Assembly (NCBI GenBank): GCA_021776475.1
Contig: JAJFFV010000006.1
Coordinates: 248,001-312,000 of the forward strand
DNA: 64,000 bases
Origin: Parvularculaceae bacterium
GTDB taxonomy: Bacteria; Pseudomonadota; Alphaproteobacteria; Caulobacterales; Parvularculaceae
Direction of reading: 5' to 3'
Shown here: in pieces, positions 1 to 64,000 of the stretch
Position numbering within the stretch: the stretch's first letter is position 1
Layout: every line of letters begins with the position of its first letter
Notes under the pieces: generated by a model
What the model saw: only the letters and a program-made list of their open reading frames with translations
What the model was told of the DNA's origin: nothing
The model's database searches: none
Made by a program: the position numbers and the translations under genes

Positions 1-100
1 TGTCCGGGTTGGTTGCTGGAGGCGCCGCGTAAGCAGCGTCCAAGATGAATGGTCATCTCCCGTCAGGGAACAGAACCCGGCTTACAGGCCATCTGACGCT
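1..100 (+). ncRNA. rnpB: RNase P RNA, 3' end (partial)
   Basis: This is the 3' end of the catalytic RNA of RNase P, which matures the 5' ends of tRNAs. The conserved tail ACAGAACCCGGCTTACAGGC lies at 70-89, and the upstream block with GGTTGCTGGAGGC and AAGATGAATGG matches the 3' half of bacterial type A RNase P RNA. The 5' part lies outside the window. CGTCAG at 61-66 is complementary to CTGACG at 93-98, and seven T follow at 100-106, so transcription probably ends here. rnpB directly ahead of mraZ is a common alphaproteobacterial arrangement. Confidence 0.9.
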
Positions 101-210
101 TTTTTTCGTCTGAAAGTTTAGGCTTTGTAAACCTCGTCAGTCGCCGTCTTGGAACGATTTTTGTTCGCATTATGTTCTTTAGATTCAATGGTTTAGTTTT
201 AATGTTGTAA

Positions 211-242
211 TTGACGTCCCATATCTTCCCATGTTATCCCAT
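211..242 (+). promoter_or_regulatory. Putative mra promoter with three MraZ-type repeats
   Basis: TCCCAT occurs three times at exact 10-bp steps (217-222, 227-232, 237-242). On the other strand this is ATGGGA repeated. MraZ is known to bind tandem TGGG-core repeats with 10-bp periodicity in front of its own operon. TTGACG at 211-216 is a good -35 element, and TATCCC at 235-240 could be the -10. The repeats would then sit inside the promoter, which fits repression by MraZ. The promoter assignment is inference. The rest of 107-310 shows nothing else I recognise. Confidence 0.6.
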
Positions 243-310
243 TAGAGTTCCGATCGTTGGTTTTGGCCTTATATGCGGCTGCCTGACGGGGCGAGGGAAA
301 CGGCTCACTT

Positions 311-835
311 ATGGAAGCTCTGGAGAAACTGAGATCTAATATGACCCCGCGTTATCTCGGGGCACATACCAACAAAGTAGACTCCAAGGGCCGTTTGTCA
401 GTTCCTGCTGAATTCAGAAAGTCATTGGAAAGCGAAGCGGGGGAGGGTGCCACTCTTTTCTGCTTTCCCGCGTTTAAGGGTTCGGTGATCGATTGCGGTG
501 GCCCAAAACTCCTCACCACACTGATGAATATGGTCACGAACCATGATTACTTCGACGAAGATCGCGAAGTTCTAGAAATAGCGATCACATCGGGGATCCA
601 ACAACTTTCGTTTGATGACAACGGCAGAATAACCTTACCAAAACCCTTGCGGGATTATGCGGGACTTAACACCCATGCAACAATTGTCGGATTAGGTGAG
701 AGATTCCAGATCTGGAAGCCGGAAGCTCACCAGAAGTTGATGGCTAAAGCGCAGCAAATCACCAACGACAATCGCGACATTTTCCGTGCCCGTAGTTTAC
801 CGAGCGTGTCCGACCGCAGAGGCTCAAATGGTTGA
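311..835 (+). CDS. mraZ: Transcriptional regulator MraZ
   Basis: MraZ is the DNA-binding regulator at the head of the division and cell-wall cluster; it forms a ring of SpoVT/AbrB-like beta folds and represses its own operon in E. coli. The protein has 174 residues and shows the two diagnostic D-x-x-G-R boxes, DSKGR at about 24-28 and DDNGR at about 102-106, each followed by a proline-containing strand. The start at 311 follows GAGGG with a rather long spacer. An in-frame ATG at 341 gives an N-terminus closer to the usual family length, so the first ten residues are uncertain. The end overlaps rsmH. Confidence 0.93.
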   Translation: MEALEKLRSNMTPRYLGAHTNKVDSKGRLSVPAEFRKSLESEAGEGATLFCFPAFKGSVIDCGGPKLLTTLMNMVTNHDYFDEDREVLEIAITSGIQQLSFDDNGRITLPKPLRDYAGLNTHATIVGLGERFQIWKPEAHQKLMAKAQQITNDNRDIFRARSLPSVSDRRGSNG

Positions 836-1865
836 TGCGATGTCGCAAAAGTTTGGGCACATACCGGTTCTCGCCCGCGAGGCTGTGCAGGCGCTTTGTC
901 CAGTTGACGGCGGCGTGTACATTGACGCCACACTGGGCGGCGGCGGCTACACGCGCGAAATACTGGGCCAGGCTGGATGTGCCGTTTTCGCCTTCGACCG
1001 TGATCCCGTTGCAATTGAGCGCGCCGCAGCGTGGAGCGATGCGTATGCCGGGCGGTTGACCTTGTTGCCGCATCCTTTCGCGCAAATGGCCGACGCGTTG
1101 ACAGTGATCGGCGTCGACGAAGTAAACGGCATCGTTTTCGACCTTGGCGTATCCTCTGTTCAGCTCGAAGAGGCGGAACGCGGATTTTCGTTTATGAAAG
1201 ATGGTCCCCTTAATATGCGGATGGATCATGGTCAGGACCGCAACGCGGCCGATCTTATAAACCTCGCCGATGAAAAAGACTTGGCCGATATTTTCTATAT
1301 CTATGGCGAAGAAAAAAAGTCCAGAGTTGCAGCCAGAGCCATTGTTCAGGAACGCGGCAAATGTCGGATAGAGACAACTGGTCACCTTGCGGACCTTCTT
1401 GGCAATGCGTTTGGTCCGCGTGGCAAAGAGAAAATACACCCGGCGACACGGGTCTTTCAAGCGATACGGATTTTCGTGAACGACGAGTTGGGTCAGCTTG
1501 TGCGAGGCCTGTTGGCAGCTGAAACACTTCTGGCGCCAGCAGCACGGCTTGTCGTTGTTACTTTTCACTCGCTCGAAGACAGGATTGTGAAACGCTTTTT
1601 GTCTCTGCGAAGCAAGTGGGAGGCGTCTATTTCGCGCCACGTACCAAAAGCAGAAACCACAACAGAGCCGACTTTCTCGCTTCTTTATCGCAAGGCCGTC
1701 ATGCCTGCCACCGAAGAACAGCAACGCAATCCGCGGGCCCGTTCTGCCAAGTTACGCGTCGGTATTCGCACCACTGCCCCTGCCACCGAGGCAGGCAAGG
1801 ACTTTTTCAAAGCCATTGGCCTGCCTCAACTCACACTCTCTCCCGCCCTCAGTAATTGGAGCTGA
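828..1865 (+). CDS. rsmH: 16S rRNA (cytosine(1402)-N4)-methyltransferase
   Basis: RsmH (MraW) methylates N4 of C1402 in 16S rRNA using S-adenosylmethionine. The open frame extends upstream to 786 inside mraZ, but ATG 828 gives the usual start, with HIPVL at about residues 11-15 and the SAM loop DATLGGGG at about 33-40. Further family blocks are visible: FDLGVSS, GFSFMKDGPLNMRMD, and FHSLEDRIVK near the C-terminus. The product is 345 residues, close to the family norm. It overlaps the mraZ stop by 8 bases, consistent with translational coupling. ATG 840 is a possible alternative start. Confidence 0.93.
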   Translation: MVDAMSQKFGHIPVLAREAVQALCPVDGGVYIDATLGGGGYTREILGQAGCAVFAFDRDPVAIERAAAWSDAYAGRLTLLPHPFAQMADALTVIGVDEVNGIVFDLGVSSVQLEEAERGFSFMKDGPLNMRMDHGQDRNAADLINLADEKDLADIFYIYGEEKKSRVAARAIVQERGKCRIETTGHLADLLGNAFGPRGKEKIHPATRVFQAIRIFVNDELGQLVRGLLAAETLLAPAARLVVVTFHSLEDRIVKRFLSLRSKWEASISRHVPKAETTTEPTFSLLYRKAVMPATEEQQRNPRARSAKLRVGIRTTAPATEAGKDFFKAIGLPQLTLSPALSNWS

Positions 1866-1869
1866 ACTC

Positions 1870-2244
1870 ATGATGCGTATATCGACGATTTTCTTTTGCG
1901 TTCTTTTGGCTGCCGCTGCCGCGGGAAGATACCGGGCGGAAGCAAGCGTCAGGGCGGACAAGGCCGAAATCGATAAGATTGATGCCGAAATCGCAGAAGA
2001 GGAGCGGCAGATCAGCAAGCTCGATCTTGAAGTTGAGGTTCTTGAATCGAGTGCGAGGCTTTCACAGCTAGCGCTGCATCGGCTTGAGCTGACATCCGTC
2101 AAACCCTATCAGTTACATACCGCTGATCAATTTGCGCGAGTAATATCGGTCGATATTCCCGATCCTTTGCCGACCCGAGCACAGGAGACGGAAGACTTCA
2201 TCGTCAACGCAATTGCCATGGCAGATTTTGCTAAAACCAGGTAA
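1870..2244 (+). CDS. ftsL: Cell division protein FtsL
   Basis: FtsL is a small bitopic protein that with FtsB and FtsQ activates the FtsWI septal synthase. Sequence similarity in this family is low, so the call rests on position between rsmH and ftsI and on architecture: one hydrophobic segment at about 4-19, then a charged stretch with heptad-like leucine/isoleucine spacing to about residue 75, suggesting a coiled coil. The product is 124 residues. ATG 1870 was chosen over a longer frame (from 1816) that would run inside rsmH; ATG 1873 is equally possible. Confidence 0.82.
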   Translation: MMRISTIFFCVLLAAAAAGRYRAEASVRADKAEIDKIDAEIAEEERQISKLDLEVEVLESSARLSQLALHRLELTSVKPYQLHTADQFARVISVDIPDPLPTRAQETEDFIVNAIAMADFAKTR

Positions 2245-2262
2245 TGAAAGGCATCCGGCCCG

Positions 2263-4107
2263 ATGGTCAGATATTTTGCCCGCCGTCATAAAAACCAGCC
2301 AGAAGTGCGCATCCTGCACACCACCGGGTTGCCTGGTTCTTTGGGCAAGATAGAGCCTTCTGTTGATGCACGTGTATCGCTTGATGGCCGGGAGAATTTG
2401 CACGCCTATCAGATGAAGGGCCGTATCTGGTTGGTATTATCCGTATTCGTACTGATATTTTTTGGTATGGCAGTGAGGCTTGCCGATGTAAGCCTCATGG
2501 GCTCACAGGCGCAAAGGTTTGCGAGATTTAGTCCAGCAAACCCTTTGCCGCTCGAGCGTGCCCTGATTACTGATAGAAACGACCGCCGGCTAGCGATGAA
2601 TCAGGAAGTTGTCGGTGCTGCCGTCAACATGCGCGATGTTTGGAATGCTGATGATACGGCGGAAAAACTTGTCACGGTTTTTCCGGACATCGACGTTCAA
2701 TTCTTAAAGCGCCGGCTTGCTACAAAAAAATACGTACCGCTGCGTGAAGAACTTGGACAGGAAGAAAAACAGGCGCTTCTCGAACTTGGTTTGCCAGGCG
2801 TCGAGTTTACTCAAAGTACCAAACGAGTGTATCCGCAAGGCGCGCTCGGCTCCCACGCCATTGGCTATGTCATACCAGGCAGGGGTGGTGCTGCCGGGTT
2901 GGAATATGTGATTGATGTACAGGGCGCTGATGGCGTGCTGAAGTCCGCCCTCGACATTCGCGCGCAGCAGATTCTTGAAGAAGAGATGTTTTCGACCCTG
3001 ACTGAGTTTAGCGCTTTGTCCGCGTGGGGCGTGATCATGGACATTACGACCGGTGAAGTGATCGCGCTAGCAAACCTGCCGGATTATAACCCGAATGAAC
3101 CGAATGCCTCGCCAGCCGACCACTGGCGTAATCGCGCAATGCACGATGTTTATGAGTTGGGCTCGGCATTCAAAGTCATCAGTGCTGCAGTGGCGCTTGA
3201 GACCGGTGTTACAGATATGGACGAGCAGTATGATGTTCGCCAACCGCTGACCATCCGGAACAAGACTATTTCAGACTACAAGCCCAAAGGTGGTTTCATG
3301 ACCATCTCGCAGATCGTTCAGTATTCTTCTAATATCGGTATGGCGCAGGTTGCCTTGAAAACGGGTGCAAAACGGCAAAAGGCTTACTTGGCGCATCTAG
3401 GACTGACTACGCCGCTTACTACCGAGCTGCCGGAGTTTCGCTCACCGATGCTGCCGTTGCAGTGGGGGGATGTCGAATTGGCGACCGTTTCTTACGGCCA
3501 TGGTATCGCTGTGACGCCCCTGCAACTGACAGCCGCTGTTGCGGCTGTTCTAAATGGTGGACTTTATGTAAAGCCAACATTTCTCAAATCTGAAAAGAGT
3601 ATTGAGCTGAAGCGCGTATTTTCAGAAGAGACGAGTGCGACCATGCGTCTCATTTTGCGCCGTGTGGTGACGGATGGGACCGCGCGTGCCGCTGAAGCGG
3701 CCGGTTACTATGCAATCGGTAAGACTGCGACCGCGGACAAACCATCCCCTTTTGGCGGTTACAAAAAGGACGAGCGTCTTTCGAGTTTTATTGGCGCGTT
3801 TCCAGGCTATGATCCCAAATATGTTATTCTGGTGTCTTTTGATGAGCCACAACCGACACCGGAATCATATGGATACGCAACCGCGGGAATTGTGGCGGCA
3901 CCTGCTTTTCGCCGAATTGTTTCCCGTCTTGCGCCTGCCCTCGGCATCAAGCCGGTAAATGACGATCTCGCTTTTGCCAAATTTATGTCGACATTTAAAG
4001 CAACAGAAGAAATTCAGCTGGCTATGAAGAAGGAAGATGTGTCGACATCACGTACAGCCGAACGACCGGATGAAATGGCGAAATTGTTGTCGGAGTTGGG
4101 ACCATGA
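2263..4107 (+). CDS. ftsI: Septal peptidoglycan transpeptidase FtsI (PBP3)
   Basis: This is the class B penicillin-binding protein that cross-links septal peptidoglycan together with FtsW. It has 614 residues, with a membrane anchor at about 53-72, a PBP dimerisation region, and a transpeptidase domain. The catalytic SxxK box is SAFK with the nucleophile at about Ser301, and the SxN box is SSN at about 355-357. The third box is unusual: it reads KTA (487-489, in IGKTATADKP) where KTG or KSG is expected. The DNA (aag act gcg at 3721-3729) confirms this. The stop overlaps the murE start in an ATGA. Confidence 0.93.
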   Translation: MVRYFARRHKNQPEVRILHTTGLPGSLGKIEPSVDARVSLDGRENLHAYQMKGRIWLVLSVFVLIFFGMAVRLADVSLMGSQAQRFARFSPANPLPLERALITDRNDRRLAMNQEVVGAAVNMRDVWNADDTAEKLVTVFPDIDVQFLKRRLATKKYVPLREELGQEEKQALLELGLPGVEFTQSTKRVYPQGALGSHAIGYVIPGRGGAAGLEYVIDVQGADGVLKSALDIRAQQILEEEMFSTLTEFSALSAWGVIMDITTGEVIALANLPDYNPNEPNASPADHWRNRAMHDVYELGSAFKVISAAVALETGVTDMDEQYDVRQPLTIRNKTISDYKPKGGFMTISQIVQYSSNIGMAQVALKTGAKRQKAYLAHLGLTTPLTTELPEFRSPMLPLQWGDVELATVSYGHGIAVTPLQLTAAVAAVLNGGLYVKPTFLKSEKSIELKRVFSEETSATMRLILRRVVTDGTARAAEAAGYYAIGKTATADKPSPFGGYKKDERLSSFIGAFPGYDPKYVILVSFDEPQPTPESYGYATAGIVAAPAFRRIVSRLAPALGIKPVNDDLAFAKFMSTFKATEEIQLAMKKEDVSTSRTAERPDEMAKLLSELGP

Positions 4108-5540
4108 AACTGAGTGTTCTTCTTGGGAAAGACATCAAAGGAAAAGATCCTGACATAACCGGCATTACCTCGGATTCCCGGCAGGTTAAACCGGGTTTTG
4201 TGTTCGCAGCATTGCAAGGCAGCCTTGATGATGGGAGCAAGTTTATTCCGCAAGCAGAAGAGGCGGGCGCTGTGGCGGTAGTGGCAAAGCCTGGTACATC
4301 GACAGAAGCGATGCTGGTTGCAGCTGATGAGCCCCGTCAAAAGCTGGCGCAGCTGGCAGCGCGGTTCCATCCCGGCCAGCCTCAAATGATCGCTGGTATC
4401 ACAGGTACAAACGGAAAGACATCGATTGCCCGTTTCTGTCAGCAATTGTGGACGATGCTAGAGCTGCCGGCCGGTTCCCTTGGCACGCTTGGAGCATTTT
4501 CTGCCGGTTACGAATATACCTTGCGCCATACTACGCCCGATCCGGTTGAGATTCATCAAGTGCTCTCAACCATGGCAAAACTCGGTACCACGCATCTGGC
4601 AATGGAGGTCTCCAGTCACGGTCTTAAACAATACCGGGCGGATGGCGTGCGTTTTGCGCTGGCGGCTTTTACTAACATCACCCGGGATCATCTAGACTAT
4701 CACCCAACTTTCGACGACTATTTTTCGGCTAAAATGCGTCTGTTCACAGATTTATTGCCTTCAGAGGGCGTGGTCGTCGTCAACGTCGATGGTGCCGAAA
4801 GTGATAAGGTCGTCGAAACGATCAAAAAAACAAGCCGGCGGCTAATAACGGTCGGCCGGGCAGGTAACGACCTAAGGCTCATCGAAACAAGATCCTTGCC
4901 GGACGGTCAGAAACTGATCGTACACTGTGGTCACGAGACTTATGATCTGCATCTGCCACTGGTTGGTTATTTCCAAGCAGAAAACGCTCTTGTTGCGGCT
5001 GGTCTTGTCATGGCGAGCGGCTATGAACCAGGGCAGGTTATTCCGTTGTTGGAAAACCTGAAAGGTGCGCCCGGTCGTTTGGAGCATGTGACTGATCGTG
5101 TATTGCCCGGCGGCCTTGCCGGTATCTATGTTGACTATGCGCACACACCTGATGCCATTGAAACCGCACTCAAGGCGATCAGGCCGCATGCACGCGGTTT
5201 CGTAATCATCATTCTTGGCGCTGGCGGTGACCGGGACAAAGTCAAACGGCCACAAATGGGACGGGCTGCATCAAAGCTTGCCGACCAGGTTATTGTGACC
5301 GACGACAATCCACGCAGCGAAGACCCGGCACAAATCCGTCAGGAGGTTCTGAGAGGATGTAAGGGTGCAATCGAAATCGGCGATCGCAAGGAGGCTATAA
5401 AAGCGGGCTTTGATATGTTGGCCCCGGGCGATGTTCTGCTCATCGCAGGCAAGGGACACGAGACGGGGCAGACAATTGGCACAATGACGATACCGTTCAA
5501 TGATGCCAAAATTGCCCGTGAAATCGCAGGGGCATCATAA
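4104..5540 (+). CDS. murE: UDP-MurNAc-tripeptide (meso-DAP) ligase MurE
   Basis: MurE adds meso-diaminopimelate to UDP-MurNAc-L-Ala-D-Glu in the cytoplasm. The P-loop GTNGKT lies at about 101-106, the Mur-ligase DHLDYH block and a lysine in the SAKMRLF block (the carbamylated-lysine position) are intact, and DNPR at about 401-404 is the motif that marks meso-DAP specificity. The length of 478 residues is normal. It starts within the ftsI stop codon and ends sharing one base with murF. Confidence 0.96.
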   Translation: MKLSVLLGKDIKGKDPDITGITSDSRQVKPGFVFAALQGSLDDGSKFIPQAEEAGAVAVVAKPGTSTEAMLVAADEPRQKLAQLAARFHPGQPQMIAGITGTNGKTSIARFCQQLWTMLELPAGSLGTLGAFSAGYEYTLRHTTPDPVEIHQVLSTMAKLGTTHLAMEVSSHGLKQYRADGVRFALAAFTNITRDHLDYHPTFDDYFSAKMRLFTDLLPSEGVVVVNVDGAESDKVVETIKKTSRRLITVGRAGNDLRLIETRSLPDGQKLIVHCGHETYDLHLPLVGYFQAENALVAAGLVMASGYEPGQVIPLLENLKGAPGRLEHVTDRVLPGGLAGIYVDYAHTPDAIETALKAIRPHARGFVIIILGAGGDRDKVKRPQMGRAASKLADQVIVTDDNPRSEDPAQIRQEVLRGCKGAIEIGDRKEAIKAGFDMLAPGDVLLIAGKGHETGQTIGTMTIPFNDAKIAREIAGAS

Positions 5541-7012
5541 TGGTGGCGAAGAATTTTGACATGGGCCCGGATATTTGGACCGCCTATGAAGCTGCAGCCG
5601 CGACAGGTGGAATGCTGTGCGCCCGCGGCGAGGCCAACAAAGCAGCAGCGTTGCCTGAGGAAAGCTGGGCAGCGCGCGGTATTTCGATTGATACGCGCAC
5701 CATTAGACCGGGCGAAATTTTTGTTGCGCTGACGGATGCGCGGGATGGACATGATTTTGTCCGAAATGCCTTCAAGGCAGGTGCCGCGGCAGCGCTGGTT
5801 TCGCGCGCGCCAAAGGATACGCCAAACGGAGCCCCACTACTACTTGTGGAAGATACGCTGAAGGGCCTTGAGGCATTGGCAGAAGCTGCCCGTGACAGAT
5901 GTTTTGGTAGGCTGATCGCGATCACCGGGAGCGCCGGCAAAACCAGCAGCAAAGAGATGCTGCGCGCTGCGCTCGCACCATCGGGCAAGGTTCATGCGGC
6001 AGAAAAGAGCTTCAACAATCATTGGGGAGTGCCGTTGACGCTTGCGGCTCTGCCGTCAAATACCGATTTTGGTATTTTTGAGATTGGGATGAACCACGCG
6101 GGTGAAATCACACCACTGTCAAAACTCGTGCGCCCGCATGTTGCGGTTGTGACCACTATTGCGCCGGCGCATCTGGAGTTTTTTGAAAGCGTCGCCGCGA
6201 TTGCCGAGGCCAAGGCGGAGATATTTTCGGGCCTTCGCCGGGCTGGTACGGCAATTCTGCCAAGGGACAATGAATATTTTGACATACTTGCGAAGCGCGC
6301 TAGAGAAAATAGCGGGGGAGGTGAAGGTGCAACCATATTCTCGTTCGGGGCAGCCGAGAGGGCGGACCTTCGCATGCTGGAGTACAATCAGGCTGGCAAC
6401 GGCACTTTTTTTGTAAAAGCCGAATTGTTCGGCAAGACTGAGACGTTCTGCATGGGAATGGCCGGAGAACATCAGGCGATGAATGCGCTTGCTGTTCTAG
6501 GTGCCGTTCATGCGAGCGGCGGGTCGCTCAATGCCGCCATAGATGCTCTTGGGAAAATGAAACCTGTCGAAGGCCGCGGTCTGCCACAAAGGCTGAAGAT
6601 CAACCAGCGCGACATCCTTCTTATTGATGAAAGCTATAATGCAAACCCTGCTTCTATGGCCGCCGCGATCAGAACGCTTGGCCAAATGAACGGGACCGCA
6701 CGTAAAATAGCCGTGCTCGGAGAGATGCGTGAACTGGGTGAGGCCAGCGCCAAATTACATCTGTCTCTGGCTGAAAATCTCGTTGCCGCTGGCATCGACC
6801 AGGTGCATGCAGCAGGAGCCTTGATGCGCCCGATGCTTGATGCGTTACCGAAAAAAATGCGCGGCGAGTGGGCCGAAAACGCCGTAGACTTGACGCAGAG
6901 CATCAGGGCTGCACTCGAGACAGGCGACATTATTATGGCGAAGGGTTCCAATGCTTCCCGGGTATCGGAATTTGTGACCAAATTGCGGGAAACAGCGTCA
7001 GTTCGAGGGTAG
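5540..7012 (+). CDS. murF: UDP-MurNAc-tripeptide D-alanyl-D-alanine ligase MurF
   Basis: MurF attaches D-Ala-D-Ala to complete the UDP-MurNAc pentapeptide. Visible features are the ATP loop GSAGKTS at about 130-136, FEIGMNHAGEI, the AHLEFF and AKAEIF blocks including the conserved lysine, and DESYNANP in the C-terminal domain. The 490-residue length is slightly above the E. coli enzyme. The start codon shares a base with the murE stop (TAATG). Confidence 0.95.
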   Translation: MVAKNFDMGPDIWTAYEAAAATGGMLCARGEANKAAALPEESWAARGISIDTRTIRPGEIFVALTDARDGHDFVRNAFKAGAAAALVSRAPKDTPNGAPLLLVEDTLKGLEALAEAARDRCFGRLIAITGSAGKTSSKEMLRAALAPSGKVHAAEKSFNNHWGVPLTLAALPSNTDFGIFEIGMNHAGEITPLSKLVRPHVAVVTTIAPAHLEFFESVAAIAEAKAEIFSGLRRAGTAILPRDNEYFDILAKRARENSGGGEGATIFSFGAAERADLRMLEYNQAGNGTFFVKAELFGKTETFCMGMAGEHQAMNALAVLGAVHASGGSLNAAIDALGKMKPVEGRGLPQRLKINQRDILLIDESYNANPASMAAAIRTLGQMNGTARKIAVLGEMRELGEASAKLHLSLAENLVAAGIDQVHAAGALMRPMLDALPKKMRGEWAENAVDLTQSIRAALETGDIIMAKGSNASRVSEFVTKLRETASVRG

Positions 7013-7018
7013 AGTATT

Positions 7019-8134
7019 ATGTTATACGAGTTTTTCTTTCCGCTCTCGGATGATTTCCAGATTTTCAACGTGTTCAAATATCTGACTTTCCGGATGGGTG
7101 GCGCGGTCATGACGGCGCTCCTGATCAGTTTTGTAATTGGGCCGTCTCTGATTGATTGGATGCGAAAAAAACAGGGCAGGGGTCAGCCGATCCGTGAGGA
7201 TGGTCCTCAAAGTCACATTATCGAGAAAAAAGGCACGCCAACAATGGGTGGTGTGATGATCCTGATTAGTCTTATCGCTTCCGTGTTGCTTTGGGCGCGG
7301 CTCGATAACCCTTATGTGTGGATTGTGCTTGGTGTCACAGCGGCATTTGGGGTTCTGGGGTTTGTTGATGATTATCTGAAAGTGACCAAACAGAACACGG
7401 CTGGGGTCATCGGCCGGGGCAAGCTGATATTTCAGTTCGCGGTTGCTCTGGTTGCAGCCTGGATTTGTGTCAAAGTGCTTGGCGGCGCTCCTGAAGTTTT
7501 GGGATTACCTGAAAATATTGAAACATCGGTGCCGCTGCCATTTTTTAAAGACTGGTTCTTGCCGCTCGGATTTATGTTCATCCCGTTTGCGGCGTTTATC
7601 ATTGTTGGCGCCTCAAACACTGTGAACCTGACCGATGGGCTTGATGGTCTTGCAATTGTGCCAGTGATGATTGCATCGGCCAGCTATCTTCTGATCTCGT
7701 ATCTGACAGGTAATGTTATTTATGCTGAGTATCTGCAGATCATTTTTGTGCCAGGCGCAGGCGAGCTTGCGGTCATCTGTGGTGCGATCATCGGGGCGGG
7801 ACTAGGTTTCCTCTGGTTTAACGCCCCGCCCGCTATGATTTTCATGGGCGACACGGGCTCGCTTTCGCTCGGTGGTGCCATTGGGACGATTGCCGTTGCT
7901 GCAAAACATGAGATTGTTCTTGCGATCATCGGCGGCCTTTTTGTTCTTGAAGGTCTTTCCGTCATGATTCAGGTGGCTTCATTCAAGCTGACCGGAAAAC
8001 GCGTGTTTCGGATGGCGCCGATCCATCACCATTTCGAACAAATGGGCTGGAAAGAGCCGACAATCGTCATTCGCTTCTGGATCATCGCCGTCATTCTGGC
8101 GCTGATTGGTCTCAGTACATTGAAATTGCGATAG
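7019..8134 (+). CDS. mraY: Phospho-MurNAc-pentapeptide transferase MraY
   Basis: MraY is the inner-membrane enzyme that transfers phospho-MurNAc-pentapeptide to undecaprenyl phosphate, making lipid I. The 371-residue protein is strongly hydrophobic with about ten membrane segments. Conserved cytoplasmic motifs are [14 protein letters not shown] with the paired aspartates, [18 protein letters not shown] and the C-terminal PIHHHFE. It lies 6 bases after murF. Confidence 0.96.
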
Positions 8135-8151
8135 GGAGGGATTCAGACCGG

Positions 8152-9576
8152 ATGTTTGACTTTTCTCGCTATCACGATGAAGCGGTCGCTATTTACGGTG
8201 CTAGTCCGACAGGTCTGTCCGCCTACAGCGCACTTTATAAAGCAGGCGCACATGTTTTTATCTGGGACCAAAGCAAGAAAATCCGTGCCCGGCTAAAACA
8301 AGCGCAGATAAGATGTATTGATCCTCAAGAATGGCCCTGGGAAGAACTCGCGGTTCTGGTGCCGGATACGGCACCCCAGTCCGGCCTGGCGCTCAACCAT
8401 GTTATCATTCGAAAAGCGATCGCCAGCAAAATTCCGATCCATACTGATATCGATCTGTTCGCAACTTCTATGGAGCAGAAATCCGATGCGGCGCGGCCGC
8501 AAGTAATCGGTATCGCCGGTACCCACGGTAAGTCTGTCGCTGGCTCAATGATTACCCATATTCTAAAAGAAGCAGGCCGGGAGGTGTTTCACGGTGGCGA
8601 TAATGGCGTCCCAGTGCTCACCTTGGGTGAAGGCCGTGCGGACAGTACTTATGTTCTTGAACTTTCAACCCGAACATTGGCGTTCACCAGACAGCTGCGG
8701 TGCGATGCAGGAATACTGCTCAATCTGACTGGCGCAGATGTACGTTTCTTTGGCTCACCTGAAAAATCGATAAAATCGGCATCCCGGGTGTTCCGTAATC
8801 AGACTATGAATGATGCCCTGATTGTCGGTGCCGATGATACGATCTGCCAAAAGATATGCACTGCTCTTTCTTCCAGCACGATGCACGAGGCCTATGGGAG
8901 TGAGAACATTATTCCTGTTTCAGGTGAAGCAACGCTCGGGCAAGGGATATTCTCTCTCGACGGGCATATCTATGATGCCCGTTTCGGTAAGTCGGTACAA
9001 GTGGGCGATTTGACAAAGCCGCTATCGTGCGTCGGACCACATTTTAATCAGAACATCGCTGCCGTTTATGCAGCCTGCCTTCATATCGGAGCGACAGCTT
9101 CCCAGATTACAAAAGGCCTGCAGAGCTGGTCCGGTCTTTCCGGTTGCATGAATTATCTGGGCGAAGTGGATCATACCGTTCTGGTTGACGACAGCGCAGC
9201 GACCACCGTTCGCTCAACGCTCGGTGCATTGAAAGGTCCGCCAACTATTTTTTGGGTGGGCGGTGGCCGAAAGGGCAAGGTCAACTATGCCAGGTTTAAG
9301 GAAGCCGGTGAAACTGTTATCAAAGCCTTCCTGTATGGAGACGCCGCTGAGCTAATCAGGGCAGCCACCGCAAGTGCTTTTGATACAGAAATTTTTGCGT
9401 GTCCGGAAAAAGCCATGGGTCAGGCGATCACCGAAGCTTCGGCCTACGCGGCAAGCTCAAGCAATCAGGCCGTGACAATATTACTCTCGCCGGGATGTCC
9501 CGGCACCTCATCATCCTCTCTTTCCGCAATGATGAACAGGCAACTTCGAAAAAGGATGGAAGGAACTGCTGCGTGA
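8152..9576 (+). CDS. murD: MurD-like Mur ligase with degraded active site
   Basis: Position between mraY and ftsW, length (474 residues) and overall layout identify this as the MurD-position protein; MurD normally adds D-glutamate to UDP-MurNAc-L-Ala. The Rossmann N-terminus (YGASPTGLSA), a P-loop (GTHGKS, 123-128) and Glu170 (LELS) remain. Several residues invariant in MurD are replaced, taking E. coli numbering by eye: His183 by Asp (LTGADVRFF, 192-200), the carbamylated Lys198 by Ala (KSASRVF, 208-214), Asn268 by Phe (GPHFNQN, 295-301), Arg302 by Cys (GLSGCMN), Lys319 by Ala (DDSAATT, 346-352). The frame is intact and overlaps ftsW, so it is translated but may be inactive, altered in substrate, or a pseudoenzyme. 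Confidence 0.85.
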   Translation: MFDFSRYHDEAVAIYGASPTGLSAYSALYKAGAHVFIWDQSKKIRARLKQAQIRCIDPQEWPWEELAVLVPDTAPQSGLALNHVIIRKAIASKIPIHTDIDLFATSMEQKSDAARPQVIGIAGTHGKSVAGSMITHILKEAGREVFHGGDNGVPVLTLGEGRADSTYVLELSTRTLAFTRQLRCDAGILLNLTGADVRFFGSPEKSIKSASRVFRNQTMNDALIVGADDTICQKICTALSSSTMHEAYGSENIIPVSGEATLGQGIFSLDGHIYDARFGKSVQVGDLTKPLSCVGPHFNQNIAAVYAACLHIGATASQITKGLQSWSGLSGCMNYLGEVDHTVLVDDSAATTVRSTLGALKGPPTIFWVGGGRKGKVNYARFKEAGETVIKAFLYGDAAELIRAATASAFDTEIFACPEKAMGQAITEASAYAASSSNQAVTILLSPGCPGTSSSSLSAMMNRQLRKRMEGTAA

Positions 9577-10736
9577 GTTGGCTCAATGATCCAATCATCA
9601 ACAAGCGGTTTTCACCGCGTGATACTAGGTCGCTTGTTGCCGGCTGGTGGCACTCGGTTGATCATATGCTTGTCTATTGTGCCGGCGCACTGATCCTGAT
9701 AGGGGTTGTGCTTTGTTTCGCCGCGAGTCCGGGGACAGCAGCACGTCTCGGCATTGATAACAATTTTCATTTTATAGAACGTCAGATGGTGTTTCTGGCA
9801 CCCGCCATCGTGTTGTTGATCGGTATTTCTTTCTTGTCTCCCCTAATGGCGCGGCGGTCCGGTGTGCTATTGTTTGTCTCCGCCCTCGCGCTGATCTTGC
9901 TTGCTCTTTTTGTAGGTCCGAAAATCAATGGCGCGCATCGTTGGTTGTCACTTGGATCATTCAGTCTGCAACCATCGGAGTTTGCCAAAACGGGATTTGT
10001 TATCGCGGCAGCCTGGCTGCTAGCCGAGGGCTCGCATGACAAAAAGTTTCCAGGCGGATTGATCGCGATGGGATGCTATATGATGCTGGCGTTTATGCTC
10101 CTCATGCAGCCGGACTATGGTCAGTGGGCATTGGTGACAGCTGTCTGGGCGATGATGTTCTTTATCGCAGGTTGGAGCTGGATGTGGATTATGGTGCTCG
10201 GCTGCATTGCGGTAACTGCGGCGTCCCTCGGATATTTGTACGCGCCACATGTGGCAACCCGAATTGATCGTTTCCTACGACCGGCAGAGGGTGACACTTA
10301 TCAGGTCGACAAGGCGCTCGAAGCACTTTCAGGCGGCGGTGCCTTTGGCAACCCCGACACCGGTGTGAAGCACCAGTTGCCGGACGCACACACAGATTTT
10401 ATTTTTGCCGTGGCTGGTGAGGAATTCGGTTTCTTTTTATGCCTCGTCATTCTCGCAATATACGGCTTTTTCGTTTTCCGTGCCTTTCAGCTGGCCTCTC
10501 TAAAAGGCAGCATTTTCATACAGTGCGCTGTCTGCGGTCTTGCTGCGCAAATTGGTTTTCAGGCAATCGTCAATATTGGTGTTAATCTGCGTATGTTGCC
10601 GGCGAAGGGCATGACATTGCCATTTGTGTCCTATGGCGGCTCCTCTCTGCTGGCAACGGCGATAACTGTTGGCCTGATTCTGGCTTTGACGCGTAAGCAC
10701 TCGCGGGCGCGCAGCCGCAAAGAAATCATGCCGTGA
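9573..10736 (+). CDS. ftsW: Septal peptidoglycan glycosyltransferase FtsW
   Basis: FtsW is the SEDS-family polymerase that works with FtsI at the septum. The frame is open from 9399, but GTG 9573 overlaps the murD stop (GTGA), has GGAAGGA upstream at 9558-9564, and gives a normal 387-residue product. Multiple membrane segments are clear. Family blocks include LQPSEFAK, QPDYGQ, the HTDFIFAVAGEEFGF loop and LPFVSYGGSS near the C-terminus. Confidence 0.95.
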   Translation: MSWLNDPIINKRFSPRDTRSLVAGWWHSVDHMLVYCAGALILIGVVLCFAASPGTAARLGIDNNFHFIERQMVFLAPAIVLLIGISFLSPLMARRSGVLLFVSALALILLALFVGPKINGAHRWLSLGSFSLQPSEFAKTGFVIAAAWLLAEGSHDKKFPGGLIAMGCYMMLAFMLLMQPDYGQWALVTAVWAMMFFIAGWSWMWIMVLGCIAVTAASLGYLYAPHVATRIDRFLRPAEGDTYQVDKALEALSGGGAFGNPDTGVKHQLPDAHTDFIFAVAGEEFGFFLCLVILAIYGFFVFRAFQLASLKGSIFIQCAVCGLAAQIGFQAIVNIGVNLRMLPAKGMTLPFVSYGGSSLLATAITVGLILALTRKHSRARSRKEIMP

Positions 10737-11833
10737 CTGATCAAAAACTGATAGGCCTTGCAGCGGGTGGTACCGGCGGGCACGTGTTTCCGGCTGAAGC
10801 ATTGGCGCAAGAGATGCTCCGTCGTGACTGGTGCATCATGCTGTTCACGGATGAACGCGGTATGCGATACGCAGACAGCTTTCCGGCTGATATTCTGGAA
10901 TTGCTACCAGCCGCAAACCCAAATGCCAACGGTGTTGTCGCCAAAGCTGCTGCTGCATGGGCAATGGCCAGGGCACTGATCAAGTCATGGCAATCCATCA
11001 GAAAGTATAAGCCTGACATCATAGTGGGTTTCGGTGGCTATCCGTCGGCGCCGGCTATGCTTGCGGCGCGGTTGTCTAGAACACCGCACGGCGTGCATGA
11101 ACAAAACGCGGTGTTGGGTCGGGTCAACCGCTTGGTCGCGTCTAAAGCAAATTTTGTCGCCCATGCGTTTCCGGATCTGGACCGATTGCCGGAAAACTGT
11201 ATTGGTCAGATCATTGAACTTGGTAATCCTGTGCGGGATGCGATCAGGGAGCGCGCTCGGGCGCCTTTTGTTGCGCCGGCAGAGTTCAGTGGTCTGGATA
11301 TCCTTGTTTTTGGTGGCAGTCAGGGCGCATCATTGTTCAGCCGCGTCGTACCTGCCGCCCTCAAAACGCTGCCGGAGGCGCTTCGATCTCGTATTCAGGT
11401 AACCCAGCAGGTCCGGGAAGACGAACTGGAGAGTACAAAAAAAACCTATGATGCCGCCGGTATCAAATCTGTTCTGAAGGCTTTCTTTGACGACATGCCG
11501 GACCGGCTTGCCCGCGCGCACCTTGTTATCAGCCGTTCTGGTGCCTCGTCGGTAACAGAAATTGCAACAATTGGGCGGCCTGCCATATTGGTGCCACTTG
11601 GCATTTCTATGGATGACCATCAAACCGGGAATGCTAAAGTACTGGTTGATCGCGGCGCAGCAGAGCTGATCCAGGAGAAAGATTTTGTACCTGAACGACT
11701 GGCAGGTTCGATTGAGCGTCTCTTGACCGACCCGGTCCATCTGGCGCAAATGGCAGCTAATGCTATTGAAGCCTCTCGGCAAGATACAACTGCCAGACTG
11801 GCGGACCTGATAGAGGAGCTGGCAGCCCGGTAG
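10733..11833 (+). CDS. murG: Lipid II synthase MurG
   Basis: MurG is the peripheral inner-membrane transferase that adds GlcNAc from UDP-GlcNAc to lipid I, giving lipid II. The N-terminal glycine loop [10 protein letters not shown] is at about 12-21, GFGGYPSAP and HEQNAVLG follow, and GGSQGA plus [15 protein letters not shown] mark the nucleotide-sugar site. The length is 366 residues. The GTG start is embedded in the ftsW stop (GTGA). Confidence 0.96.
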
Positions 11834-11853
11834 TAAGAGTAAAAGGACGTGTG

Positions 11854-13278
11854 ATGACTGACTCCCGCAAAATCAAGATCCGCCTGCCATTTGATATGCG
11901 CGGTATTCATTTTGTCGGTATCGGCGGTATCGGCATGAGCGGCATTGCAGAAGTGATGCATAATCTTGGCTACAACGTACAAGGTAGTGACCTTGCGGAC
12001 AGCGTTAACGTACAACGCCTCCGTGATAAGGGCATTCCGATTTCCATCGGCCACACCGAAGAGAACATCAAACGGATTGATGCCGTTGTAATTTCCACCG
12101 CAATAGGCAGCGATAATCCGGAAGTTGCGGCGGCACGAGCAAAACACATCCCGGTAGTACGCCGCGCCGATATGCTGTCCGAGCTTATGCGGCTGAAGTG
12201 GAATGTCTGCGTCGCAGGGACACACGGTAAAACCACGACGACCTCAATGGTTGCAGCATTGATGGACGCAGCAGGCCTTGACCCCACGGTTATCAACGGT
12301 GGTGTCCTCAATGCCTGGGGCACAAATGCCCGCATCGGTGAGGGCGACTGGATGGTCGTTGAAGCTGACGAAAGTGATGGCACATTCATCAGATTACCGA
12401 TTACTGTCGGCGTGATCACCAATATCGATCCGGAGCACCTTGACCATTACGGCGATTTTGAGAGCCTCCGAAACGCCTTTGACGAATTTATTGAAAACAC
12501 GCCCTTTTATGGGTTCGGTGTGGTCTGTCTCGATCATCCGGAGGTGCAGGCACTGGTCGGCCGGATAACTGATCGCAGGTTGATCACCTACGGCACCAAC
12601 CCGCAGGCGGATGTCCGCGCTGAGGACATCTCCTATATCGACGGTCACGCACAGTTTACGATCATTTTTCGCAAGCGAGGCAAGGAAGAGGCACGGCTCG
12701 AAAATGTCCGTCTGCCAATGCCTGGAGAACACAATGTCTTGAACGCGGTGGCAGCCGCCATTGTCGCTCGGGAACTTGGCGCCACCGATGATGATATCCG
12801 CAAAGGATTTGCCAAGTTCGACGGCGTCAAAAGGCGCTTCACGCGAGTCGGCAGCCATGATGGGATCACCGTTATCGATGACTACGGCCACCATCCGGTG
12901 GAAATCGCCGCGGTTTTGAAAGCGGCGAGGAACATCTGCACGGACCGCATCATCGCCGTTGTGCAGCCTCATCGTTATTCCCGCCTGCGTGATCTGTTTG
13001 ACGACTTTTGTGCCTGTGTTAACGAAGCAGACACGGTGATCGTCACCGATGTTTATGCAGCTGGCGAGAGCCCGATCAAAAACATAGACCAGCAGGCTCT
13101 GGTTGATGGCATGACTAGCCACGGCCACAAGGATGTCATCGCGCTGGGCAAGTGGGACGACCTTCCGACGCTGATCCGCAACAAAGCTTCGTCCGGAGAT
13201 TTTGTGGTTTGTCTCGGCGCAGGAGACATCACAAAACACGCAACCTTGCTGGTCCAGAAGCTTGCGGCAGCGGGGTAA
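11854..13278 (+). CDS. murC: UDP-N-acetylmuramate--L-alanine ligase MurC
   Basis: MurC adds L-alanine to UDP-MurNAc, the first peptide-forming step. The N-terminal [12 protein letters not shown] loop, ATP loop GTHGKTTTT (G at about 122), the EADESDG block, DPEHLDHYG and the C-terminal DDYGHHPVE and PHRYSR blocks are all intact. ATG 11854 is preferred to GTG 11851 because AGGA at 11844-11847 then has a usual 6-base spacer. Intact residues here contrast with the altered murD upstream. Confidence 0.96.
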
Positions 13279-13286
13279 TTTACCTG

Positions 13287-14207
13287 ATGGGTACACAGAT
13301 AAAATTGACGGCAGAAACAATGCCCGCTGTGCGTGGTAGATATATGTATGATGCAGCGATGTCAGCAATAACCTGGTTTCGCGTCGGTGGACCAGCGGAC
13401 GTCGTTTTCATGCCTGCGGATGAAGCAGACCTTTCGCAGTTTCTAAAAAATCTGCCGAAAGATATCCCCACTTATCCCATCGGTGTTGGCTCAAACCTTC
13501 TGGTACGCGATGGCGGATTACGCGGCATTGTCATTCGCTTAGGTGCACCATTCGCCAAAGTCAAAACAGACGGTATACGCGTGCGCGCCGGCGCGGCAGC
13601 ACTGGACGCAACAGTCTCAAAACGTGCCGCTGCCGCGGGGATTACCGGCCTCGAATTCTATCGCGGCATCCCTGGTTCAATCGGCGGTGCTTTGCGCATG
13701 AATGCGGGCGCCTATGGATCAGAAACGCGTCATGTTCTTGTTGAGGCTGTGGCACTTGATCGGCAAGGCGACCGCCATGTCTTCACCAATGATCAAATGG
13801 GATTTAGCTACCGAAACTCAAAAGTTCCCTCAGAGATGATTTTTATTGAAGCGATCTACAAAGGTGAACAAGGCGACCCTGCGGAAATTACCAACCGCAT
13901 GGAAGAAATCATGCGCAAACGAGAAGAAACCCAACCGATCAAGGAGCGCACTGGCGGGTCAACGTTCAAAAACCCCGCGCCGAAAACCTCAGGCGGACGC
14001 TCTTCATGGCAGCTTGTTGAGGCAGTTGGCGGTCGTGGTCGTATCTTAGGGGACGCGCAAGTCTCCGAGCAGCACTGCAATTTCCTGATCAACCGCGGTC
14101 ACGCAACGGCCTCCGATCTCGAAAACCTAGGCGAAAGTGTTCGCGCCGATGTGCTTCGGGAAACCGGGGTCGATTTGCATTGGGAGATCAAACGAATAGG
14201 GGAGTAA
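13287..14207 (+). CDS. murB: UDP-N-acetylenolpyruvoylglucosamine reductase MurB
   Basis: MurB is the FAD enzyme that reduces the enolpyruvyl product of MurA to UDP-MurNAc with NADPH. The frame opens at 13152 inside murC, but ATG 13287 gives the expected N-terminus leading to TWFRVGGPAD. FAD-binding blocks GVGSNLLVRDGG and RGIPGSIGGALRMNAGAYG are present, and the catalytic serine lies in GGSTFKNP (about Ser225). The layout fits type I MurB of 306 residues. Confidence 0.94.
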   Translation: MGTQIKLTAETMPAVRGRYMYDAAMSAITWFRVGGPADVVFMPADEADLSQFLKNLPKDIPTYPIGVGSNLLVRDGGLRGIVIRLGAPFAKVKTDGIRVRAGAAALDATVSKRAAAAGITGLEFYRGIPGSIGGALRMNAGAYGSETRHVLVEAVALDRQGDRHVFTNDQMGFSYRNSKVPSEMIFIEAIYKGEQGDPAEITNRMEEIMRKREETQPIKERTGGSTFKNPAPKTSGGRSSWQLVEAVGGRGRILGDAQVSEQHCNFLINRGHATASDLENLGESVRADVLRETGVDLHWEIKRIGE

Positions 14208-14208
14208 A

Positions 14209-14259
14209 ATGCCCACTAAAAAGATTGTACTGGCAGGGTCAGATTTACTCGAAATTTAG
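14209..14259 (+). other. 16-codon open frame between murB and ddl
   Basis: ATG at 14209 is preceded by GGGGAG at a good distance and opens a frame for MPTKKIVLAGSDLLEI before TAG. It starts 2 bases after the murB stop. It could be a leader peptide, the remnant of a displaced ddl start, or chance. Nothing in it matches a known family. Confidence 0.25.
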
Positions 14260-14282
14260 GAGTTACAGAAGAAAACGATATA

Positions 14283-15206
14283 ATGAACAAACCCCTGAAA
14301 ATAGCGGTCTTGAAAGGCGGCTGGTCGGATGAACGCGAGGTGAGCCTCGTCTCTGGAAAAGCTGCCGCTGGCGCATTGCGCGCGTTTGGCCACGATGTTA
14401 CCGAAATTGACGCCACGCCTGATCTCGCCAGTCAACTGAAAGATGCAGCGCCGGATGTCGTCTTCAACGGGTTGCACGGCGCATGGGGCGAAGACGGTTG
14501 TATCCAGGGTTTGCTCGAGGTACTCGCCCTGCCATACACGCATTCTGGCGTCAGGGCGTCATCCCTTGCCATGGACAAAGAGTGCACCAAACAACTGCTC
14601 CGATCGAACGGCGTTCAGGTGCCGCAAGGCCGTATCGTCTACTCCCTGGAAGAGCTTGCAAGAGTTAATATCGCAAGGCCACTGGTGATGAAACCGAACG
14701 CCTCAGGCTCGTCTGTTAATATTCATATCTTGCGAGAGGGTGACAACCGGCCCCTTGAGGCCCTGACTGGATCAGATGAAGATATGGCGCACGGCGTGCT
14801 GGTCGAAACGTTCATTCCCGGCCGTGAGTTGACCGTGGCTGTCATGGGCGATACGTCACTTGCGGTCACGGAAATCCTGCCAAATAAAGAGTTTTATGAC
14901 TATGAGGCAAAATATGCAGATGGCGGCTCGTCCCATTTAATTCCGGCAGATCTGCCGGATAAAGTGACTGAGGCCTGCCTTGAGTTAGCGCTCAAAACCC
15001 ACCAGCTCGTCGGCTGCCGCGGCCTCACCAGAACTGATTTTCGTTACGATGAATCGCGCGGCGTTAACGGACTATTCATCTTAGAGATTAACACTCAGCC
15101 AGGTCTAACTCCTACCTCTCTCGCGCCGGAACAGGCCCTCGCACAAGGGATCAGTTTCGACGAATTGGTGTCGTGGATGATCGGAGATGCGTCATGCCGA
15201 AGGTGA
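14283..15206 (+). CDS. ddl: D-alanine--D-alanine ligase
   Basis: Ddl is the cytoplasmic ATP-grasp enzyme that makes the D-Ala-D-Ala dipeptide used by MurF. Ligase blocks include GGWSDEREVSLVSG near the N-terminus, HGAWGEDG, the KPNASGSS loop, EILPNKEFYDYEAKY and the metal site EINTQPGLTPTSLAPEQA. The length of 307 residues is standard for DdlB. The stop overlaps ftsQ by 13 bases. Confidence 0.95.
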   Translation: MNKPLKIAVLKGGWSDEREVSLVSGKAAAGALRAFGHDVTEIDATPDLASQLKDAAPDVVFNGLHGAWGEDGCIQGLLEVLALPYTHSGVRASSLAMDKECTKQLLRSNGVQVPQGRIVYSLEELARVNIARPLVMKPNASGSSVNIHILREGDNRPLEALTGSDEDMAHGVLVETFIPGRELTVAVMGDTSLAVTEILPNKEFYDYEAKYADGGSSHLIPADLPDKVTEACLELALKTHQLVGCRGLTRTDFRYDESRGVNGLFILEINTQPGLTPTSLAPEQALAQGISFDELVSWMIGDASCRR

Positions 15207-16090
15207 GCGGCACTAAAAAAAAGCAGACATACAGCAGGCGGAAGACTTCTGGTTCCCGTCAAAAAAAGCCGGATGGTTTTTTGACGCAGGCAGGTGCCGC
15301 TCTGGATGATTTTCTACAACGGGCGATCCGGGTTCTGGTGACATACACTGCCGTATGCGTAACCGGCTGCGTGATCGTTTTTGTCATGATGCTCTTCGCG
15401 GGTGGTTATTTTTTTAATGTCGGCGCCCGTATCGCTAATCTCTCTAAAGAGGTCTCTAAAGGTGCGGGTTTTGAAGTGACAAGGGTAACCCTCAAGGGCG
15501 GCCAAAAAACCAGAAATCACGATATCCTGAATGCGCTGTATGACAAAGAGGACGGCCAGCCAATCGGCCGGTCCCTACCGCATTTCGATTTGGAGGATGC
15601 GCGCCGCCGGGTTGAAGATATCGGCTGGGTCAACCATGCGGCGGTCGCCCGGCTGTGGCCGAATACCATTCATATTTCCGTCAGCGAGCGGACGCCAGCG
15701 GCGTTGTGGCAACCAACTGGGGCAGGGGAACTGTTCCTGATTGATAATGAAGGCGCTGTGATCACTGAAGTAGGCGGTCATCAGTATACGGGTCTGCCGT
15801 TAATCATAAATACGGATGACCCTGAAAAAGCCAAGGGTGTCCTGAGAGAGCTCTCCCGTTTCCCCGAGCTTGCCTCGCGCATTGCCGCGCTTCGTCAGCA
15901 AGGTAATCGACGCTGGGATCTGGTTTTCCGGAACGATTTCTTGGTGATGCTGCCGGAAAAGGACTACCGCGCCGTCATCGAGAAACTCGTCAGCCTCGAG
16001 GCTGAAGAGAGCGGCCTTTCGGAGAGTCTCAAATATATGGATGTACGTGACACAAAGACGGTTTATTATCGGCCAAAAAAACAGAATTGA
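15194..16090 (+). CDS. ftsQ: Cell division protein FtsQ
   Basis: FtsQ is a bitopic divisome protein linking early and late division proteins. It has a basic cytoplasmic tail of about 50 residues (KKKQTYSRRK and similar), one membrane segment at about 52-78, and a periplasmic POTRA region with LPHFDLEDARRRVEDIGWV and WPNTIHISVSERTPAALW, both typical. ATG 15194 was chosen because GGAG at 15183-15186 is well placed; an upstream in-frame ATG at 15173 lies in ddl. The length is 298 residues. Confidence 0.9.
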   Translation: MPKVSGTKKKQTYSRRKTSGSRQKKPDGFLTQAGAALDDFLQRAIRVLVTYTAVCVTGCVIVFVMMLFAGGYFFNVGARIANLSKEVSKGAGFEVTRVTLKGGQKTRNHDILNALYDKEDGQPIGRSLPHFDLEDARRRVEDIGWVNHAAVARLWPNTIHISVSERTPAALWQPTGAGELFLIDNEGAVITEVGGHQYTGLPLIINTDDPEKAKGVLRELSRFPELASRIAALRQQGNRRWDLVFRNDFLVMLPEKDYRAVIEKLVSLEAEESGLSESLKYMDVRDTKTVYYRPKKQN

Positions 16091-16100
16091 AAGTCCTTTG

Positions 16101-17408
16101 ATGCATCGACGTAAATTCTCTATTTCCTCTTTTTCAGCCGCCAATGAGCCCGGACTTGTGGGTGTTTTGGATATTGGCGCTTCAAAAGTCTCCTGTTTCA
16201 TCGCCTATCTGATGCCAGATGCCGTCGATGGTCAGGACACTGAAATTATTGGCGTCGGTCATCACGCAAGCAGCAGCATCGGCGAAGGTGGGCTGGTCGA
16301 GCTAGCTACTGATACAAGCGTGCGCGCTGCGATTGGAAAGGCCGAACGCATGGCCAGCAAGAAACTTACCTCATGGCATGTGGCTGTTTCTGGTCGTCAT
16401 GTTGCCTGTCGCCGTCTAGCGGCTGATCTTGATCTTGGCGGCCATGCCGTCATGGAAGAAGATCTGGCTGATTGTTATCAGGAAGGTGCTGCCTTTGCCA
16501 CCGCTGAAAAGATGACCCCGCTGCACATTTGGCCGTCGTCTTTTTCAATTGATGGTCTTGATGATGTGCGTGATCCGCGTGGTCTAGTGGGCGATCAGCT
16601 TTCGGTTTTTCTGGTCGGCCTGTCCGCATCGCAAACCGCGATTGCCAATATCATCAACTGCCTCGATCGCTGTCATGTCTCTGCTGCGAGTTTTATTGCT
16701 GCGCCTTATGCTGCGTCGCTGGCGGTGTTGCGGGAAGAGGAGAAATCGCTAGGCGTCCTCTGCCTCGATATGGGTGCCAATCTGACCGGATTCACGGTGT
16801 ACAAAGATGGCCACCTCGTTTTCGCGGGCGCCGTACCGCTTGGCAGCAATCATATTACGCAGGATATAGCGCAGATTTTTAATCTTGGCACTGCTTCGGC
16901 CGAACGGGCCAAGACGGTCTTTGGCACTGGCTACTGCGCCCCCGGGGACGATAATCGCTATGTTGATGTTGCCGAGCGTATTGAAAACAAACAAGTATCC
17001 GTTGCCTCACTGGCGGAAGTTATAGGCCCCCGGCTCGAAGAAATTTTTTCCCTGGTGACCCAGTCGATCGCCAATGCCGGCTTTGACCCGGCATTGCTGC
17101 GCCGGATAGTTATTACCGGAGGTGGCAGCCAGCTACAAGGCATCTGTGAGCTGGTTGAAAACCTGCAGGACGCAAAGGTCCGGATCGGTCGCCCCTTGAA
17201 CATTTTCGGTGCACCGGAAGCGGTGAGCGGGAGTGCTTTTGCTGTTTGCGCCGGCATGATCCGGCATCTTGTGGTCGAGAGCGAAAGCCAGTCCTACAAC
17301 ATTCCCCGTTTTTTGGCAGCAGCGACGACCAACGCATCACACGCGGCTGCGACTTCTGCAACCAACCCCTTGTACAAAGCAGCAGGCTGGTTGCGAGACC
17401 GGTTCTAA
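16101..17408 (+). CDS. ftsA: Cell division protein FtsA
   Basis: FtsA is the actin-like protein that tethers FtsZ to the membrane. The actin-fold phosphate loops VLDIGASKV and CLDMGANLTG, the adenosine block TGGGSQL, and a C-terminal amphipathic stretch ending NPLYKAAGWLRDRF (membrane-targeting helix) are visible. The frame opens at 16041 inside ftsQ; ATG 16101 gives a 435-residue product with a normal N-terminus. It is the last gene of the run: a terminator follows, with no ftsZ. Confidence 0.93.
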   Translation: MHRRKFSISSFSAANEPGLVGVLDIGASKVSCFIAYLMPDAVDGQDTEIIGVGHHASSSIGEGGLVELATDTSVRAAIGKAERMASKKLTSWHVAVSGRHVACRRLAADLDLGGHAVMEEDLADCYQEGAAFATAEKMTPLHIWPSSFSIDGLDDVRDPRGLVGDQLSVFLVGLSASQTAIANIINCLDRCHVSAASFIAAPYAASLAVLREEEKSLGVLCLDMGANLTGFTVYKDGHLVFAGAVPLGSNHITQDIAQIFNLGTASAERAKTVFGTGYCAPGDDNRYVDVAERIENKQVSVASLAEVIGPRLEEIFSLVTQSIANAGFDPALLRRIVITGGGSQLQGICELVENLQDAKVRIGRPLNIFGAPEAVSGSAFAVCAGMIRHLVVESESQSYNIPRFLAAATTNASHAAATSATNPLYKAAGWLRDRF

Positions 17409-17425
17409 CCGAGACGGGTTCCCCC

Positions 17426-17465
17426 AAAAAAACGCCGCTACCTGAAGATAGCGGCGTCTGATTTC
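17426..17465. terminator. Bidirectional terminator after ftsA
   Basis: A perfect 9-bp inverted repeat, ACGCCGCTA (17432-17440) and TAGCGGCGT (17449-17457), with an 8-base loop. Seven A (17426-17432) flank it on the left, giving a T-tract for minus-strand transcripts, and TGATTTCTTTT lies on the right. It sits between the convergent ftsA and M13 peptidase genes and probably serves both. Confidence 0.85.
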
Positions 17466-17484
17466 TTTTATTGGGACCGACTGC

Positions 17485-19554
17485 CTACCATATCCGTACC
17501 CGGTCTTCCGGTGCCAGATACAGCGCGTCATCTTCGGTCACACCGAACGCCTCGTACCAAGCGTCCATATTGCGGACGACACCGTTGGTTCGGTATTCAG
17601 AAGGAGAGTGTGGATCGGTTGCAAGGCGCACTTTCAACTCATCCTCGCGATATTTCCGCTTCCAGACTTGTGCCCAGGCCATAAAGAAACGTTGGTCACC
17701 TGAATAGCCGTCGAGCTCTGGCGCGTCGTCATCGCCAAGAGACAGTTTGTAGGCATCATAGGCCATGGTCATACCGCCGAGATCGCCGATATTCTCGCCC
17801 ATTGTAAGGCCTGGGTCTACAAACATGCCTTCAACCGGGGAAAAGCCGCCATATTGCTCGCCCAGCTTGTCAGCTTTCATCTGGAATCGTGCGGCGTCTT
17901 CTTCTGTCCACCAGTCGCGCAACAGGCCGGTGCCGTCGGATTTGCGACCCTGATCATCAAAGCCGTGACCGATTTCATGACCAATCACCGCACCGATGCC
18001 GCCATAATTCACAGCATCGTCAGCATTAGGATCAAAGAACGGTGGTTGTAGGATCGCTGCCGGGAATACGATTTCGTTCATTGGCGGATTGTAATACGCG
18101 TTCACGGTCTGCGGGTTCATGAACCATTCGGTCCGATCTATCGGCTTGCCAAGCTTGGAAATATTGTCATTCCAGCCCCATTCGTTCGATCGTTTGTTGT
18201 TGCCATATGCGTCACCATCAATAACTTCCAGGTCAGAGTAATCTTTCCATTTGTCGGGATAACCAATCTTGGTGTTGAAGGCGTCAAGCTTGGCATAAGC
18301 TTCCTGCTTGGTTTCTTCCGTCATCCAGTCAAGATTTTCTAGCCGCGCCCTGAAGGCCGTCTTCAGATTGCCGACAAGTTCTTCCATTTTCGCTTTGGAG
18401 TCAGCAGGGAAGTATTCATCAACATAAACCTGACCGACAGCTTCGCCGAGAGTACCGTTGACAGCGCCAACGCCGCGTTTCCAACGCTCACGCTGTTGTG
18501 GTGTACCGCGCAGAGCTTTACCGTAGAAAGCGAAGTTTGCTTCATCGATTGCGCTTGGCAAAACGGCCGAGTTGTCTGACAGGTAATGGACTTTCATATA
18601 GTCCTGCCACACCGCGACGGGTGTGTCACGAAAGACCGTACCCGATCCCCGAATAGCGTCGTTCTCCCGCAGTACAAATTCTGTTTCAGCGCCGAGGCCC
18701 GCTTCATCCAGCATCGCACTCCACGGAAAGTCTGGTGCATAAGATTGAAGCTCATCAAGCGTGTACAGATTATAGGTTAGATCACGGTTGCGGCGTTTGG
18801 CCGGCTCCCAATGCACCTTAGCGAGGCGTTCTTCCAGTGCATAAACCGCTGCTGCCCGTTCTTCAACATTGTCCATGCCGACCAGCATCATCATTTCGGC
18901 AAGGAACGCTTTGTAGGCTTCGCGCTTGTCGGCAAAATCATCGTCGAAATAGTAAGTCTTGTTCGGCAAGCCCAGTCCCGCTTGACCCATATAGGTCACA
19001 TAGCGGTCCGGCTGCTTGGAATCGACATTGACGAACGCGCCGATCGGGCTGTCGACACCAAGCGGTACATTGCCGAAGGCGCGGGCGACATCGCCGTGCG
19101 TCTGTATCGCGTCAATAATGGCGAAATCAGCTTCGAGAACCGACAGGCCTTTTGCGTCTATGGCATCAGTGTCAAGGAAGCTTGCATAAAAGTCACCGAT
19201 CTTCTGCTTGATAGACCCGTTTTCGGCATTGGCCGATGCGGCGTCTTCAATAATGCCTTTGGTCCGCTCTTCGGAGCGCTCAAACAGCACCGTAAAAGAA
19301 CCATAATTCGAAAATTCCGGCGGAATTTCAAAATTGTCGAGCCATATTCCGTTTACATGGCGGAAAAAATCGTCACCAACACCGACCCTTGTATCAATAT
19401 CAGCAAGAGTGACACCCCAATTGCCAAGTTCCGGGCTCGTATCAACCACAACCGATTCAGTTTCTGTCGTTTCAGGTGCGGTGATTTCAGCTGGTTCGCT
19501 GCCACAGGCGACAAGCGCCAGTGAGGCGGCACCGCACAGCAGTAAATTTCTCAT
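17485..19554 (-). CDS. M13 family metallopeptidase, lipoprotein
   Basis: A neprilysin/PepO-like zinc endopeptidase, probably periplasmic and lipid-anchored. The N-terminus is a lipoprotein signal ending in the lipobox LVAC at about residues 14-17. The 689-residue chain has the M13_N region followed by the catalytic domain with NAYYNPP, the zinc site HEIGH (in VIGHEIGHGFDDQG), the downstream glutamate in GENIGDLGG, and a C-terminal VRIW resembling the family's conserved end. GGAG precedes the start on the minus strand. It faces ftsA and shares its terminator. Confidence 0.93.
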   Translation of the reverse strand: MRNLLLCGAASLALVACGSEPAEITAPETTETESVVVDTSPELGNWGVTLADIDTRVGVGDDFFRHVNGIWLDNFEIPPEFSNYGSFTVLFERSEERTKGIIEDAASANAENGSIKQKIGDFYASFLDTDAIDAKGLSVLEADFAIIDAIQTHGDVARAFGNVPLGVDSPIGAFVNVDSKQPDRYVTYMGQAGLGLPNKTYYFDDDFADKREAYKAFLAEMMMLVGMDNVEERAAAVYALEERLAKVHWEPAKRRNRDLTYNLYTLDELQSYAPDFPWSAMLDEAGLGAETEFVLRENDAIRGSGTVFRDTPVAVWQDYMKVHYLSDNSAVLPSAIDEANFAFYGKALRGTPQQRERWKRGVGAVNGTLGEAVGQVYVDEYFPADSKAKMEELVGNLKTAFRARLENLDWMTEETKQEAYAKLDAFNTKIGYPDKWKDYSDLEVIDGDAYGNNKRSNEWGWNDNISKLGKPIDRTEWFMNPQTVNAYYNPPMNEIVFPAAILQPPFFDPNADDAVNYGGIGAVIGHEIGHGFDDQGRKSDGTGLLRDWWTEEDAARFQMKADKLGEQYGGFSPVEGMFVDPGLTMGENIGDLGGMTMAYDAYKLSLGDDDAPELDGYSGDQRFFMAWAQVWKRKYREDELKVRLATDPHSPSEYRTNGVVRNMDAWYEAFGVTEDDALYLAPEDRVRIW

Positions 19555-19768
19555 GATCGTCTCCTTGTTTCCCTCAAGGAACGCACCCGCGCCCCAAGGC
19601 CCGAGAGATTAAAGAATTCAATATTATCCGCAAGTTACCTGCAATTAACTTATCCTGCACCGCGTGATCTTTGTGGCCCGCAGCAAGTCCTGCTGTTGAT
19701 TGAAATTGCTGGAAAATCAGCAACAGGGCTCGTATCACCCTGTGAAAATGAAGGTTCGCCCAAGTCCC

Positions 19769-20341
19769 ATGTCAAAGCTCTATTTTTCGTACTCCGCCAT
19801 GAACGCCGGTAAATCCACCGTCCTCTTACAGGCAGCTTGGAATTATCGCGAACGCGGCATGTCGCCTCAGCTTTATACCGCGGCGATTGACAATCGCGAC
19901 GGGGCTGACAGGGTTACATCGCGTATCGGTATTGAAGCTGAGGCGAGAACCTTTACGCAAGGGTCTGACCTGTTCCTGGAGATCGGCGCACTGGGGACAT
20001 GTCATGCTGTGTTGTTTGATGAGGCCCAGTTCCTGACAGACCTGCAGGTCTGGCAACTTGCCAAGGTCTGCGATGAGCTTAGTATCCCAGTCCTCTGTTA
20101 TGGGTTGCGTACTGACTTTCAAGGCAAACTATTCCCCGGCAGCGCCGCGCTCCTCGCCATCGCCGACAATCTGCGCGAGATCAGGACGATCTGCTGGTGC
20201 GGTAGCAAAGCCACCATGACTCTGCGTCTCGACCCCGACGGAAAACCTGTTGAAGAAGGCGAACAGGTCGCTGTGGGTGGAAACGAGAGTTATATCTCGC
20301 TTTGCCGCAAGCACTGGCGATCAGGCGAGCTTGGAAAATGA
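19769..20341 (+). CDS. tdk: Thymidine kinase
   Basis: Phosphorylates thymidine to dTMP with ATP in the salvage pathway. ATG 19769 gives [17 protein letters not shown], the typical family start, with the Walker A loop at about 12-17. DEAQF is the Walker B and catalytic glutamate region. The lasso and zinc part show CWCG, KATM and YISLCRKHW, fitting a structural zinc site. The product is 190 residues. The frame is open further upstream with a TTG at 19700, judged unlikely. Confidence 0.93.
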
Positions 20342-20390
20342 GGTTGACCGGCACTTGTGAAAAACGTACTCACACCGGCTTGATGAATTC

Positions 20391-20465
20391 GCCGCGGTAG
20401 CTCAGTGGTAGAGCGCACCCTTGGTAAGGGTGAGGCCGAGAGTTCAATTCTCTCTCGCGGCACCA
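20391..20465 (+). tRNA. tRNA-Thr (GGU anticodon)
   Basis: A complete cloverleaf can be drawn. The acceptor stem is GCCGCGG with TCGCGGC (one G-U pair); the D arm contains AGCTCAGTGGTAGAGC; the anticodon stem CACCC/GGGTG (20418-20432 region) closes the 7-base loop TTGGTAA with anticodon GGT at 20423-20425; the T loop is TTCAATT. The discriminator is A and CCA is encoded (20463-20465). Confidence 0.95.
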
Positions 20466-20547
20466 TTCATCTCTTTGCGGTGGCAAGCGCCGGCGAACGG
20501 TAGCATGATAAGCAAGAGTCCATTTTTTACGCCCCGAGGCTAAGCGC

Positions 20548-20721
20548 GTGACAGACCAGCCTGACGATCAGAAATCCGAAAAACGCCAGGAACCTGCCGC
20601 AAAAAAAATCACGACGCCGGCCAAAAAAACTGACAAACAGACCCGCGAAGAAAAACTCGCTGAGGCTTTGCGTGCCAATCTGAGGCGGCGCAAACAAGCA
20701 GCGCGAGACAGGAAAGACTGA
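20548..20721 (+). CDS. Small basic conserved protein upstream of murA
   Basis: A 57-residue frame from GTG 20548 to TGA 20721. The product is very charged, with a lysine-rich N-terminal half and a C-terminal helix containing [21 protein letters not shown] recall a small hypothetical protein with such an [14 protein letters not shown] end directly ahead of murA in alphaproteobacteria; its function is unknown. It ends 4 bases before murA. A GTG start without a strong Shine-Dalgarno is the weak point. Confidence 0.7.
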
Positions 20722-20725
20722 CCCA

Positions 20726-21991
20726 ATGGACAAACTGGCAATCATCGGCGGCAGGCCGCTTTACGGGCGTCTGCCGATTTCTGGTGCCAAAAATTCAGCC
20801 TTGAAGGTCATGGTGGCATGCCTTCTGACCGACGAGCCACTGACTCTGACAAACGTCCCTGATCTTGCTGATATCAGGCAGTTGACGGCGCTGTTGGCGC
20901 AGCACGGCGTCGAGATCTCGCGTGATGGCAACACCTTGACCCTCCATGCGGCCTCGATCTCTTCAACTCTTGCACCCTACGATTTGGTGCGAAAAATGCG
21001 TGCGAGTTTCAATGTGTTAGGGCCACTTCTTGCGCGTGAAGGTGAGGCACGAGTGTCGCTGCCAGGCGGTTGTGCCATTGGTGCGCGGCCGGTCGATCTG
21101 CACCTGAAAGCATTTGAAGCACTGGGTGCCTCGATTGAACTGGACGAAGGCTATGTCATCGCCAAGGCCAAGGGCGGCTTTCGCGGTGCAAAGGTTACCT
21201 TCCCGTTTGTCTCCGTTGGTGCAACCGAACACACGATTATGGCCGCCACGCTGGCGGATGGCGAAACCGTGCTCGACAATGCAGCCCGCGAACCGGAGAT
21301 TGTCGATCTCGCCAATTGCCTGATTGCGATGGGTGCTAATATCAAGGGCGCCGGGACACAGACGATCACCATAAACGGTGTCGACAAGCTTGGCGGGACG
21401 CAGCACATGGTCCTGCCGGACCGAATTGAAACAGGCTCCTATGCCATGGCCATTGGTATCACCGGCGGCGAACTGACGCTTGAAAACGCCAGAGCCGACC
21501 TTCTCGGTGCTGCAATCTCTACACTGATCGAGTGCGGTATCGAAATCACCGAAACCGAAAATGGTTTGCGGGTGAAGAAAAACGGTGGTCGGATCAAAGG
21601 CGCAGATGTGGTCACACAACCCTATCCCGGGTTTCCGACGGATCTGCAGGCACAGTTTATGGCGCTGATGGCGACAGCAGATGGGTCATCAACGATCAAG
21701 GAAACCATTTTTGAAAACCGCTTCATGCATGTTCCTGAACTTGGCCGGATGGGCGCCGATATCCATGTTGATGGCCAGGTAGCCTCCGTCCGCGGCAAGC
21801 CTAAGTTGAAAGGCGCGCAAGTTATGGCGACCGACCTGCGGGCGTCTATGTCACTGGTCCTGGCCGGCCTTGGCGCAGAAGGTCAAACGATGATTTCACG
21901 GCTTTACCACCTGGATCGCGGGTTTGAGCATCTCGAAGAGAAACTACAAAATGTCGGCGCGCTGGTTGAGCGTGTGCGCAACCAGAACTAG
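20726..21991 (+). CDS. murA: UDP-N-acetylglucosamine 1-carboxyvinyltransferase
   Basis: MurA transfers enolpyruvate from PEP to UDP-GlcNAc, the first committed step of peptidoglycan synthesis and the target of fosfomycin. The N-terminal GAKNSALK, the active-site cysteine (about Cys116 in GGCAIGARP), the [10 protein letters not shown] block and the C-terminal [13 protein letters not shown] block are intact. The length is 421 residues. The Cys-containing loop predicts fosfomycin sensitivity at the target. Confidence 0.97.
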
Positions 21992-22001
21992 ATAACGGTT
22001 T

Positions 22002-22454
22002 ATGAAACTCAAAAACTATACGCCCCTGCGCCTCGTAGCTGCTGATCCTGAAGATATCGACGTGGTCTCTGCCTGCCTGCAGGACTCGGTGATGAAAGTA
22101 GGGGACCTGGTCTATGTGCCAAGAGAGCGGCGCTTTGCGTTCGTCACCAATCGTTTTATCTGGGAAGAGGGTAGTTCACGAAAACGCGGTCCATTCGTTC
22201 GGGTCCGTACCGGCGTTCATTTTGACGATGTGACTGGTGTCAAAGTCCGCAATATCCGACAGGATGCCAAATCGGCGGTCATCTCGTTGCTGGCTGTGCG
22301 CTTTGAGCGTGAAAGCGAAAACAGCGATAAAATACTGCTGGAATTTGCCGGCGGTGGCGAAATTGTGCTGAAGGTCGAGGCTGTTAACGCGGTGCTGACG
22401 GATATCTCGGAGCCCTGGCGGGCCCAAAGCAAACCCGAGCACGGGCTTGCTTGA
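22002..22454 (+). CDS. DUF2948 family protein
   Basis: A 150-residue cytoplasmic protein of the DUF2948 family, recognisable from PLRLVAADPEDIDVVSACLQ near the N-terminus and the CxxR-free RRFAFVTNRFIWE block that follows. The function is unknown. It lies 10 bases after murA, as in many alphaproteobacteria. The usual next gene in such runs, hisD, is not present here. Confidence 0.85.
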   Translation: MKLKNYTPLRLVAADPEDIDVVSACLQDSVMKVGDLVYVPRERRFAFVTNRFIWEEGSSRKRGPFVRVRTGVHFDDVTGVKVRNIRQDAKSAVISLLAVRFERESENSDKILLEFAGGGEIVLKVEAVNAVLTDISEPWRAQSKPEHGLA

Positions 22455-22553
22455 TCAGACCGGACGGTACATTTGTCTCTGCCGCTGGTGCTGGTCGCAT
22501 TCGCGAACCGCTGATAAGAGGGCAAGGACGAGTGAGCGAGGCATTAAATCGGC

Positions 22554-23054
22554 ATGAGCACCGGCAGATCATCGATAAAAGCGCCCCGGCTTGTACGCAT
22601 TGAACTTGATGAGCGTTCGCTGGCGCCCGCCAACGCCGACATCGAGCATGAGCGCAAAATAGCGGTTTATGACCTTATTCAGGACAATAAGTTCGAGCCT
22701 GTGGGTGAAACGGCTGCCATCGGTGAGGGGCCATTCGTCCTCTATTTATCATCTGCTGAGGGGCGTTTGGTTATGGATGTCCGGCGCGAGGATGAGGCCC
22801 CTGTGGGCCAGCTACATCTTTCGATGGCACCGCTACGTAAGATCATCAAAGACTACTTCATGCTCTGTGAAAGCTACTATGATGCGATCCGCAACGCGGC
22901 TCCGCAACAGATCGAGACGATCGATATGGCGCGGCGGGCGGTGCACAACGAAGGATCGGAGATCCTTGAGGCGCGATTGAAGGACAAAATTCTGGTCGAC
23001 TTTAGCACCGCGCGCCGGCTCTTCACGTTGATCTGCAGCTTTTATTTGAAATGA
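22554..23054 (+). CDS. UPF0262 family protein
   Basis: A 166-residue protein of the UPF0262 family, with typical blocks RLVRIELDERSL, EHERKIAVYDL and DYFMLCESYYDAIR. No biochemical role is established. Its stop overlaps the next gene in an ATGA, so the two are probably translated together. Confidence 0.87.
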   Translation: MSTGRSSIKAPRLVRIELDERSLAPANADIEHERKIAVYDLIQDNKFEPVGETAAIGEGPFVLYLSSAEGRLVMDVRREDEAPVGQLHLSMAPLRKIIKDYFMLCESYYDAIRNAAPQQIETIDMARRAVHNEGSEILEARLKDKILVDFSTARRLFTLICSFYLK

Positions 23055-23503
23055 CACGAATGGCGGATCTTGAACCAGGCACTCTTCGTACAGCCACAAA
23101 GGGAATTCTATTCACCTGTAACATGAATTCTGTTCGCTCGCCCATGGCTGAGGCGATGGCGCGGCAAATATTGGGCGATACGCTCGAGATCGCATCTGCC
23201 GGGATTTACCAGGGCGGCCTCGATCCCTTTGTCGAGGTGATCATGCAGGAAATCGGAATCAATGTTGATGGGCATGAGCCCCGGGAATTCTCCGATCTGG
23301 ACACACTGGACTTCGATCTCGTCATTGCACTGACACCGAAGTCAGCAGAAGAGGCGATGAAATACTTCGATCCCCACAAAATCGAATTTTGGGATACGCC
23401 GAACCCAACCGATGTCCGGGGCAACCGCGATACAATGATGGAAGCCTATCGCGAAGCGCGTGAATTCTTGAAAAAGCGAATTTCAGAGCGCTTTTCCGCG
23501 TAG
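23051..23503 (+). CDS. Low molecular weight protein-tyrosine phosphatase family
   Basis: A 150-residue cytoplasmic protein with the phosphatase/arsenate-reductase loop C-x5-R as CNMNSVRS (Cys23 to Arg29) and a late aspartate in WDTPNPTD that may act as general acid. The family contains protein-tyrosine phosphatases and thioredoxin-type arsenate reductases. The conserved place between UPF0262 and infA in alphaproteobacteria argues for a housekeeping role, but the substrate is unknown. Confidence 0.85.
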   Translation: MTRMADLEPGTLRTATKGILFTCNMNSVRSPMAEAMARQILGDTLEIASAGIYQGGLDPFVEVIMQEIGINVDGHEPREFSDLDTLDFDLVIALTPKSAEEAMKYFDPHKIEFWDTPNPTDVRGNRDTMMEAYREAREFLKKRISERFSA

Positions 23504-23595
23504 GGCGCGTCTTAGAACTTGCTTTTTGACACAGTCCCCCCCATTTTCCCGTTTCATCAGGCCCAGAGGGATATTTCGTCCAACCGAGGAGGACT

Positions 23596-23814
23596 ATGGC
23601 GAAGGAAGAATTACTCGAGTTTTCAGGTACGGTAGAAGAACTTTTGCCGAACGCGACTTTTCGCGTGAAACTGGAAAACGATCATGAAATTATTGCGCAC
23701 ACTGCCGGTAAGATGCGCAAGAACCGGATCCGTGTCCTTGCCGGGGACAAAGTGCTGGTTGAAATGTCCCCCTATGATTTGAGCAAGGGCCGAATCACCT
23801 ACCGGTTTAAATAA
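23596..23814 (+). CDS. infA: Translation initiation factor IF-1
   Basis: IF-1 binds the ribosomal A site during initiation. The 72-residue S1-like OB fold is complete: [19 protein letters not shown] at the start, [19 protein letters not shown] in the middle, and [10 protein letters not shown] at the end. A strong GAGGAGG precedes the ATG. TTGACA at 23526-23531 may belong to its own promoter, though no good -10 is seen. Confidence 0.97.
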
Positions 23815-23828
23815 TCGCCGCTGCTGAA

Positions 23829-24407
23829 GTGGTTCAATTTATCCTAGCCAGTGCATCGCCCCGAAGGCGAGATCTCCTTGATCAGATTGGCATCATTCCG
23901 GATAAAGTCTTTGCCGCTGATATTGATGAAACGCCGCTGAAGGCCGAGATTCCGGATCGCTATGCCGCGCGACTGGCGCTAGAAAAAGCGCAGGCGGTCT
24001 CAAAAGCGTTCCCGGAAGCGGTTGTTTTGGGATCGGATACTGTTGTTGCCTGCGGTCGCCGTATCCTGCCAAAAGCAGAAACAGAAGAGCAGGCGCGTGA
24101 TTGCCTGACGCTTATGTCCGGTCGCTCGCACCGCGTTTATACAGGCATTTGTCTCGCGGGACCGGGTGACCAGCAGCGCCAACGTCTCGTTGAAACACGT
24201 GTCAAAGTAAAACATCTGTCTACTGAAGAGATTGTGATGTATCTTGCCAGTGGAGAATGGCAGGGAAAGGCGGGTGGTTACGCCATTCAAGGGCTCTTCG
24301 CGTCCTGCGTCATTTCCATCATTGGTTCGTATTCCAGTGTCGTCGGCCTACCGCTTTACGAAACGGGAAACCTGCTGAAAGGAGTGGGTCTCAAGCCCAA
24401 AACATGA
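23829..24407 (+). CDS. maf: Maf-like nucleotide pyrophosphatase
   Basis: Maf proteins hydrolyse non-canonical or selected nucleoside triphosphates and have been linked to septum inhibition. The start is GTG 23829. Diagnostic blocks are LASASPRRRDLL, VLGSDTVV, LMSGRSHRVYTG and KAGGYAIQG. The length of 192 residues is normal. The stop overlaps the next gene in an ATGA. Confidence 0.93.
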   Translation: MVQFILASASPRRRDLLDQIGIIPDKVFAADIDETPLKAEIPDRYAARLALEKAQAVSKAFPEAVVLGSDTVVACGRRILPKAETEEQARDCLTLMSGRSHRVYTGICLAGPGDQQRQRLVETRVKVKHLSTEEIVMYLASGEWQGKAGGYAIQGLFASCVISIIGSYSSVVGLPLYETGNLLKGVGLKPKT

Positions 24408-25585
24408 CCTCTATTTTGCTTATTGAGGAAAGCCCCGCTGAAACCAGGGCAGCGCTTGTTGTTGGCGATGCCCTACATGGCCTTTGGTTCTCAGGTGAAG
24501 AGGTGATTGGCGGGACTTATCTTGGTAAAATCGGTCGGATCGACAAAAAGCTTGCAGCCGCCTTTGTCGATATTGGCATTGGTCAGGATGGGTTTTTGCC
24601 GTTGCGAGATAATCCAGTTGTTAGCGAAGGCGCATCAATCCTTGTGCAGATAAAACGCCCGGCCAATGCTGGCAAGGGCGCGCTTTTGACCGCAAATGTC
24701 ACGCCTGATGTGTCTCTGCGGGCAAAAATCGAGAGTGAACAGCCACCCGCCCGGCTTGACCTCGAAACCCACCCGGCGATTAGCGCTTTCAGTCATTTTG
24801 CCGCCCGGGGTCTGCAACAGGTACTGGTTGCGGGCACAGAGAGTTTTTTGGCCCTTCAACAACATGTCAGTGGATTGACCGACGAAGATACTGTCGCCGT
24901 TGAACAGGACCAATCGGACAATTTGTTTGAGCACAAAGGTATTGAAGAGGCGGTTGAACAGGCTCTCTCGCGTACGATCAACTTGCCGGAAGGCGGGCGC
25001 CTTGTGTTCGACGAAGTTGAAGCGTTAACGGCTGTAGACGTTGATGTCGCCGCGACGCCGGGACAGTCAAAGCGCGGTTCGATCATCAAAGCGTGTTCGG
25101 CCGCGATCCCCGAAATTCTCCGCCAACTAAGACTGCGCCGTATCGGCGGACAGGTTGTCATCGATTTTCCTGCATTGGCGGTTAAAGGCGGCGGGCAGAT
25201 CCAGAGCCTGTTAAAGAAACATGTAAAGCCAATGACCGGCGGACGTCTTGGCCGGATCGATGACAACGGGCTTGCCACATTAATCCTGCCGCGCAAACAG
25301 GCGACATTGCTTGATCTGCTGACGGAGCATTTCGGGGCTGGCCCGATACAGGGTCGCCGCCTGACCGCAAATACGATCTCCGCGAGCTGTCTCAGGCAAG
25401 CGGAAACCGCCCTGAAACAAAACCCCTCGGCAAAAATCGAGGTAAGAGCGGCAGCTGAGGTCACAGACCTCATTACAGCAAACCCGGACTGGACAACCAA
25501 TCTGACAAAAAGATATGGTCTGCGGTTGAAGCTGACCGCGCAGGAAAACACGGCAAGGGAAACGTTCGATGTCCGGGAAGTCTAA
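24404..25585 (+). CDS. Ribonuclease E/G family protein, short form
   Basis: An RNase E/G family endoribonuclease of 393 residues, shorter than E. coli RNase G (about 490). An S1-like segment lies at about 30-90 (GGTYLGKIGRIDKKLAAAFVD), and the catalytic metal-binding aspartates are visible in ALTAVDVDVA and GGQVVIDFPAL. The CPxC zinc-link motif of RNase E is absent, as is any long C-terminal scaffold. ATG 24404 overlaps the maf stop; a longer frame from 24257 lies in maf. Conserved linkage maf-rng-yacG supports the call. Confidence 0.87.
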   Translation: MTSILLIEESPAETRAALVVGDALHGLWFSGEEVIGGTYLGKIGRIDKKLAAAFVDIGIGQDGFLPLRDNPVVSEGASILVQIKRPANAGKGALLTANVTPDVSLRAKIESEQPPARLDLETHPAISAFSHFAARGLQQVLVAGTESFLALQQHVSGLTDEDTVAVEQDQSDNLFEHKGIEEAVEQALSRTINLPEGGRLVFDEVEALTAVDVDVAATPGQSKRGSIIKACSAAIPEILRQLRLRRIGGQVVIDFPALAVKGGGQIQSLLKKHVKPMTGGRLGRIDDNGLATLILPRKQATLLDLLTEHFGAGPIQGRRLTANTISASCLRQAETALKQNPSAKIEVRAAAEVTDLITANPDWTTNLTKRYGLRLKLTAQENTARETFDVREV

Positions 25586-25757
25586 ATGCCCGATGTGCCA
25601 GAAGGAAGTGGTCCGGGAATACCGGCCTTTTTGTTCAAAGCGCTGCGCCGACGTTGATCTCCATCGCTGGCTTAAAGGCGCCTACGCCATTCCATGCGAA
25701 GATGAAAGCGCCAGTGAAATGGATCTCGAGCTGGAAATAAGCCGCCAGGTGCATTGA
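25569..25757 (+). CDS. yacG: DNA gyrase inhibitor YacG
   Basis: A 62-residue zinc protein; YacG binds GyrB and inhibits gyrase in E. coli. The four-cysteine site is visible as CPMC at 7-10 and CSKRC at about 22-26, followed by VDLHRWLKGAYAIP, which is diagnostic. It overlaps the end of the upstream ribonuclease gene by 17 bases and its stop overlaps the next start. Confidence 0.92.
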   Translation: MSGKSKCPMCQKEVVREYRPFCSKRCADVDLHRWLKGAYAIPCEDESASEMDLELEISRQVH

Positions 25758-26506
25758 TGACAACGCTCTCCGGCAAAACCATTCTCATCACTGGTGCCTC
25801 ACGCGGGATCGGTGCGGCGGCAGCGCGCATTTGTGCGGGCCTTGGCGCGCGCGTCATTGCGCATGCGTCGGGGAAGGGTGAGGCGATCCAGGCGCTGGCA
25901 AAAGAGTTGAACCTCGAACCAGCACAAATCGCCCTCGAAGATCTCTCCGTAGCAGGCGCCGGTGCCCGCCTTGTTGCGACGGCCATCAAAAACAACGGGC
26001 ACCTCGATGCGATCGTCAACAATGCCGGCATCTATCTGTCAACACCGCTCAAGGACGCCGCCGCGTGGGATCAGGGTTGGGTTAAAACCCTTGCCGTCAA
26101 TGTGCAGGCACCAGCTGACATTTGTCGCGCCGCCGTCACGCACTTCCGTGCTAAAGGCGGTGGGCGGATTATCAATTTGACGAGCCGCGCTGCCTATCGC
26201 GGTGATGGAGAAGACTTCGCAGGCTATGCCGCTTCAAAAGCTGCCATCAATGCCATTACCAAAACGCTTGCGCGGGCGCTTTCCGGCGAAAACATTCTGG
26301 TTTATGCGATCGCCCCGGGCTGGGTCGAAACCCGTATGGCGCCGCAGGATATCGAAGCCCGCAAGGGCGCCATAAAAGAAATCCCCATTGGCCGTGTGGC
26401 GCAGCCGGAAGAAGTTGGAGAGATGATCGCCTTTCTGCTGAGCGATGTCTGCCCATCCGCCACCGGCTCGACATTCGACATTAACGGTGCCTCCTATGTA
26501 CGGTAG
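25757..26506 (+). CDS. SDR family oxidoreductase
   Basis: A classical short-chain dehydrogenase/reductase of 249 residues. The Rossmann loop TGASRGIG is at about 13-20, NNAGIY follows, the catalytic serine region is NLTSRAA, and YAASK supplies the active-site Tyr and Lys. PGWVETRM is the usual cofactor-lid block. The substrate cannot be told. ATG 25757 is used; a TTG at 25754 would add one residue. It shares a base with the yacG stop. Confidence 0.9.
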   Translation: MTTLSGKTILITGASRGIGAAAARICAGLGARVIAHASGKGEAIQALAKELNLEPAQIALEDLSVAGAGARLVATAIKNNGHLDAIVNNAGIYLSTPLKDAAAWDQGWVKTLAVNVQAPADICRAAVTHFRAKGGGRIINLTSRAAYRGDGEDFAGYAASKAAINAITKTLARALSGENILVYAIAPGWVETRMAPQDIEARKGAIKEIPIGRVAQPEEVGEMIAFLLSDVCPSATGSTFDINGASYVR

Positions 26507-26532
26507 CCCTTCATCCAAGGGAACGCGATAGG

Positions 26533-27066
26533 ATGGCGGCTTTGATTCTGCATATAGCATTTGCCGCACTTCTGGGCGGATATGCAGAACCCATTTTGAA
26601 AAACGGTATTTGCCCGTCAAATTACACAACGCAAGGCAATTACTGTGTACCCGGTTCCAGTGCGTATTCGGCGATAGAGAAAAATGGTCTGTGTCCGTCG
26701 AAATGGTACACACAAGGCAATTATTGCGTTGCAAGCGCAGGTGCACCGGACGTTCAACCAAAGTCAGGGATTTGCCCGTCAGGCTGGTATACGCAGGGAA
26801 ATTATTGCGTAACTGGCACAACGGACCGCGAGGTTGTCGCTAAAAGCGGCACCTGTCCGTCCGGCTGGTACACACAAGGAGACTATTGTGTTGCCAGTGA
26901 GGATACTAGGGGCATCATCAAAAAGTCAGGGATCTGTCCGTCGGGCTGGTACACCCAGGGTAACTACTGCGTAGCGTCTAAGGGCGCCAGCCAGGTGATT
27001 TTGAAGTCCGGCATCTGCCCTTCCGGCTGGTATACGCAAGGCAATTACTGTGTACTCAATGATTAG
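26533..27066 (+). CDS. Secreted protein of six 27-residue Cys-paired repeats
   Basis: I do not recognise an assigned family. The 177-residue protein has a hydrophobic N-terminus (about 3-18, probable signal peptide) and then consists only of six tandem repeats of exactly 27 residues. Each has the core KSGICPSGWYTQGNYCV with two cysteines 11 apart (27/38, 54/65, 81/92, 108/119, 135/146, 162/173). The even spacing suggests one disulfide per repeat in an exported, structural or binding protein. Similar CPSG-GxYC motifs occur in uncharacterised secreted bacterial proteins, as far as I recall. It follows the SDR gene by 26 bases. Confidence 0.8.
   Translation: MAALILHIAFAALLGGYAEPILKNGICPSNYTTQGNYCVPGSSAYSAIEKNGLCPSKWYTQGNYCVASAGAPDVQPKSGICPSGWYTQGNYCVTGTTDREVVAKSGTCPSGWYTQGDYCVASEDTRGIIKKSGICPSGWYTQGNYCVASKGASQVILKSGICPSGWYTQGNYCVLND
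26599..27054 (+). repeat. 81-bp coding tandem repeats, about 5.6 copies
   Basis: Tandem units of 81 bp inside the preceding gene, each encoding the KSGxCPSGWYTQGNYCV core. The first cysteine codons fall at 26611, 26692, 26773, 26854, 26935 and 27016, a strict 81-bp step. The units are similar but not identical at the DNA level, with many synonymous differences, so the array is not a recent expansion. Confidence 0.9.
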
Positions 27067-27120
27067 AAAAGATGACTGGCTGAGTGAATAGCTGGCAAGC
27101 GATCCTGAGGGAAACAAAAC

Positions 27121-28374
27121 ATGCACGAAACTGAAGCTCTGATTACCAATGATGCCATCGTTCTCGGCATCTTGATGCTGATCCTCGCGGCGGTGTTTAA
27201 AACCTCCTCCAGCGACAACAAAATCCTCAAGGGTTTTTACTCGGTCGTGCCGATGCTGCTGCTGTGTTATTTCATCCCCTCATTGCTGACCACTTTCAAC
27301 ATCGTCGATGGCGAAAACTCAAACCTCTATTTTGTCGCCTCACGATATCTCCTGCCCGCGTGTCTCGTGCTCCTGACCCTCAGCGTGGATCTGCGCGAAA
27401 TCGCAAAGCTTGGCTGGAAACCGATTGCGATGTTCCTCGCCGGAACTATCGGCGTCATCATCGGCGGACCACTAGCAATCCTCGTAACCTCCGTATTCGC
27501 CCCGGATCTTGTTGGCGGTGCCGGACCGGAAGCCGTATGGCGCGGCATGGCGACCGTCGCGGGTTCGTGGATAGGTGGCGGCGCCAATCAGGCAGCGATG
27601 TATGAGATATTCGGTCCGTCGGACAGTCTGTACTCGGTGATGATCACTATTGATGTCATCGTCGCTGAGGTCTGGATGGCGTTCCTGCTGATCGGTATTG
27701 GCAAACAGGACGCGATCAACCGCTTTTTCCGAGCAGACTCGTCTGCCGTTGATCGTCTGCGCGACAAGATGGAGACATTCTCAAAAAGCATCACCCGCGT
27801 CCCGACAACAACCGACTTCATGATTATTCTCGGCATCGGCTTTGCCGCCACGGCCATCGCCCATGCCGGTGCTGACCAGATCGCACCGTGGATTCAGGCG
27901 AATGCGCCGGGTTTGCAGAAATTCAGTCTCACATCAGGCTTCTTCTGGCTGATCGTGATCGCGACCACCATTGGCGTGCTCCTGTCGTTCTCACCGCTCC
28001 GCACTTACGAAGGAGCAGGTGCTTCAAAAATCGGCACAATCTTCATCTTTGTTCTGGTCGCCACTATCGGCATGAAAATGGATATCAGAGCGATCGGCGA
28101 ATATCCCGGCCTGTTCATGGTCGGCGCCATCTGGATGGTGATCCACATCGTGATCCTGATTGCGGTTGGTTATGTGATCCGTGCACCATACTTCTTCCTG
28201 GCGATTGGCAGCAAGGCTAATATCGGCGGTGCCGCCTCGGCGCCGGTTCTCGCCGCGGCCTTCCACCCAGCGCTCGCCCCGGTCGGCGTCCTCCTGGCCG
28301 TCCTCGGATATGTCCTCGGCACCTATGGCGCCTGGCTCTGCGGCCTGATCATGCAGGCGGTGTCCGCCGGTTAG
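27121..28374 (+). CDS. DUF819 family integral membrane protein
   Basis: A 417-residue inner-membrane protein with about ten to eleven hydrophobic segments. The DUF819 (YjcL-like) signature is seen in the glycine-rich GSWIGGGANQAAM block and in the C-terminal GSKANIGGAASAPVLAAAF block; these paired half-repeats suggest a transporter-type fold. The substrate is unknown. An imperfect hairpin (AGAGGGT at 28372 with ACCTCTCT at 28387) follows the stop but lacks a T-run. Confidence 0.85.
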   Translation: MHETEALITNDAIVLGILMLILAAVFKTSSSDNKILKGFYSVVPMLLLCYFIPSLLTTFNIVDGENSNLYFVASRYLLPACLVLLTLSVDLREIAKLGWKPIAMFLAGTIGVIIGGPLAILVTSVFAPDLVGGAGPEAVWRGMATVAGSWIGGGANQAAMYEIFGPSDSLYSVMITIDVIVAEVWMAFLLIGIGKQDAINRFFRADSSAVDRLRDKMETFSKSITRVPTTTDFMIILGIGFAATAIAHAGADQIAPWIQANAPGLQKFSLTSGFFWLIVIATTIGVLLSFSPLRTYEGAGASKIGTIFIFVLVATIGMKMDIRAIGEYPGLFMVGAIWMVIHIVILIAVGYVIRAPYFFLAIGSKANIGGAASAPVLAAAFHPALAPVGVLLAVLGYVLGTYGAWLCGLIMQAVSAG

Positions 28375-28471
28375 AGGGTACATGGAACCTCTCTGGCTTT
28401 GGCCGATTTTAGTTGGTATGATCCACACATGGTGCGCTGACGAAGGCAGGTGCAAATAGAGGGAGGAGACC

Positions 28472-28939
28472 ATGCAGAAGCGTAGTTTTATTTTTGGCCT
28501 GGCGGCGACTCTGTTGTCGATCGGCGCCGTTTTCGCAGCCCCGATCGGCCCTGTTGATGTCGGGGACGTCATTAGCGGTGTTGAGGCAGGTGGCGGACCT
28601 GATCTTGCCGGGGCTATCCGTGATGGAAAACCGGAAATGGATGATGATGAAATTGTCGGCCGCCGATGGCTTGCCAATATTGATGCCAACGGTAACCCCA
28701 CATCACGTGCCGGCGGTAAATATCTTGCGAAAATTCGTGTCGGGAACTCTGTCACCGAACGTGGCGTATCTTACAATTGTTACATTGAGCTGGTTGATTT
28801 TCGAACGGGCGAAATCCTCCGGATTGCCGATGGCGGCATAGATACAACCGCCGGTTCAGTCGAAGAGGCCGTTTCCCAGGCAATGCAGGACTTCAATACT
28901 GGAGCCGATCTGGATGCGTTCGATACACCACCCTACTAA
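28472..28939 (+). CDS. Secreted hypothetical protein
   Basis: I do not recognise a family. The 155-residue product has a clear signal peptide (about 1-22, ending VFAAP), a glycine/aspartate-rich segment, and then a region with YLAKIRVGNSVTERGVSYNCYIELVDFRTGEIL that looks like a compact beta domain. GGGAGGAG gives a strong ribosome-binding site. It probably acts in the periplasm or outside. The end overlaps the convergent kinase gene by 4 bases. Confidence 0.65.
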   Translation: MQKRSFIFGLAATLLSIGAVFAAPIGPVDVGDVISGVEAGGGPDLAGAIRDGKPEMDDDEIVGRRWLANIDANGNPTSRAGGKYLAKIRVGNSVTERGVSYNCYIELVDFRTGEILRIADGGIDTTAGSVEEAVSQAMQDFNTGADLDAFDTPPY

Positions 28940-29910
28940 ACGACAATTTTGCAGGCAGTCTTCAGCTTGCTGAGGGCTGTTGGGTGCAGTTCCCGGGATT
29001 TGTCGGTCATGAGGATTGCTCCCAGCACCGGTTCCTGCATGGCGAACTGCGTGTCATAGCGGTGATCGTTTTTAGCGAGCAGATCGTTCCACTGCTGCTG
29101 AATGAACGCTGACCGTTGCAGCAGGCTCCCGATCAACGTGACAGGAATTTCTTTTTCTGTGTTCGAAACTTGCGCGCCAACAATATCCAGCATCCGAAGC
29201 TGTTGCTCAACGATCCAATCGACAATGTTCGCAGCGACTTCGTCACCTGTTTCCGCACAGTGAATGATTTCTTCCGCAAAAGAGGCAGGCACTTTGATTT
29301 CGGTTGTGGAAAGGCGCTCGATCAGGTTCGCCACATCTTTTTCATCGCAGAATCTAAGCAGGCGTTCAGTGATACTAGTTGCCGGGCCAATTTTCTGCCA
29401 CTGCTTGCTCGCAGCGGCGATCCCCTTGTTGACGATATCGCGCCCTGATCCGTACTCATCGAAATGGCGACCACAGCCAATGATCCGTGCCTTGGTCCCA
29501 TCGCGCAGCTTGCCCCTGCAATTGACACCGGTCCCGCAGCTGAGGCTGATCCCCCAGTCGACACGCGGATCAAGGAACAACCCAAGTTCCGTATCATTGA
29601 CGAGCTGCAAGGGCGCAGCCGTCGCGGGCAGGGCGCTCTGCAACAAGGACGACAATCCTTCTTCCTGGCTCGGCCAGTTAAATCCCGCGAGACCAACTGA
29701 CAGGTTTAAGGTTTTGATTTCCTCCTCGGGAAACACCGCATAGATATCCCGCAGCAGCGCAACGAACCGCTGTATAAAGACGGTATATCCCGTTCGCGGA
29801 TAGAGCCCGCCTTCATGCCGGAAAATGCGGTGATCACCGGATAGCACATCAACAGCGACCGTAGTTGCCTGCGACGCCCCCCAGTCAATGCCGACCAATA
29901 TGTCGCTCAT
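28936..29910 (-). CDS. BadF/BadG/BcrA/BcrD-type ATPase, GlcNAc kinase-like
   Basis: An ASKHA-fold protein of 324 residues, most like N-acetylglucosamine kinases of the BadF group. The N-terminal phosphate loop is GIDWGASQ, followed by SVGLAGFN, NDTELGLF, and the second phosphate loop ISLSCGTGVNCRG. The start at 29910 (MSDILVGIDWG) follows AGGT on the minus strand; the frame is open to 29967. A role in amino-sugar salvage is plausible but not shown by its neighbours. Confidence 0.78.
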   Translation of the reverse strand: MSDILVGIDWGASQATTVAVDVLSGDHRIFRHEGGLYPRTGYTVFIQRFVALLRDIYAVFPEEEIKTLNLSVGLAGFNWPSQEEGLSSLLQSALPATAAPLQLVNDTELGLFLDPRVDWGISLSCGTGVNCRGKLRDGTKARIIGCGRHFDEYGSGRDIVNKGIAAASKQWQKIGPATSITERLLRFCDEKDVANLIERLSTTEIKVPASFAEEIIHCAETGDEVAANIVDWIVEQQLRMLDIVGAQVSNTEKEIPVTLIGSLLQRSAFIQQQWNDLLAKNDHRYDTQFAMQEPVLGAILMTDKSRELHPTALSKLKTACKIVV

Positions 29911-30079
29911 AGGGTGACCTGTTTCCTGCTGCTGAGGGACAAGTAGTACTCCTAGCTTTGGCACCAAGATACCCTGAACGCCAAAAACCTCAACCTGCGC
30001 AGATCATGCTCCGGCGTCAATTTCCGGTTCGGAATGACTGCGGCAAACTTCAATCCCGAGGAATGCTGCTTCCCTCGAG

Positions 30080-30276
30080 TTAAGCGAGCGAAAGCAAAAT
30101 GGAAAGAAGGGTACTTTGTACGATGATGGCAACAACGCCGAGGAGGAAGTTGGGCTCGCCATCAAAATAACCGAAGGATATTTCTCAGCGAACAGGACGA
30201 CATGCCAGACAAGTCCGAGACAAAAAGTAGCAATCGTCTAGGCGACGGTTGCCCGCGCCACTTTGGTGATGTTCAA
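30080..30276 (-). pseudogene. Decayed small membrane protein gene
   Basis: On the minus strand, GGAGAGGG precedes a TTG (30276) that opens NITKVARATVA. It is interrupted by TAG (30240-30238), continues in frame as TIATFCLGLVWHVVLFAEKY, and after a shift of frame near 30165 continues as FDGEPNFLLGVVAIIVQSTL up to TAA at 30080. The pieces read together as a short two-helix membrane protein with one stop and one frameshift. I do not name the family. The rest of 29911-30304 shows nothing else. Confidence 0.5.
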
Positions 30277-30304
30277 AATTCCCTCTCCGCCTAGTGAGGC
30301 AGTT

Positions 30305-31246
30305 TTACTCGGCTTCCGCGAGAAACTTCTCGGTTTCCAACGCCGCCATACAGCCCATGCCGGCGGCGGTCACGGCTTGCCGGTAAATCTCGTCTGTCAC
30401 ATCGCCTGCCGCAAAAACGCCTGGGATATTGGTCGCCGTCGAATCCGGTGCGGTGTGGATATAGCCGGCGCCTTTCATCTCGATCTTGCCGGTAAACACT
30501 TCCGTTGCCGGTGCATGACCGATTGCGACGAAGACGCCGTCCATCGGCAACTCTGAAATCTCTGACGTTTTTGCGTTGCGCAACTTTACACCAGTCACGC
30601 CAAGTGGATCCTCTGTGCCGAGAACTTCTTCGAGGGCGGTATCCCATAACACATCAATCTTGTCATGATTGAGCAGGCGGTTCTGCAAAATGCGTTCAGC
30701 TCGCAAACTGTCGCGCCGGTGAATCAGCATAACTTTCTCTGCGAAATTGGTCAGGAAGAGCGCTTCTTCGACAGCGGTATTCCCCCCGCCGATAACTGCA
30801 ACTTGTTTGCCGCGATAGAAGAATCCATCGCAGGTGGCGCAGGCAGAAACGCCGAATCCCTGAAACTTCTCTTCGCTTGCCAGGCCCAGCCACTTCGCCT
30901 GAGCACCAGTCGCAATGATGACGCTGTCGGCTGTATAGACCTTGCCGCTGTCGCCCTTCATCCGGAACGGCCGCTGCGTAAAATCCACATCGACAATGAT
31001 GTCGGCAATCATTTCTGTACCCACATGTTCAGCCTGCTTTTGCATCTGCTCCATCAACCAAGGTCCCTGGATCACATCCGCAAAACCCGGGTAGTTTTCA
31101 ACGTCCGTCGTGATGGTAAGTTGTCCCCCTGGCTGCAATCCCTGAATCAACACTGGTTCAAGCATGGCGCGGGAGGCGTAGATCGCAGCTGTATAACCGG
31201 CAGCACCGGACCCTATGATAATGACTTTTGCGTGTTTATCGGGCAT
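30305..31246 (-). CDS. trxB: Thioredoxin-disulfide reductase
   Basis: A flavoenzyme that reduces thioredoxin with NADPH. The FAD loop GSGAAGYTAAIYA is near the N-terminus, the redox-active CATC lies in SACATCDGFFYRG at about 135-145, the NADPH loop is GGGNTAVEEA, and the C-terminal FAAGDVTDE block binds FAD. ATG 31246 gives the normal 313 residues; the frame is open to 31309. It is transcribed in the same direction as the ELM1-family gene upstream. Confidence 0.95.
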   Translation of the reverse strand: MPDKHAKVIIIGSGAAGYTAAIYASRAMLEPVLIQGLQPGGQLTITTDVENYPGFADVIQGPWLMEQMQKQAEHVGTEMIADIIVDVDFTQRPFRMKGDSGKVYTADSVIIATGAQAKWLGLASEEKFQGFGVSACATCDGFFYRGKQVAVIGGGNTAVEEALFLTNFAEKVMLIHRRDSLRAERILQNRLLNHDKIDVLWDTALEEVLGTEDPLGVTGVKLRNAKTSEISELPMDGVFVAIGHAPATEVFTGKIEMKGAGYIHTAPDSTATNIPGVFAAGDVTDEIYRQAVTAAGMGCMAALETEKFLAEAE

Positions 31247-31320
31247 TGGGTTCTCAACTCTGTTGGGTTTACGCTCGCGCATATGTACTGTTTGTGTGAG
31301 CAGGTTCAAGGGGTATCAGG

Positions 31321-32325
31321 TCATGGCTGGTTGCCGAGCCAGTGCCGGATAATTTCTTTTGCGGCGCGATCAGTTTCCCGCAGCGGTTCATACGTCCACT
31401 CCCGCAAGGGCATGGCGAAATCGCGGAGGATAGACATATCCTCAAGCGCTTTGTGGAAACGCTCAAATTTCGGATGCCCTCCGGCAAGGGGCAAAAGATG
31501 CACCGGCTTGCCGGTAAATGCCGCATCAGTGATCATGTTGGTGCTCTCCTCCGTCACCAGAATGTGATCGGCAAGTCCCAACATCCCAAAATACGGATTA
31601 GCAAGATCACCAATCGGCTCACCGCCCCAGAAGAATACCTTCTCGCCTGTCACAGCTTCGCGGAGCCGATTGGTGTTTTCGTCCCCGGTGCGGCGGGACG
31701 TGGTGATCATCAACCCGGCACGTGAATCCGCGATTACCTTTAAATGACTGATAACGTTGTCGAGATTTTGTTCAGTAAGCTTGTAAGCTTTGCTGTCGCC
31801 GCCTATCAAAACAGCGAAAAGGGGCCGAGCCAAATTTGGCAGCGCATCCCGCAACTTGTCCGCGTCTATATGAAGCCTTGTTTCCGTCAACCGGTTAGGG
31901 GCACCGTGGATTGCGATAACGTTTTCGCCCGTGACATCATCATGACAGGGAGGAACAACGATATCGAATTTCTCAGATGAAATCCGTGGATCTTGCGTTT
32001 GCACTACAAAACTGTGTTGCGCTTTTTTTACTGCCATTGAGAATGGCAACGTTATCCGGCCAGACGCAATCCACAAATCAGGAAAAGGCGACGAGATCGT
32101 TGGTTGCGTGTTGGCTAGATCGCTTAGCGAGGTTAGTCGTTTGAAGGGATCGCCCAAAAGCCTGGCTGGTAGAAATCGATACGGCGCTTTAACAGCAATA
32201 CGCTTCACCTCGATAGCAAGGGGTATTTCGCGGCCAATTGCTTCAGCCAGACCAAGTGCCTGATTTTCCACACCCTTTCGGCCGTCAGAAACGACCCAGC
32301 AAGTCTTTTTACTCAGAACAGTCAT
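31321..32325 (-). CDS. ELM1-family protein (DUF1022)
   Basis: A 334-residue protein of the family named after plant mitochondrial fission factor ELM1, common in alphaproteobacteria. Typical blocks are WVVSDGRKGVENQALGLAEA at the N-terminus, PDLWIASGR, HGAPNRLT, LIGGDSKAYKL, and the C-terminal VTEESTNMITDA with GKPVHLLPL. The arrangement resembles a GT-B glycosyltransferase-like fold. The bacterial function is unknown. It ends 74 bases before the trxB start and may share a transcript with it. Confidence 0.85.
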   Translation of the reverse strand: MTVLSKKTCWVVSDGRKGVENQALGLAEAIGREIPLAIEVKRIAVKAPYRFLPARLLGDPFKRLTSLSDLANTQPTISSPFPDLWIASGRITLPFSMAVKKAQHSFVVQTQDPRISSEKFDIVVPPCHDDVTGENVIAIHGAPNRLTETRLHIDADKLRDALPNLARPLFAVLIGGDSKAYKLTEQNLDNVISHLKVIADSRAGLMITTSRRTGDENTNRLREAVTGEKVFFWGGEPIGDLANPYFGMLGLADHILVTEESTNMITDAAFTGKPVHLLPLAGGHPKFERFHKALEDMSILRDFAMPLREWTYEPLRETDRAAKEIIRHWLGNQP

Positions 32326-32419
32326 CCCAGCGGCCTATCAGGAATTGCACGAACTTACCAAAAATTTTATCGACAATGTTCACAGTGATTTTATCCCCGT
32401 TTCGTAAAAAGCCAGTACG

Positions 32420-32896
32420 ATGTTTATTATGGTATTCCGGCGTTTTTTGGGTTTCTTCTTGGTTTTGCTGATCATGGGCTGCGCCTCATCGACCAAGCCA
32501 GATAGCGCTCAGCCAGTATTCCGCAATCCCCTGCACGGGGCAGTTTATTCTCCATTTTCTCTCGCGGTAGACCGATCAAAAGGACACACCCGTATCCACC
32601 ACGGCATTGATATTTCGGCGCCGCTTTATACACCCATTCGTGCAGCCGCGGCTGGCAGGGTTTTGGTCGCCGAAACCCAAAGTGGATACGGAAAAGTCGT
32701 GATCTTAGACCATGGCGGCGGCTGGCAGACCCGATACGCCCACCTGTCCAAATTCGAGATTCAGCAGGGTGCTTCTGTCGCCCCGGGAGAAAAGATTGGT
32801 CTTGTCGGCAAGACCGGTAACGCCACCGGTCCGCATCTGCATTTCGAGATCAGAAGATTCAGCAGACCGCTCAATCCGCAGTCTTTTCTAAATTAA
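32420..32896 (+). CDS. M23 (LytM) family lipoprotein
   Basis: A short envelope protein of 158 residues with a lipoprotein signal (lipobox IMGC, Cys at about 21) and a single M23 domain. The zinc ligands are visible as H-x3-D in HHGIDIS and H-x-H in GPHLHFEI. These proteins cleave peptidoglycan cross-links or, when degenerate, activate amidases; here the ligand residues look intact. No coiled coil precedes the domain, unlike EnvC or NlpD. ATG 32420 has no strong Shine-Dalgarno. Confidence 0.88.
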   Translation: MFIMVFRRFLGFFLVLLIMGCASSTKPDSAQPVFRNPLHGAVYSPFSLAVDRSKGHTRIHHGIDISAPLYTPIRAAAAGRVLVAETQSGYGKVVILDHGGGWQTRYAHLSKFEIQQGASVAPGEKIGLVGKTGNATGPHLHFEIRRFSRPLNPQSFLN

Positions 32897-33058
32897 GCCC
32901 GATGGCAGGGTGAAGCACTTCTTGCAATCCTTTCAGGTCAGCCTTTTTTCTCAAATCCTGATCTTTCGTAAAAACGATAAAATATTTGTCCGGCCTAAAC
33001 TCGATATACGTCGTCATCATGATCTTATCTGGCGGGGGATCAGGCAGTTCATATAGAT

Positions 33059-33253
33059 ATGCCTTTCATTGTTCGGCTTGATGCGATGCTCGCGATGCGT
33101 AAGATGAAATCAAAAAGAACTTGCCGCTGCGATAGGCCTAACCGAGCAAAACATTTCTTTACTCAGGCAAGGAAAGGTCAAGGGTGTCAGGTTTGAAACA
33201 CTGGATAAGAAGTGTGACGAGCTGTAAACCTGGAGATATACCGGATAAGGCGG
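33059..33253 (+). pseudogene. Decayed Cro/C1-type HTH regulator
   Basis: Three frames join into a YozG-like helix-turn-helix protein. ATG 33059 opens MPFIVRLDAMLAMRKMKSK; after a +1 shift in a run of five A (33112-33116) the reading continues as ELAAAIGLTEQNISLLRQGK then VKGVRFETLDKKCDEL to TAA (33225-33227); the third frame gives CKPGDI from 33223. The intact family reads through with the same order of blocks (RLD-ML-RKMKSKELA, GLTE-N-SLL-GK-KG-RF-TL, CKPGDI). So at least two indels have inactivated the gene, unless the first is a sequencing error in the A-run. Confidence 0.7.
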
Positions 33254-33275
33254 ATAGTCAATGTACAGATAAATC

Positions 33276-33449
33276 ATGACAGTGTTGGCTATAGCCATAG
33301 TGGTCACTGGATGCATCACCGGTGACACTGTACCTGAAGACAACAATAAACCTGACTATCAGACAATTGACGACAATGAACGGATGCGACGCTGGGAAAG
33401 CTGCCGGGAAGATCCCTATCTGGAAATCTGCCAGCCACCCGGCTCTTAA
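33276..33449 (+). CDS. Small lipoprotein, hypothetical
   Basis: A 57-residue frame from ATG 33276 to TAA 33449. The product begins with a short hydrophobic segment and lipobox VTGC (Cys at residue 13), then an acidic linker and two more cysteines near the end (WESC and LEICQ). No family is recognised. An in-frame TAA just upstream excludes a longer start, and no good Shine-Dalgarno is seen, so it might be a remnant. Confidence 0.45.
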   Translation: MTVLAIAIVVTGCITGDTVPEDNNKPDYQTIDDNERMRRWESCREDPYLEICQPPGS

Positions 33450-33458
33450 GCTTCAGCC

Positions 33459-33932
33459 TTAAATGAATTCGACCTTGAGAATCTCGTAACCACGAGCACC
33501 GCCTGGAGCGGAAACCTCAATGCTGTCGCCTTCTTCCTTGCCGATGAGGGCGCGGGCGATCGGCGAGGTTAGGGACACTCTGCCATTTTCGAGATCTGCT
33601 TCGACCTCACTGACAATCTGGTATCGTTTTTCTTCGTCCGTGTCCTCATCGGCCAACGTTACGGTCGCGCCGAACATCACCCGGTCGCCTTCCAGTTTGC
33701 TGACATCGATGATCTGAGCGCGCGTGTATTTGTCTTCCAGCTGGATGATCTGGCTTTCAATAAACCCCTGGCGGTCTTTCGCAGTATGGTACTCGGCATT
33801 TTCAGACAGGTCGCCATGGGCACGCGCTTCCGCAATTGCCTCGATGATCGCTGGGCGCTCGACGGACTTCAGCCTTTTGATTTCAGCTTCGAGGTATACA
33901 TATCCCTCTTTGGTGATAGGGAATTTTTCCAT
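33459..33932 (-). CDS. greA: Transcription elongation factor GreA
   Basis: GreA enters the RNA polymerase secondary channel and stimulates cleavage of backtracked RNA. The N-terminal coiled coil (about 1-75) contains [20 protein letters not shown], with the acidic tip residues, and the C-terminal FKBP-like domain ends [18 protein letters not shown]. The length of 157 residues is standard. It lies downstream of carB on the same strand, separated by a terminator-like hairpin. Confidence 0.96.
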
Positions 33933-33997
33933 CTTCGTTCTTTCTCTTATCTGGACCGGATATTTTTGATCAGATCAATCAAGGGGGAAACGCAAAC

Positions 33998-34020
33998 GCC
34001 CGCATCGGCCAGATGCGGGC
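33998..34020 (-). terminator. Hairpin between carB and greA
   Basis: A perfect 9-bp stem, GCCCGCATC (33998-34006) with GATGCGGGC (34012-34020), and a 5-base loop. It lies 29 bases beyond the carB stop. On the minus strand it is followed by GTTTGCGTTT rather than a clean T-run; on the plus strand by TAAATTTT. Attenuation between carB and greA, or mRNA end protection, is likely. Confidence 0.65.
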
Positions 34021-34048
34021 TAAATTTTCAGTTCACTCCCCGTGATCG

Positions 34049-37000
34049 CTAATAATAGGATTGTAGAGGCAAAACTTCAAGGGTCTCTTTTTGAAGAACT
34101 TCAAGCGCCCGGACGGTGGCTTTCGCTCCGGAAATCGTCGTTATGCAGGGGATCTTCTGTTGTAGGGCGGTGGTTCTGATGGATCGTGAGTCCGCAATCG
34201 ACTGGGATGTCTCGGTCGTATTGAATATCATCACGACTTCGCCATTCTTCAACGAATCGACAATGTGTGGGCGGCCTTCGAGCACCTTGTTAACCCGCTT
34301 CACCTCCAGTCCTTGCGCGACCAGATGTTCCTGTGTCCCGCCGGTGGCCATGATCGTATAACCGAGGTCGATCAGATGTTTGGCGGGTTTGACAATCAAG
34401 TCCTTGTCAGAATCTTTGACGGATACGAACACGCAGCCCGTCAATGGCGTGCGGAAACCCGCGGCTATCATGCTCTTGGCCCGGGCCCGGTTGAAGTCCC
34501 GGTCAATCCCCATAACCTCGCCTGTGGACCGCATCTCGGGCCCAAGCACAGTGTCGACGCCCGGGAATTTCGAGAACGGAAAGACAACTTCCTTGACGGC
34601 GACGTGTTTGTGCGCCGTCTCTGTTAACACGAATTCGGAAAGTTTTGCTCCCGCCATGACGCGCACACCAATCCTGGCAATGGGTAGTCCCAGAGTTTTA
34701 GCCACAAACGGTACGGTGCGTGACGCGCGCGGGTTAACTTCGAGAATATAAATTATTTCATCTTTAATGGCATACTGAACATTCATCAATCCAATGACAC
34801 CAAGAGCCTTCGCGAGCGCGTGCGTTTGGCTCTTCAGTTCAGCGATAGTCTCGGCTGAAAGAGTGTAGGCCGGCAGTGAACAGGCGCTGTCTCCTGAATG
34901 AACGCCCGCTTCCTCAATGTGCTCCATGACGCCGGCGATAAACACTTCATCACCGTCGCAGATTGCGTCGACGTCAACTTCAACAGCATTCTGCAGATAG
35001 TGATCTAGCAGCAGTGGTTGTTTAGGGGTGATTTCAATGTCGGCCTCTTTCAGATACCGCGCGAGATCAACGGGCCCGCGAACAATCTCCATTGCCCGTC
35101 CACCAAGCACGAAAGACGGTCGGGTGACAAGCGGGTAGCCGACTTGCACGGCAATTTCAGCGGCAAGTTCCCGGCTGCTAGCAGTTGCGTTCTGGGGCTG
35201 CGCGAGGCTCAATGAATTAACCAGTTTCTTGAACTGTTCGCGATCTTCAGCGAGGTCAATCGCCTGCACAGGCGTGCCCAGGACCGGAATGCCGGCGGCA
35301 TCTAGTGCCGAAGCAAGTTTGAGCGGGGTTTGTCCGCCATATTGAACAATGACACCGGCAAGCGTGCCCTTCGATTGCTCTTTATGGATCAACTCCAGCA
35401 CGTCCTCTTCGGTCAACGGCTCGAAGTAGAGGCGGTCGGATGTATCGTAATCTGTCGAGACAGTCTCAGGGTTGCAGTTAACCATGATCGACTCAATGCC
35501 CGCGTCTGCCAGGGCAAAAGCTGCGTGACAACAGCAATAGTCAAACTCGATTCCCTGACCAATGCGGTTCGGCCCGCCGCCAAGAATAATCGCTTTCTTG
35601 CGATCTGACGGATTACTTTCGCAAATTGGCTCACCGTTAACTGGTGGTTCGTAAGCGGAATACATGTAGGGTGTTTTTGCAGCAAATTCTGCAGCGCAGG
35701 TGTCTATCCTTTTGAAGACGGGCCTGACATCAAGCTGGTGACGGTGGGCACGAACTTCTTCCTCCCGGCCATCGCACAATTGAGCGAGCCGCTTATCAGA
35801 AAACCCCATCGCCTTAAGCGCTCGCAACCCATCTGCATTGGTAGGCAAACCGCGGGTAGCAACCCGTTCTTCGGCGTCGACAATTCCCTGAATCTGATCA
35901 AGGAACCATGGGTCATAATTCGTGACTATCCGCACTTGTTCAATCGGTAATCCCTGACGAAACGCCTCTGCGGTTACCCGCAAACGCTCCGGCGTCGGAA
36001 CGGCAAGTGCGGCACGCAGGGCGTTGACATCATCGTCACCACCAAGCCCTTCAATCTCGATTGGATCAAGACCGCATAACCCGGTTTCAAGGGAGCGAAG
36101 GGCTTTTTGCAGAGATTCCTGAAACGTCCTGCCGATCGCCATCGCTTCTCCTACCGACTTCATCGCCGTGGTCAAGAGAGGCTTGGTGCCTGGAAATTTT
36201 TCGAACGTAAAGCGCGGGATTTTTGTAACGACATAGTCAATCGACGGCTCGAAGCTTGCCGGTGTTGCGCCGGTGATATCATTGTCCAGTTCGTCGAGCG
36301 TGTAGCCAACCGCCAGTTTCGCTGCCACTTTGGCAATCGGAAATCCAGTGGCTTTTGACGCGAGCGCAGAAGAACGTGATACACGTGGGTTCATTTCGAT
36401 CACTACCAGCCGACCATTATCCGGGTTCACGGCAAACTGAACATTGGAGCCACCTGTCTCAACACCGATCTCACGCAGGACAGCGATCGAGGCGTTGCGC
36501 ATGATCTGATACTCTTTGTCAGTCAAGGTGAGGGCAGGCGCGACGGTAATCGAGTCACCGGTGTGAACACCCATCGGATCGACATTTTCAATGGAACAGA
36601 TAATGATGCAGTTATCGGCCTTGTCGCGGACAACTTCCATCTCATACTCTTTCCAGCCGAGCAGGCTTTCGTCGACCAGAACCTGACCGACCGGCGACGC
36701 TTCGATCCCGGCACGGACGATATGCTCATATTCCTCGCGATTGTAAGCAACACCGCCGCCCGTTCCACCAAGCGTGAAGGCGGGGCGGATAATTGCCGGC
36801 AGGCCGATCTCGTCAATTGAGAGCATCGCCTCGGCGACAGCAGCGGCCCGGTTGTAGCCGGCCACTTTGCCATCGGCATCATGCATCGGTGGTGCCGTGA
36901 CGGTTCTTGCCCGAGGGTTTTCAAGACCAATCGCTTCCATCGCCTGCCGAAAGCGCTCCCGATTTTCGGCCTTGTCGATCGCATCAGCCGTCGCCCCGAT

Positions 37001-37345
37001 CATCTCGACATTGTATTTTTCAAGAACACCGGCATTTTCCAGATCGAGCGCGCAGTTTAGGGCCGTCTGGCCACCCATCGTTGGGAGAAGCGCATCTGGT
37101 CGTTCTCGTTCAATGATCTTTTCGACAAATTCCGGTGTGATTGGTTCGATATAAGTTGCATCAGCCAATTCCGGGTCAGTCATGATCGTGGCTGGGTTAG
37201 AATTGACCAGAATGATCCGGTAGCCTTCGTCCCTCAGCGCCTTGCACGCTTGAACACCCGAATAGTCAAACTCACAGGCTTGCCCGATGACGATCGGACC
37301 CGCGCCAATAATAAGAATTGATGAAATGTCTGTTCTTTTTGGCAT
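34049..37345 (-). CDS. carB: Carbamoyl-phosphate synthase large subunit
   Basis: CarB makes carbamoyl phosphate from bicarbonate, ATP and CarA-derived ammonia, feeding arginine and pyrimidine synthesis. The 1098-residue protein has the duplicated ATP-grasp architecture: [15 protein letters not shown] near the N-terminus and [15 protein letters not shown] in the second half, each followed by the [13 protein letters not shown] block, plus a C-terminal MGS-like allosteric domain ([12 protein letters not shown]). carA is not next to it in this window; an RraB-like gene lies upstream instead. Confidence 0.97.
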
Positions 37346-37426
37346 TCACATTAGACCCTGCCCAAGACGCAAATCTACGCAGGTTTAGTCGGGTGATGCC
37401 GAGTCTTCAAGCTATATTGCTGGCGG

Positions 37427-37804
37427 TCAGGCGACGTCTTTTGCGATGCTCTCCGGTGATGCAATCGCGCATTCCCAGCCACCGTACTCCCAGTCCAGTT
37501 TGTCGAGAAAAGAGCGCAGCATATCTGTCAGCTGGTCGAAGTCACCGCCATCCACGGACTGGTGGTTTTCGAATATGATGCCCCCATCTGAATCTTTCAC
37601 CCGGAAACCGCTTTCGCGCAAATACTTGTCGATCACTTTGCGATCCGCGGAGCCCCCAGCCCCTAGCGGATGCGCATAATGAACCACATGTCTGACAGCC
37701 TTGCCGTCATCTCCAATTGCGCACAATTGTCTGCGCACTTCATCATTGGCGCCTTTGGTACCCTTGCAACCTTGACTATTTTTTTTTCTCAACAGATCGA
37801 ACAT
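37427..37804 (-). CDS. RraB-like protein (RNase E inhibitor family)
   Basis: A 125-residue acidic cytoplasmic protein. The GDDGKAVRHVVHYAHPLG block, the FRVKDSDGGIIFENH strand pair, and the C-terminal DKLDWEYGGWECAIAS (compare YDGWE in RraB proteins) suggest the RraB/DUF1260-like family, whose E. coli member binds and restrains RNase E. ATG 37804 follows GAGGG with six bases; the frame is open to 37825. It lies between carB and the MBL gene, all on the minus strand. The family call is by eye. Confidence 0.6.
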   Translation of the reverse strand: MFDLLRKKNSQGCKGTKGANDEVRRQLCAIGDDGKAVRHVVHYAHPLGAGGSADRKVIDKYLRESGFRVKDSDGGIIFENHQSVDGGDFDQLTDMLRSFLDKLDWEYGGWECAIASPESIAKDVA

Positions 37805-37920
37805 GTCTGCCCTCGGTGTGACCATAAATTTCTACTCAATTTAGACGGGCAGGGTTAAGAAAGCGTTCTTCTTTATGAACATTTCGCCAAATTGTCGTAC
37901 CAAATTTAATGCAGTTGAGA

Positions 37921-38595
37921 TTACTGCGCAGCCAGAACTCTATCCGCCACAAACGGATTGCTCCTGCGTTCTTCGCCAAAGGTTGACACAGGCCCATGTC
38001 CCGGAATGAAACGCATGTCGTCGCCAAGCGGCCATAGCTTGGTTACAATCGAGTTGATCAGGGCAGGCGGGTCACTCATTGGGAAATCGGTGCGGCCAAT
38101 GGACCCTTTAAAGATGACGTCACCAACAAGAGCGACTTTCATCTCGGTGTTGAAGAAGACGACGTGTCCCGGTGTGTGCCCGGGCGTGGTCACAACGCCA
38201 AATTCGTTACCATCAAGCTCGACGGTATCGCCATTGTCGAGCCAGCGATCAGGTGTGACGTTGCGGTTGTTGCCGGGAAATTGGTATTCCGCTGCAAACG
38301 TCTCGATTTGGTCGAGCCAGAACGTCTCGGGTTTAGCCGGCCCTTCAATCACCGCCCCGGTGCGCTCCTTTATCTCCATCGTTGCCCCGGCGTGATCTAG
38401 GTGCCCGTGGGTCAGCCAGATTTTTTCAATTGTCGCGTCCATTTTTTTGGCGGCTTCCAGAAGCTTGTCAGGTTCACCGCCCGGATCAACAATCGCGGCC
38501 TTACCTGAGGTGGCACGAATAATCGAGCAGTTCTGCTGAAATACCGTCACTGGGATGATCTGGATCTGGAACGGAGGAGGGGGCTGTTCATTCAT
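37921..38595 (-). CDS. MBL-fold metallo-hydrolase, glyoxalase II-like
   Basis: A 224-residue metallo-beta-lactamase-fold hydrolase. The metal-binding motif HGHLDH is in WLTHGHLDHAG, followed by the TPGHTPGHV histidine, VALVGDVIFKGSIGRTDFP with the bridging aspartate, and FIPGHGP. This pattern matches the YcbL/GloB group of thioester or lactonase-type hydrolases. The substrate is not determined. It is divergent from the riboswitch-gcv operon. Confidence 0.88.
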   Translation of the reverse strand: MNEQPPPPFQIQIIPVTVFQQNCSIIRATSGKAAIVDPGGEPDKLLEAAKKMDATIEKIWLTHGHLDHAGATMEIKERTGAVIEGPAKPETFWLDQIETFAAEYQFPGNNRNVTPDRWLDNGDTVELDGNEFGVVTTPGHTPGHVVFFNTEMKVALVGDVIFKGSIGRTDFPMSDPPALINSIVTKLWPLGDDMRFIPGHGPVSTFGEERRSNPFVADRVLAAQ

Positions 38596-38735
38596 GTCTG
38601 GTCACATAACGGTCGCCTAACTGTTTTCCAAGAGTATTCCGTGGGACCGGGTTGCTCATCCGCAATCAGAAGACTCGCCATTTCAGATTGTCTCATGCTA
38701 ATCTCACCCGACTCGTTGGAAGAGTCAGCGTTTTT

Positions 38736-38912
38736 GCGGGAGAGACCGTGCCGATTTATAAGGCACGGCACCGAAGGAGCAACCGCCCCGGAATCTCTCA
38801 GGTACAAGGGACCGCGACAGCGCAGGGAAGGCTGGAAAAGGGCAAAATGCCCTACCGAAGGAGCAAGCGGACGTCCCGCGGAAACTCTCAGGTCTCACGG
38901 ACAGCCGGGGTA
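38736..38912 (+). ncRNA. Tandem glycine riboswitch (gcvT element)
   Basis: Two glycine aptamers lie in series ahead of gcvT. Each has the conserved core CCGAAGGAGCAA (38771-38782 and 38855-38866) followed by a CTCTCAGGT block (ending near 38803 and 38893). The first aptamer carries the hairpin GTGCCGATTTATAAGGCAC. In this class both aptamers bind glycine and usually switch expression on when glycine is high. The expression platform is in the short stretch 38900-38943, which includes the GC-rich GCGCGCGCAAGCGC before the start. Confidence 0.95.
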
Positions 38913-38943
38913 CGCGCGCGCAAGCGCTAGATCGTGAGGCCGT

Positions 38944-40107
38944 GTGACCGCTACTGAACCCGAATTAAAACAGCTGCCCCTGAGCGCTCTGCATGTCGAA
39001 CTCGGCGGCAAAATGGTGCCGTTCTCTGGGTATGAGATGCCAGTGCACTTCCCGCTTGGGGTGATGAAAGAGCACCTGCATGTCCGTGAAAAGGCGGGCC
39101 TGTTCGACGTCTCTCACATGGGCGTCTGCTTTTTAAAAACAACCGAGGTTGCAACCGGCACCGAACAGGCTCATCTCGCAATCGCTGATGCGATTGAATC
39201 GCTGGTGCCAGGAGAAATTCGCAAATTGAAACCTGGTCGCTCGCGCTACTCGGTGTTTTTGAATGCCGAAGGCGGAGTGCTCGACGATCTGATGATCACC
39301 CGTCCAAGGGAAGATGAAAATCAGGGCTGGCTCTTTTTGGTCGTCAACGCCGCCGTCAAGGCGCAGGACTTCGACCTGATGCAGAAGAAGCTGGCGGGCA
39401 AAGCCGAACTCGAAATCGCGGACAACCGCTCATTGCTTGCCTTGCAGGGACCAACCGCTTCGCGCGTCCTTGCCAAACATGTACTCGCCGCCGAGACGAT
39501 GCCGTTCATGTCGACACTGACCGCCGAGATCAAGGGCTCCCCTGTTGTGATCAACCGCTGTGGTTACACTGGTGAAGATGGTTATGAAATCTGCGTGCTG
39601 AATAAGGATGTTGAGGACATTGCCCGACTGCTTCTTGATGATCCTGATGTTGAACCCATCGGTCTTGGTGCGCGTGACAGCCTCCGTCTTGAATGCGGTC
39701 TGTGCCTCTATGGCCATGACATGAACGCCGAGATCACGCCCGTTGAAGCGAATATTACTTTTGCAATCGGCAAGCGCCGCAGGGAAGAAGGGGGCTTCCC
39801 CGGTGCGGAGCGTATCCTCGGGCAAATGCAGGCAGGCCCTGAAACGTTGCGAGTTGGTATCAAGCCCTCCGGTCGTGCCCCGGCGCGCGAGGGCACAGAG
39901 ATACAATCTGCTTCTGGCGAAAAGATCGGTGAGATCACGTCTGGCGGCTTCGGCCCGACTTTTGAGGGGCCTGTCGCAATGGGGTATGTGAACCGAACCC
40001 ATGCCGATACAGGCACGGAAGTGCAATTGATCATCAGGGGCAAGGCCGTTCCCGCCGAAGTGGCGGATTTGCCGTTCGTCCCGCAAAACTATTATCGAGG
40101 GAAATAA
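38944..40107 (+). CDS. gcvT: Glycine cleavage system T protein (aminomethyltransferase)
   Basis: GcvT releases ammonia from aminomethylated H protein and forms 5,10-methylene-tetrahydrofolate. The 387-residue protein shows SGYEMPVHF near the N-terminus, [23 protein letters not shown], and YTGEDGYEI with the C-terminal [18 protein letters not shown] block. GTG 38944 has GAGG a few bases upstream. It is the first gene under the glycine riboswitch. Confidence 0.95.
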
Positions 40108-40130
40108 GCAAGGATGGAGGAAACAATTAC

Positions 40131-40496
40131 ATGACACTTAAATATACTGAAGACCACGAATGGGTATTGATCGAAGGTGATGTTGCGACCGTGGGTATTA
40201 CAGCTCACGCCGCCGAACAACTGGGCGATGTTGTCTTTGTAGAACTGCCCGACACAGGCAAAAGCTTCGCCCAGAACGATGACATGGCTGTGGTTGAATC
40301 CGTGAAGGCGGCATCTGATGTTTATGCACCGATTTCTGGCGAAATCGTCGCTGCTAACGCTGATATTGTCGACGAGCCGGCAAAAGTAAACGAAGATCCA
40401 GCTGGCACGGCGTGGTTCGTCAAAATTAGACTCTCCAACAGGTCAGAACTTGACGCGCTTATGGATGAAGCAGCGTATAAAGAGTTTATCGGATAA
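40131..40496 (+). CDS. gcvH: Glycine cleavage system H protein
   Basis: The lipoyl carrier of the glycine cleavage complex. The 121-residue protein has the start KYTEDHEWV, the [18 protein letters not shown] block, and the lipoyl-lysine turn [22 protein letters not shown] provides a strong ribosome-binding site. It lies 23 bases after gcvT. Confidence 0.97.
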
Positions 40497-40499
40497 ATA

Positions 40500-40550
40500 A
40501 ATCCTCCTCCCGATTGCGGGAGAGGTGCCTGCGTCGGCAGGCAGAGGGCA
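40500..40550. repeat. REP-like double hairpin between gcvH and gcvPA
   Basis: Two palindromes in the gap: CTCCCG (40507-40512... with CGGGAG 40517-40522, loop ATTG) and TGCCTGC (40526-40532) with GCAGGCA (40537-40543, loop GTCG). The layout TCCTCCTCCCG, hairpin, AGGTG, second hairpin, AGAGGG resembles dispersed palindromic intergenic units seen in many alphaproteobacterial genomes. It may be a mobile REP-type element and could stabilise or attenuate the gcv transcript. Confidence 0.6.
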
Positions 40551-40565
40551 AGGAAAGTTGGGACT

Positions 40566-41906
40566 ATGAGATACCTGCCGCTAAACGACGCTGACCGCAC
40601 GCAAATGCGCGAGACGATCGGCATCACTGGGATCGACGATCTGTTCGAGGATGTCCCGAAAGACGCGCTGAACCCGGTAATCGATCTGCCGCTCCACATC
40701 GGCGAATTACAAGTTGAACAAGTCCTTGGGGCACTAGCGGTCAAAAACCGCGCAGCCGGTGCCGGGCCATTTTTCGTCGGAGCGGGGGCGTATAAGCATC
40801 ATGTGCCGGCGACTGTTGATCACATCATTCAGCGCTCGGAATTTCTTACTTCCTATACCCCGTATCAGCCGGAAATCGCGCAAGGCACACTGCAATATTT
40901 GTTTGAATTCCAGACCCAGGTCGCAGCACTCACCGGCATGGATGTCGCCAACGCCTCAATGTATGACGGCTCGACCGCCTGCGCCGAAGCAGCATTGATG
41001 GCAAAACGCATCACCCGCCGGGGCCGCGTCGTTATGTCCGGCGGGCTCCATCCGCATTATGCCTCGGTCACGCGGATGAATTCGGAACTGCTCGGTGATG
41101 AAGTCGTTCTTGCGCCAGCCACGCCGGACGGCAAGGGGGAAGTGCTTGATCTAATCGACGACAAAACATCCTGCGTCATTGTTCAGACACCGGATGTTTT
41201 CGGCAATATTCGCGACCTGACGCCCGTGGCCGAGGCCGCCCATCAAAAAGGCGCGCTTCTGATCGCGGTGGTTACCGAAGTCGTGTCGCTCGGGGCGCTC
41301 AAAAGTCCCGGTGAAATGGGCGCTGACATAGTCGTTGGCGAAGGCCAATCGATCGGTGTGAGCCTCAATTTCGGCGGGCCGTATGTCGGTCTGTTCGCGA
41401 CACGCCAGAAATTCACCCGTCAGATGCCAGGTCGCCTGTGTGGGGAGACAACCGATGCCGCCGGGCAGCGCGGCTACGTGCTCACCCTTTCGACAAGGGA
41501 ACAACATATCCGCCGCGACAAGGCGACATCAAATATCTGTACAAATTCAGGCCTTTGTGCGCTTTCATTCACCGTGCATATGAGCCTCCTCGGGGAAACT
41601 GGCCTGCGTCAACTGGCCGCTTTAAACCACGAAGCGGCGTGTAACACAGCGGATGCCCTGTCCGCGGTTCCGGGCGTCAAGGTGATCTCCTCCTCGTATT
41701 TCAACGAATTCACCATCCACCTGCCGCGCAACGCTGCGGAAGTGGTGGAAGAACTCGCGGCAAAAGACATTATCGCCGGGGTGCCTGGTTCCCGATTGTG
41801 GCCGGAGGAGGGGGACAAGGCGAACCTGCTGATCGTTGCGGCGACGGAAGTGACGTCATCCGACCATATTGTCGCGCTCGCCGACGCGTTGAAAGAAGCG
41901 TTCTGA
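40566..41906 (+). CDS. gcvPA: Glycine dehydrogenase (decarboxylating) subunit 1
   Basis: The N-terminal half of the split P protein, which with GcvPB decarboxylates glycine using PLP. The 446-residue product has the typical RYLPL start, [32 protein letters not shown], and [18 protein letters not shown]. It lies in the gcv operon after the REP-like element; AAGGAAA precedes the ATG. Its stop overlaps the cupin gene. Confidence 0.95.
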
Positions 41907-42250
41907 TGACTGTGACCTGGCAATCATGGCCTCTTGCTGAACTAGAACGTCTTAATCGTGGCACGGAAAAACCGTTTCACGTTTTCCTTGATGTCCCGAG
42001 TATGAGTGCCGAGCTGTTTGAGTTGCCTGCGGGCGCAAAAGACACGCAGCAACCCCATGAATGGGACGAATTTTACCACATCGCTGTCGGCAAAGCGAAG
42101 TTCATCGTCGACGGTGCCACAATTGACGTTAGGCAGGGTCAGTCCCTGTTTGTCAAAGCCGGCATCGAGCACCGGTTTTTCGAAATTACAGAAGACCTTC
42201 AAATCTTCGTTTGCTTTTCCAAAATGCCAACAGAAAAAAATGGCAGGTAA
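41906..42250 (+). CDS. Cupin domain protein inside the gcvP operon
   Basis: A 114-residue single-domain cupin. The first cupin motif is recognisable in HEWDEFYHIAVGKAKFIVDG and the second in FVKAGIEHRFFEI, with histidine and glutamate residues that could hold a metal. ATG 41906 overlaps the gcvPA stop (TGATG); a longer frame from 41798 is in gcvPA. gcvPB starts 4 bases after its end, so it is fully embedded in the operon. No function is known; a regulatory or small-molecule-binding role in glycine metabolism is a guess. Confidence 0.82.
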   Translation: MTVTWQSWPLAELERLNRGTEKPFHVFLDVPSMSAELFELPAGAKDTQQPHEWDEFYHIAVGKAKFIVDGATIDVRQGQSLFVKAGIEHRFFEITEDLQIFVCFSKMPTEKNGR

Positions 42251-42253
42251 CCT

Positions 42254-43828
42254 ATGTCTATGAACAATCAAGGCCGTCCAACCAGCCCCAAAACAGGTGC
42301 CGCGCCGGACACGTCAACGCACACTGGCAACAAGGCACTGCAGATCGAGGAAGCACTGATCTTCGAGACCGGCCACATGAGCGGCACGGGTGTTGACCTT
42401 CCCGCGCCAAAATCCAAAACCAACCGTCTCGGTGGCAACGAGCGGGTAAAAAGTTTCGGCCTGCCGGGCCTCTCCGAACCAGAAGCAATGCGCCATTATG
42501 TCCGGCTCTCTCAGAAAAACTACGCAATCGACATGGGGCCGTTCCCGCTTGGCTCATGTACCATGAAACATAATCCGCGCCTCAACGAAAAGATGGCGCG
42601 CCTGCCGGGTCTAGGTGATATTCATCCGCTACAACCGGTCTCGACCGTGCAAGGGGCGCTGGAACTGATTGATACGCTTGCCCATTGGCTGAAAGAGCTG
42701 ACCGGTATGCCCGCTGTTGCGATGTCGCCCAAAGCTGGCGCCCACGGTGAACTCTGCGGCATGGTCGCGATTAAATCGGCGCTCGAGGCGCGCGGCGAAG
42801 CTGGCACCCGCACCCGCGTCCTCGCGCCTGAATCCGCGCACGGGACCAACCCAGCTACAGCTGCCCAATGCGGCTTCAAGGTGGATACAATCCCGGCTGA
42901 CGAAACCGGCCGTGTTGATCTTGCCGCCTTCCGCGAAAAGCTCGGCCCTGATGTTGCCGGCATCATGGTGACGAACCCGAATACCTGCGGCCTGTTCGAG
43001 CGGGATATCCGCGCGCTCGCGGATGCGGTACATGAAGCGAGTGGTTACTTTTATTGCGATGGCGCCAATTTCAACGCCATCATGGGCAAGGCGCGGCCGG
43101 GAGACCTCGGCATCGACGCGATGCACATTAATCTGCACAAGACCTTTTCAACACCACATGGCGGTGGCGGCCCCGGTTCCGGTCCGACCGTCCTGTCTGA
43201 TGCGCTCGCCCCCTTCGCGCCGATCCCCTATGTCGTCCATAGTAGCAACGGCTTCAGATTGGTTGAGAAACGTGAAGGTCCGGCAAGCGAAAGTTTCGGC
43301 CGGATGACGGCTTTTCATGGCCAAATGGGCATGTTCGTCCGAGCATTGTCATACATGATAAGCCACGGTTCGGATGGCCTCAAACAGGCGGCGGAAGATG
43401 CGGTCCTCAACGCAAACTATGTTCTCGCTCGCCTTAAGACCGAGATGACACCGGCGTTTGAAGGCTCATGCATGCACGAAGCCTTGTTTGACGACCGGTT
43501 CCTCGAAAACACAGGAGTCGACACCCTCGATTTTGCCAAGGCTATGATCGATGAAGGGTATCATCCGATGACGATGTATTTCCCGCTGGTCGTTCATGGT
43601 GCTATGTTGATCGAGCCCACCGAGTCAGAATCAAAGAGGGAACTCGATAAGTTCTGCGACGCACTTTTGGCCTTGGCAAAAGCGGCCAAAGCGGGTGAAG
43701 CAGATAAATTCAAAGCGGCGCCGGTGCATGCCCCGCGTCGCCGTCTTGATGAAACCGCTGCGGCCCGCAAACCGGTCCTGCGCTGGACGCCGCCGGAGGG
43801 TGAAGAATCCAGTCTCGCGGCGGAATAA
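42254..43828 (+). CDS. gcvPB: Glycine dehydrogenase (decarboxylating) subunit 2
   Basis: The C-terminal, PLP-binding half of the split P protein. The Schiff-base lysine is in INLHKTFSTPHGGGGPG (about Lys296). Other family blocks are LGSCTMKHNPR, SPKAGAHGELCG, APESAHGTNPATA and NPNTCGLFE. At 524 residues it carries an N-terminal polar extension of about 25 residues. The gene abuts the GNAT gene (TAAATG). Confidence 0.95.
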   Translation: MSMNNQGRPTSPKTGAAPDTSTHTGNKALQIEEALIFETGHMSGTGVDLPAPKSKTNRLGGNERVKSFGLPGLSEPEAMRHYVRLSQKNYAIDMGPFPLGSCTMKHNPRLNEKMARLPGLGDIHPLQPVSTVQGALELIDTLAHWLKELTGMPAVAMSPKAGAHGELCGMVAIKSALEARGEAGTRTRVLAPESAHGTNPATAAQCGFKVDTIPADETGRVDLAAFREKLGPDVAGIMVTNPNTCGLFERDIRALADAVHEASGYFYCDGANFNAIMGKARPGDLGIDAMHINLHKTFSTPHGGGGPGSGPTVLSDALAPFAPIPYVVHSSNGFRLVEKREGPASESFGRMTAFHGQMGMFVRALSYMISHGSDGLKQAAEDAVLNANYVLARLKTEMTPAFEGSCMHEALFDDRFLENTGVDTLDFAKAMIDEGYHPMTMYFPLVVHGAMLIEPTESESKRELDKFCDALLALAKAAKAGEADKFKAAPVHAPRRRLDETAAARKPVLRWTPPEGEESSLAAE

Positions 43829-44302
43829 ATGTCCTTCAAAATAGTTCCTGTACGGACTGATGATGATCTGAATGTAATTGCAGAACTGTTTCTCGCCTAT
43901 CAACGTGACTTGGGTGTGGATCTGACTTTCCAGAATTTTGAGGATGAGCTGGCAGCACTTCCCGGCGAATATGCACCGCCACGCGGGGAGGCTTTGTTAG
44001 CGAGGTTGACCGATGGAACACCCGTAGGCTGTGTCGCCATGCGGCCATTGTCGGAGACCGGCGTGTGCGAGATGAAGCGGATGTTCGTACCGCCGCCGGG
44101 GCGCGGTAAAGGCATCGGCCGCGCACTTGCTGGTCAAATTCTGGATGTCGCGCGCGTCACTGGTTATCACACGATGAAACTCGATACCCTACCGCGCCTT
44201 AGAGCAGCGCTCAAAATATACGAAGAGCTAGGGTTTGCAAAAACCGACGCATATTATGATAACCCGATTGATGGTGTAATTTATCTTGCGAGCTCTTTGT
44301 AG
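43829..44302 (+). CDS. GNAT family N-acetyltransferase
   Basis: A 157-residue acetyl-CoA dependent acetyltransferase. The CoA pyrophosphate loop is PGRGKGIGRAL (Q/R-x-x-G-x-G/A type), preceded by CEMKRMFVPP and followed by LDTLPRLRAALKIYEELGF, a typical GNAT C-terminus. The start directly follows the gcvPB stop, so it is co-transcribed with the gcv genes. The substrate is unknown. Confidence 0.88.
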   Translation: MSFKIVPVRTDDDLNVIAELFLAYQRDLGVDLTFQNFEDELAALPGEYAPPRGEALLARLTDGTPVGCVAMRPLSETGVCEMKRMFVPPPGRGKGIGRALAGQILDVARVTGYHTMKLDTLPRLRAALKIYEELGFAKTDAYYDNPIDGVIYLASSL

Positions 44303-44812
44303 GGCGTGTCGAAGGACGCCCAAACAATCCTCTCAAATAGCCATGGCGTGGCTGCCGAAGCTAGCGGAGGCAAGCACCTATCCGTGGCGCCTATCCAAGA
44401 ATAACCAATGAGGAGAGAAGGGTTTGAAAGTGGCCCGGTGACAAATCGTCGATGCGCGAGATATATCCACATGAATATCACTGTTGAGGCACCACAACTT
44501 TTACGTAGACGCTTTCCCAACAAAACACGGGCTTCGGGACCACCTTTAATGTTGCAACACATGCTCGCGGGCACAGCGCCCGGCGGTGGCACGTTGGCTC
44601 AACCTGACGGCTGATTAACCATACCCAAGGGCCTGTTTCCAGCGGCTGCGGCCAGGCGCGAGCGATCAAAATTCCTGGCGCCACCGAATAACGACAATGT
44701 GTGTGAATCCAGCATGAATTCAATTGCGCAAAGCGGCGGATTTGGTAGTTTCAGCCAACAACATCATAATCATCACAGGGGCTCATCTTTAATGCAGGAT
44801 CACAGTAGCACT
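44303..44812. other. Intergenic region upstream of first pst operon
   Basis: About 510 bases without a convincing gene. A hairpin directly after the GNAT stop (GGGCGT 44302-44307 with ACGCCC 44316-44321) could mark the end of the gcv transcript but lacks a T-run. The promoter of the following pst operon must lie here, but I find no clear tandem CTGTCAT Pho box. Open frames on either strand have no protein-like features. Confidence 0.5.
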
Positions 44813-45664
44813 ATGCGTTATTCAACCGTCATGTCGCGCCTGACGTTAGCAATTTTTGTACTTGTTTCAGCCGCATGCTCACAAGCAGACACGGTCAATA
44901 TCAATGTTTCGGGATCCTCTACGGTTTTGCCGGTCGTTTCCCGAGCGGCCGAGCAATACGCTCAAGAAATGCCCGAAGTCAGGGTCGTCGTTAATGCCGG
45001 CGGCTCAGGGGTGGGGGTCAAACAACTGGGTTCGGGCCAAACCGATATTGGCATGATCTCACGCGACATCACCGACGGTGAATATGAGCAATATGCAGAT
45101 GTTGGTCTAAAAACTTACGCAATCGGTGTCGATGCGGTTGTGCCGGTCGTTTCCTCGGAAATCTACGCCGCTGGTGTTACATCTCTGACTTTTCCACAGA
45201 TTGCCAGCATATATCGGGGCGAGGTCACAAACTGGTCAGCCATTGGCGGGCCGGATCTTGAAATCCTGGTAATTGACAAAGAAGCGTCGAGGGGAACCCG
45301 GCAGGTGTTCATGAGCAAGATTATGGGCAATAAGAACGCGACCGCGCCCGGTGCAAAGCTGGTTCTCGGCTCAAACAACGAAGAACAAACAGCCCTCGCG
45401 CAAAGCGACGCGGCGATTGGTATGTTGTCGCATGCCTGGCTCAACGACGATGTCAAAGGGCTGTCGATTATTATCGCCGATGGTGCTCCAATCGAACCGA
45501 CGTTGGCTAACATCAAAAACGGTCAATTTCCGATCACCCGTAATCTTTTGCTCGTTAGTCGAAGTGACCTGTCAGCGCCAGCACAGGATTTTATCGACTA
45601 TATCCTGAGCCCTGAAGGACAGAAAATCGTTGAGGAATCCGGTTATATCAGAGTATCTGAATGA
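44813..45664 (+). CDS. pstS: Phosphate-binding protein, PstS family (system 1)
   Basis: The solute-binding component of the first Pst-type importer, probably a lipoprotein (lipobox SAAC after a hydrophobic stretch). The binding-site pattern is GSSTVLPVV, ISRDITDGE and ASRGTRQVF, as in phosphate-binding proteins. At about 283 residues it is shorter than the other PstS in the window. The start is uncertain: the frame opens at 44699, and ATG 44792, 44813 and 44831 are all possible; 44813 gives a good signal peptide. The stop overlaps pstC by 4 bases. Confidence 0.85.
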   Translation: MRYSTVMSRLTLAIFVLVSAACSQADTVNINVSGSSTVLPVVSRAAEQYAQEMPEVRVVVNAGGSGVGVKQLGSGQTDIGMISRDITDGEYEQYADVGLKTYAIGVDAVVPVVSSEIYAAGVTSLTFPQIASIYRGEVTNWSAIGGPDLEILVIDKEASRGTRQVFMSKIMGNKNATAPGAKLVLGSNNEEQTALAQSDAAIGMLSHAWLNDDVKGLSIIIADGAPIEPTLANIKNGQFPITRNLLLVSRSDLSAPAQDFIDYILSPEGQKIVEESGYIRVSE

Positions 45665-46518
45665 GGATTTCGCGGCTCTATATCGCCGGTAGCGCGATTG
45701 TCTCGGCGATCATAGTGCTGTTGATTTTTGTGACACTGATCGTCAATTCATCAGCCGCTGTTGCCGCTAATGGCTTTCATCTTTTCACGTATGAATGGAA
45801 TCCCGCCAAAGATCAGTTTGGTGTCTTACCAATGATTTTTGGATCCGGTGCCGTCACGATCATTGCGCTCTGTCTTGCGGTGCCGATTGGTCTGATGGCC
45901 GCGATTTTTACCTCCGAGATTTTGAATCCGATGTGGCGGGCACCAGTGAAGTCGGTCCTTGAAATTTTGGCCGGTATTCCTTCGATCATTTATGGCCTGA
46001 TTGGTATTGCTTTTTTCAGCGTTTGGGTTGGTGATCTGTTTGATCTGCAATCCGGGAGAACAATTCTGACTGCCGGTCTTTTGCTGGCGATCATGATCTT
46101 GCCCACTATCATCACATTGTGTGACGATGCTCTTCATAATGTGCCCCAAAAATATCGCGAAACAGCTGCAGGCCTTGCTCTGTATAAATACGAAATCGTC
46201 AAGGATGTGCTGTTACCGATTGCAAAAGCAGATATCAACGGAGCTGTCCTGCTGGCGCTGGGCAGGGCGCTTGGTGAAACAATGGCGGTTATGCTGGTGA
46301 TAGGCAGTATCGACCGGGTTCCGGAGCCGTTTTATAACGCTCTGTCGGCAGGACAGACGATTACCTCGAAATTAGGGCGTGAAGTAGCCGAGTCCGCTTT
46401 TGGTTCCGTTCACTTCAGCGCCTTGATTTTCATGAGCCTGTTGCTTGTCGCGATCACCGTCAGTTTGACCAGCCTGACCCAGTTTTATTTCAAACAGGAG
46501 CAAAGGCTTGTTGAGTAA
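45661..46518 (+). CDS. pstC: Phosphate ABC transporter permease PstC (system 1)
   Basis: A 285-residue inner-membrane permease with six predicted helices. The GVLPMIFGSGAVTIIAL N-terminal segment, EILAGIPSIIYGLIG, and the coupling loop AAGLALYKYEIV with GRALGETMAV are PstC-like. It is compact, lacking the large extra N-terminal part of the second PstC in the window. The ATG start lies in the pstS stop (ATGA). Confidence 0.88.
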   Translation: MRISRLYIAGSAIVSAIIVLLIFVTLIVNSSAAVAANGFHLFTYEWNPAKDQFGVLPMIFGSGAVTIIALCLAVPIGLMAAIFTSEILNPMWRAPVKSVLEILAGIPSIIYGLIGIAFFSVWVGDLFDLQSGRTILTAGLLLAIMILPTIITLCDDALHNVPQKYRETAAGLALYKYEIVKDVLLPIAKADINGAVLLALGRALGETMAVMLVIGSIDRVPEPFYNALSAGQTITSKLGREVAESAFGSVHFSALIFMSLLLVAITVSLTSLTQFYFKQEQRLVE

Positions 46519-47362
46519 CAGATCAATCGCAAACACCGCGTTCGTCTTTCTCAGCCGCCTTGCAACGGGGATTTGCGGGTTCATTCTCGTTTTTTTGATT
46601 GGCGTGATTGTCTGGAATGGCATGAACTCAATGAACATCCAGTTCCTGCTCTCAGAAGCGTCCAACTTCGGCGCCTCAGGCGGCATACTTTACCAGATTG
46701 TTGGCAGCCTTTTACTTGTAGTGATGGCGTCGGTTCTTGTGATGCCCGTCGCTATTGGAACCGCTTTGTTCAAGAGCGAATATATTACATCGCCGGCGTT
46801 GTTCCGATTGAGCAGTATTTTGATCTACAGCCTTAACGGCATCCCGTCCGTGACATTCGGTATCTTCGGACTGATTTTCTTTGTGAATATTCTGGGTACC
46901 GGTATTTCCTGGTTTGTCGGGTCGATCATATTGGCCATGATGATGTTGCCGACAATCGTTCTGACGACTTATCAGTCGGTCAACAGCATTCCCTCATCTT
47001 ACAGAGAAAATGCCTATGCACTCGGTTTGAACAAGTGGCAAGTGATCGTCAAAGTGCTGTTGCCGCAAAGTTTCCACGGGGCGGTTACCGGCCTGCTGAT
47101 CGCTCTTGCCCGAGCAATAGGCGAAACAGCGCCAATTATGTTCATTGCCACTGCTTTTTCTGGAATCACTGTTCCAGGTTCTCTGTTTGATCCTGTCGTT
47201 TCACTCCCAACACACATTCTTGCTTTGGCCCAGCAAGCAACTAACGAGGCCGCACTGCAAAACGCTTGGGGATCAAGCCTGGTACTGTTATCATTGGTGC
47301 TTGTGTTCAGCGTTTCAGCTTTGCTCAGCCGCCTCAGATTGAAGGAGATCAGCCAGCGATGA
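46508..47362 (+). CDS. pstA: Phosphate ABC transporter permease PstA (system 1)
   Basis: A 284-residue permease partner of PstC. It has six hydrophobic segments, the SLNGIPSVTFGIFGL block, and the coupling loop AYALGLNKWQVI followed by ARAIGETAPIM. TTG 46508 was chosen as start because AGGAG (46497-46501) precedes it at a usual distance; the next codon is also TTG. It overlaps pstC by 11 bases and pstB by 4. Confidence 0.87.
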   Translation: MLSNRSIANTAFVFLSRLATGICGFILVFLIGVIVWNGMNSMNIQFLLSEASNFGASGGILYQIVGSLLLVVMASVLVMPVAIGTALFKSEYITSPALFRLSSILIYSLNGIPSVTFGIFGLIFFVNILGTGISWFVGSIILAMMMLPTIVLTTYQSVNSIPSSYRENAYALGLNKWQVIVKVLLPQSFHGAVTGLLIALARAIGETAPIMFIATAFSGITVPGSLFDPVVSLPTHILALAQQATNEAALQNAWGSSLVLLSLVLVFSVSALLSRLRLKEISQR

Positions 47363-48171
47363 CCCCGACACCCCTCTTGAAAGTCGTTCCTGTAAGTGAG
47401 CCAGAATTTGCTGAATGGTCAGTTCATTCTGAAGACTTCAATGTCTGGTATCGGGACGCGCACATCTTAAACGATATCAATGTAAGGTTCCCGGCGAAGG
47501 GCATTACTTGTATTGTCGGCCCGTCAGGTAGTGGAAAGTCGACGCTGATCCGAAGCATCAATCGAATTAATGACGAAGTGCCGGGTTTTCTCAGCCGTGG
47601 CTCAATCAGCTTCAATGGTAAAGATGTTTATACTGATTATAAAGACTTGACGATCTTGCGCACCGAGATCGGCATGGTGTTCCAGAAACCATGTGTGTTT
47701 CCGAAGTCAATCAGTGAAAATGTTCTTTTTGGGGTTGCAAAGACACGCAAATTATCGCGCGCAGAACGGCTGATACTTGTTGAAGAAAATTTGCGAGCCG
47801 TTTCTCTTTGGAAAGAAGTATCTTATCGCCTTGATGATAGCGCGACGTCGTTGTCGCTCGGTCAACAGCAAAGACTGTGCATTGCCCGAACGCTGGCCGT
47901 AAAGCCGAAAATATTACTGCTGGACGAACCAACGGCGTCGGTCGATCCGGTATCAGGCAGGGCGATTGAAGAACTGTTGCTCAAGCTGAAAAAGGATTAC
48001 ACAATCCTACTCGTAACTCACGACCTTCAGCAGACAAAGCGTATCGCTGATCATATCGTTTTTCTTTGCGATGGCGAAGTTATCGAGCAGGGTGATAAAG
48101 CCAAAATGGTTACTAATCCCGAGCACCAAAAAACAAAGACTTATCTGTCAGACAGTTTTTGTGAGTGCTGA
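47359..48171 (+). CDS. pstB: Phosphate ABC transporter ATPase PstB (system 1)
   Basis: The 270-residue ATPase of the first Pst system. Walker A is GPSGSGKST, the Q-loop is FQKPCVFPKSI (PstB type), Walker B is ILLLDEPTA, and the H-loop is VTHDLQQ. The ABC signature reads LSLGQ instead of the usual LSGGQ, an uncommon change in the nucleotide-sandwiching motif. ATG 47359 overlaps the pstA stop. It is convergent with phoU, leaving 32 bases between them. Confidence 0.9.
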   Translation: MTPTPLLKVVPVSEPEFAEWSVHSEDFNVWYRDAHILNDINVRFPAKGITCIVGPSGSGKSTLIRSINRINDEVPGFLSRGSISFNGKDVYTDYKDLTILRTEIGMVFQKPCVFPKSISENVLFGVAKTRKLSRAERLILVEENLRAVSLWKEVSYRLDDSATSLSLGQQQRLCIARTLAVKPKILLLDEPTASVDPVSGRAIEELLLKLKKDYTILLVTHDLQQTKRIADHIVFLCDGEVIEQGDKAKMVTNPEHQKTKTYLSDSFCEC

Positions 48172-48203
48172 CCACTGCAACATGCGAGCACCGAGCGACA
48201 GGC

Positions 48204-48920
48204 TTAGTCGTTGTCTGCCTCGGGAACGGCCGTTGAACTTGTTTTGTCGTTCTTTGGGCGACGGGCTTCGATGTGGTCGCCTGTGACGACATAATGAATC
48301 GCTTCAGCAATATTTGTTACCTGGTCGCCAACACGCTCCAGGTTCTTCGCAATAAAAGTCATTTGTGAACAGGCGTTGATATTACTGTTATCCGTCATCA
48401 TGCCTGACAGAACGATATGGAAGATTTCGTTGCAATAGGTATCAATTTCTTGGTCGGAAATTCGGATCCTGAGGGCCTGCTCAACATCCCGTGCTGCATA
48501 AGCATTGAACACAGCATCGACAGTTGTTGTCGCCAGACGGCCCATCTCGATAAGTTTTTCGATACCGTTAACCGGCTCAGATTCGACGATAACACTTGTA
48601 CGCTTTGCCGTGTTCTTGGCGATATCACCGATGCGCTCCAGTTCCCGCGCTATTTTGAGGGCGGCAATCGTTTCTCGTAAGTCGACAGCAACCGGGTTAC
48701 GCAACGCCAGGATCGTCATCACACGTTCTTCGATATCTGCATTGATTGCATCAACTTGCTTATCGTTCTTGCGTACCCGCTTGGCCAACTGGACGTTGCG
48801 CTGCTCCAGCGCATCAATCGCCGAACCCAACTGATCGCGAACCAGTTTACCCATGCGCGACAATTCCTCGGAGAGGGCCTTCATGTCGTCATCAAAGGAC
48901 TTTACAATATGATCGCTCAT
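48204..48920 (-). CDS. phoU: Phosphate signalling protein PhoU
   Basis: PhoU links the Pst transporter to the PhoR/PhoB two-component system and represses the regulon when phosphate is plentiful. The 238-residue helical protein has two three-helix repeats with the metal-binding E/D-x3-D patterns, for example RELERIGDIAKNTAKR and KNLERVGDQVTNIAEA. It is last in the minus-strand pst operon; phoR and phoB are not in the window. Confidence 0.95.
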   Translation of the reverse strand: MSDHIVKSFDDDMKALSEELSRMGKLVRDQLGSAIDALEQRNVQLAKRVRKNDKQVDAINADIEERVMTILALRNPVAVDLRETIAALKIARELERIGDIAKNTAKRTSVIVESEPVNGIEKLIEMGRLATTTVDAVFNAYAARDVEQALRIRISDQEIDTYCNEIFHIVLSGMMTDNSNINACSQMTFIAKNLERVGDQVTNIAEAIHYVVTGDHIEARRPKNDKTSSTAVPEADND

Positions 48921-48947
48921 CGAAACCTCAGTTTTTCATTGGACAGA

Positions 48948-49808
48948 TCATCCCGTCCGTCCGGTGATGTAATCTTGAGTTCGCTTATCCTCAGGGTTCG
49001 AGAAAATTTTTGCTGTTTCACCGTACTCGACCAGATCACCCATATGAAAAAAAGCAGTTTTCTGTGAAATCCGGGCGGCTTGCGCCATAGAGTGCGTGAC
49101 GATCACAATGCAGTAGTTTTCTTTTAATTCATCAATAAGGACTTCGAGTTTCGCTGTTGCAATGGGGTCAAGTGCGGAAGCAGGCTCGTCCATCAGGATG
49201 ACTTCCGGATCGACGGCAATCGCCCGGGCGATCACGAGACGTTGCTGTTGTCCTCCTGAAAGCCCAGTGCCCGGATCATCCAATCTGTCTTTTACTTCCT
49301 CCCACAAGCCGCCTTTTCTGAGGCTGGTTTCAACAATACCGTCCAGCTCAACGCGAGTTTCGGCAAGACCATGAATACGAGGACCATAGGCGACATTATC
49401 ATAAATCGATTTGGGGAATGGGTTCGGTTTCTGAAACACCATGCCAACGCGTGCACGCAGGAGAACCGGATCGATGTCATTGCTGTAAATGTCCTGACCG
49501 TCCATCAGAACTTCACCGCTGACGCGCGCGCCGGTGATCGTATCATTCATTCGATTAAAGACGCGCAGAAAAGACGATTTTCCGCATCCCGACGGCCCGA
49601 TCAGCGCGGTCACACCATTGTCTTGTATATTCATGTCTATGCCGTGCAATGCTTCCAGCGATCCATAGTGCACCCGAACATCACGACAGGTGAATTTTGC
49701 GTTGTCGAACTCAGTTTCTGTAGTCACGTTCACTTGGCCCATCAATTCCAACTCTGGCGTTAGAGCTCTGTACGATACTTTGTTCGTACTTGTAAGGAGT
49801 TGCGTCAT
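48948..49808 (-). CDS. pstB: Phosphate ABC transporter ATPase PstB (system 2)
   Basis: The 286-residue ATPase of the second Pst importer. Walker [10 protein letters not shown], the PstB-specific [15 protein letters not shown], signature LSGGQQQR, Walker [13 protein letters not shown] and H-loop [12 protein letters not shown] are all intact. ATG 49808 is used; GTG 49817, which overlaps pstA, would add three residues. It is upstream of phoU in the same operon. Confidence 0.94.
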
Positions 49809-49810
49809 GC

Positions 49811-51121
49811 CTACCACCTTTTCTCCAATCTGGAACGCAGAAAGATTGCTATGCCGTTCATGGTGATAAGAACGGTAAGTAGAACAAGTATTGCCGCTGA
49901 CGTGCGTTCCGCCCAGGCCCGCTCCGGGCTATCTGACCACAAGAAGATTTGTACCGGGAGAGCTGCTGCAGGATCGGTAACACTGGTCGGAATCTCGGTC
50001 ACAAAAGCGACCATGCCGATCATCAGAAGCGGAGCGGTCTCTCCCAATGCTTGCGCCATGCCGATGATCGACCCGGTTAGAATACCGGGAGCCGCAAGAG
50101 GCAGTTTGTGGTGAAATACCGCTTGAATGTGAGACGCGCCGACACTGAGCGCACCATCACGGATAGAGGGCGAGACGGCGCGGAGGGCAGACCTCGTTGC
50201 AATGATAATTGTCGGAAACGTCATTAAGGCAAGGACCATCCCACCGACGAGAGGTGCCGAGCGCGGCAGCCCCATGAAATTCAAGAACACAGCAAGGCCG
50301 AGCAGCCCAAACACAATTGACGGCACCGCTGCCAGATTGTTGATGTTGATTTCGATGAAGTCAGTGAATTTGTTCTTCGGGGCGAACTCGTCGAGATAGA
50401 CTGCGGCCCCAACACCGATGGGGAAGGCTAGCGCGAATGCAACGAGAAGTGCCATGGCGGAACCGGCAAGGGCGCTGGCGATACCGGCCAGTTCCGGATC
50501 ACGGCTGTCGGTCCCGGTAAAGAAGATCACGTTGAAGCGGGCCTTGATCTCACCATTTGCGACCAGTTCGTCGACCCAACCAATCTGCTGGTCAGAAACT
50601 TTTCGCCGCTGTTCAGGCACATCGCGTAGGATATTGCCTTTCAAAAGCTGGTCCACATCGTCCGAAGTAGGCACAACAATCGTCAGGGTCTGGCCAACGA
50701 GATCAGGATTTTTATAGACCATTTGCCGGACGTGGTTGGTCGCGCCGGATGCTGAGACAACCCGGAACAGGTCGCGCTTGCCTTTGCGATCCGAGACATC
50801 CGGGAACCGCGTGTACAGAGCTTCCTGGATGATTCTGCGGTAGTTCGCTTGCCTTAGAGCATCCGGGTCACGGGCATTGGTTGGGTCAAGCGTAGTCTCT
50901 TCCAAAACAACTGTCATGGTAATCGAGTGCTGATAAAATGCTTTGTACCCGGTGCCGATCACCGATACCAACAACCAAGCAAGAGCCGTCATCGCGAGAA
51001 TAATTGCGACGATACCAAAGAATTTAAACCGGATTTCTTTGGCTTTGCGCTTTTTGAGACGCTTTAGAGCACGGTCAGATTGATGTATTGATTGGGAGGG
51101 TTGATTAGCCATCTTACTCAT
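49811..51121 (-). CDS. pstA: Phosphate ABC transporter permease PstA (system 2)
   Basis: A 436-residue permease of the long proteobacterial type. A cytoplasmic basic tail and first helix (about 30-60) are followed by a periplasmic DUF3333-like region of about 150 residues ([16 protein letters not shown] and onward), then the permease core with [18 protein letters not shown] and the coupling loop [12 protein letters not shown] followed by [22 protein letters not shown] precedes the ATG. It overlaps pstC by 8 bases. Confidence 0.93.
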
Positions 51122-52361
51122 ACCTCTCCCGGTATTTACGCACTACAAGAAGGGCGATCACATTGAGGACTAGCGTAATCACAAACAACACCAACCCAAG
51201 CGCAAACGCCGCCAGGGTCTTGGGACTGTCAAATTCCTGATCCCCGGTCAGAAGGGCAACAATCTGCACAGTGACGGTTGTAACGGCTTCGAACGGATTA
51301 CCGGTGAGGTTTGCGGCGCGTCCGGCAGCCATGACGACAATCATGGTCTCGCCGATTGCCCGGCTTACCGCCAGAAGAAGCGCACCAATGATTCCGGGAA
51401 GCGCACCGGCAAAAACCACCTTCGTCATGGTTTCGGATTTTGTCGCGCCCAGTGCGTAGGACCCGTCGCGCAATGTCTGCGGCACGGCATTGATAACATC
51501 ATCTGACAACGACGAAATAAATGGGATTATCATGATCCCCATAACAGATCCGGCTGCGATGGCGCTTTGTGTCGGGACGGCAAAACCCAGCGATTCGGCA
51601 AAGGCTCGCACCGTTGGGCCGACAGTCAAAAGGGCAAAAAAGCCGTAAACAACTGTTGGCACACCTGCGAGAATTTCGATTGCAGGTTTTACAATACCGC
51701 GCGTCCGCTTGGTTGCGTATTCAGACAGATAGATCGCAATCATCAGACCGATTGGTGCCGCCACAAAAATCGCGACTGCCATCACCAGAAATGTACCGGC
51801 GAAAATTGGAATGGCGCCAAACGAACCAGACTGACCTGCCTGGTCTTCGCGCAGAGCGGTTTGCGGAGACCATTGCAGGCCTGTGAGGAATTCGAATATC
51901 GACACTTGTTCGAAGAAGCGAAGGCTCTCAAACAACAAGGAGAGGACAATCCCCAAAGTGGTCAGCACGGCAATAACGGAGCACAGGAGCAGAGCACTGT
52001 TGATGAAGAATTCGACATAACGGCGGGCCCGAAAGTCCGATCGGATGAGCCGCGTGTTCATCAGCGTCACCGCAACAGCGGACAGCGCAATCGCCATTGC
52101 AACAAGGTGGGGTGGAATCGCAGCACCATCTCCGGGTTGGGCGTTGACAAACATTCCAGCGGCAAAAATGACCAGGGCAGTAAAAGCCGCTGACCCTCCG
52201 AGGAACAATCCGTGATAGTTGGGTTGAGAGTGAAACCGCTTGCCTGTGCCGTTTCCGGTGAAAACTGCGAGCCTTTTGCGTGCCACACGCCGGCCATAAA
52301 AATAGGCAAGTGCTGTGACAATCGCGATCAGCGCGATGATGGACGCTGTATAGTTACCCAC
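51114..52361 (-). CDS. pstC: Phosphate ABC transporter permease PstC (system 2)
   Basis: A 415-residue long-form PstC with additional N-terminal helices before the permease core. The core has EILAGVPTVVYGFFAL and the coupling loop SYALGATKSETM followed by SRAIGETMIVVMAAG. GTG 52361 was chosen because GGGG lies seven bases upstream; the frame is open to 52385. It precedes pstA and follows pstS in the minus-strand operon. Confidence 0.91.
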   Translation of the reverse strand: MGNYTASIIALIAIVTALAYFYGRRVARKRLAVFTGNGTGKRFHSQPNYHGLFLGGSAAFTALVIFAAGMFVNAQPGDGAAIPPHLVAMAIALSAVAVTLMNTRLIRSDFRARRYVEFFINSALLLCSVIAVLTTLGIVLSLLFESLRFFEQVSIFEFLTGLQWSPQTALREDQAGQSGSFGAIPIFAGTFLVMAVAIFVAAPIGLMIAIYLSEYATKRTRGIVKPAIEILAGVPTVVYGFFALLTVGPTVRAFAESLGFAVPTQSAIAAGSVMGIMIIPFISSLSDDVINAVPQTLRDGSYALGATKSETMTKVVFAGALPGIIGALLLAVSRAIGETMIVVMAAGRAANLTGNPFEAVTTVTVQIVALLTGDQEFDSPKTLAAFALGLVLFVITLVLNVIALLVVRKYRERYE

Positions 52362-52464
52362 GCATTTACCCCGTCGTTGAAACACGACGCAGGACGGCCC
52401 GAAAGCCGCCCTGCCTTGTTTACGCTACTTACACTACAGTTTCGTATCCCGATTGGAACAATCG

Positions 52465-53538
52465 TTACTGCTGATACGCGTTCAGATTTTCCACATCGCT
52501 TCTGTATTTGGCTCTCTCTGCATCAGGCAGAGGAACAAGGCCAATTTCTTCCAGATAGCCGCCGGGACCCCAAGCTTCGTCAGACGTGAATTCAAGAGCA
52601 TATGCTTTCAACCCTTCCTTCACGCTCACATGGGCTTTCTTAATATAAAAAAACAGCGAGCGGGAGATCGAGTAGTCACCGGCTGCGATATTCTCGAAGG
52701 TTGGTTCATTGCCGTCAATACTGGCACCTTTGATTTTGTCGGCATTTTGATCAAGGAATGAGAAACCGAATATGCCAACCGCTGTTGGTGTGTTGACCAG
52801 GGTCTGGACAATCGCGTTGTCATTTTCGCCAGAGTCAATCCATTTGCCGTCCTCCCGCAATGTGTGAGCAATGCGCTGAAACGCTTTTTTGTTTTCACCA
52901 CGCAGGGTAGCGAGGCACTCGACTTTCTTCGCACCGCCTTCCATCGCTACTTCGACGAACGCATCGCGCGTGCCTGATGTTGGGGGTGGGCCGTAAGCTT
53001 CGATTGTGCTGTCCGGCAGGGACGCATCAATCTCTGACCAACTATTGTACGGGTTCAACTGCAGGGTACAGTCGGTATCGCTCACCGGTACCTCTTTCGC
53101 GAAGGCCATATAAACCTGCTTCAGGGTCAAGTCGACAGGTGTCGCATCCAAAGCGTTAGCGAGCACGATACCGTCAAAGCCGATTTTGACTTCTATGATA
53201 TCTGTGACGCCACTCTCTCCACACTTATCGAATTCGCTTTTCTTTTGACGGCGGGACGAGTTTGTAATGTCAGGGTGTTCCGTGCCAATACCTTCACAGA
53301 AAAGCTTATGTCCACCACCGGAGCCCGTGGATTCGACGACAACATCATACCCGGTCTTGTTTTTGAATTCCTGCGCCACTTTCGTGGAGAATGGGTAAAC
53401 CGTGGACGAGCCCACAATGCGAATCTCATCGCCGCTGGCGGCTTCGACTGAGGGGACAGGTGCAGTTACCTGTTCTGATCCGCAGCCTAGCGCTAGAGCA
53501 GCGCCAAAAAATGCCGCCACTGCTGATCTTGTTTTCAT
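52465..53538 (-). CDS. pstS: Phosphate-binding protein PstS (system 2)
   Basis: The periplasmic or lipid-anchored phosphate receptor of the second system. The 357-residue protein begins with a lipobox-like LALGC (Cys at about 19). Phosphate-contact blocks are GSSTVYPFS, STGSGGGHKLF, ITNSSRRQKKSE and PTSGTRDAFVE. AAAGGA precedes the ATG. It lies between the porin terminator and pstC. Confidence 0.93.
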   Translation of the reverse strand: MKTRSAVAAFFGAALALGCGSEQVTAPVPSVEAASGDEIRIVGSSTVYPFSTKVAQEFKNKTGYDVVVESTGSGGGHKLFCEGIGTEHPDITNSSRRQKKSEFDKCGESGVTDIIEVKIGFDGIVLANALDATPVDLTLKQVYMAFAKEVPVSDTDCTLQLNPYNSWSEIDASLPDSTIEAYGPPPTSGTRDAFVEVAMEGGAKKVECLATLRGENKKAFQRIAHTLREDGKWIDSGENDNAIVQTLVNTPTAVGIFGFSFLDQNADKIKGASIDGNEPTFENIAAGDYSISRSLFFYIKKAHVSVKEGLKAYALEFTSDEAWGPGGYLEEIGLVPLPDAERAKYRSDVENLNAYQQ

Positions 53539-53580
53539 GATAGATTTCCTTTCAAACTTAATTAATCGCTGCCGAAAAAG

Positions 53581-53605
53581 TTCCTGCCGAAAGCATCGGC
53601 AGGAA
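53581..53605 (-). terminator. Terminator-like hairpin between porin and pstS
   Basis: A perfect 10-bp stem, TTCCTGCCGA (53581-53590) with TCGGCAGGAA (53596-53605), and a 5-base loop. On the minus strand it is followed by CTTTTTCGG. It lies just after the porin stop and before pstS, so it could end porin transcripts while letting part of them read into the pst operon. Confidence 0.75.
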
Positions 53606-53618
53606 AAGTCGGGCGGGC

Positions 53619-54869
53619 TTAAAAATCAAACTGTGCTCTGAATATGACACCACTCACACTTTCAGTTGGTGTTCCTGCCGTAACGAGAGCGGCAAAACTA
53701 CTGTCAAGGCCAGAGGTACTAGTCCCAATGTCTGCATCAACATTGAAATAGTTGAGGCCAAGTCGCGTGTATTTGGTTGGCCACCAATCTGCGCCAAGAA
53801 CAAAAGAATTGTATTCGCCGCCATTCACAACAGAATCACTGAGGCTGATCGTGTCATAGCGAGCAACAAACGAGACTGCGCCATTGCCGCCTGTATTTAC
53901 CGGATTGTCGACTTTAGGCCGGTTAAACTTTCCATTTTTGTAGGCTTTTTTGCCTCCAAAGAACGCCCCGGCTTCAACATAAGCGCCATCGAAATCCGGA
54001 TCGCTTGTGCACGCGCCGCCAGCTATCGCAGCCTCACTGCAGCTCGCGTTAGTCACACCATATTCACCGGCAATCCAGGTGTTGCCAAAAATACCGGCAG
54101 CTTCAACGCCGTAAAAGTTGTCAGAGTCAGCAATACGTCCTGTGCTGATAATCCGACCAGGAAAGTGTGTAACCGGTCGTTGCCGGTAGCGTATGTCACT
54201 TTGAGTATCACCATTTTCCCGATGCCTGACCGACGCGCCGAGGTGAACGAGCGCCTCAACGGTATTAACCGGCGTGTAAGTACCGCGCGCTGCCAGGGCA
54301 TAGCCTTCTTCCCGGCTGGTGGCATCAAGGTTCTCTCCAAAAACACCGGCAGTAAACGTGTGATTGTCACCAGATGTGCTGACGCTGACGCCGACACGGC
54401 GGTTGAACTCGAAAGCGTCAGTGAAGGCAGCGCGTTCAAGCACCGAGATGAACCGCGACGAAGTTTGTTCGTCAAGAGAGTTGGCTGTTTTGTGCTGACC
54501 GAGCTTGACGGACCAGTCACTGCCTTCAGGCGTCCACTGCAGATAAGCGTCTTCGACGTTCACTTCATTGCCGCTGTCCGTGTTCAATTCGACCTTATAT
54601 TTGATCGTCGAGCCCATTTTTCCGGAAACGCCGAGGCGTAAACGGCGCAATTCGCTGCCATTGAATTCGACATCTGTATTGTCTGCCTCTGAGATCGCGT
54701 AATCTATTTGCACCCGACCCCCAACTTTAAACTCCCAGCCATCACCCCTGAATGTCGGTGCAGCTCCCGATTTTGATATCTTGCCGGCTGATTCGTCCGC
54801 AACAGCTGTGCCCGCAGATGCCGCGGTAATAGCCACAATAGAAACTACAATATTGCCCTTCAGAGACAT
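53619..54869 (-). CDS. Phosphate-selective porin OprO/OprP family
   Basis: An outer-membrane channel of 416 residues with a signal peptide (about 1-24, ending AVADES). Typical blocks are FKVGGRVQIDYA, RRLRLGVSGKMGSTIKYKVE and the YLQWTPEGSDWSVKLGQ strand, and the chain ends in phenylalanine (FRAQFDF), as outer-membrane barrels do. Linkage to pstSCAB-phoU and the Pho-box-like repeats upstream support a role in phosphate entry at low supply. Confidence 0.9.
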   Translation of the reverse strand: MSLKGNIVVSIVAITAASAGTAVADESAGKISKSGAAPTFRGDGWEFKVGGRVQIDYAISEADNTDVEFNGSELRRLRLGVSGKMGSTIKYKVELNTDSGNEVNVEDAYLQWTPEGSDWSVKLGQHKTANSLDEQTSSRFISVLERAAFTDAFEFNRRVGVSVSTSGDNHTFTAGVFGENLDATSREEGYALAARGTYTPVNTVEALVHLGASVRHRENGDTQSDIRYRQRPVTHFPGRIISTGRIADSDNFYGVEAAGIFGNTWIAGEYGVTNASCSEAAIAGGACTSDPDFDGAYVEAGAFFGGKKAYKNGKFNRPKVDNPVNTGGNGAVSFVARYDTISLSDSVVNGGEYNSFVLGADWWPTKYTRLGLNYFNVDADIGTSTSGLDSSFAALVTAGTPTESVSGVIFRAQFDF

Positions 54870-54932
54870 CTGTTACCCTTTGAATTTACAACACCAAGAC
54901 AGCTATTGTTGCTGCAACTACTCGATGGCGCA

Positions 54933-54966
54933 GTTTTGTGACAAAACCTCAAAACGACTATGACAG
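54933..54966 (-). promoter_or_regulatory. Putative Pho box upstream of porin
   Basis: Read on the minus strand: CTGTCAT (54966-54960), then GTTTTGA eleven bases further, then TTGTCAC (54944-54938) another eleven bases on. This is the 11-bp periodicity of PhoB sites (CTGTCAT repeats), with a degenerate middle unit. The last part also lies in a perfect palindrome, GTTTTGTGACAAAAC (54933-54947). The site is about 70-100 bases ahead of the porin start. Control by PhoB is inferred. Confidence 0.5.
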
Positions 54967-54994
54967 TTTTGCAAAAACAACAAAAGTTAGCTCA

Positions 54995-55438
54995 ATTGAC
55001 CAGTGGAATGAGCACAAGGTGCTCCTGGGCGCCGGATTTGATATGCAAGAGCGCTTTTCCGGTTAAAGGATCGCGGGGAAACGAGGATCGTCATGGCTTC
55101 CCGGACCTTTGTTACCGGGATAGAGCCAAGTATAATCTCGGGGTTAAGCGGCAGCGGATCGCTTGTGCTTGAGGTCGTGTCGGAGGCCGCGGTTGAGTGC
55201 TTCCAATAACACCTCTGTCGTCGCGGGCTTGGCGAGATAGTCAGCCATCCCGGCGGCCAGGACTTCTTCCTGAGCACCTTTTGCCCTTCAGGCGAGGTAA
55301 CTGTTGCAAGCTCACCTGGTTCGCGGGTTGAAAACTTATGGTCACTTCAAGTGATCCGTCTTCGGCATAAAGCGGTTGTGGGATTGAAACGCGGACGAGA
55401 TCAGCTTTGTTGAAGACTTGTTGTTTCGATGCCGCCAT
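54995..55438 (-). pseudogene. Remnants including a response-regulator receiver end
   Basis: No intact gene spans this stretch. On the minus strand 55287-55144 encode RAKGAQEEVLAAGMADYLAK followed by PATTEVLLEAL, the typical C-terminal part of a CheY-like receiver (DYLAKP with the conserved lysine), starting right after a TGA. Upstream, ATG 55438 opens MAASKQQVFNKADLVRVSI and runs into another frame near 55290. Downstream another frame gives DPLTGKALLHIKSGAQEHLV to TGA near 54998. The pieces look like broken regulatory or hybrid-kinase coding sequence. Confidence 0.5.
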
Positions 55439-55513
55439 CTGAGACAGAGAGCAATGACATTGTTGTTGAAAAGGAAAGGGGTAAGTCCTGTGAAAAAGCC
55501 GTTAACCTTGGTT

Positions 55514-57313
55514 TTAGGCTCCAAGCTCTTCGCGTTTCATCTCAAGCTCAAGCCAGTGCTCTTCTTTTTGGAGAAGATTTGCTTCCGCTTTTTTAAGGAG
55601 TGTCGCCGTGTTGTTGAAACTCTCTGGATCGCGGGCAAATAAATTGGGGTCAGCCATTTTCGCCTGAAACGCTGCGATATCTTTCTGGAGTTGGTCAATT
55701 TCACTCGGGAGGGTCTCAAGTGCGTATTTTTCCTTATAGGACAGTTTGGCACTCGTAGTTTTCGGCGCCGGTTTTAATTTAGGGTTGTCACGGCGTGTCG
55801 TGGACGAAGTTAGTGTTTGCGCAATAGTAGCTCGTTCCATCACCATATCCGCATACCCACCGGCGTATTCCCGCCAAATGCCAACACCTTCTGGGATGAT
55901 TGTCGAAGTTACTGTGCGATCGAGAAAATCGCGGTCATGGCTGACTAGTAGTACGGTGCCGGTGTACGCCGCTAACATTTCCTGCAGAAGATCGAGGGTT
56001 TCAAGATCAAGATCGTTGGTCGGTTCGTCAAGAACGAGGAGATTGGACGGTCTTGCGAGCGCAATCGCCAGGGTAAGGCGGCCTTTCTCACCGCCGGACA
56101 GTGCTGAGATTGGTGAGCGCATTTGCTCTGGTACGAACAGGAATTCTTTCAGATAGCTCATGACATGGCGCATCTGTCCACCAACGGAGACCATGTCACC
56201 GCGACCACCAGTAAGTGCATCCATTAGCCGGGTCTCAGGTTTCAGAGTTTCCCGGCGTTGGTCAAGTGAGACAATGTCGAGATGGGTGCCAGAGCGGACT
56301 GAGCCTGAGTCCGGCGTGATCTCACCCATCAGGATCTTGAGCAAGGTTGTTTTGCCTGTGCCGTTAGGGCCGGTCACGCCGATCCGGTCACCTCGATTGA
56401 TCTTGATGCTGAAATCCTTAATGAGCTGGTTGTCGTTGTAAGACTTTGCGATGTTGACGGCTTCGATTACGAGCTTGCCGGATTGCCCGCTCTGAGTAGG
56501 TTCGAGCTTAACTTTGCCGGGTGTTTTCAGCGCCTCGCGGCGGTTTATCCGCAGGCCTTCCAATTCTTTCAGACGGCGGACATTGCGTTTGCGCCGAGCG
56601 GTCACGCCATAGGTGATCCAGTGTTCTTCGCGGACGATCTTGCGGTCGAGTTTGTGGCGTTCCAGATCTTCCTGCTCGAGAACGGTGTCGCGCCAGGTTT
56701 CAAATGCGGCGAAACCGTCATTTAATACCCTGGTTACACCGCGATCGAGCCAGACAGTGCGGCGGGTCGTGTTCTCGAGGAAACGACGGTCGTGGCTGAT
56801 CACCACAAGAGCCGACTTCAGGCCGGCAAGTTCCGCCTCCAGCCACTCTATGATCGGCAAGTCGAGGTGATTGGTCGGTTCGTCCAAGATCAAAATATCG
56901 GGCGCTGGTGCCAGGACTTGCGCAAGGGCAGCACGGCGGGCTTCACCTCCGGAGAGGTGGGAGGGTTGTTCTTCGCCGGTTAGGCCCAATGCATGAAGCA
57001 TCAATGTAACCCTGTACGGATCATCGCCCGGCGCTATGCCCGCTTTTGCGTATTCTCTGGTCGTGGCGAAACCGGTAAAATCTGGGTCCTGCTCGAGGTA
57101 TCTGACGGTGACATCGGGCCTGGTCACGCGTTCACCTTTGTCGGGTTCCACAAAACCAGCCGCAATTTTCACCAGGGTCGACTTGCCGGAGCCATTGCGT
57201 CCCACCAGACACAACCGGTCGCGCTCACGGATCATCATGTCCGCGCCGATAAGCAGGGGCGTGCCACCGAAGCTTAGATGAATGTTTTGCAATGTGAGAA
57301 GGGGCGGCGCCAT
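55514..57313 (-). CDS. ABC-F family ATPase (Uup-like)
   Basis: A soluble protein with two ABC domains and no membrane part, as in translation-associated ABC-F factors. Domain 1: Walker A GRNGSGKST, signature LSGGEARR, Walker B LILDEPTNHLD. Domain 2: GPNGTGKTT, LSGGEKGR and LLVLDEPTNDLD. The linker (RRKRNVRRLKELEGLRINRR) and a C-terminal coiled coil (about 530-599) fit the Uup subgroup. The length is 599 residues. It is divergent from the small membrane protein gene. Confidence 0.93.
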   Translation of the reverse strand: MAPPLLTLQNIHLSFGGTPLLIGADMMIRERDRLCLVGRNGSGKSTLVKIAAGFVEPDKGERVTRPDVTVRYLEQDPDFTGFATTREYAKAGIAPGDDPYRVTLMLHALGLTGEEQPSHLSGGEARRAALAQVLAPAPDILILDEPTNHLDLPIIEWLEAELAGLKSALVVISHDRRFLENTTRRTVWLDRGVTRVLNDGFAAFETWRDTVLEQEDLERHKLDRKIVREEHWITYGVTARRKRNVRRLKELEGLRINRREALKTPGKVKLEPTQSGQSGKLVIEAVNIAKSYNDNQLIKDFSIKINRGDRIGVTGPNGTGKTTLLKILMGEITPDSGSVRSGTHLDIVSLDQRRETLKPETRLMDALTGGRGDMVSVGGQMRHVMSYLKEFLFVPEQMRSPISALSGGEKGRLTLAIALARPSNLLVLDEPTNDLDLETLDLLQEMLAAYTGTVLLVSHDRDFLDRTVTSTIIPEGVGIWREYAGGYADMVMERATIAQTLTSSTTRRDNPKLKPAPKTTSAKLSYKEKYALETLPSEIDQLQKDIAAFQAKMADPNLFARDPESFNNTATLLKKAEANLLQKEEHWLELEMKREELGA

Positions 57314-57470
57314 TTTGTACCACTTTGAAAAGAACCTGCCTAACCAGGCTCCGATGAAGTTTCAAATGTCAAATTCATACGAATGTCAACGATGTGACCT
57401 TGCTATTGTCTCACAAAATAACCACATTCAGCTCGCAGACTTAAAGACGATCTGCGAAATGGAGACACAG

Positions 57471-57635
57471 ATGACCCCGGAAGAACGGCGCCTGTGGGCT
57501 CTCTCAAGCGCCCATAGCGCAAAAAGAAGAAAAGCAAAGTCAGAAGGAGCCATGTTCGATTTTTTGGGAATTGCGTTTATTGTAGCAATATTGTTGATTA
57601 TTCTGTTCGTCGCACTGGCTGGCCAGTCGGTTTAA
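57471..57635 (+). CDS. Small single-pass membrane protein, hypothetical
   Basis: A 54-residue frame from ATG 57471, which has GGAG six bases upstream. The product has a charged N-terminal half (TPEERRLWALSSAHSAKRRK) and a C-terminal hydrophobic helix (FLGIAFIVAILLIILFVALA). The frame is open from 57282 with other ATGs, some giving a CxxC segment (YECQRCDLA), but the Shine-Dalgarno favours the short form. The function is unknown. Confidence 0.5.
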   Translation: MTPEERRLWALSSAHSAKRRKAKSEGAMFDFLGIAFIVAILLIILFVALAGQSV

Positions 57636-57657
57636 CGATTTTTCTCGATGGTTCAGA

Positions 57658-58650
57658 TCAGGAAATGTCGAGTTGATGGGCTGCTTCCGGTAGATCTTCA
57701 CCGAAAGCACGCTGATAGAACTCGGCTACGGTGGGCCGCTCTAACTCGTCGCACTTGTTGAGGAACGTGACCCGAAAGGCGTGGCCGAGATTCAGGAAAA
57801 TTTCCGCATTTTGCGCCCAAGTGATAACGGTCCGTGGGCTCATGACCGTAGAGATGTCACCGTTCATAAAGGCGTTGCGCGTCATATCCGCAACTTTCAC
57901 CATCGCGTCGAGTTGTGCGAGGCCCGCCTTGTTGTCGTAGGACGGCAACTTGGCAAGCACGATTGCCACCTCTTCGTCGTGATGCAAATAATTCAGTGTC
58001 GTGACGATAGACCAGCGATCCATCTGACCTTGATTAAGTTGCTGGGTGCCATGATAAAGACCGGTTGTGTCGCCCAGGCCGACAGTGTTGGTCGTTGAAA
58101 ATAATCTGAACCAGGGGTTTGGGGTCAGCACTTTGTTCTGGTCGAGCAATGTCAGTCGGCCTTCTGATTCGAGAACCCGCTGAATAACGAACATCACATC
58201 TGGCCTGCCTGCATCATACTCATCGAAGGCCAGCGCCACTGGTCGCTGAAAGGCCCAGGGTAACATGCCTTCACGGAAGGCTGTGATCTGTTTGCCGTCC
58301 TCAATCACAATTGCGTCTTTGCCAATCAGATCGATCCTACTTACATGGCTGTCGAGATTGACGCGGATACAGGGCCAGTTAAGCCGGGCCGCAACCTGTT
58401 CAATGTGTGTCGACTTGCCGGTGCCGTGATAGCCCTGGACCATTACACGCCGATTGTGCGCAAAACCCGCCAATATCGCCAATGTAGTCTCGGGGTCGAA
58501 GCGATAAGTCGAATCAACGGCCGGAACATATTCGTTCGCTTTTGAAAACGCAGGCACTTTCATGTCAATTGATACGCCGAACACCTCTTTGGCGGAGATG
58601 CTTTTGTCCGGTGCTTCGGCAAAATGCGTATCTGTCTTCAGATTACTCAT
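57658..58650 (-). CDS. cobS: Cobaltochelatase CobS-like AAA+ ATPase
   Basis: CobS is the MoxR-type AAA+ subunit of aerobic cobaltochelatase (CobNST). The 330-residue protein has Walker [10 protein letters not shown], the [15 protein letters not shown] segment, Walker [12 protein letters not shown], the sensor [14 protein letters not shown] and [13 protein letters not shown] 58650 has GGAG nine bases upstream. cobT, which normally follows cobS directly, is missing; the gene ends 23 bases from the convergent small membrane protein. It may serve another VWA-type partner elsewhere. Confidence 0.9.
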
Positions 58651-58743
58651 GGAAAGGCGGCTCCGGTGATTTTTGCGGACAATCCCCGAATTGCCATCGG
58701 CAGGCAAGAAAGGATTGCACTTTTAGGGAAGATTCAGTGCCCC

Positions 58744-59391
58744 TCAGCAATAGCCAGCTTTTTTCAGAATCTGGTGTGCTTTGATCACTTCTTGCAACTG
58801 TTCTTCAGCGCCGCGATCACCGGCATTGGAATCAGGGTGAAACCTTTTGACCAGTTCCGCATAGCGTTTACGGATATCGTTTTCGGGCGCGTTGGCCGGC
58901 AGGTTGAGCGTTTTGAACGCCTGCACTTGCAGTTTGGTGAGTTTGCGTCCTTCGCGGAAGACCCCATCCATATTTTTCCGTGCCAATGGGCTCTGGGCAA
59001 ATATACCGATATTCTCGTCAATCACCGCCGCGTCATCGGCTGATGCGCGCGAAGCGGCGGCCGCGCGTCCGTTTTTAGACATTTGCCATGTTGGACGACC
59101 GCCATATCGTTGCGCCTCACGGAATTTCTGAGCCTCTTCATCCGACATGGCATCGAAAAAGTTCCAGTTCTTGTTGTGCTCGCGGGCGTGTTGCGGACAA
59201 AACCAGTAAAACTCATTCATTTGTTGTGGCGATTTAGGTGCGCGCGCTTCAGCTACAGCTTGACAGTCAGGGGCATCACATTTGCGCGGCTCCTGTTTGA
59301 CCCATTTCTTGGCTGCTGTTCTGCCACCTTTCGACTGTTTGACGCGAATATCGAACCCATGGCGGGGCTTATATGGAAAATCGTCTGACAT
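58744..59391 (-). CDS. J-domain protein
   Basis: A 215-residue cytoplasmic protein with a C-terminal J domain (about 150-215) containing the HPD motif in KRFHPDSNAGDRG, which stimulates DnaK. The N-terminal part has a possible metal site (CDAPDCQAVAEAR and FCPQHAREHN) and the NWNFFDAMSDEEA block, as in alphaproteobacterial J proteins placed beside cobS and bolA. Starts at 59391 or 59400 are both possible. Confidence 0.88.
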   Translation of the reverse strand: MSDDFPYKPRHGFDIRVKQSKGGRTAAKKWVKQEPRKCDAPDCQAVAEARAPKSPQQMNEFYWFCPQHAREHNKNWNFFDAMSDEEAQKFREAQRYGGRPTWQMSKNGRAAAASRASADDAAVIDENIGIFAQSPLARKNMDGVFREGRKLTKLQVQAFKTLNLPANAPENDIRKRYAELVKRFHPDSNAGDRGAEEQLQEVIKAHQILKKAGYC

Positions 59392-59561
59392 AAGACTCAT
59401 TATGGGGTGTTCGGTACGCCGATACAATCTTGACAGAAAGCTCATTGTTGGGCTTTGTCACGGGTTTTGGATTTCTGAATAGAAAGTTGTGCATATTTCA
59501 TCGTCTATGCGGCGGGGTGCTCATTGTGCTAAGCTCCGCTGATTGATAACGGGAGAGATAG

Positions 59562-61175
59562 ATGTATGCAGTTAAGCTGACCGAGTCACTTTTTCAATCG
59601 ATCGGGGATGATGATATCCGGGAGGTTACTGTCGGCGGGCTTCTACAGGAGATGGCCGTCAAGATGCCCGACAGGGTCGCCCTGAAAGAACTCGATTTTG
59701 ACGGTGAATTTGGCCGTATCTGGACTTATGCTGAACTTTACGCAGATAGCGAAAAGCTTGCGCTTATTCTAGCTGGACGCCACGCAGCCGGTAGCCGTAT
59801 TGCCGTGTGGGCACCAAATTTGCCCGAGTGGGTGTTGCTTGAATTCGCTGCCGCAATGGCCGGGCTAACTCTTGTAACAGTTAATCCATCATATCAGGCT
59901 CGTGAGTTGAAATATGTGCTTGAGCAATCGCGCGCCGATGCGATCTATCTGGTCGAAGATTTCCGCGGCAATCCAATGGGTGAGATTGCCCGGCGTGTGT
60001 GCGATGAGATGCCCACTATCAAACACTGCATTTTTCTGACTAATCCGAACGAACTATATGCGGGCGCGCCTGCAGACAAATTACCGGATGTTGGTCCACG
60101 CGATATTGCCCAGATCCAATATACGTCCGGGACCACGGGCTTTCCCAAAGGCGCCCTACTTCATCATCACGGCCTTGTGCAAAATGCAAAGGATACCGGT
60201 GTTCGTATTGAAACGCAGGCCGGAGATACCGTTCTGCACAATATGCCATTGTTTCACACGACGGGATGCGCGGTCGTGCTGCTCGGCAGCATCAGCGTCG
60301 GATGCACCTTGCTTTTGGCGCCTGTTTTTGATCCCGTGATGATCGCCAGAGTGATTGCGCGTGAAAGGGTGACGCATTTCATGGGTGTACCGACGATGAT
60401 TGTGGCGATCATCGAGGAAGTCAAAAAATCCGGTGCCGATACATCTTCGCTCAAGGCCGTGTTTTCCGGTGGGGCAATGGTGTCGCCAGAGCTTGCTCGT
60501 GAATCAAAAGAAATCCTCGGCCAGTATGTGCAGATTGTTTACGGCCAGACTGAAAGCTCACCAGTGATTACCGGGTGTTGGCGTGATGATACGCTGGAAG
60601 ACCTCACTCAAACTATCGGGCAACCGCTGCCACATATGGAAGTTTCAATCCGTGATGCCAAAGACAACGTTGTTGTACCGGTTGGAGAACAGGGAGAGAT
60701 TTGTGCACGCGGGTATTTGGTTATGCACGGCTATAACGACAATCCCGAAGCAACTGCAGCTGCGATTGACAAGGATGGCTGGCTGCACACTGGTGATCTC
60801 GGGACCATGGACGCCCGTGGATATTTGAAAATTACTGGAAGGGTGAAAGAGATGATCATTCGGGGTGGTGAGAACATTTTTCCAGCTGAGATCGAAAACG
60901 CGATGACAGAGCATCCGGAAGTTGCTGAAGTCGCCGTTATTGGGGTGCCTGACGACAAATGGGGCGAGCAGGTTGCTTGCTTCATGCGGGCAGCTGGGGG
61001 TGTGACCCCCGCGCCCGAAGAACTAAAGGCGTTTATCCGTGAAAGACTGTCGCCCCAGAAAACGCCTACTTTTTGGATTTGGGTTGAAGAATGGCCGCTT
61101 ACAGGATCAGGCAAAATTCAAAAATTCAAACTTGCAAAGCAGTTTGTGAGTGAGCAGCTGCAAAATACCGCATAA
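59562..61175 (+). CDS. AMP-binding acyl-CoA synthetase
   Basis: An ANL-superfamily enzyme of 537 residues that activates a carboxylic acid as acyl-adenylate and then thioester. The P-loop-like A3 motif is YTSGTTGFPKGA, A5 is YGQTESSP, A7 is HTGDLGTMD, A8 is GRVKEMIIRGGENIFPAEIE, and the C-terminal catalytic lysine is in PLTGSGKIQKFKL. Overall it is like medium/long-chain fatty acyl-CoA ligases; the substrate is not known. GGGAGAG precedes the ATG. bolA follows after 8 bases. Confidence 0.9.
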   Translation: MYAVKLTESLFQSIGDDDIREVTVGGLLQEMAVKMPDRVALKELDFDGEFGRIWTYAELYADSEKLALILAGRHAAGSRIAVWAPNLPEWVLLEFAAAMAGLTLVTVNPSYQARELKYVLEQSRADAIYLVEDFRGNPMGEIARRVCDEMPTIKHCIFLTNPNELYAGAPADKLPDVGPRDIAQIQYTSGTTGFPKGALLHHHGLVQNAKDTGVRIETQAGDTVLHNMPLFHTTGCAVVLLGSISVGCTLLLAPVFDPVMIARVIARERVTHFMGVPTMIVAIIEEVKKSGADTSSLKAVFSGGAMVSPELARESKEILGQYVQIVYGQTESSPVITGCWRDDTLEDLTQTIGQPLPHMEVSIRDAKDNVVVPVGEQGEICARGYLVMHGYNDNPEATAAAIDKDGWLHTGDLGTMDARGYLKITGRVKEMIIRGGENIFPAEIENAMTEHPEVAEVAVIGVPDDKWGEQVACFMRAAGGVTPAPEELKAFIRERLSPQKTPTFWIWVEEWPLTGSGKIQKFKLAKQFVSEQLQNTA

Positions 61176-61183
61176 GGATTGCC

Positions 61184-61447
61184 ATGTCTGTTGCCGATAC
61201 AATTCACAGCAAGCTAAGTGAAGCGCTTGCACCGGCTGAACTTGAAGTTATAGATCAGTCATACCTCCACAAGGGACATGCCGGGGCGCCCGACGGGGGA
61301 GAATCCCATTTCAAACTGCGTGTCGTTTCTATGGCGTTTGATGGCAAGTCTCGACTGGAACGACAGCGGATGGTCAATCAGATATTGGCTGAAGAGCTGG
61401 CCGGACCAGTCCATGCATTGTCGATGGATCTGGCGGTATCGGCCTGA
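61184..61447 (+). CDS. BolA family protein
   Basis: An 87-residue BolA-fold protein that probably works with a monothiol glutaredoxin in iron-sulfur handling or regulation. Diagnostic blocks are LEVIDQSYLHKGHAG, GESHFKLRVVS, FDGKSRLERQRMVN and the C-terminal HALSMDLAV. The invariant histidine is in HALS. It is co-directional with the acyl-CoA synthetase. Confidence 0.93.
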   Translation: MSVADTIHSKLSEALAPAELEVIDQSYLHKGHAGAPDGGESHFKLRVVSMAFDGKSRLERQRMVNQILAEELAGPVHALSMDLAVSA

Positions 61448-61734
61448 CGCCCCAACAATCGTATTTTTTTGGACAGCGAGTTTTAGCAGAAGATTGTTCA
61501 AATAAGTCAACAGTCGCAATCTTATTCTTCTGTTCAATAATCGCTATTACCCGGCCTGAAAGTCTGGCGGTGCGTGCAGTATTGGGGTACACTGGTTACG
61601 CGACGATGTCGCGCAAGTTCAGCGTACCAATCTAATACTATGGGCCTCTGGTGCGTGCCAACCTTGTGTGACAGTGCAATCTGATGACCGTTGGGAGAGG
61701 GTCAAAACCAAAACACATTCCTGGGAGAGAGTAC

Positions 61735-63981
61735 ATGCCTTTCGATAGCCTCGATAACGATGAACAAGATACCGGTGTTCTGACCTATGATGGATTATTT
61801 GGATCCGATGGTTTCACTTTTGATCTTCATGGTGGTGATGATGACGGTCACAGCCACGGGAGCTTGCCATCTTTTTCTGGCGTTTTGAACGGTGGTGGTA
61901 TCTCGGTCACCGGCGGTATTAATGCCATAACAGCTGATCTGCTGAGTCAGGCGGTCGGAACGCTTTCTGACGGGGTTCAGAATGCCCTAGATTTTACATT
62001 GAACATTGTTGATCTCACGGGTGAAGCTACGCAGGATGTGCTGGATCTTTTCGACACAATCGCTAGCCAGGCGCTCAATACCTGGGGTCATTTTATCGAC
62101 GCTGCCGAAGGAGCGAGCCTGGAAGTTACGGTGAATGTGGGCGGCACCAATGCGGTGGCCTCAGCTGGTCCGGGTACTTTCGCAATTTCAGATTTCTTTG
62201 ATCTGAATGGCAATGGAGAGCTCGATAACGGTGACTTCCTGCTGATCGAAGCAGGCAGCCTCTTTGAGCTGCGGACTGGCATTGATGTAAACGGTGCCGG
62301 TACGGATATTGTCATCAACGTTAATCCTGATCTGATCAACAGTGGTGCGTTTTTCTTTGATCCGGAGCTGGATGATGCCGTGCCGCCGGGTCAGTTCGAT
62401 TTCTTTTCCGTCTTGCTGCACGAAATCGGTCACGGGCTTGGCTTCCTCGGGATCAGGGACACGGATGCACCGTTTGACCTGCCACTTTTTGACCTGGCGA
62501 ATATTGGGCTTCAAGGAATAGTGACAATCGGGACGCCATTCGATCTTCTCATCGGCCTTAATTCACTGGGCAATCCGGCCTTCTTTGGATCTCAATCCGT
62601 CGCGACATACGGCGACGGTGTCCCACTGGAATTCCAGACTGGCTCGCCGGGTTCTGATCTGTCGCATTTCCTTGGTACGGCTGGCGGGCCTGTACCCGTG
62701 GATACGGCGCTTACATTGTTGAACCCTTTCGTCATTCCGGGCGACCGGGTCGATATCGGTCAACTCGAACTTGCACTGCTTGCAGATATCGGGCTGCCAA
62801 TTATCAATTTTGATGATGCACCTTTTATCAACACGTTTGATCCGTTACCGCCTGAAGTCGTTCCGACTGCATTTTTTGGGGGAGTTGGTAGTGTTCAAGA
62901 CGGCGTGCTGACATTCTCAATCAATCTGACCGCGCAACCGCCATTCTTGTTTATCGCATCATCTGTGGGTCTCGGTATAGGTCTGACCGGCGGCGAGGTG
63001 ACCACCCGGGTGCTGTACGAGGGTGACGAAACTGAGGCGGTGTTTGGTGTTACGCTTGACGATGTCTTTGGCGTTGATACTACGACATTTGTCGGCGAAC
63101 TCGCAGGCTCGCTCGACATCCGCTTGTTCAATCCGGCCCAGGCCAATTTGGATGATGGCGCGCGCGAAGAAAACACGAGCGTGCCACTTGCCTTCTTTGG
63201 TGGTGATGACGGGAATGACCGTCTAAATGGTGGCAATGGCATTGATTTGATCTTTGGTCGTGGTGGCAATGATCGCCTGAATGGCGGTGACGGCGATGAT
63301 TTCATAGATGGAGGCGCCGGCAACGACCGGATCAACGGTCAAGGCGGTGATGACATGCTATCCGGCGGTGGCGGAAACGACCGTGTGATCGACCGTGATG
63401 GCAATAATGAAGTTGACGCTGGTGCCGGCAATGACCGCGTAAATACCGGCGACGGTGACGACCTGATCTTTGGCGGTGACGGCAATGATCGCATCAATGC
63501 AGGTGACGGCGACAACGGCGTTGATGCAGGCGCCGGGAATGACCGGGTTACCAGCGGAGACGGAAGCGATGTCATCCTCAGTGGCGACGGAGACGACCGC
63601 GTTCACTCTGGTGCCGGGAGTGATCTTGTTCTTGGCGGCGGCGGCAATGACCGGCTTTTTGGTCAGGATGGGGATGATGTAATTAGCGGTGGTGCTGGTA
63701 ATGATCGCATTTTCGGCGGTGAGGGTGCTGATATCTTTGTGTTTGGGCCAGGGTCTGAGCACGATGATGTGCGCGACTTCGATACTGAACAAGGTGATCA
63801 GGTTGATCTAACCGGCTTCGGTGAAAGCTTTGACTCGTTTGACGAGATCCTGGCTGCCGCGAGCCAGAACGGTCAGCACACTGTGTTTAATTTCGGCGAT
63901 GGCGACATCCTGACCTTGCGGTCAACACAGCTATCCAGCCTGACCGAAGACGACTTCGTCGGTTTGGTAATCGGCGTTTAG
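61735..63981 (+). CDS. RTX protein with metzincin-like protease domain
   Basis: A 748-residue acidic secreted protein. The N-terminal half contains a zinc-protease signature HEIGHGLGFLG (229-239). It has the HExxH pair and the metzincin glycine (236) but Gly239 at the usual third-ligand position, so a different third ligand is needed. A second beta domain follows, then RTX calcium repeats at about 489-667, and a C-terminal ADIFVFGPGSEHDDVRDFD region typical of type I secretion substrates. There is no Sec signal peptide. GGGAGAG precedes ATG 61735; the frame opens at 61684. The secretion genes are not in the window. Confidence 0.88.
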   Translation: MPFDSLDNDEQDTGVLTYDGLFGSDGFTFDLHGGDDDGHSHGSLPSFSGVLNGGGISVTGGINAITADLLSQAVGTLSDGVQNALDFTLNIVDLTGEATQDVLDLFDTIASQALNTWGHFIDAAEGASLEVTVNVGGTNAVASAGPGTFAISDFFDLNGNGELDNGDFLLIEAGSLFELRTGIDVNGAGTDIVINVNPDLINSGAFFFDPELDDAVPPGQFDFFSVLLHEIGHGLGFLGIRDTDAPFDLPLFDLANIGLQGIVTIGTPFDLLIGLNSLGNPAFFGSQSVATYGDGVPLEFQTGSPGSDLSHFLGTAGGPVPVDTALTLLNPFVIPGDRVDIGQLELALLADIGLPIINFDDAPFINTFDPLPPEVVPTAFFGGVGSVQDGVLTFSINLTAQPPFLFIASSVGLGIGLTGGEVTTRVLYEGDETEAVFGVTLDDVFGVDTTTFVGELAGSLDIRLFNPAQANLDDGAREENTSVPLAFFGGDDGNDRLNGGNGIDLIFGRGGNDRLNGGDGDDFIDGGAGNDRINGQGGDDMLSGGGGNDRVIDRDGNNEVDAGAGNDRVNTGDGDDLIFGGDGNDRINAGDGDNGVDAGAGNDRVTSGDGSDVILSGDGDDRVHSGAGSDLVLGGGGNDRLFGQDGDDVISGGAGNDRIFGGEGADIFVFGPGSEHDDVRDFDTEQGDQVDLTGFGESFDSFDEILAAASQNGQHTVFNFGDGDILTLRSTQLSSLTEDDFVGLVIGV
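63199..63735 (+). repeat. RTX calcium-binding nonapeptide repeats
   Basis: About twenty glycine/aspartate-rich nonapeptides of the form GGxGxDxUx (for example GGNGIDLIF, GGDGDDFID, GGAGNDRIN, GGGGNDRLF, GGAGNDRIF). They fold as calcium-bound parallel beta rolls outside the cell. Some units deviate (DRDGNNEVD, SGDGSDVIL), which breaks the array into blocks. Confidence 0.92.
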
Positions 63982-64000
63982 ACAATTTTACTCCATTCCG

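Follow-up and report, generated by a model that had tools for sequence, protein, structure and literature searches.

We examined the protein encoded in the murD slot of a dcw cluster, within a window of 64,000 nucleotides from a Parvularculaceae bacterium (GCA_021776475.1, contig JAJFFV010000006.1, positions 248,001 to 312,000). The cluster around it has the usual gene order, with mraY upstream and ftsW downstream. The features of the locus are as follows, with residues assigned by alignment to E. coli MurD.

7019-8134, forward strand: mraY, upstream neighbour
8152-9576, forward strand: full-length pseudo-murD, occupying the murD position of the dcw cluster; its product has the MurD fold but has lost its catalytic residues
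8518-8535, forward strand: P-loop GTHGKS, residues 123-128, equivalent to E. coli G111-S116, retained
8659-8661, forward strand: E170, equivalent to E. coli E157, retained
8737-8739, forward strand: D196, replacing His183
8779-8781, forward strand: A210, replacing the carbamylated Lys198
9043-9045, forward strand: F298, replacing Asn268
9142-9144, forward strand: G331, replacing His301
9145-9147, forward strand: C332, replacing Arg302
9190-9192, forward strand: D347, equivalent to E. coli D317, retained
9196-9198, forward strand: A349, replacing Lys319
9573-9576, forward strand: four bases (GTGA) shared by the stop of pseudo-murD and the presumed start of ftsW, suggestive of translational coupling
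9573-10736, forward strand: ftsW, downstream neighbour, its start picked at the overlap

The frame at 8152-9576 is free of stops over its 474 codons, as the preliminary description of this DNA had stated, and yields a product of 474 aa. A GTG that could serve as the ftsW start shares four bases with its stop codon, making the translational coupling claimed earlier plausible. The top NCBIfam match of the window protein is murD, at 195.2 bits (194.8 in the genome search), below the curated cut-off for canonical MurD (TIGR01087, 211.95 bits). At E <= 0.01 its sole Pfam match is the Mur ligase middle domain, and the protein has the three-domain MurD fold. A single-sequence AF2 model reached a pLDDT of 36 and was set aside.

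We aligned 63 sequences with MAFFT, namely E. coli MurD, 45 dcw-position proteins, 30 of them from genomes without MurL, and 17 second MurDs. With residues numbered as in the E. coli literature, Met1 omitted, the five substitutions first read by eye (H183 to D, K198 to A, N268 to F, R302 to C and K319 to A) are all real, leaving the window protein with none of this canonical catalytic set. They go beyond chance, since each original residue is intact in all 30 aligned copies from relatives without MurL (drawn from 43 such genomes, of which 12 were not fetched and one gave no match); the P-values here take no account of common ancestry. The P-loop lysine and the Glu157 equivalent, described as retained, are indeed present as K127 (E. 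coli K115) and E170. The protein also differs by D182 to A, Y194 to S, H301 to G, K348 to G, S71 to D and P72 to T, and F422 of E. coli MurD falls in a short gap. We take K115, S116, E157, D317, H183, S415, F422, S71 and P72 to be functional sites of MurD, and N138, N268 and N271 to be presumed adenine contacts; roles are likewise assumed for D182, K319 and K348, which are also named in a review of MurD2 and MurL. In the available part of one study, carbamylated K198 of MurD stabilises Mg2+, and R302 contacts ADP and belongs to a hinge (PMC4816537).

The preliminary description had supposed that a true MurD is encoded elsewhere, and the genome search it suggested for a second MurD or MurD2 together with MurL located such a pair on contig C5. 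The second MurD (C5:1446650-1447960) scores 230.6 bits on the murD model, above the cut-off, and is overlapped by a gene of 454 aa with an almost full-length match to the MurL model NF041275, at 312 bits, below the cut-off of 700 set for this model, which is named for Xanthomonadales. The C5 protein keeps K198 and has Glu at the D182 position and Arg at the K348 position. Residues at these two sites decide L-Glu use by X. oryzae MurD2 according to the accessible text of the review, which already counts Parvularcula among the bearers of MurD2/MurL (PMC8788868). Another MurD-type ligase therefore exists beside a MurL homologue, as supposed, but it resembles the L-Glu-adding MurD2 and not a D-Glu-adding MurD. 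The expectation that a MurD2 would keep the lysines fails in part: all 17 second MurDs of the family retain K198, but in each of the 16 rows with a letter at the other two sites, Leu replaces K319 and Arg replaces K348. The window protein itself was considered as a MurD2 and rejected; it lacks K198, E182 and R348, with Ala, Ala and Gly at these sites, and its neighbours are mraY and ftsW instead of MurL.

We also examined the supply of D-Glu. Of the 61 genomes searched, 37 belong to the family, and in these the MurI model never scores above 29 bits. The best match to the Dat model does not exceed 161 bits in any of the 18 genomes with MurL (MurL+), versus 223-291 bits in 18 of the 19 family genomes without it (MurL-), the exception being G035 (84% complete, 149 bits); because the Dat cut-off is passed by 3 of the 61 genomes alone, this is a contrast of scores and not of presence. 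In the window genome neither MurI nor Dat was found above its cut-off. Among the 24 genomes from other families of the order, MurI reaches at least 119 bits in 21 (15 above the cut-off) and the remaining three have Dat matches of at least 247 bits. A strong Dat-model match with no MurI match is seen in G040, G044, G048 and the MurL- Parvularculaceae, which gives three possible D-Glu routes within one order. From these scores, MurL+ genomes seem to be without free D-Glu, a state that would leave a canonical MurD without its substrate. The window genome evidently runs the known MurD2/MurL route, as judged from its gene content, with D-Glu most likely reaching peptidoglycan by ligation of L-Glu and subsequent epimerisation.

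The loss of catalytic residues in the dcw MurD tracks the presence of MurL. Of 61 relatives, 18 carry MurL; among 62 Parvularculaceae the number is 20, the two additional genomes (G096 and G108) having the same coordinates as G076 and G063. The MurL scan, in which 174 relatives matched and 80 loci were kept, includes Aquisalinus flavus, A. luteolus and several Parvularcula among the bearers, and the window genome has the same genus code as Aquisalinus; a direct scan with the window protein gave 14 stretches matching a pattern, none of them confirmed. In the 20 MurL+ Parvularculaceae, the dcw slot holds a dead copy in 15, a partly degraded copy in one (G010) and a nearly intact copy in one (G076), and none was found in three. 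A single MurD of 348-396 bits is present in 37 of the 42 MurL- family genomes; the other five, with no MurD at E <= 1e-38, are less than 90% complete or more than 5% contaminated.

The frames of the dead copies are open, that of G022 ending with its contig at 389 aa. None of the 15 keeps D182, H183, Y194, N268, H301, K319 or K348, and two keep K198. All 15 retain D317 and, in the P-loop, G111, G114 and K115; S116 is Ala in one copy, E157 is kept in 12, and R302 in 13, being Val in G012 and Cys in the window copy only. H301, which is His in 29 of 30 active copies, is Gly in all 15 dead ones, and the new residues H301 to G, N316 to D and A343 to G occur together in 14 of 14. The presumed adenine contacts N138, N268 and N271 are mostly lost, and eight different residues occur at the H183 site and seven at the K198 site across the 15 copies, in a region where some rows of the alignment are gappy.

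The other five MurL+ genomes differ in what occupies the slot. In G010 (L032/L072) the dcw MurD carries E157 to K, D182 to V, K198 to M, K319 to S, K348 to Q and S415 to P and keeps 99 of 114 residues invariant among active copies, and that of G076 (L193, Marinicaulis sp. OFTM304) keeps 108 of 114, differing among the listed sites at G73 and S415. Both genomes carry MurD2-MurL, and from their residues these two MurDs look like earlier stages of displacement. Their MurL proteins are 41% (G010) and 33% (G076, L102) identical to that of the window genome, a divergence suggesting separate acquisitions. No dcw murD copy was found in G005, where mraY and ftsW lie about 166 bp apart, or in G003, where 5.8 kb of other genes separate them. 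This insert (L064:1110-6882) encodes, as named by eye, an ATPase/nuclease-like protein of 714 aa and lipoprotein-like, TetR-like and hydrolase-like proteins. No copy was found in G001, whose contig ends beyond ftsW and where the window protein matches weakly (22.6 bits).

In the MurD tree, which like all MurD and species trees here is a quick tree, 14 dead copies form one clade (SH-aLRT 100) that is sister to the active MurDs of the family. The loss is placed once on the tree, in the ancestor of several Parvularculaceae genera. We considered separate losses in each MurL+ genus; the tree instead unites the dead copies, and the pattern is most simply read as a single loss of catalysis followed by retention across genus codes g1, g3, g5 and g8. 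The MraY+FtsW data do not reject a tree in which the 17 MurL+ genomes (G010 excluded) are held together (AU p 0.416). In the free MraY+FtsW tree the MurL+ genomes form a grade around the MurL- members, so the order of gain and loss of MurD2/MurL is not fully fixed.

Outside Parvularculaceae, we inspected the DNA downstream of mraY in 18 MurL+ genomes from other groups, hand-picked from the 80 loci of the MurL scan. In all 18, ftsW is the next gene, with no room for murD and no MurD-like match between MraY and FtsW; the two matches are at most 101 bp apart in 16 genomes and 285 and 569 bp apart in two. In 15 of the 18, the sole murD-model match above the cut-off adjoins MurL. In the sample examined, deletion is the rule and a dead copy is kept in Parvularculaceae only.

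Estimates of selection show that the dead copies are still constrained. Two close pairs, both without internal gaps, have NG86 dN/dS values of 0.063 (dS 0.545; bootstrap 0.039-0.093) and 0.075 (dS 0.633; bootstrap 0.049-0.109), and taken one by one the three domains lie at 0.045-0.094; such values resemble those of functioning enzymes. In the same pairs, dN/dS is 0.061 and 0.076 for MurD2, 0.097 and 0.148 for MurL, 0.042 and 0.069 for FtsW and 0.019 and 0.014 for MraY, and it spans 0.033-0.257 in eight pairs of active MurD. Neutral simulation at these dS values gives mean amino acid identities of 0.33 and 0.31 (maximum over 300 runs, 0.40 and 0.35), versus 0.936 and 0.912 observed. Stop codons are a weak test in the GC-rich pair (simulated mean 1.9, minimum 0) and a stronger one in the other (mean 7.4, minimum 1). 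Two saturated pairs (dS >1) have dN/dS of 0.29 and 0.44, with MurD2 at 0.39 and 0.38, and at FtsW identities of 0.5-0.6 the mean identity is 0.29 for dead copies, 0.39 for MurD2 and 0.60 for active MurD. This greater divergence at equal FtsW divergence, together with the values of the saturated pairs, points to a constraint that is looser or was loosened early; we read it as one that loosened or changed early and is strong now. The fold has outlived its catalytic motifs and both close pairs show purifying selection, as in a conserved pseudoenzyme; stops, frameshifts and neutral evolution, the marks of a pseudogene, are absent from these open frames with low dN/dS. Selection that still preserves a dead enzyme suggests reuse beyond catalysis.

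Taken as a whole, the window protein is probably a conserved pseudoenzyme derived from MurD, and that it is conserved and is not a D-Glu ligase is very likely. We propose that the protein lost its chemistry after MurD2-MurL had taken over and left canonical MurD without a substrate. Its metal, D-Glu and UDP-sugar residues are gone, yet the dcw MurD persists at its locus as an unshortened protein that retains the three-domain fold and the P-loop lysine. Such a protein would no longer ligate, but most likely would bind nucleotide and act by contact. The G111, G114 and K115 residues shared by all dead copies make nucleotide binding possible, so that of the earlier proposal of binding without ligation, the lost ligation is borne out by the residues and the binding stands as a possibility. 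More tentatively, with odds slightly below even, it may serve as a nucleotide-binding scaffold or regulator. As an open/closed, nucleotide-responsive and non-catalytic organiser it could hold or tune the Mur enzymes between MurF/MraY and FtsW/MurG in a MraY-FtsW-MurG/Mur-ligase assembly, or it could tune MurD2 as an allosteric partner. Loss of most presumed adenine contacts weakens the case for ATP binding, and the Ala at S116 in one copy and the missing R302 in the window's own copy also count against the overall reading. No copy was found in one sister lineage (G001, G003 and G005), so the role, including the FtsW/MurG scaffolding suggested in the preliminary description, would if real be dispensable.

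An unlikely alternative, though the best placed of those weighed against a pseudoenzyme, is a neofunctionalised ATP-dependent enzyme that keeps the Mg-ATP chemistry (P-loop, E157, D317 and, mostly, R302) and acts on another substrate through G301, D316 and G343. The strong purifying selection in the close pairs, the clade-wide fixation of these three new residues and the universal P-loop lysine would fit such an enzyme; however, the variety of residues at the H183 and K198 positions is unlike a new conserved active site, and E157 is missing in three of the 15 copies. It is far less probable that the protein is a decaying relic, on its way to becoming a pseudogene after the MurD2/MurL takeover. 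Decay would account for a loss that tracks MurL, for the three family genomes in which none was found, for the empty slot in all 18 genomes outside the family and for the faster deep divergence with its higher dN/dS in saturated pairs, but it is contradicted by the open frames (G022 being cut by its contig end) and by the identity and dN/dS of the close pairs. Even less credible is a frame kept solely for ribosomes to reach ftsW: the four-base overlap suits it, but coupling selects against stops and frameshifts and spares amino acid changes, leaving a dN/dS near 0.06 unexplained, and absence of the gene is tolerated in G005. It is just as improbable that the protein still adds D-Glu as a working MurD whose active site has been rearranged. 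The full fold and P-loop might speak for this, but D182, H183, Y194, H301, K319 and K348 occur in none of the dead copies and no D-Glu source was found above the cut-offs.

The pseudoenzyme reading sets the window protein apart from known systems. Compared with E. coli MurD (TIGR01087), it is without the catalytic Lys and His and the D-Glu and UDP-sugar residues. The genome shares a MurD2-MurL pair with the Xanthomonas pathway, but the window protein is neither partner and instead represents the displaced MurD; the available part of the review of that pathway does not mention a retained inactive MurD (PMC8788868). Precedents exist in kind. In the accessible text on mycobacterial CwlM, this homologue of a peptidoglycan enzyme activates MurA by contact and its enzymatic function is non-essential (PMC4946905), although it belongs to an amidase family and not to the Mur ligases, so that it offers an analogy only. 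In the 2019 study of Bordetella, MurE-MurF binds MurG, with MurG as a Mur-ligase scaffold (PMC6420597); this is a precedent for cytoplasmic Mur assemblies, but one of active enzymes, with no dead ligase mentioned in the available portion of the paper. Scaffolding or regulation close to MurF-MraY-FtsW-MurG would fit the locus, as would a partnership with MurD2. That MurD2/MurL displaces MurD is already known. Searches of the open-licence literature gave no case of a displaced MurD retained as a conserved pseudoenzyme: among the matches listed, no title or opening of an abstract reports an inactive retained MurD, and no paper joins Mur ligase and pseudoenzyme.

If MurD was indeed turned into such an organiser or partner, it would have a task that can be separated from catalysis and selected for, and a MurD freed by a replacement pathway yet held under selection would part the structural from the chemical role. 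Relatives with and without pseudo-MurD are available around Aquisalinus for comparison. The locus also cautions that a 'murD' named by position may be a dead protein, with the working enzyme elsewhere.

Further Mur ligase relatives lie in the window genome. Contig C2 encodes a 472-aa, Mpl-like Mur ligase on the reverse strand (L011:7034-8452), with 216.9 bits on the Mpl model (cut-off 388.7) and 226.9 on the MurC model (cut-off 335.1). In C5:12000-30000 (L012), two neighbouring Mur ligase middle-domain matches fall in frames of 991 and 616 aa, which we presume from their size to be cyanophycin-synthetase-like.
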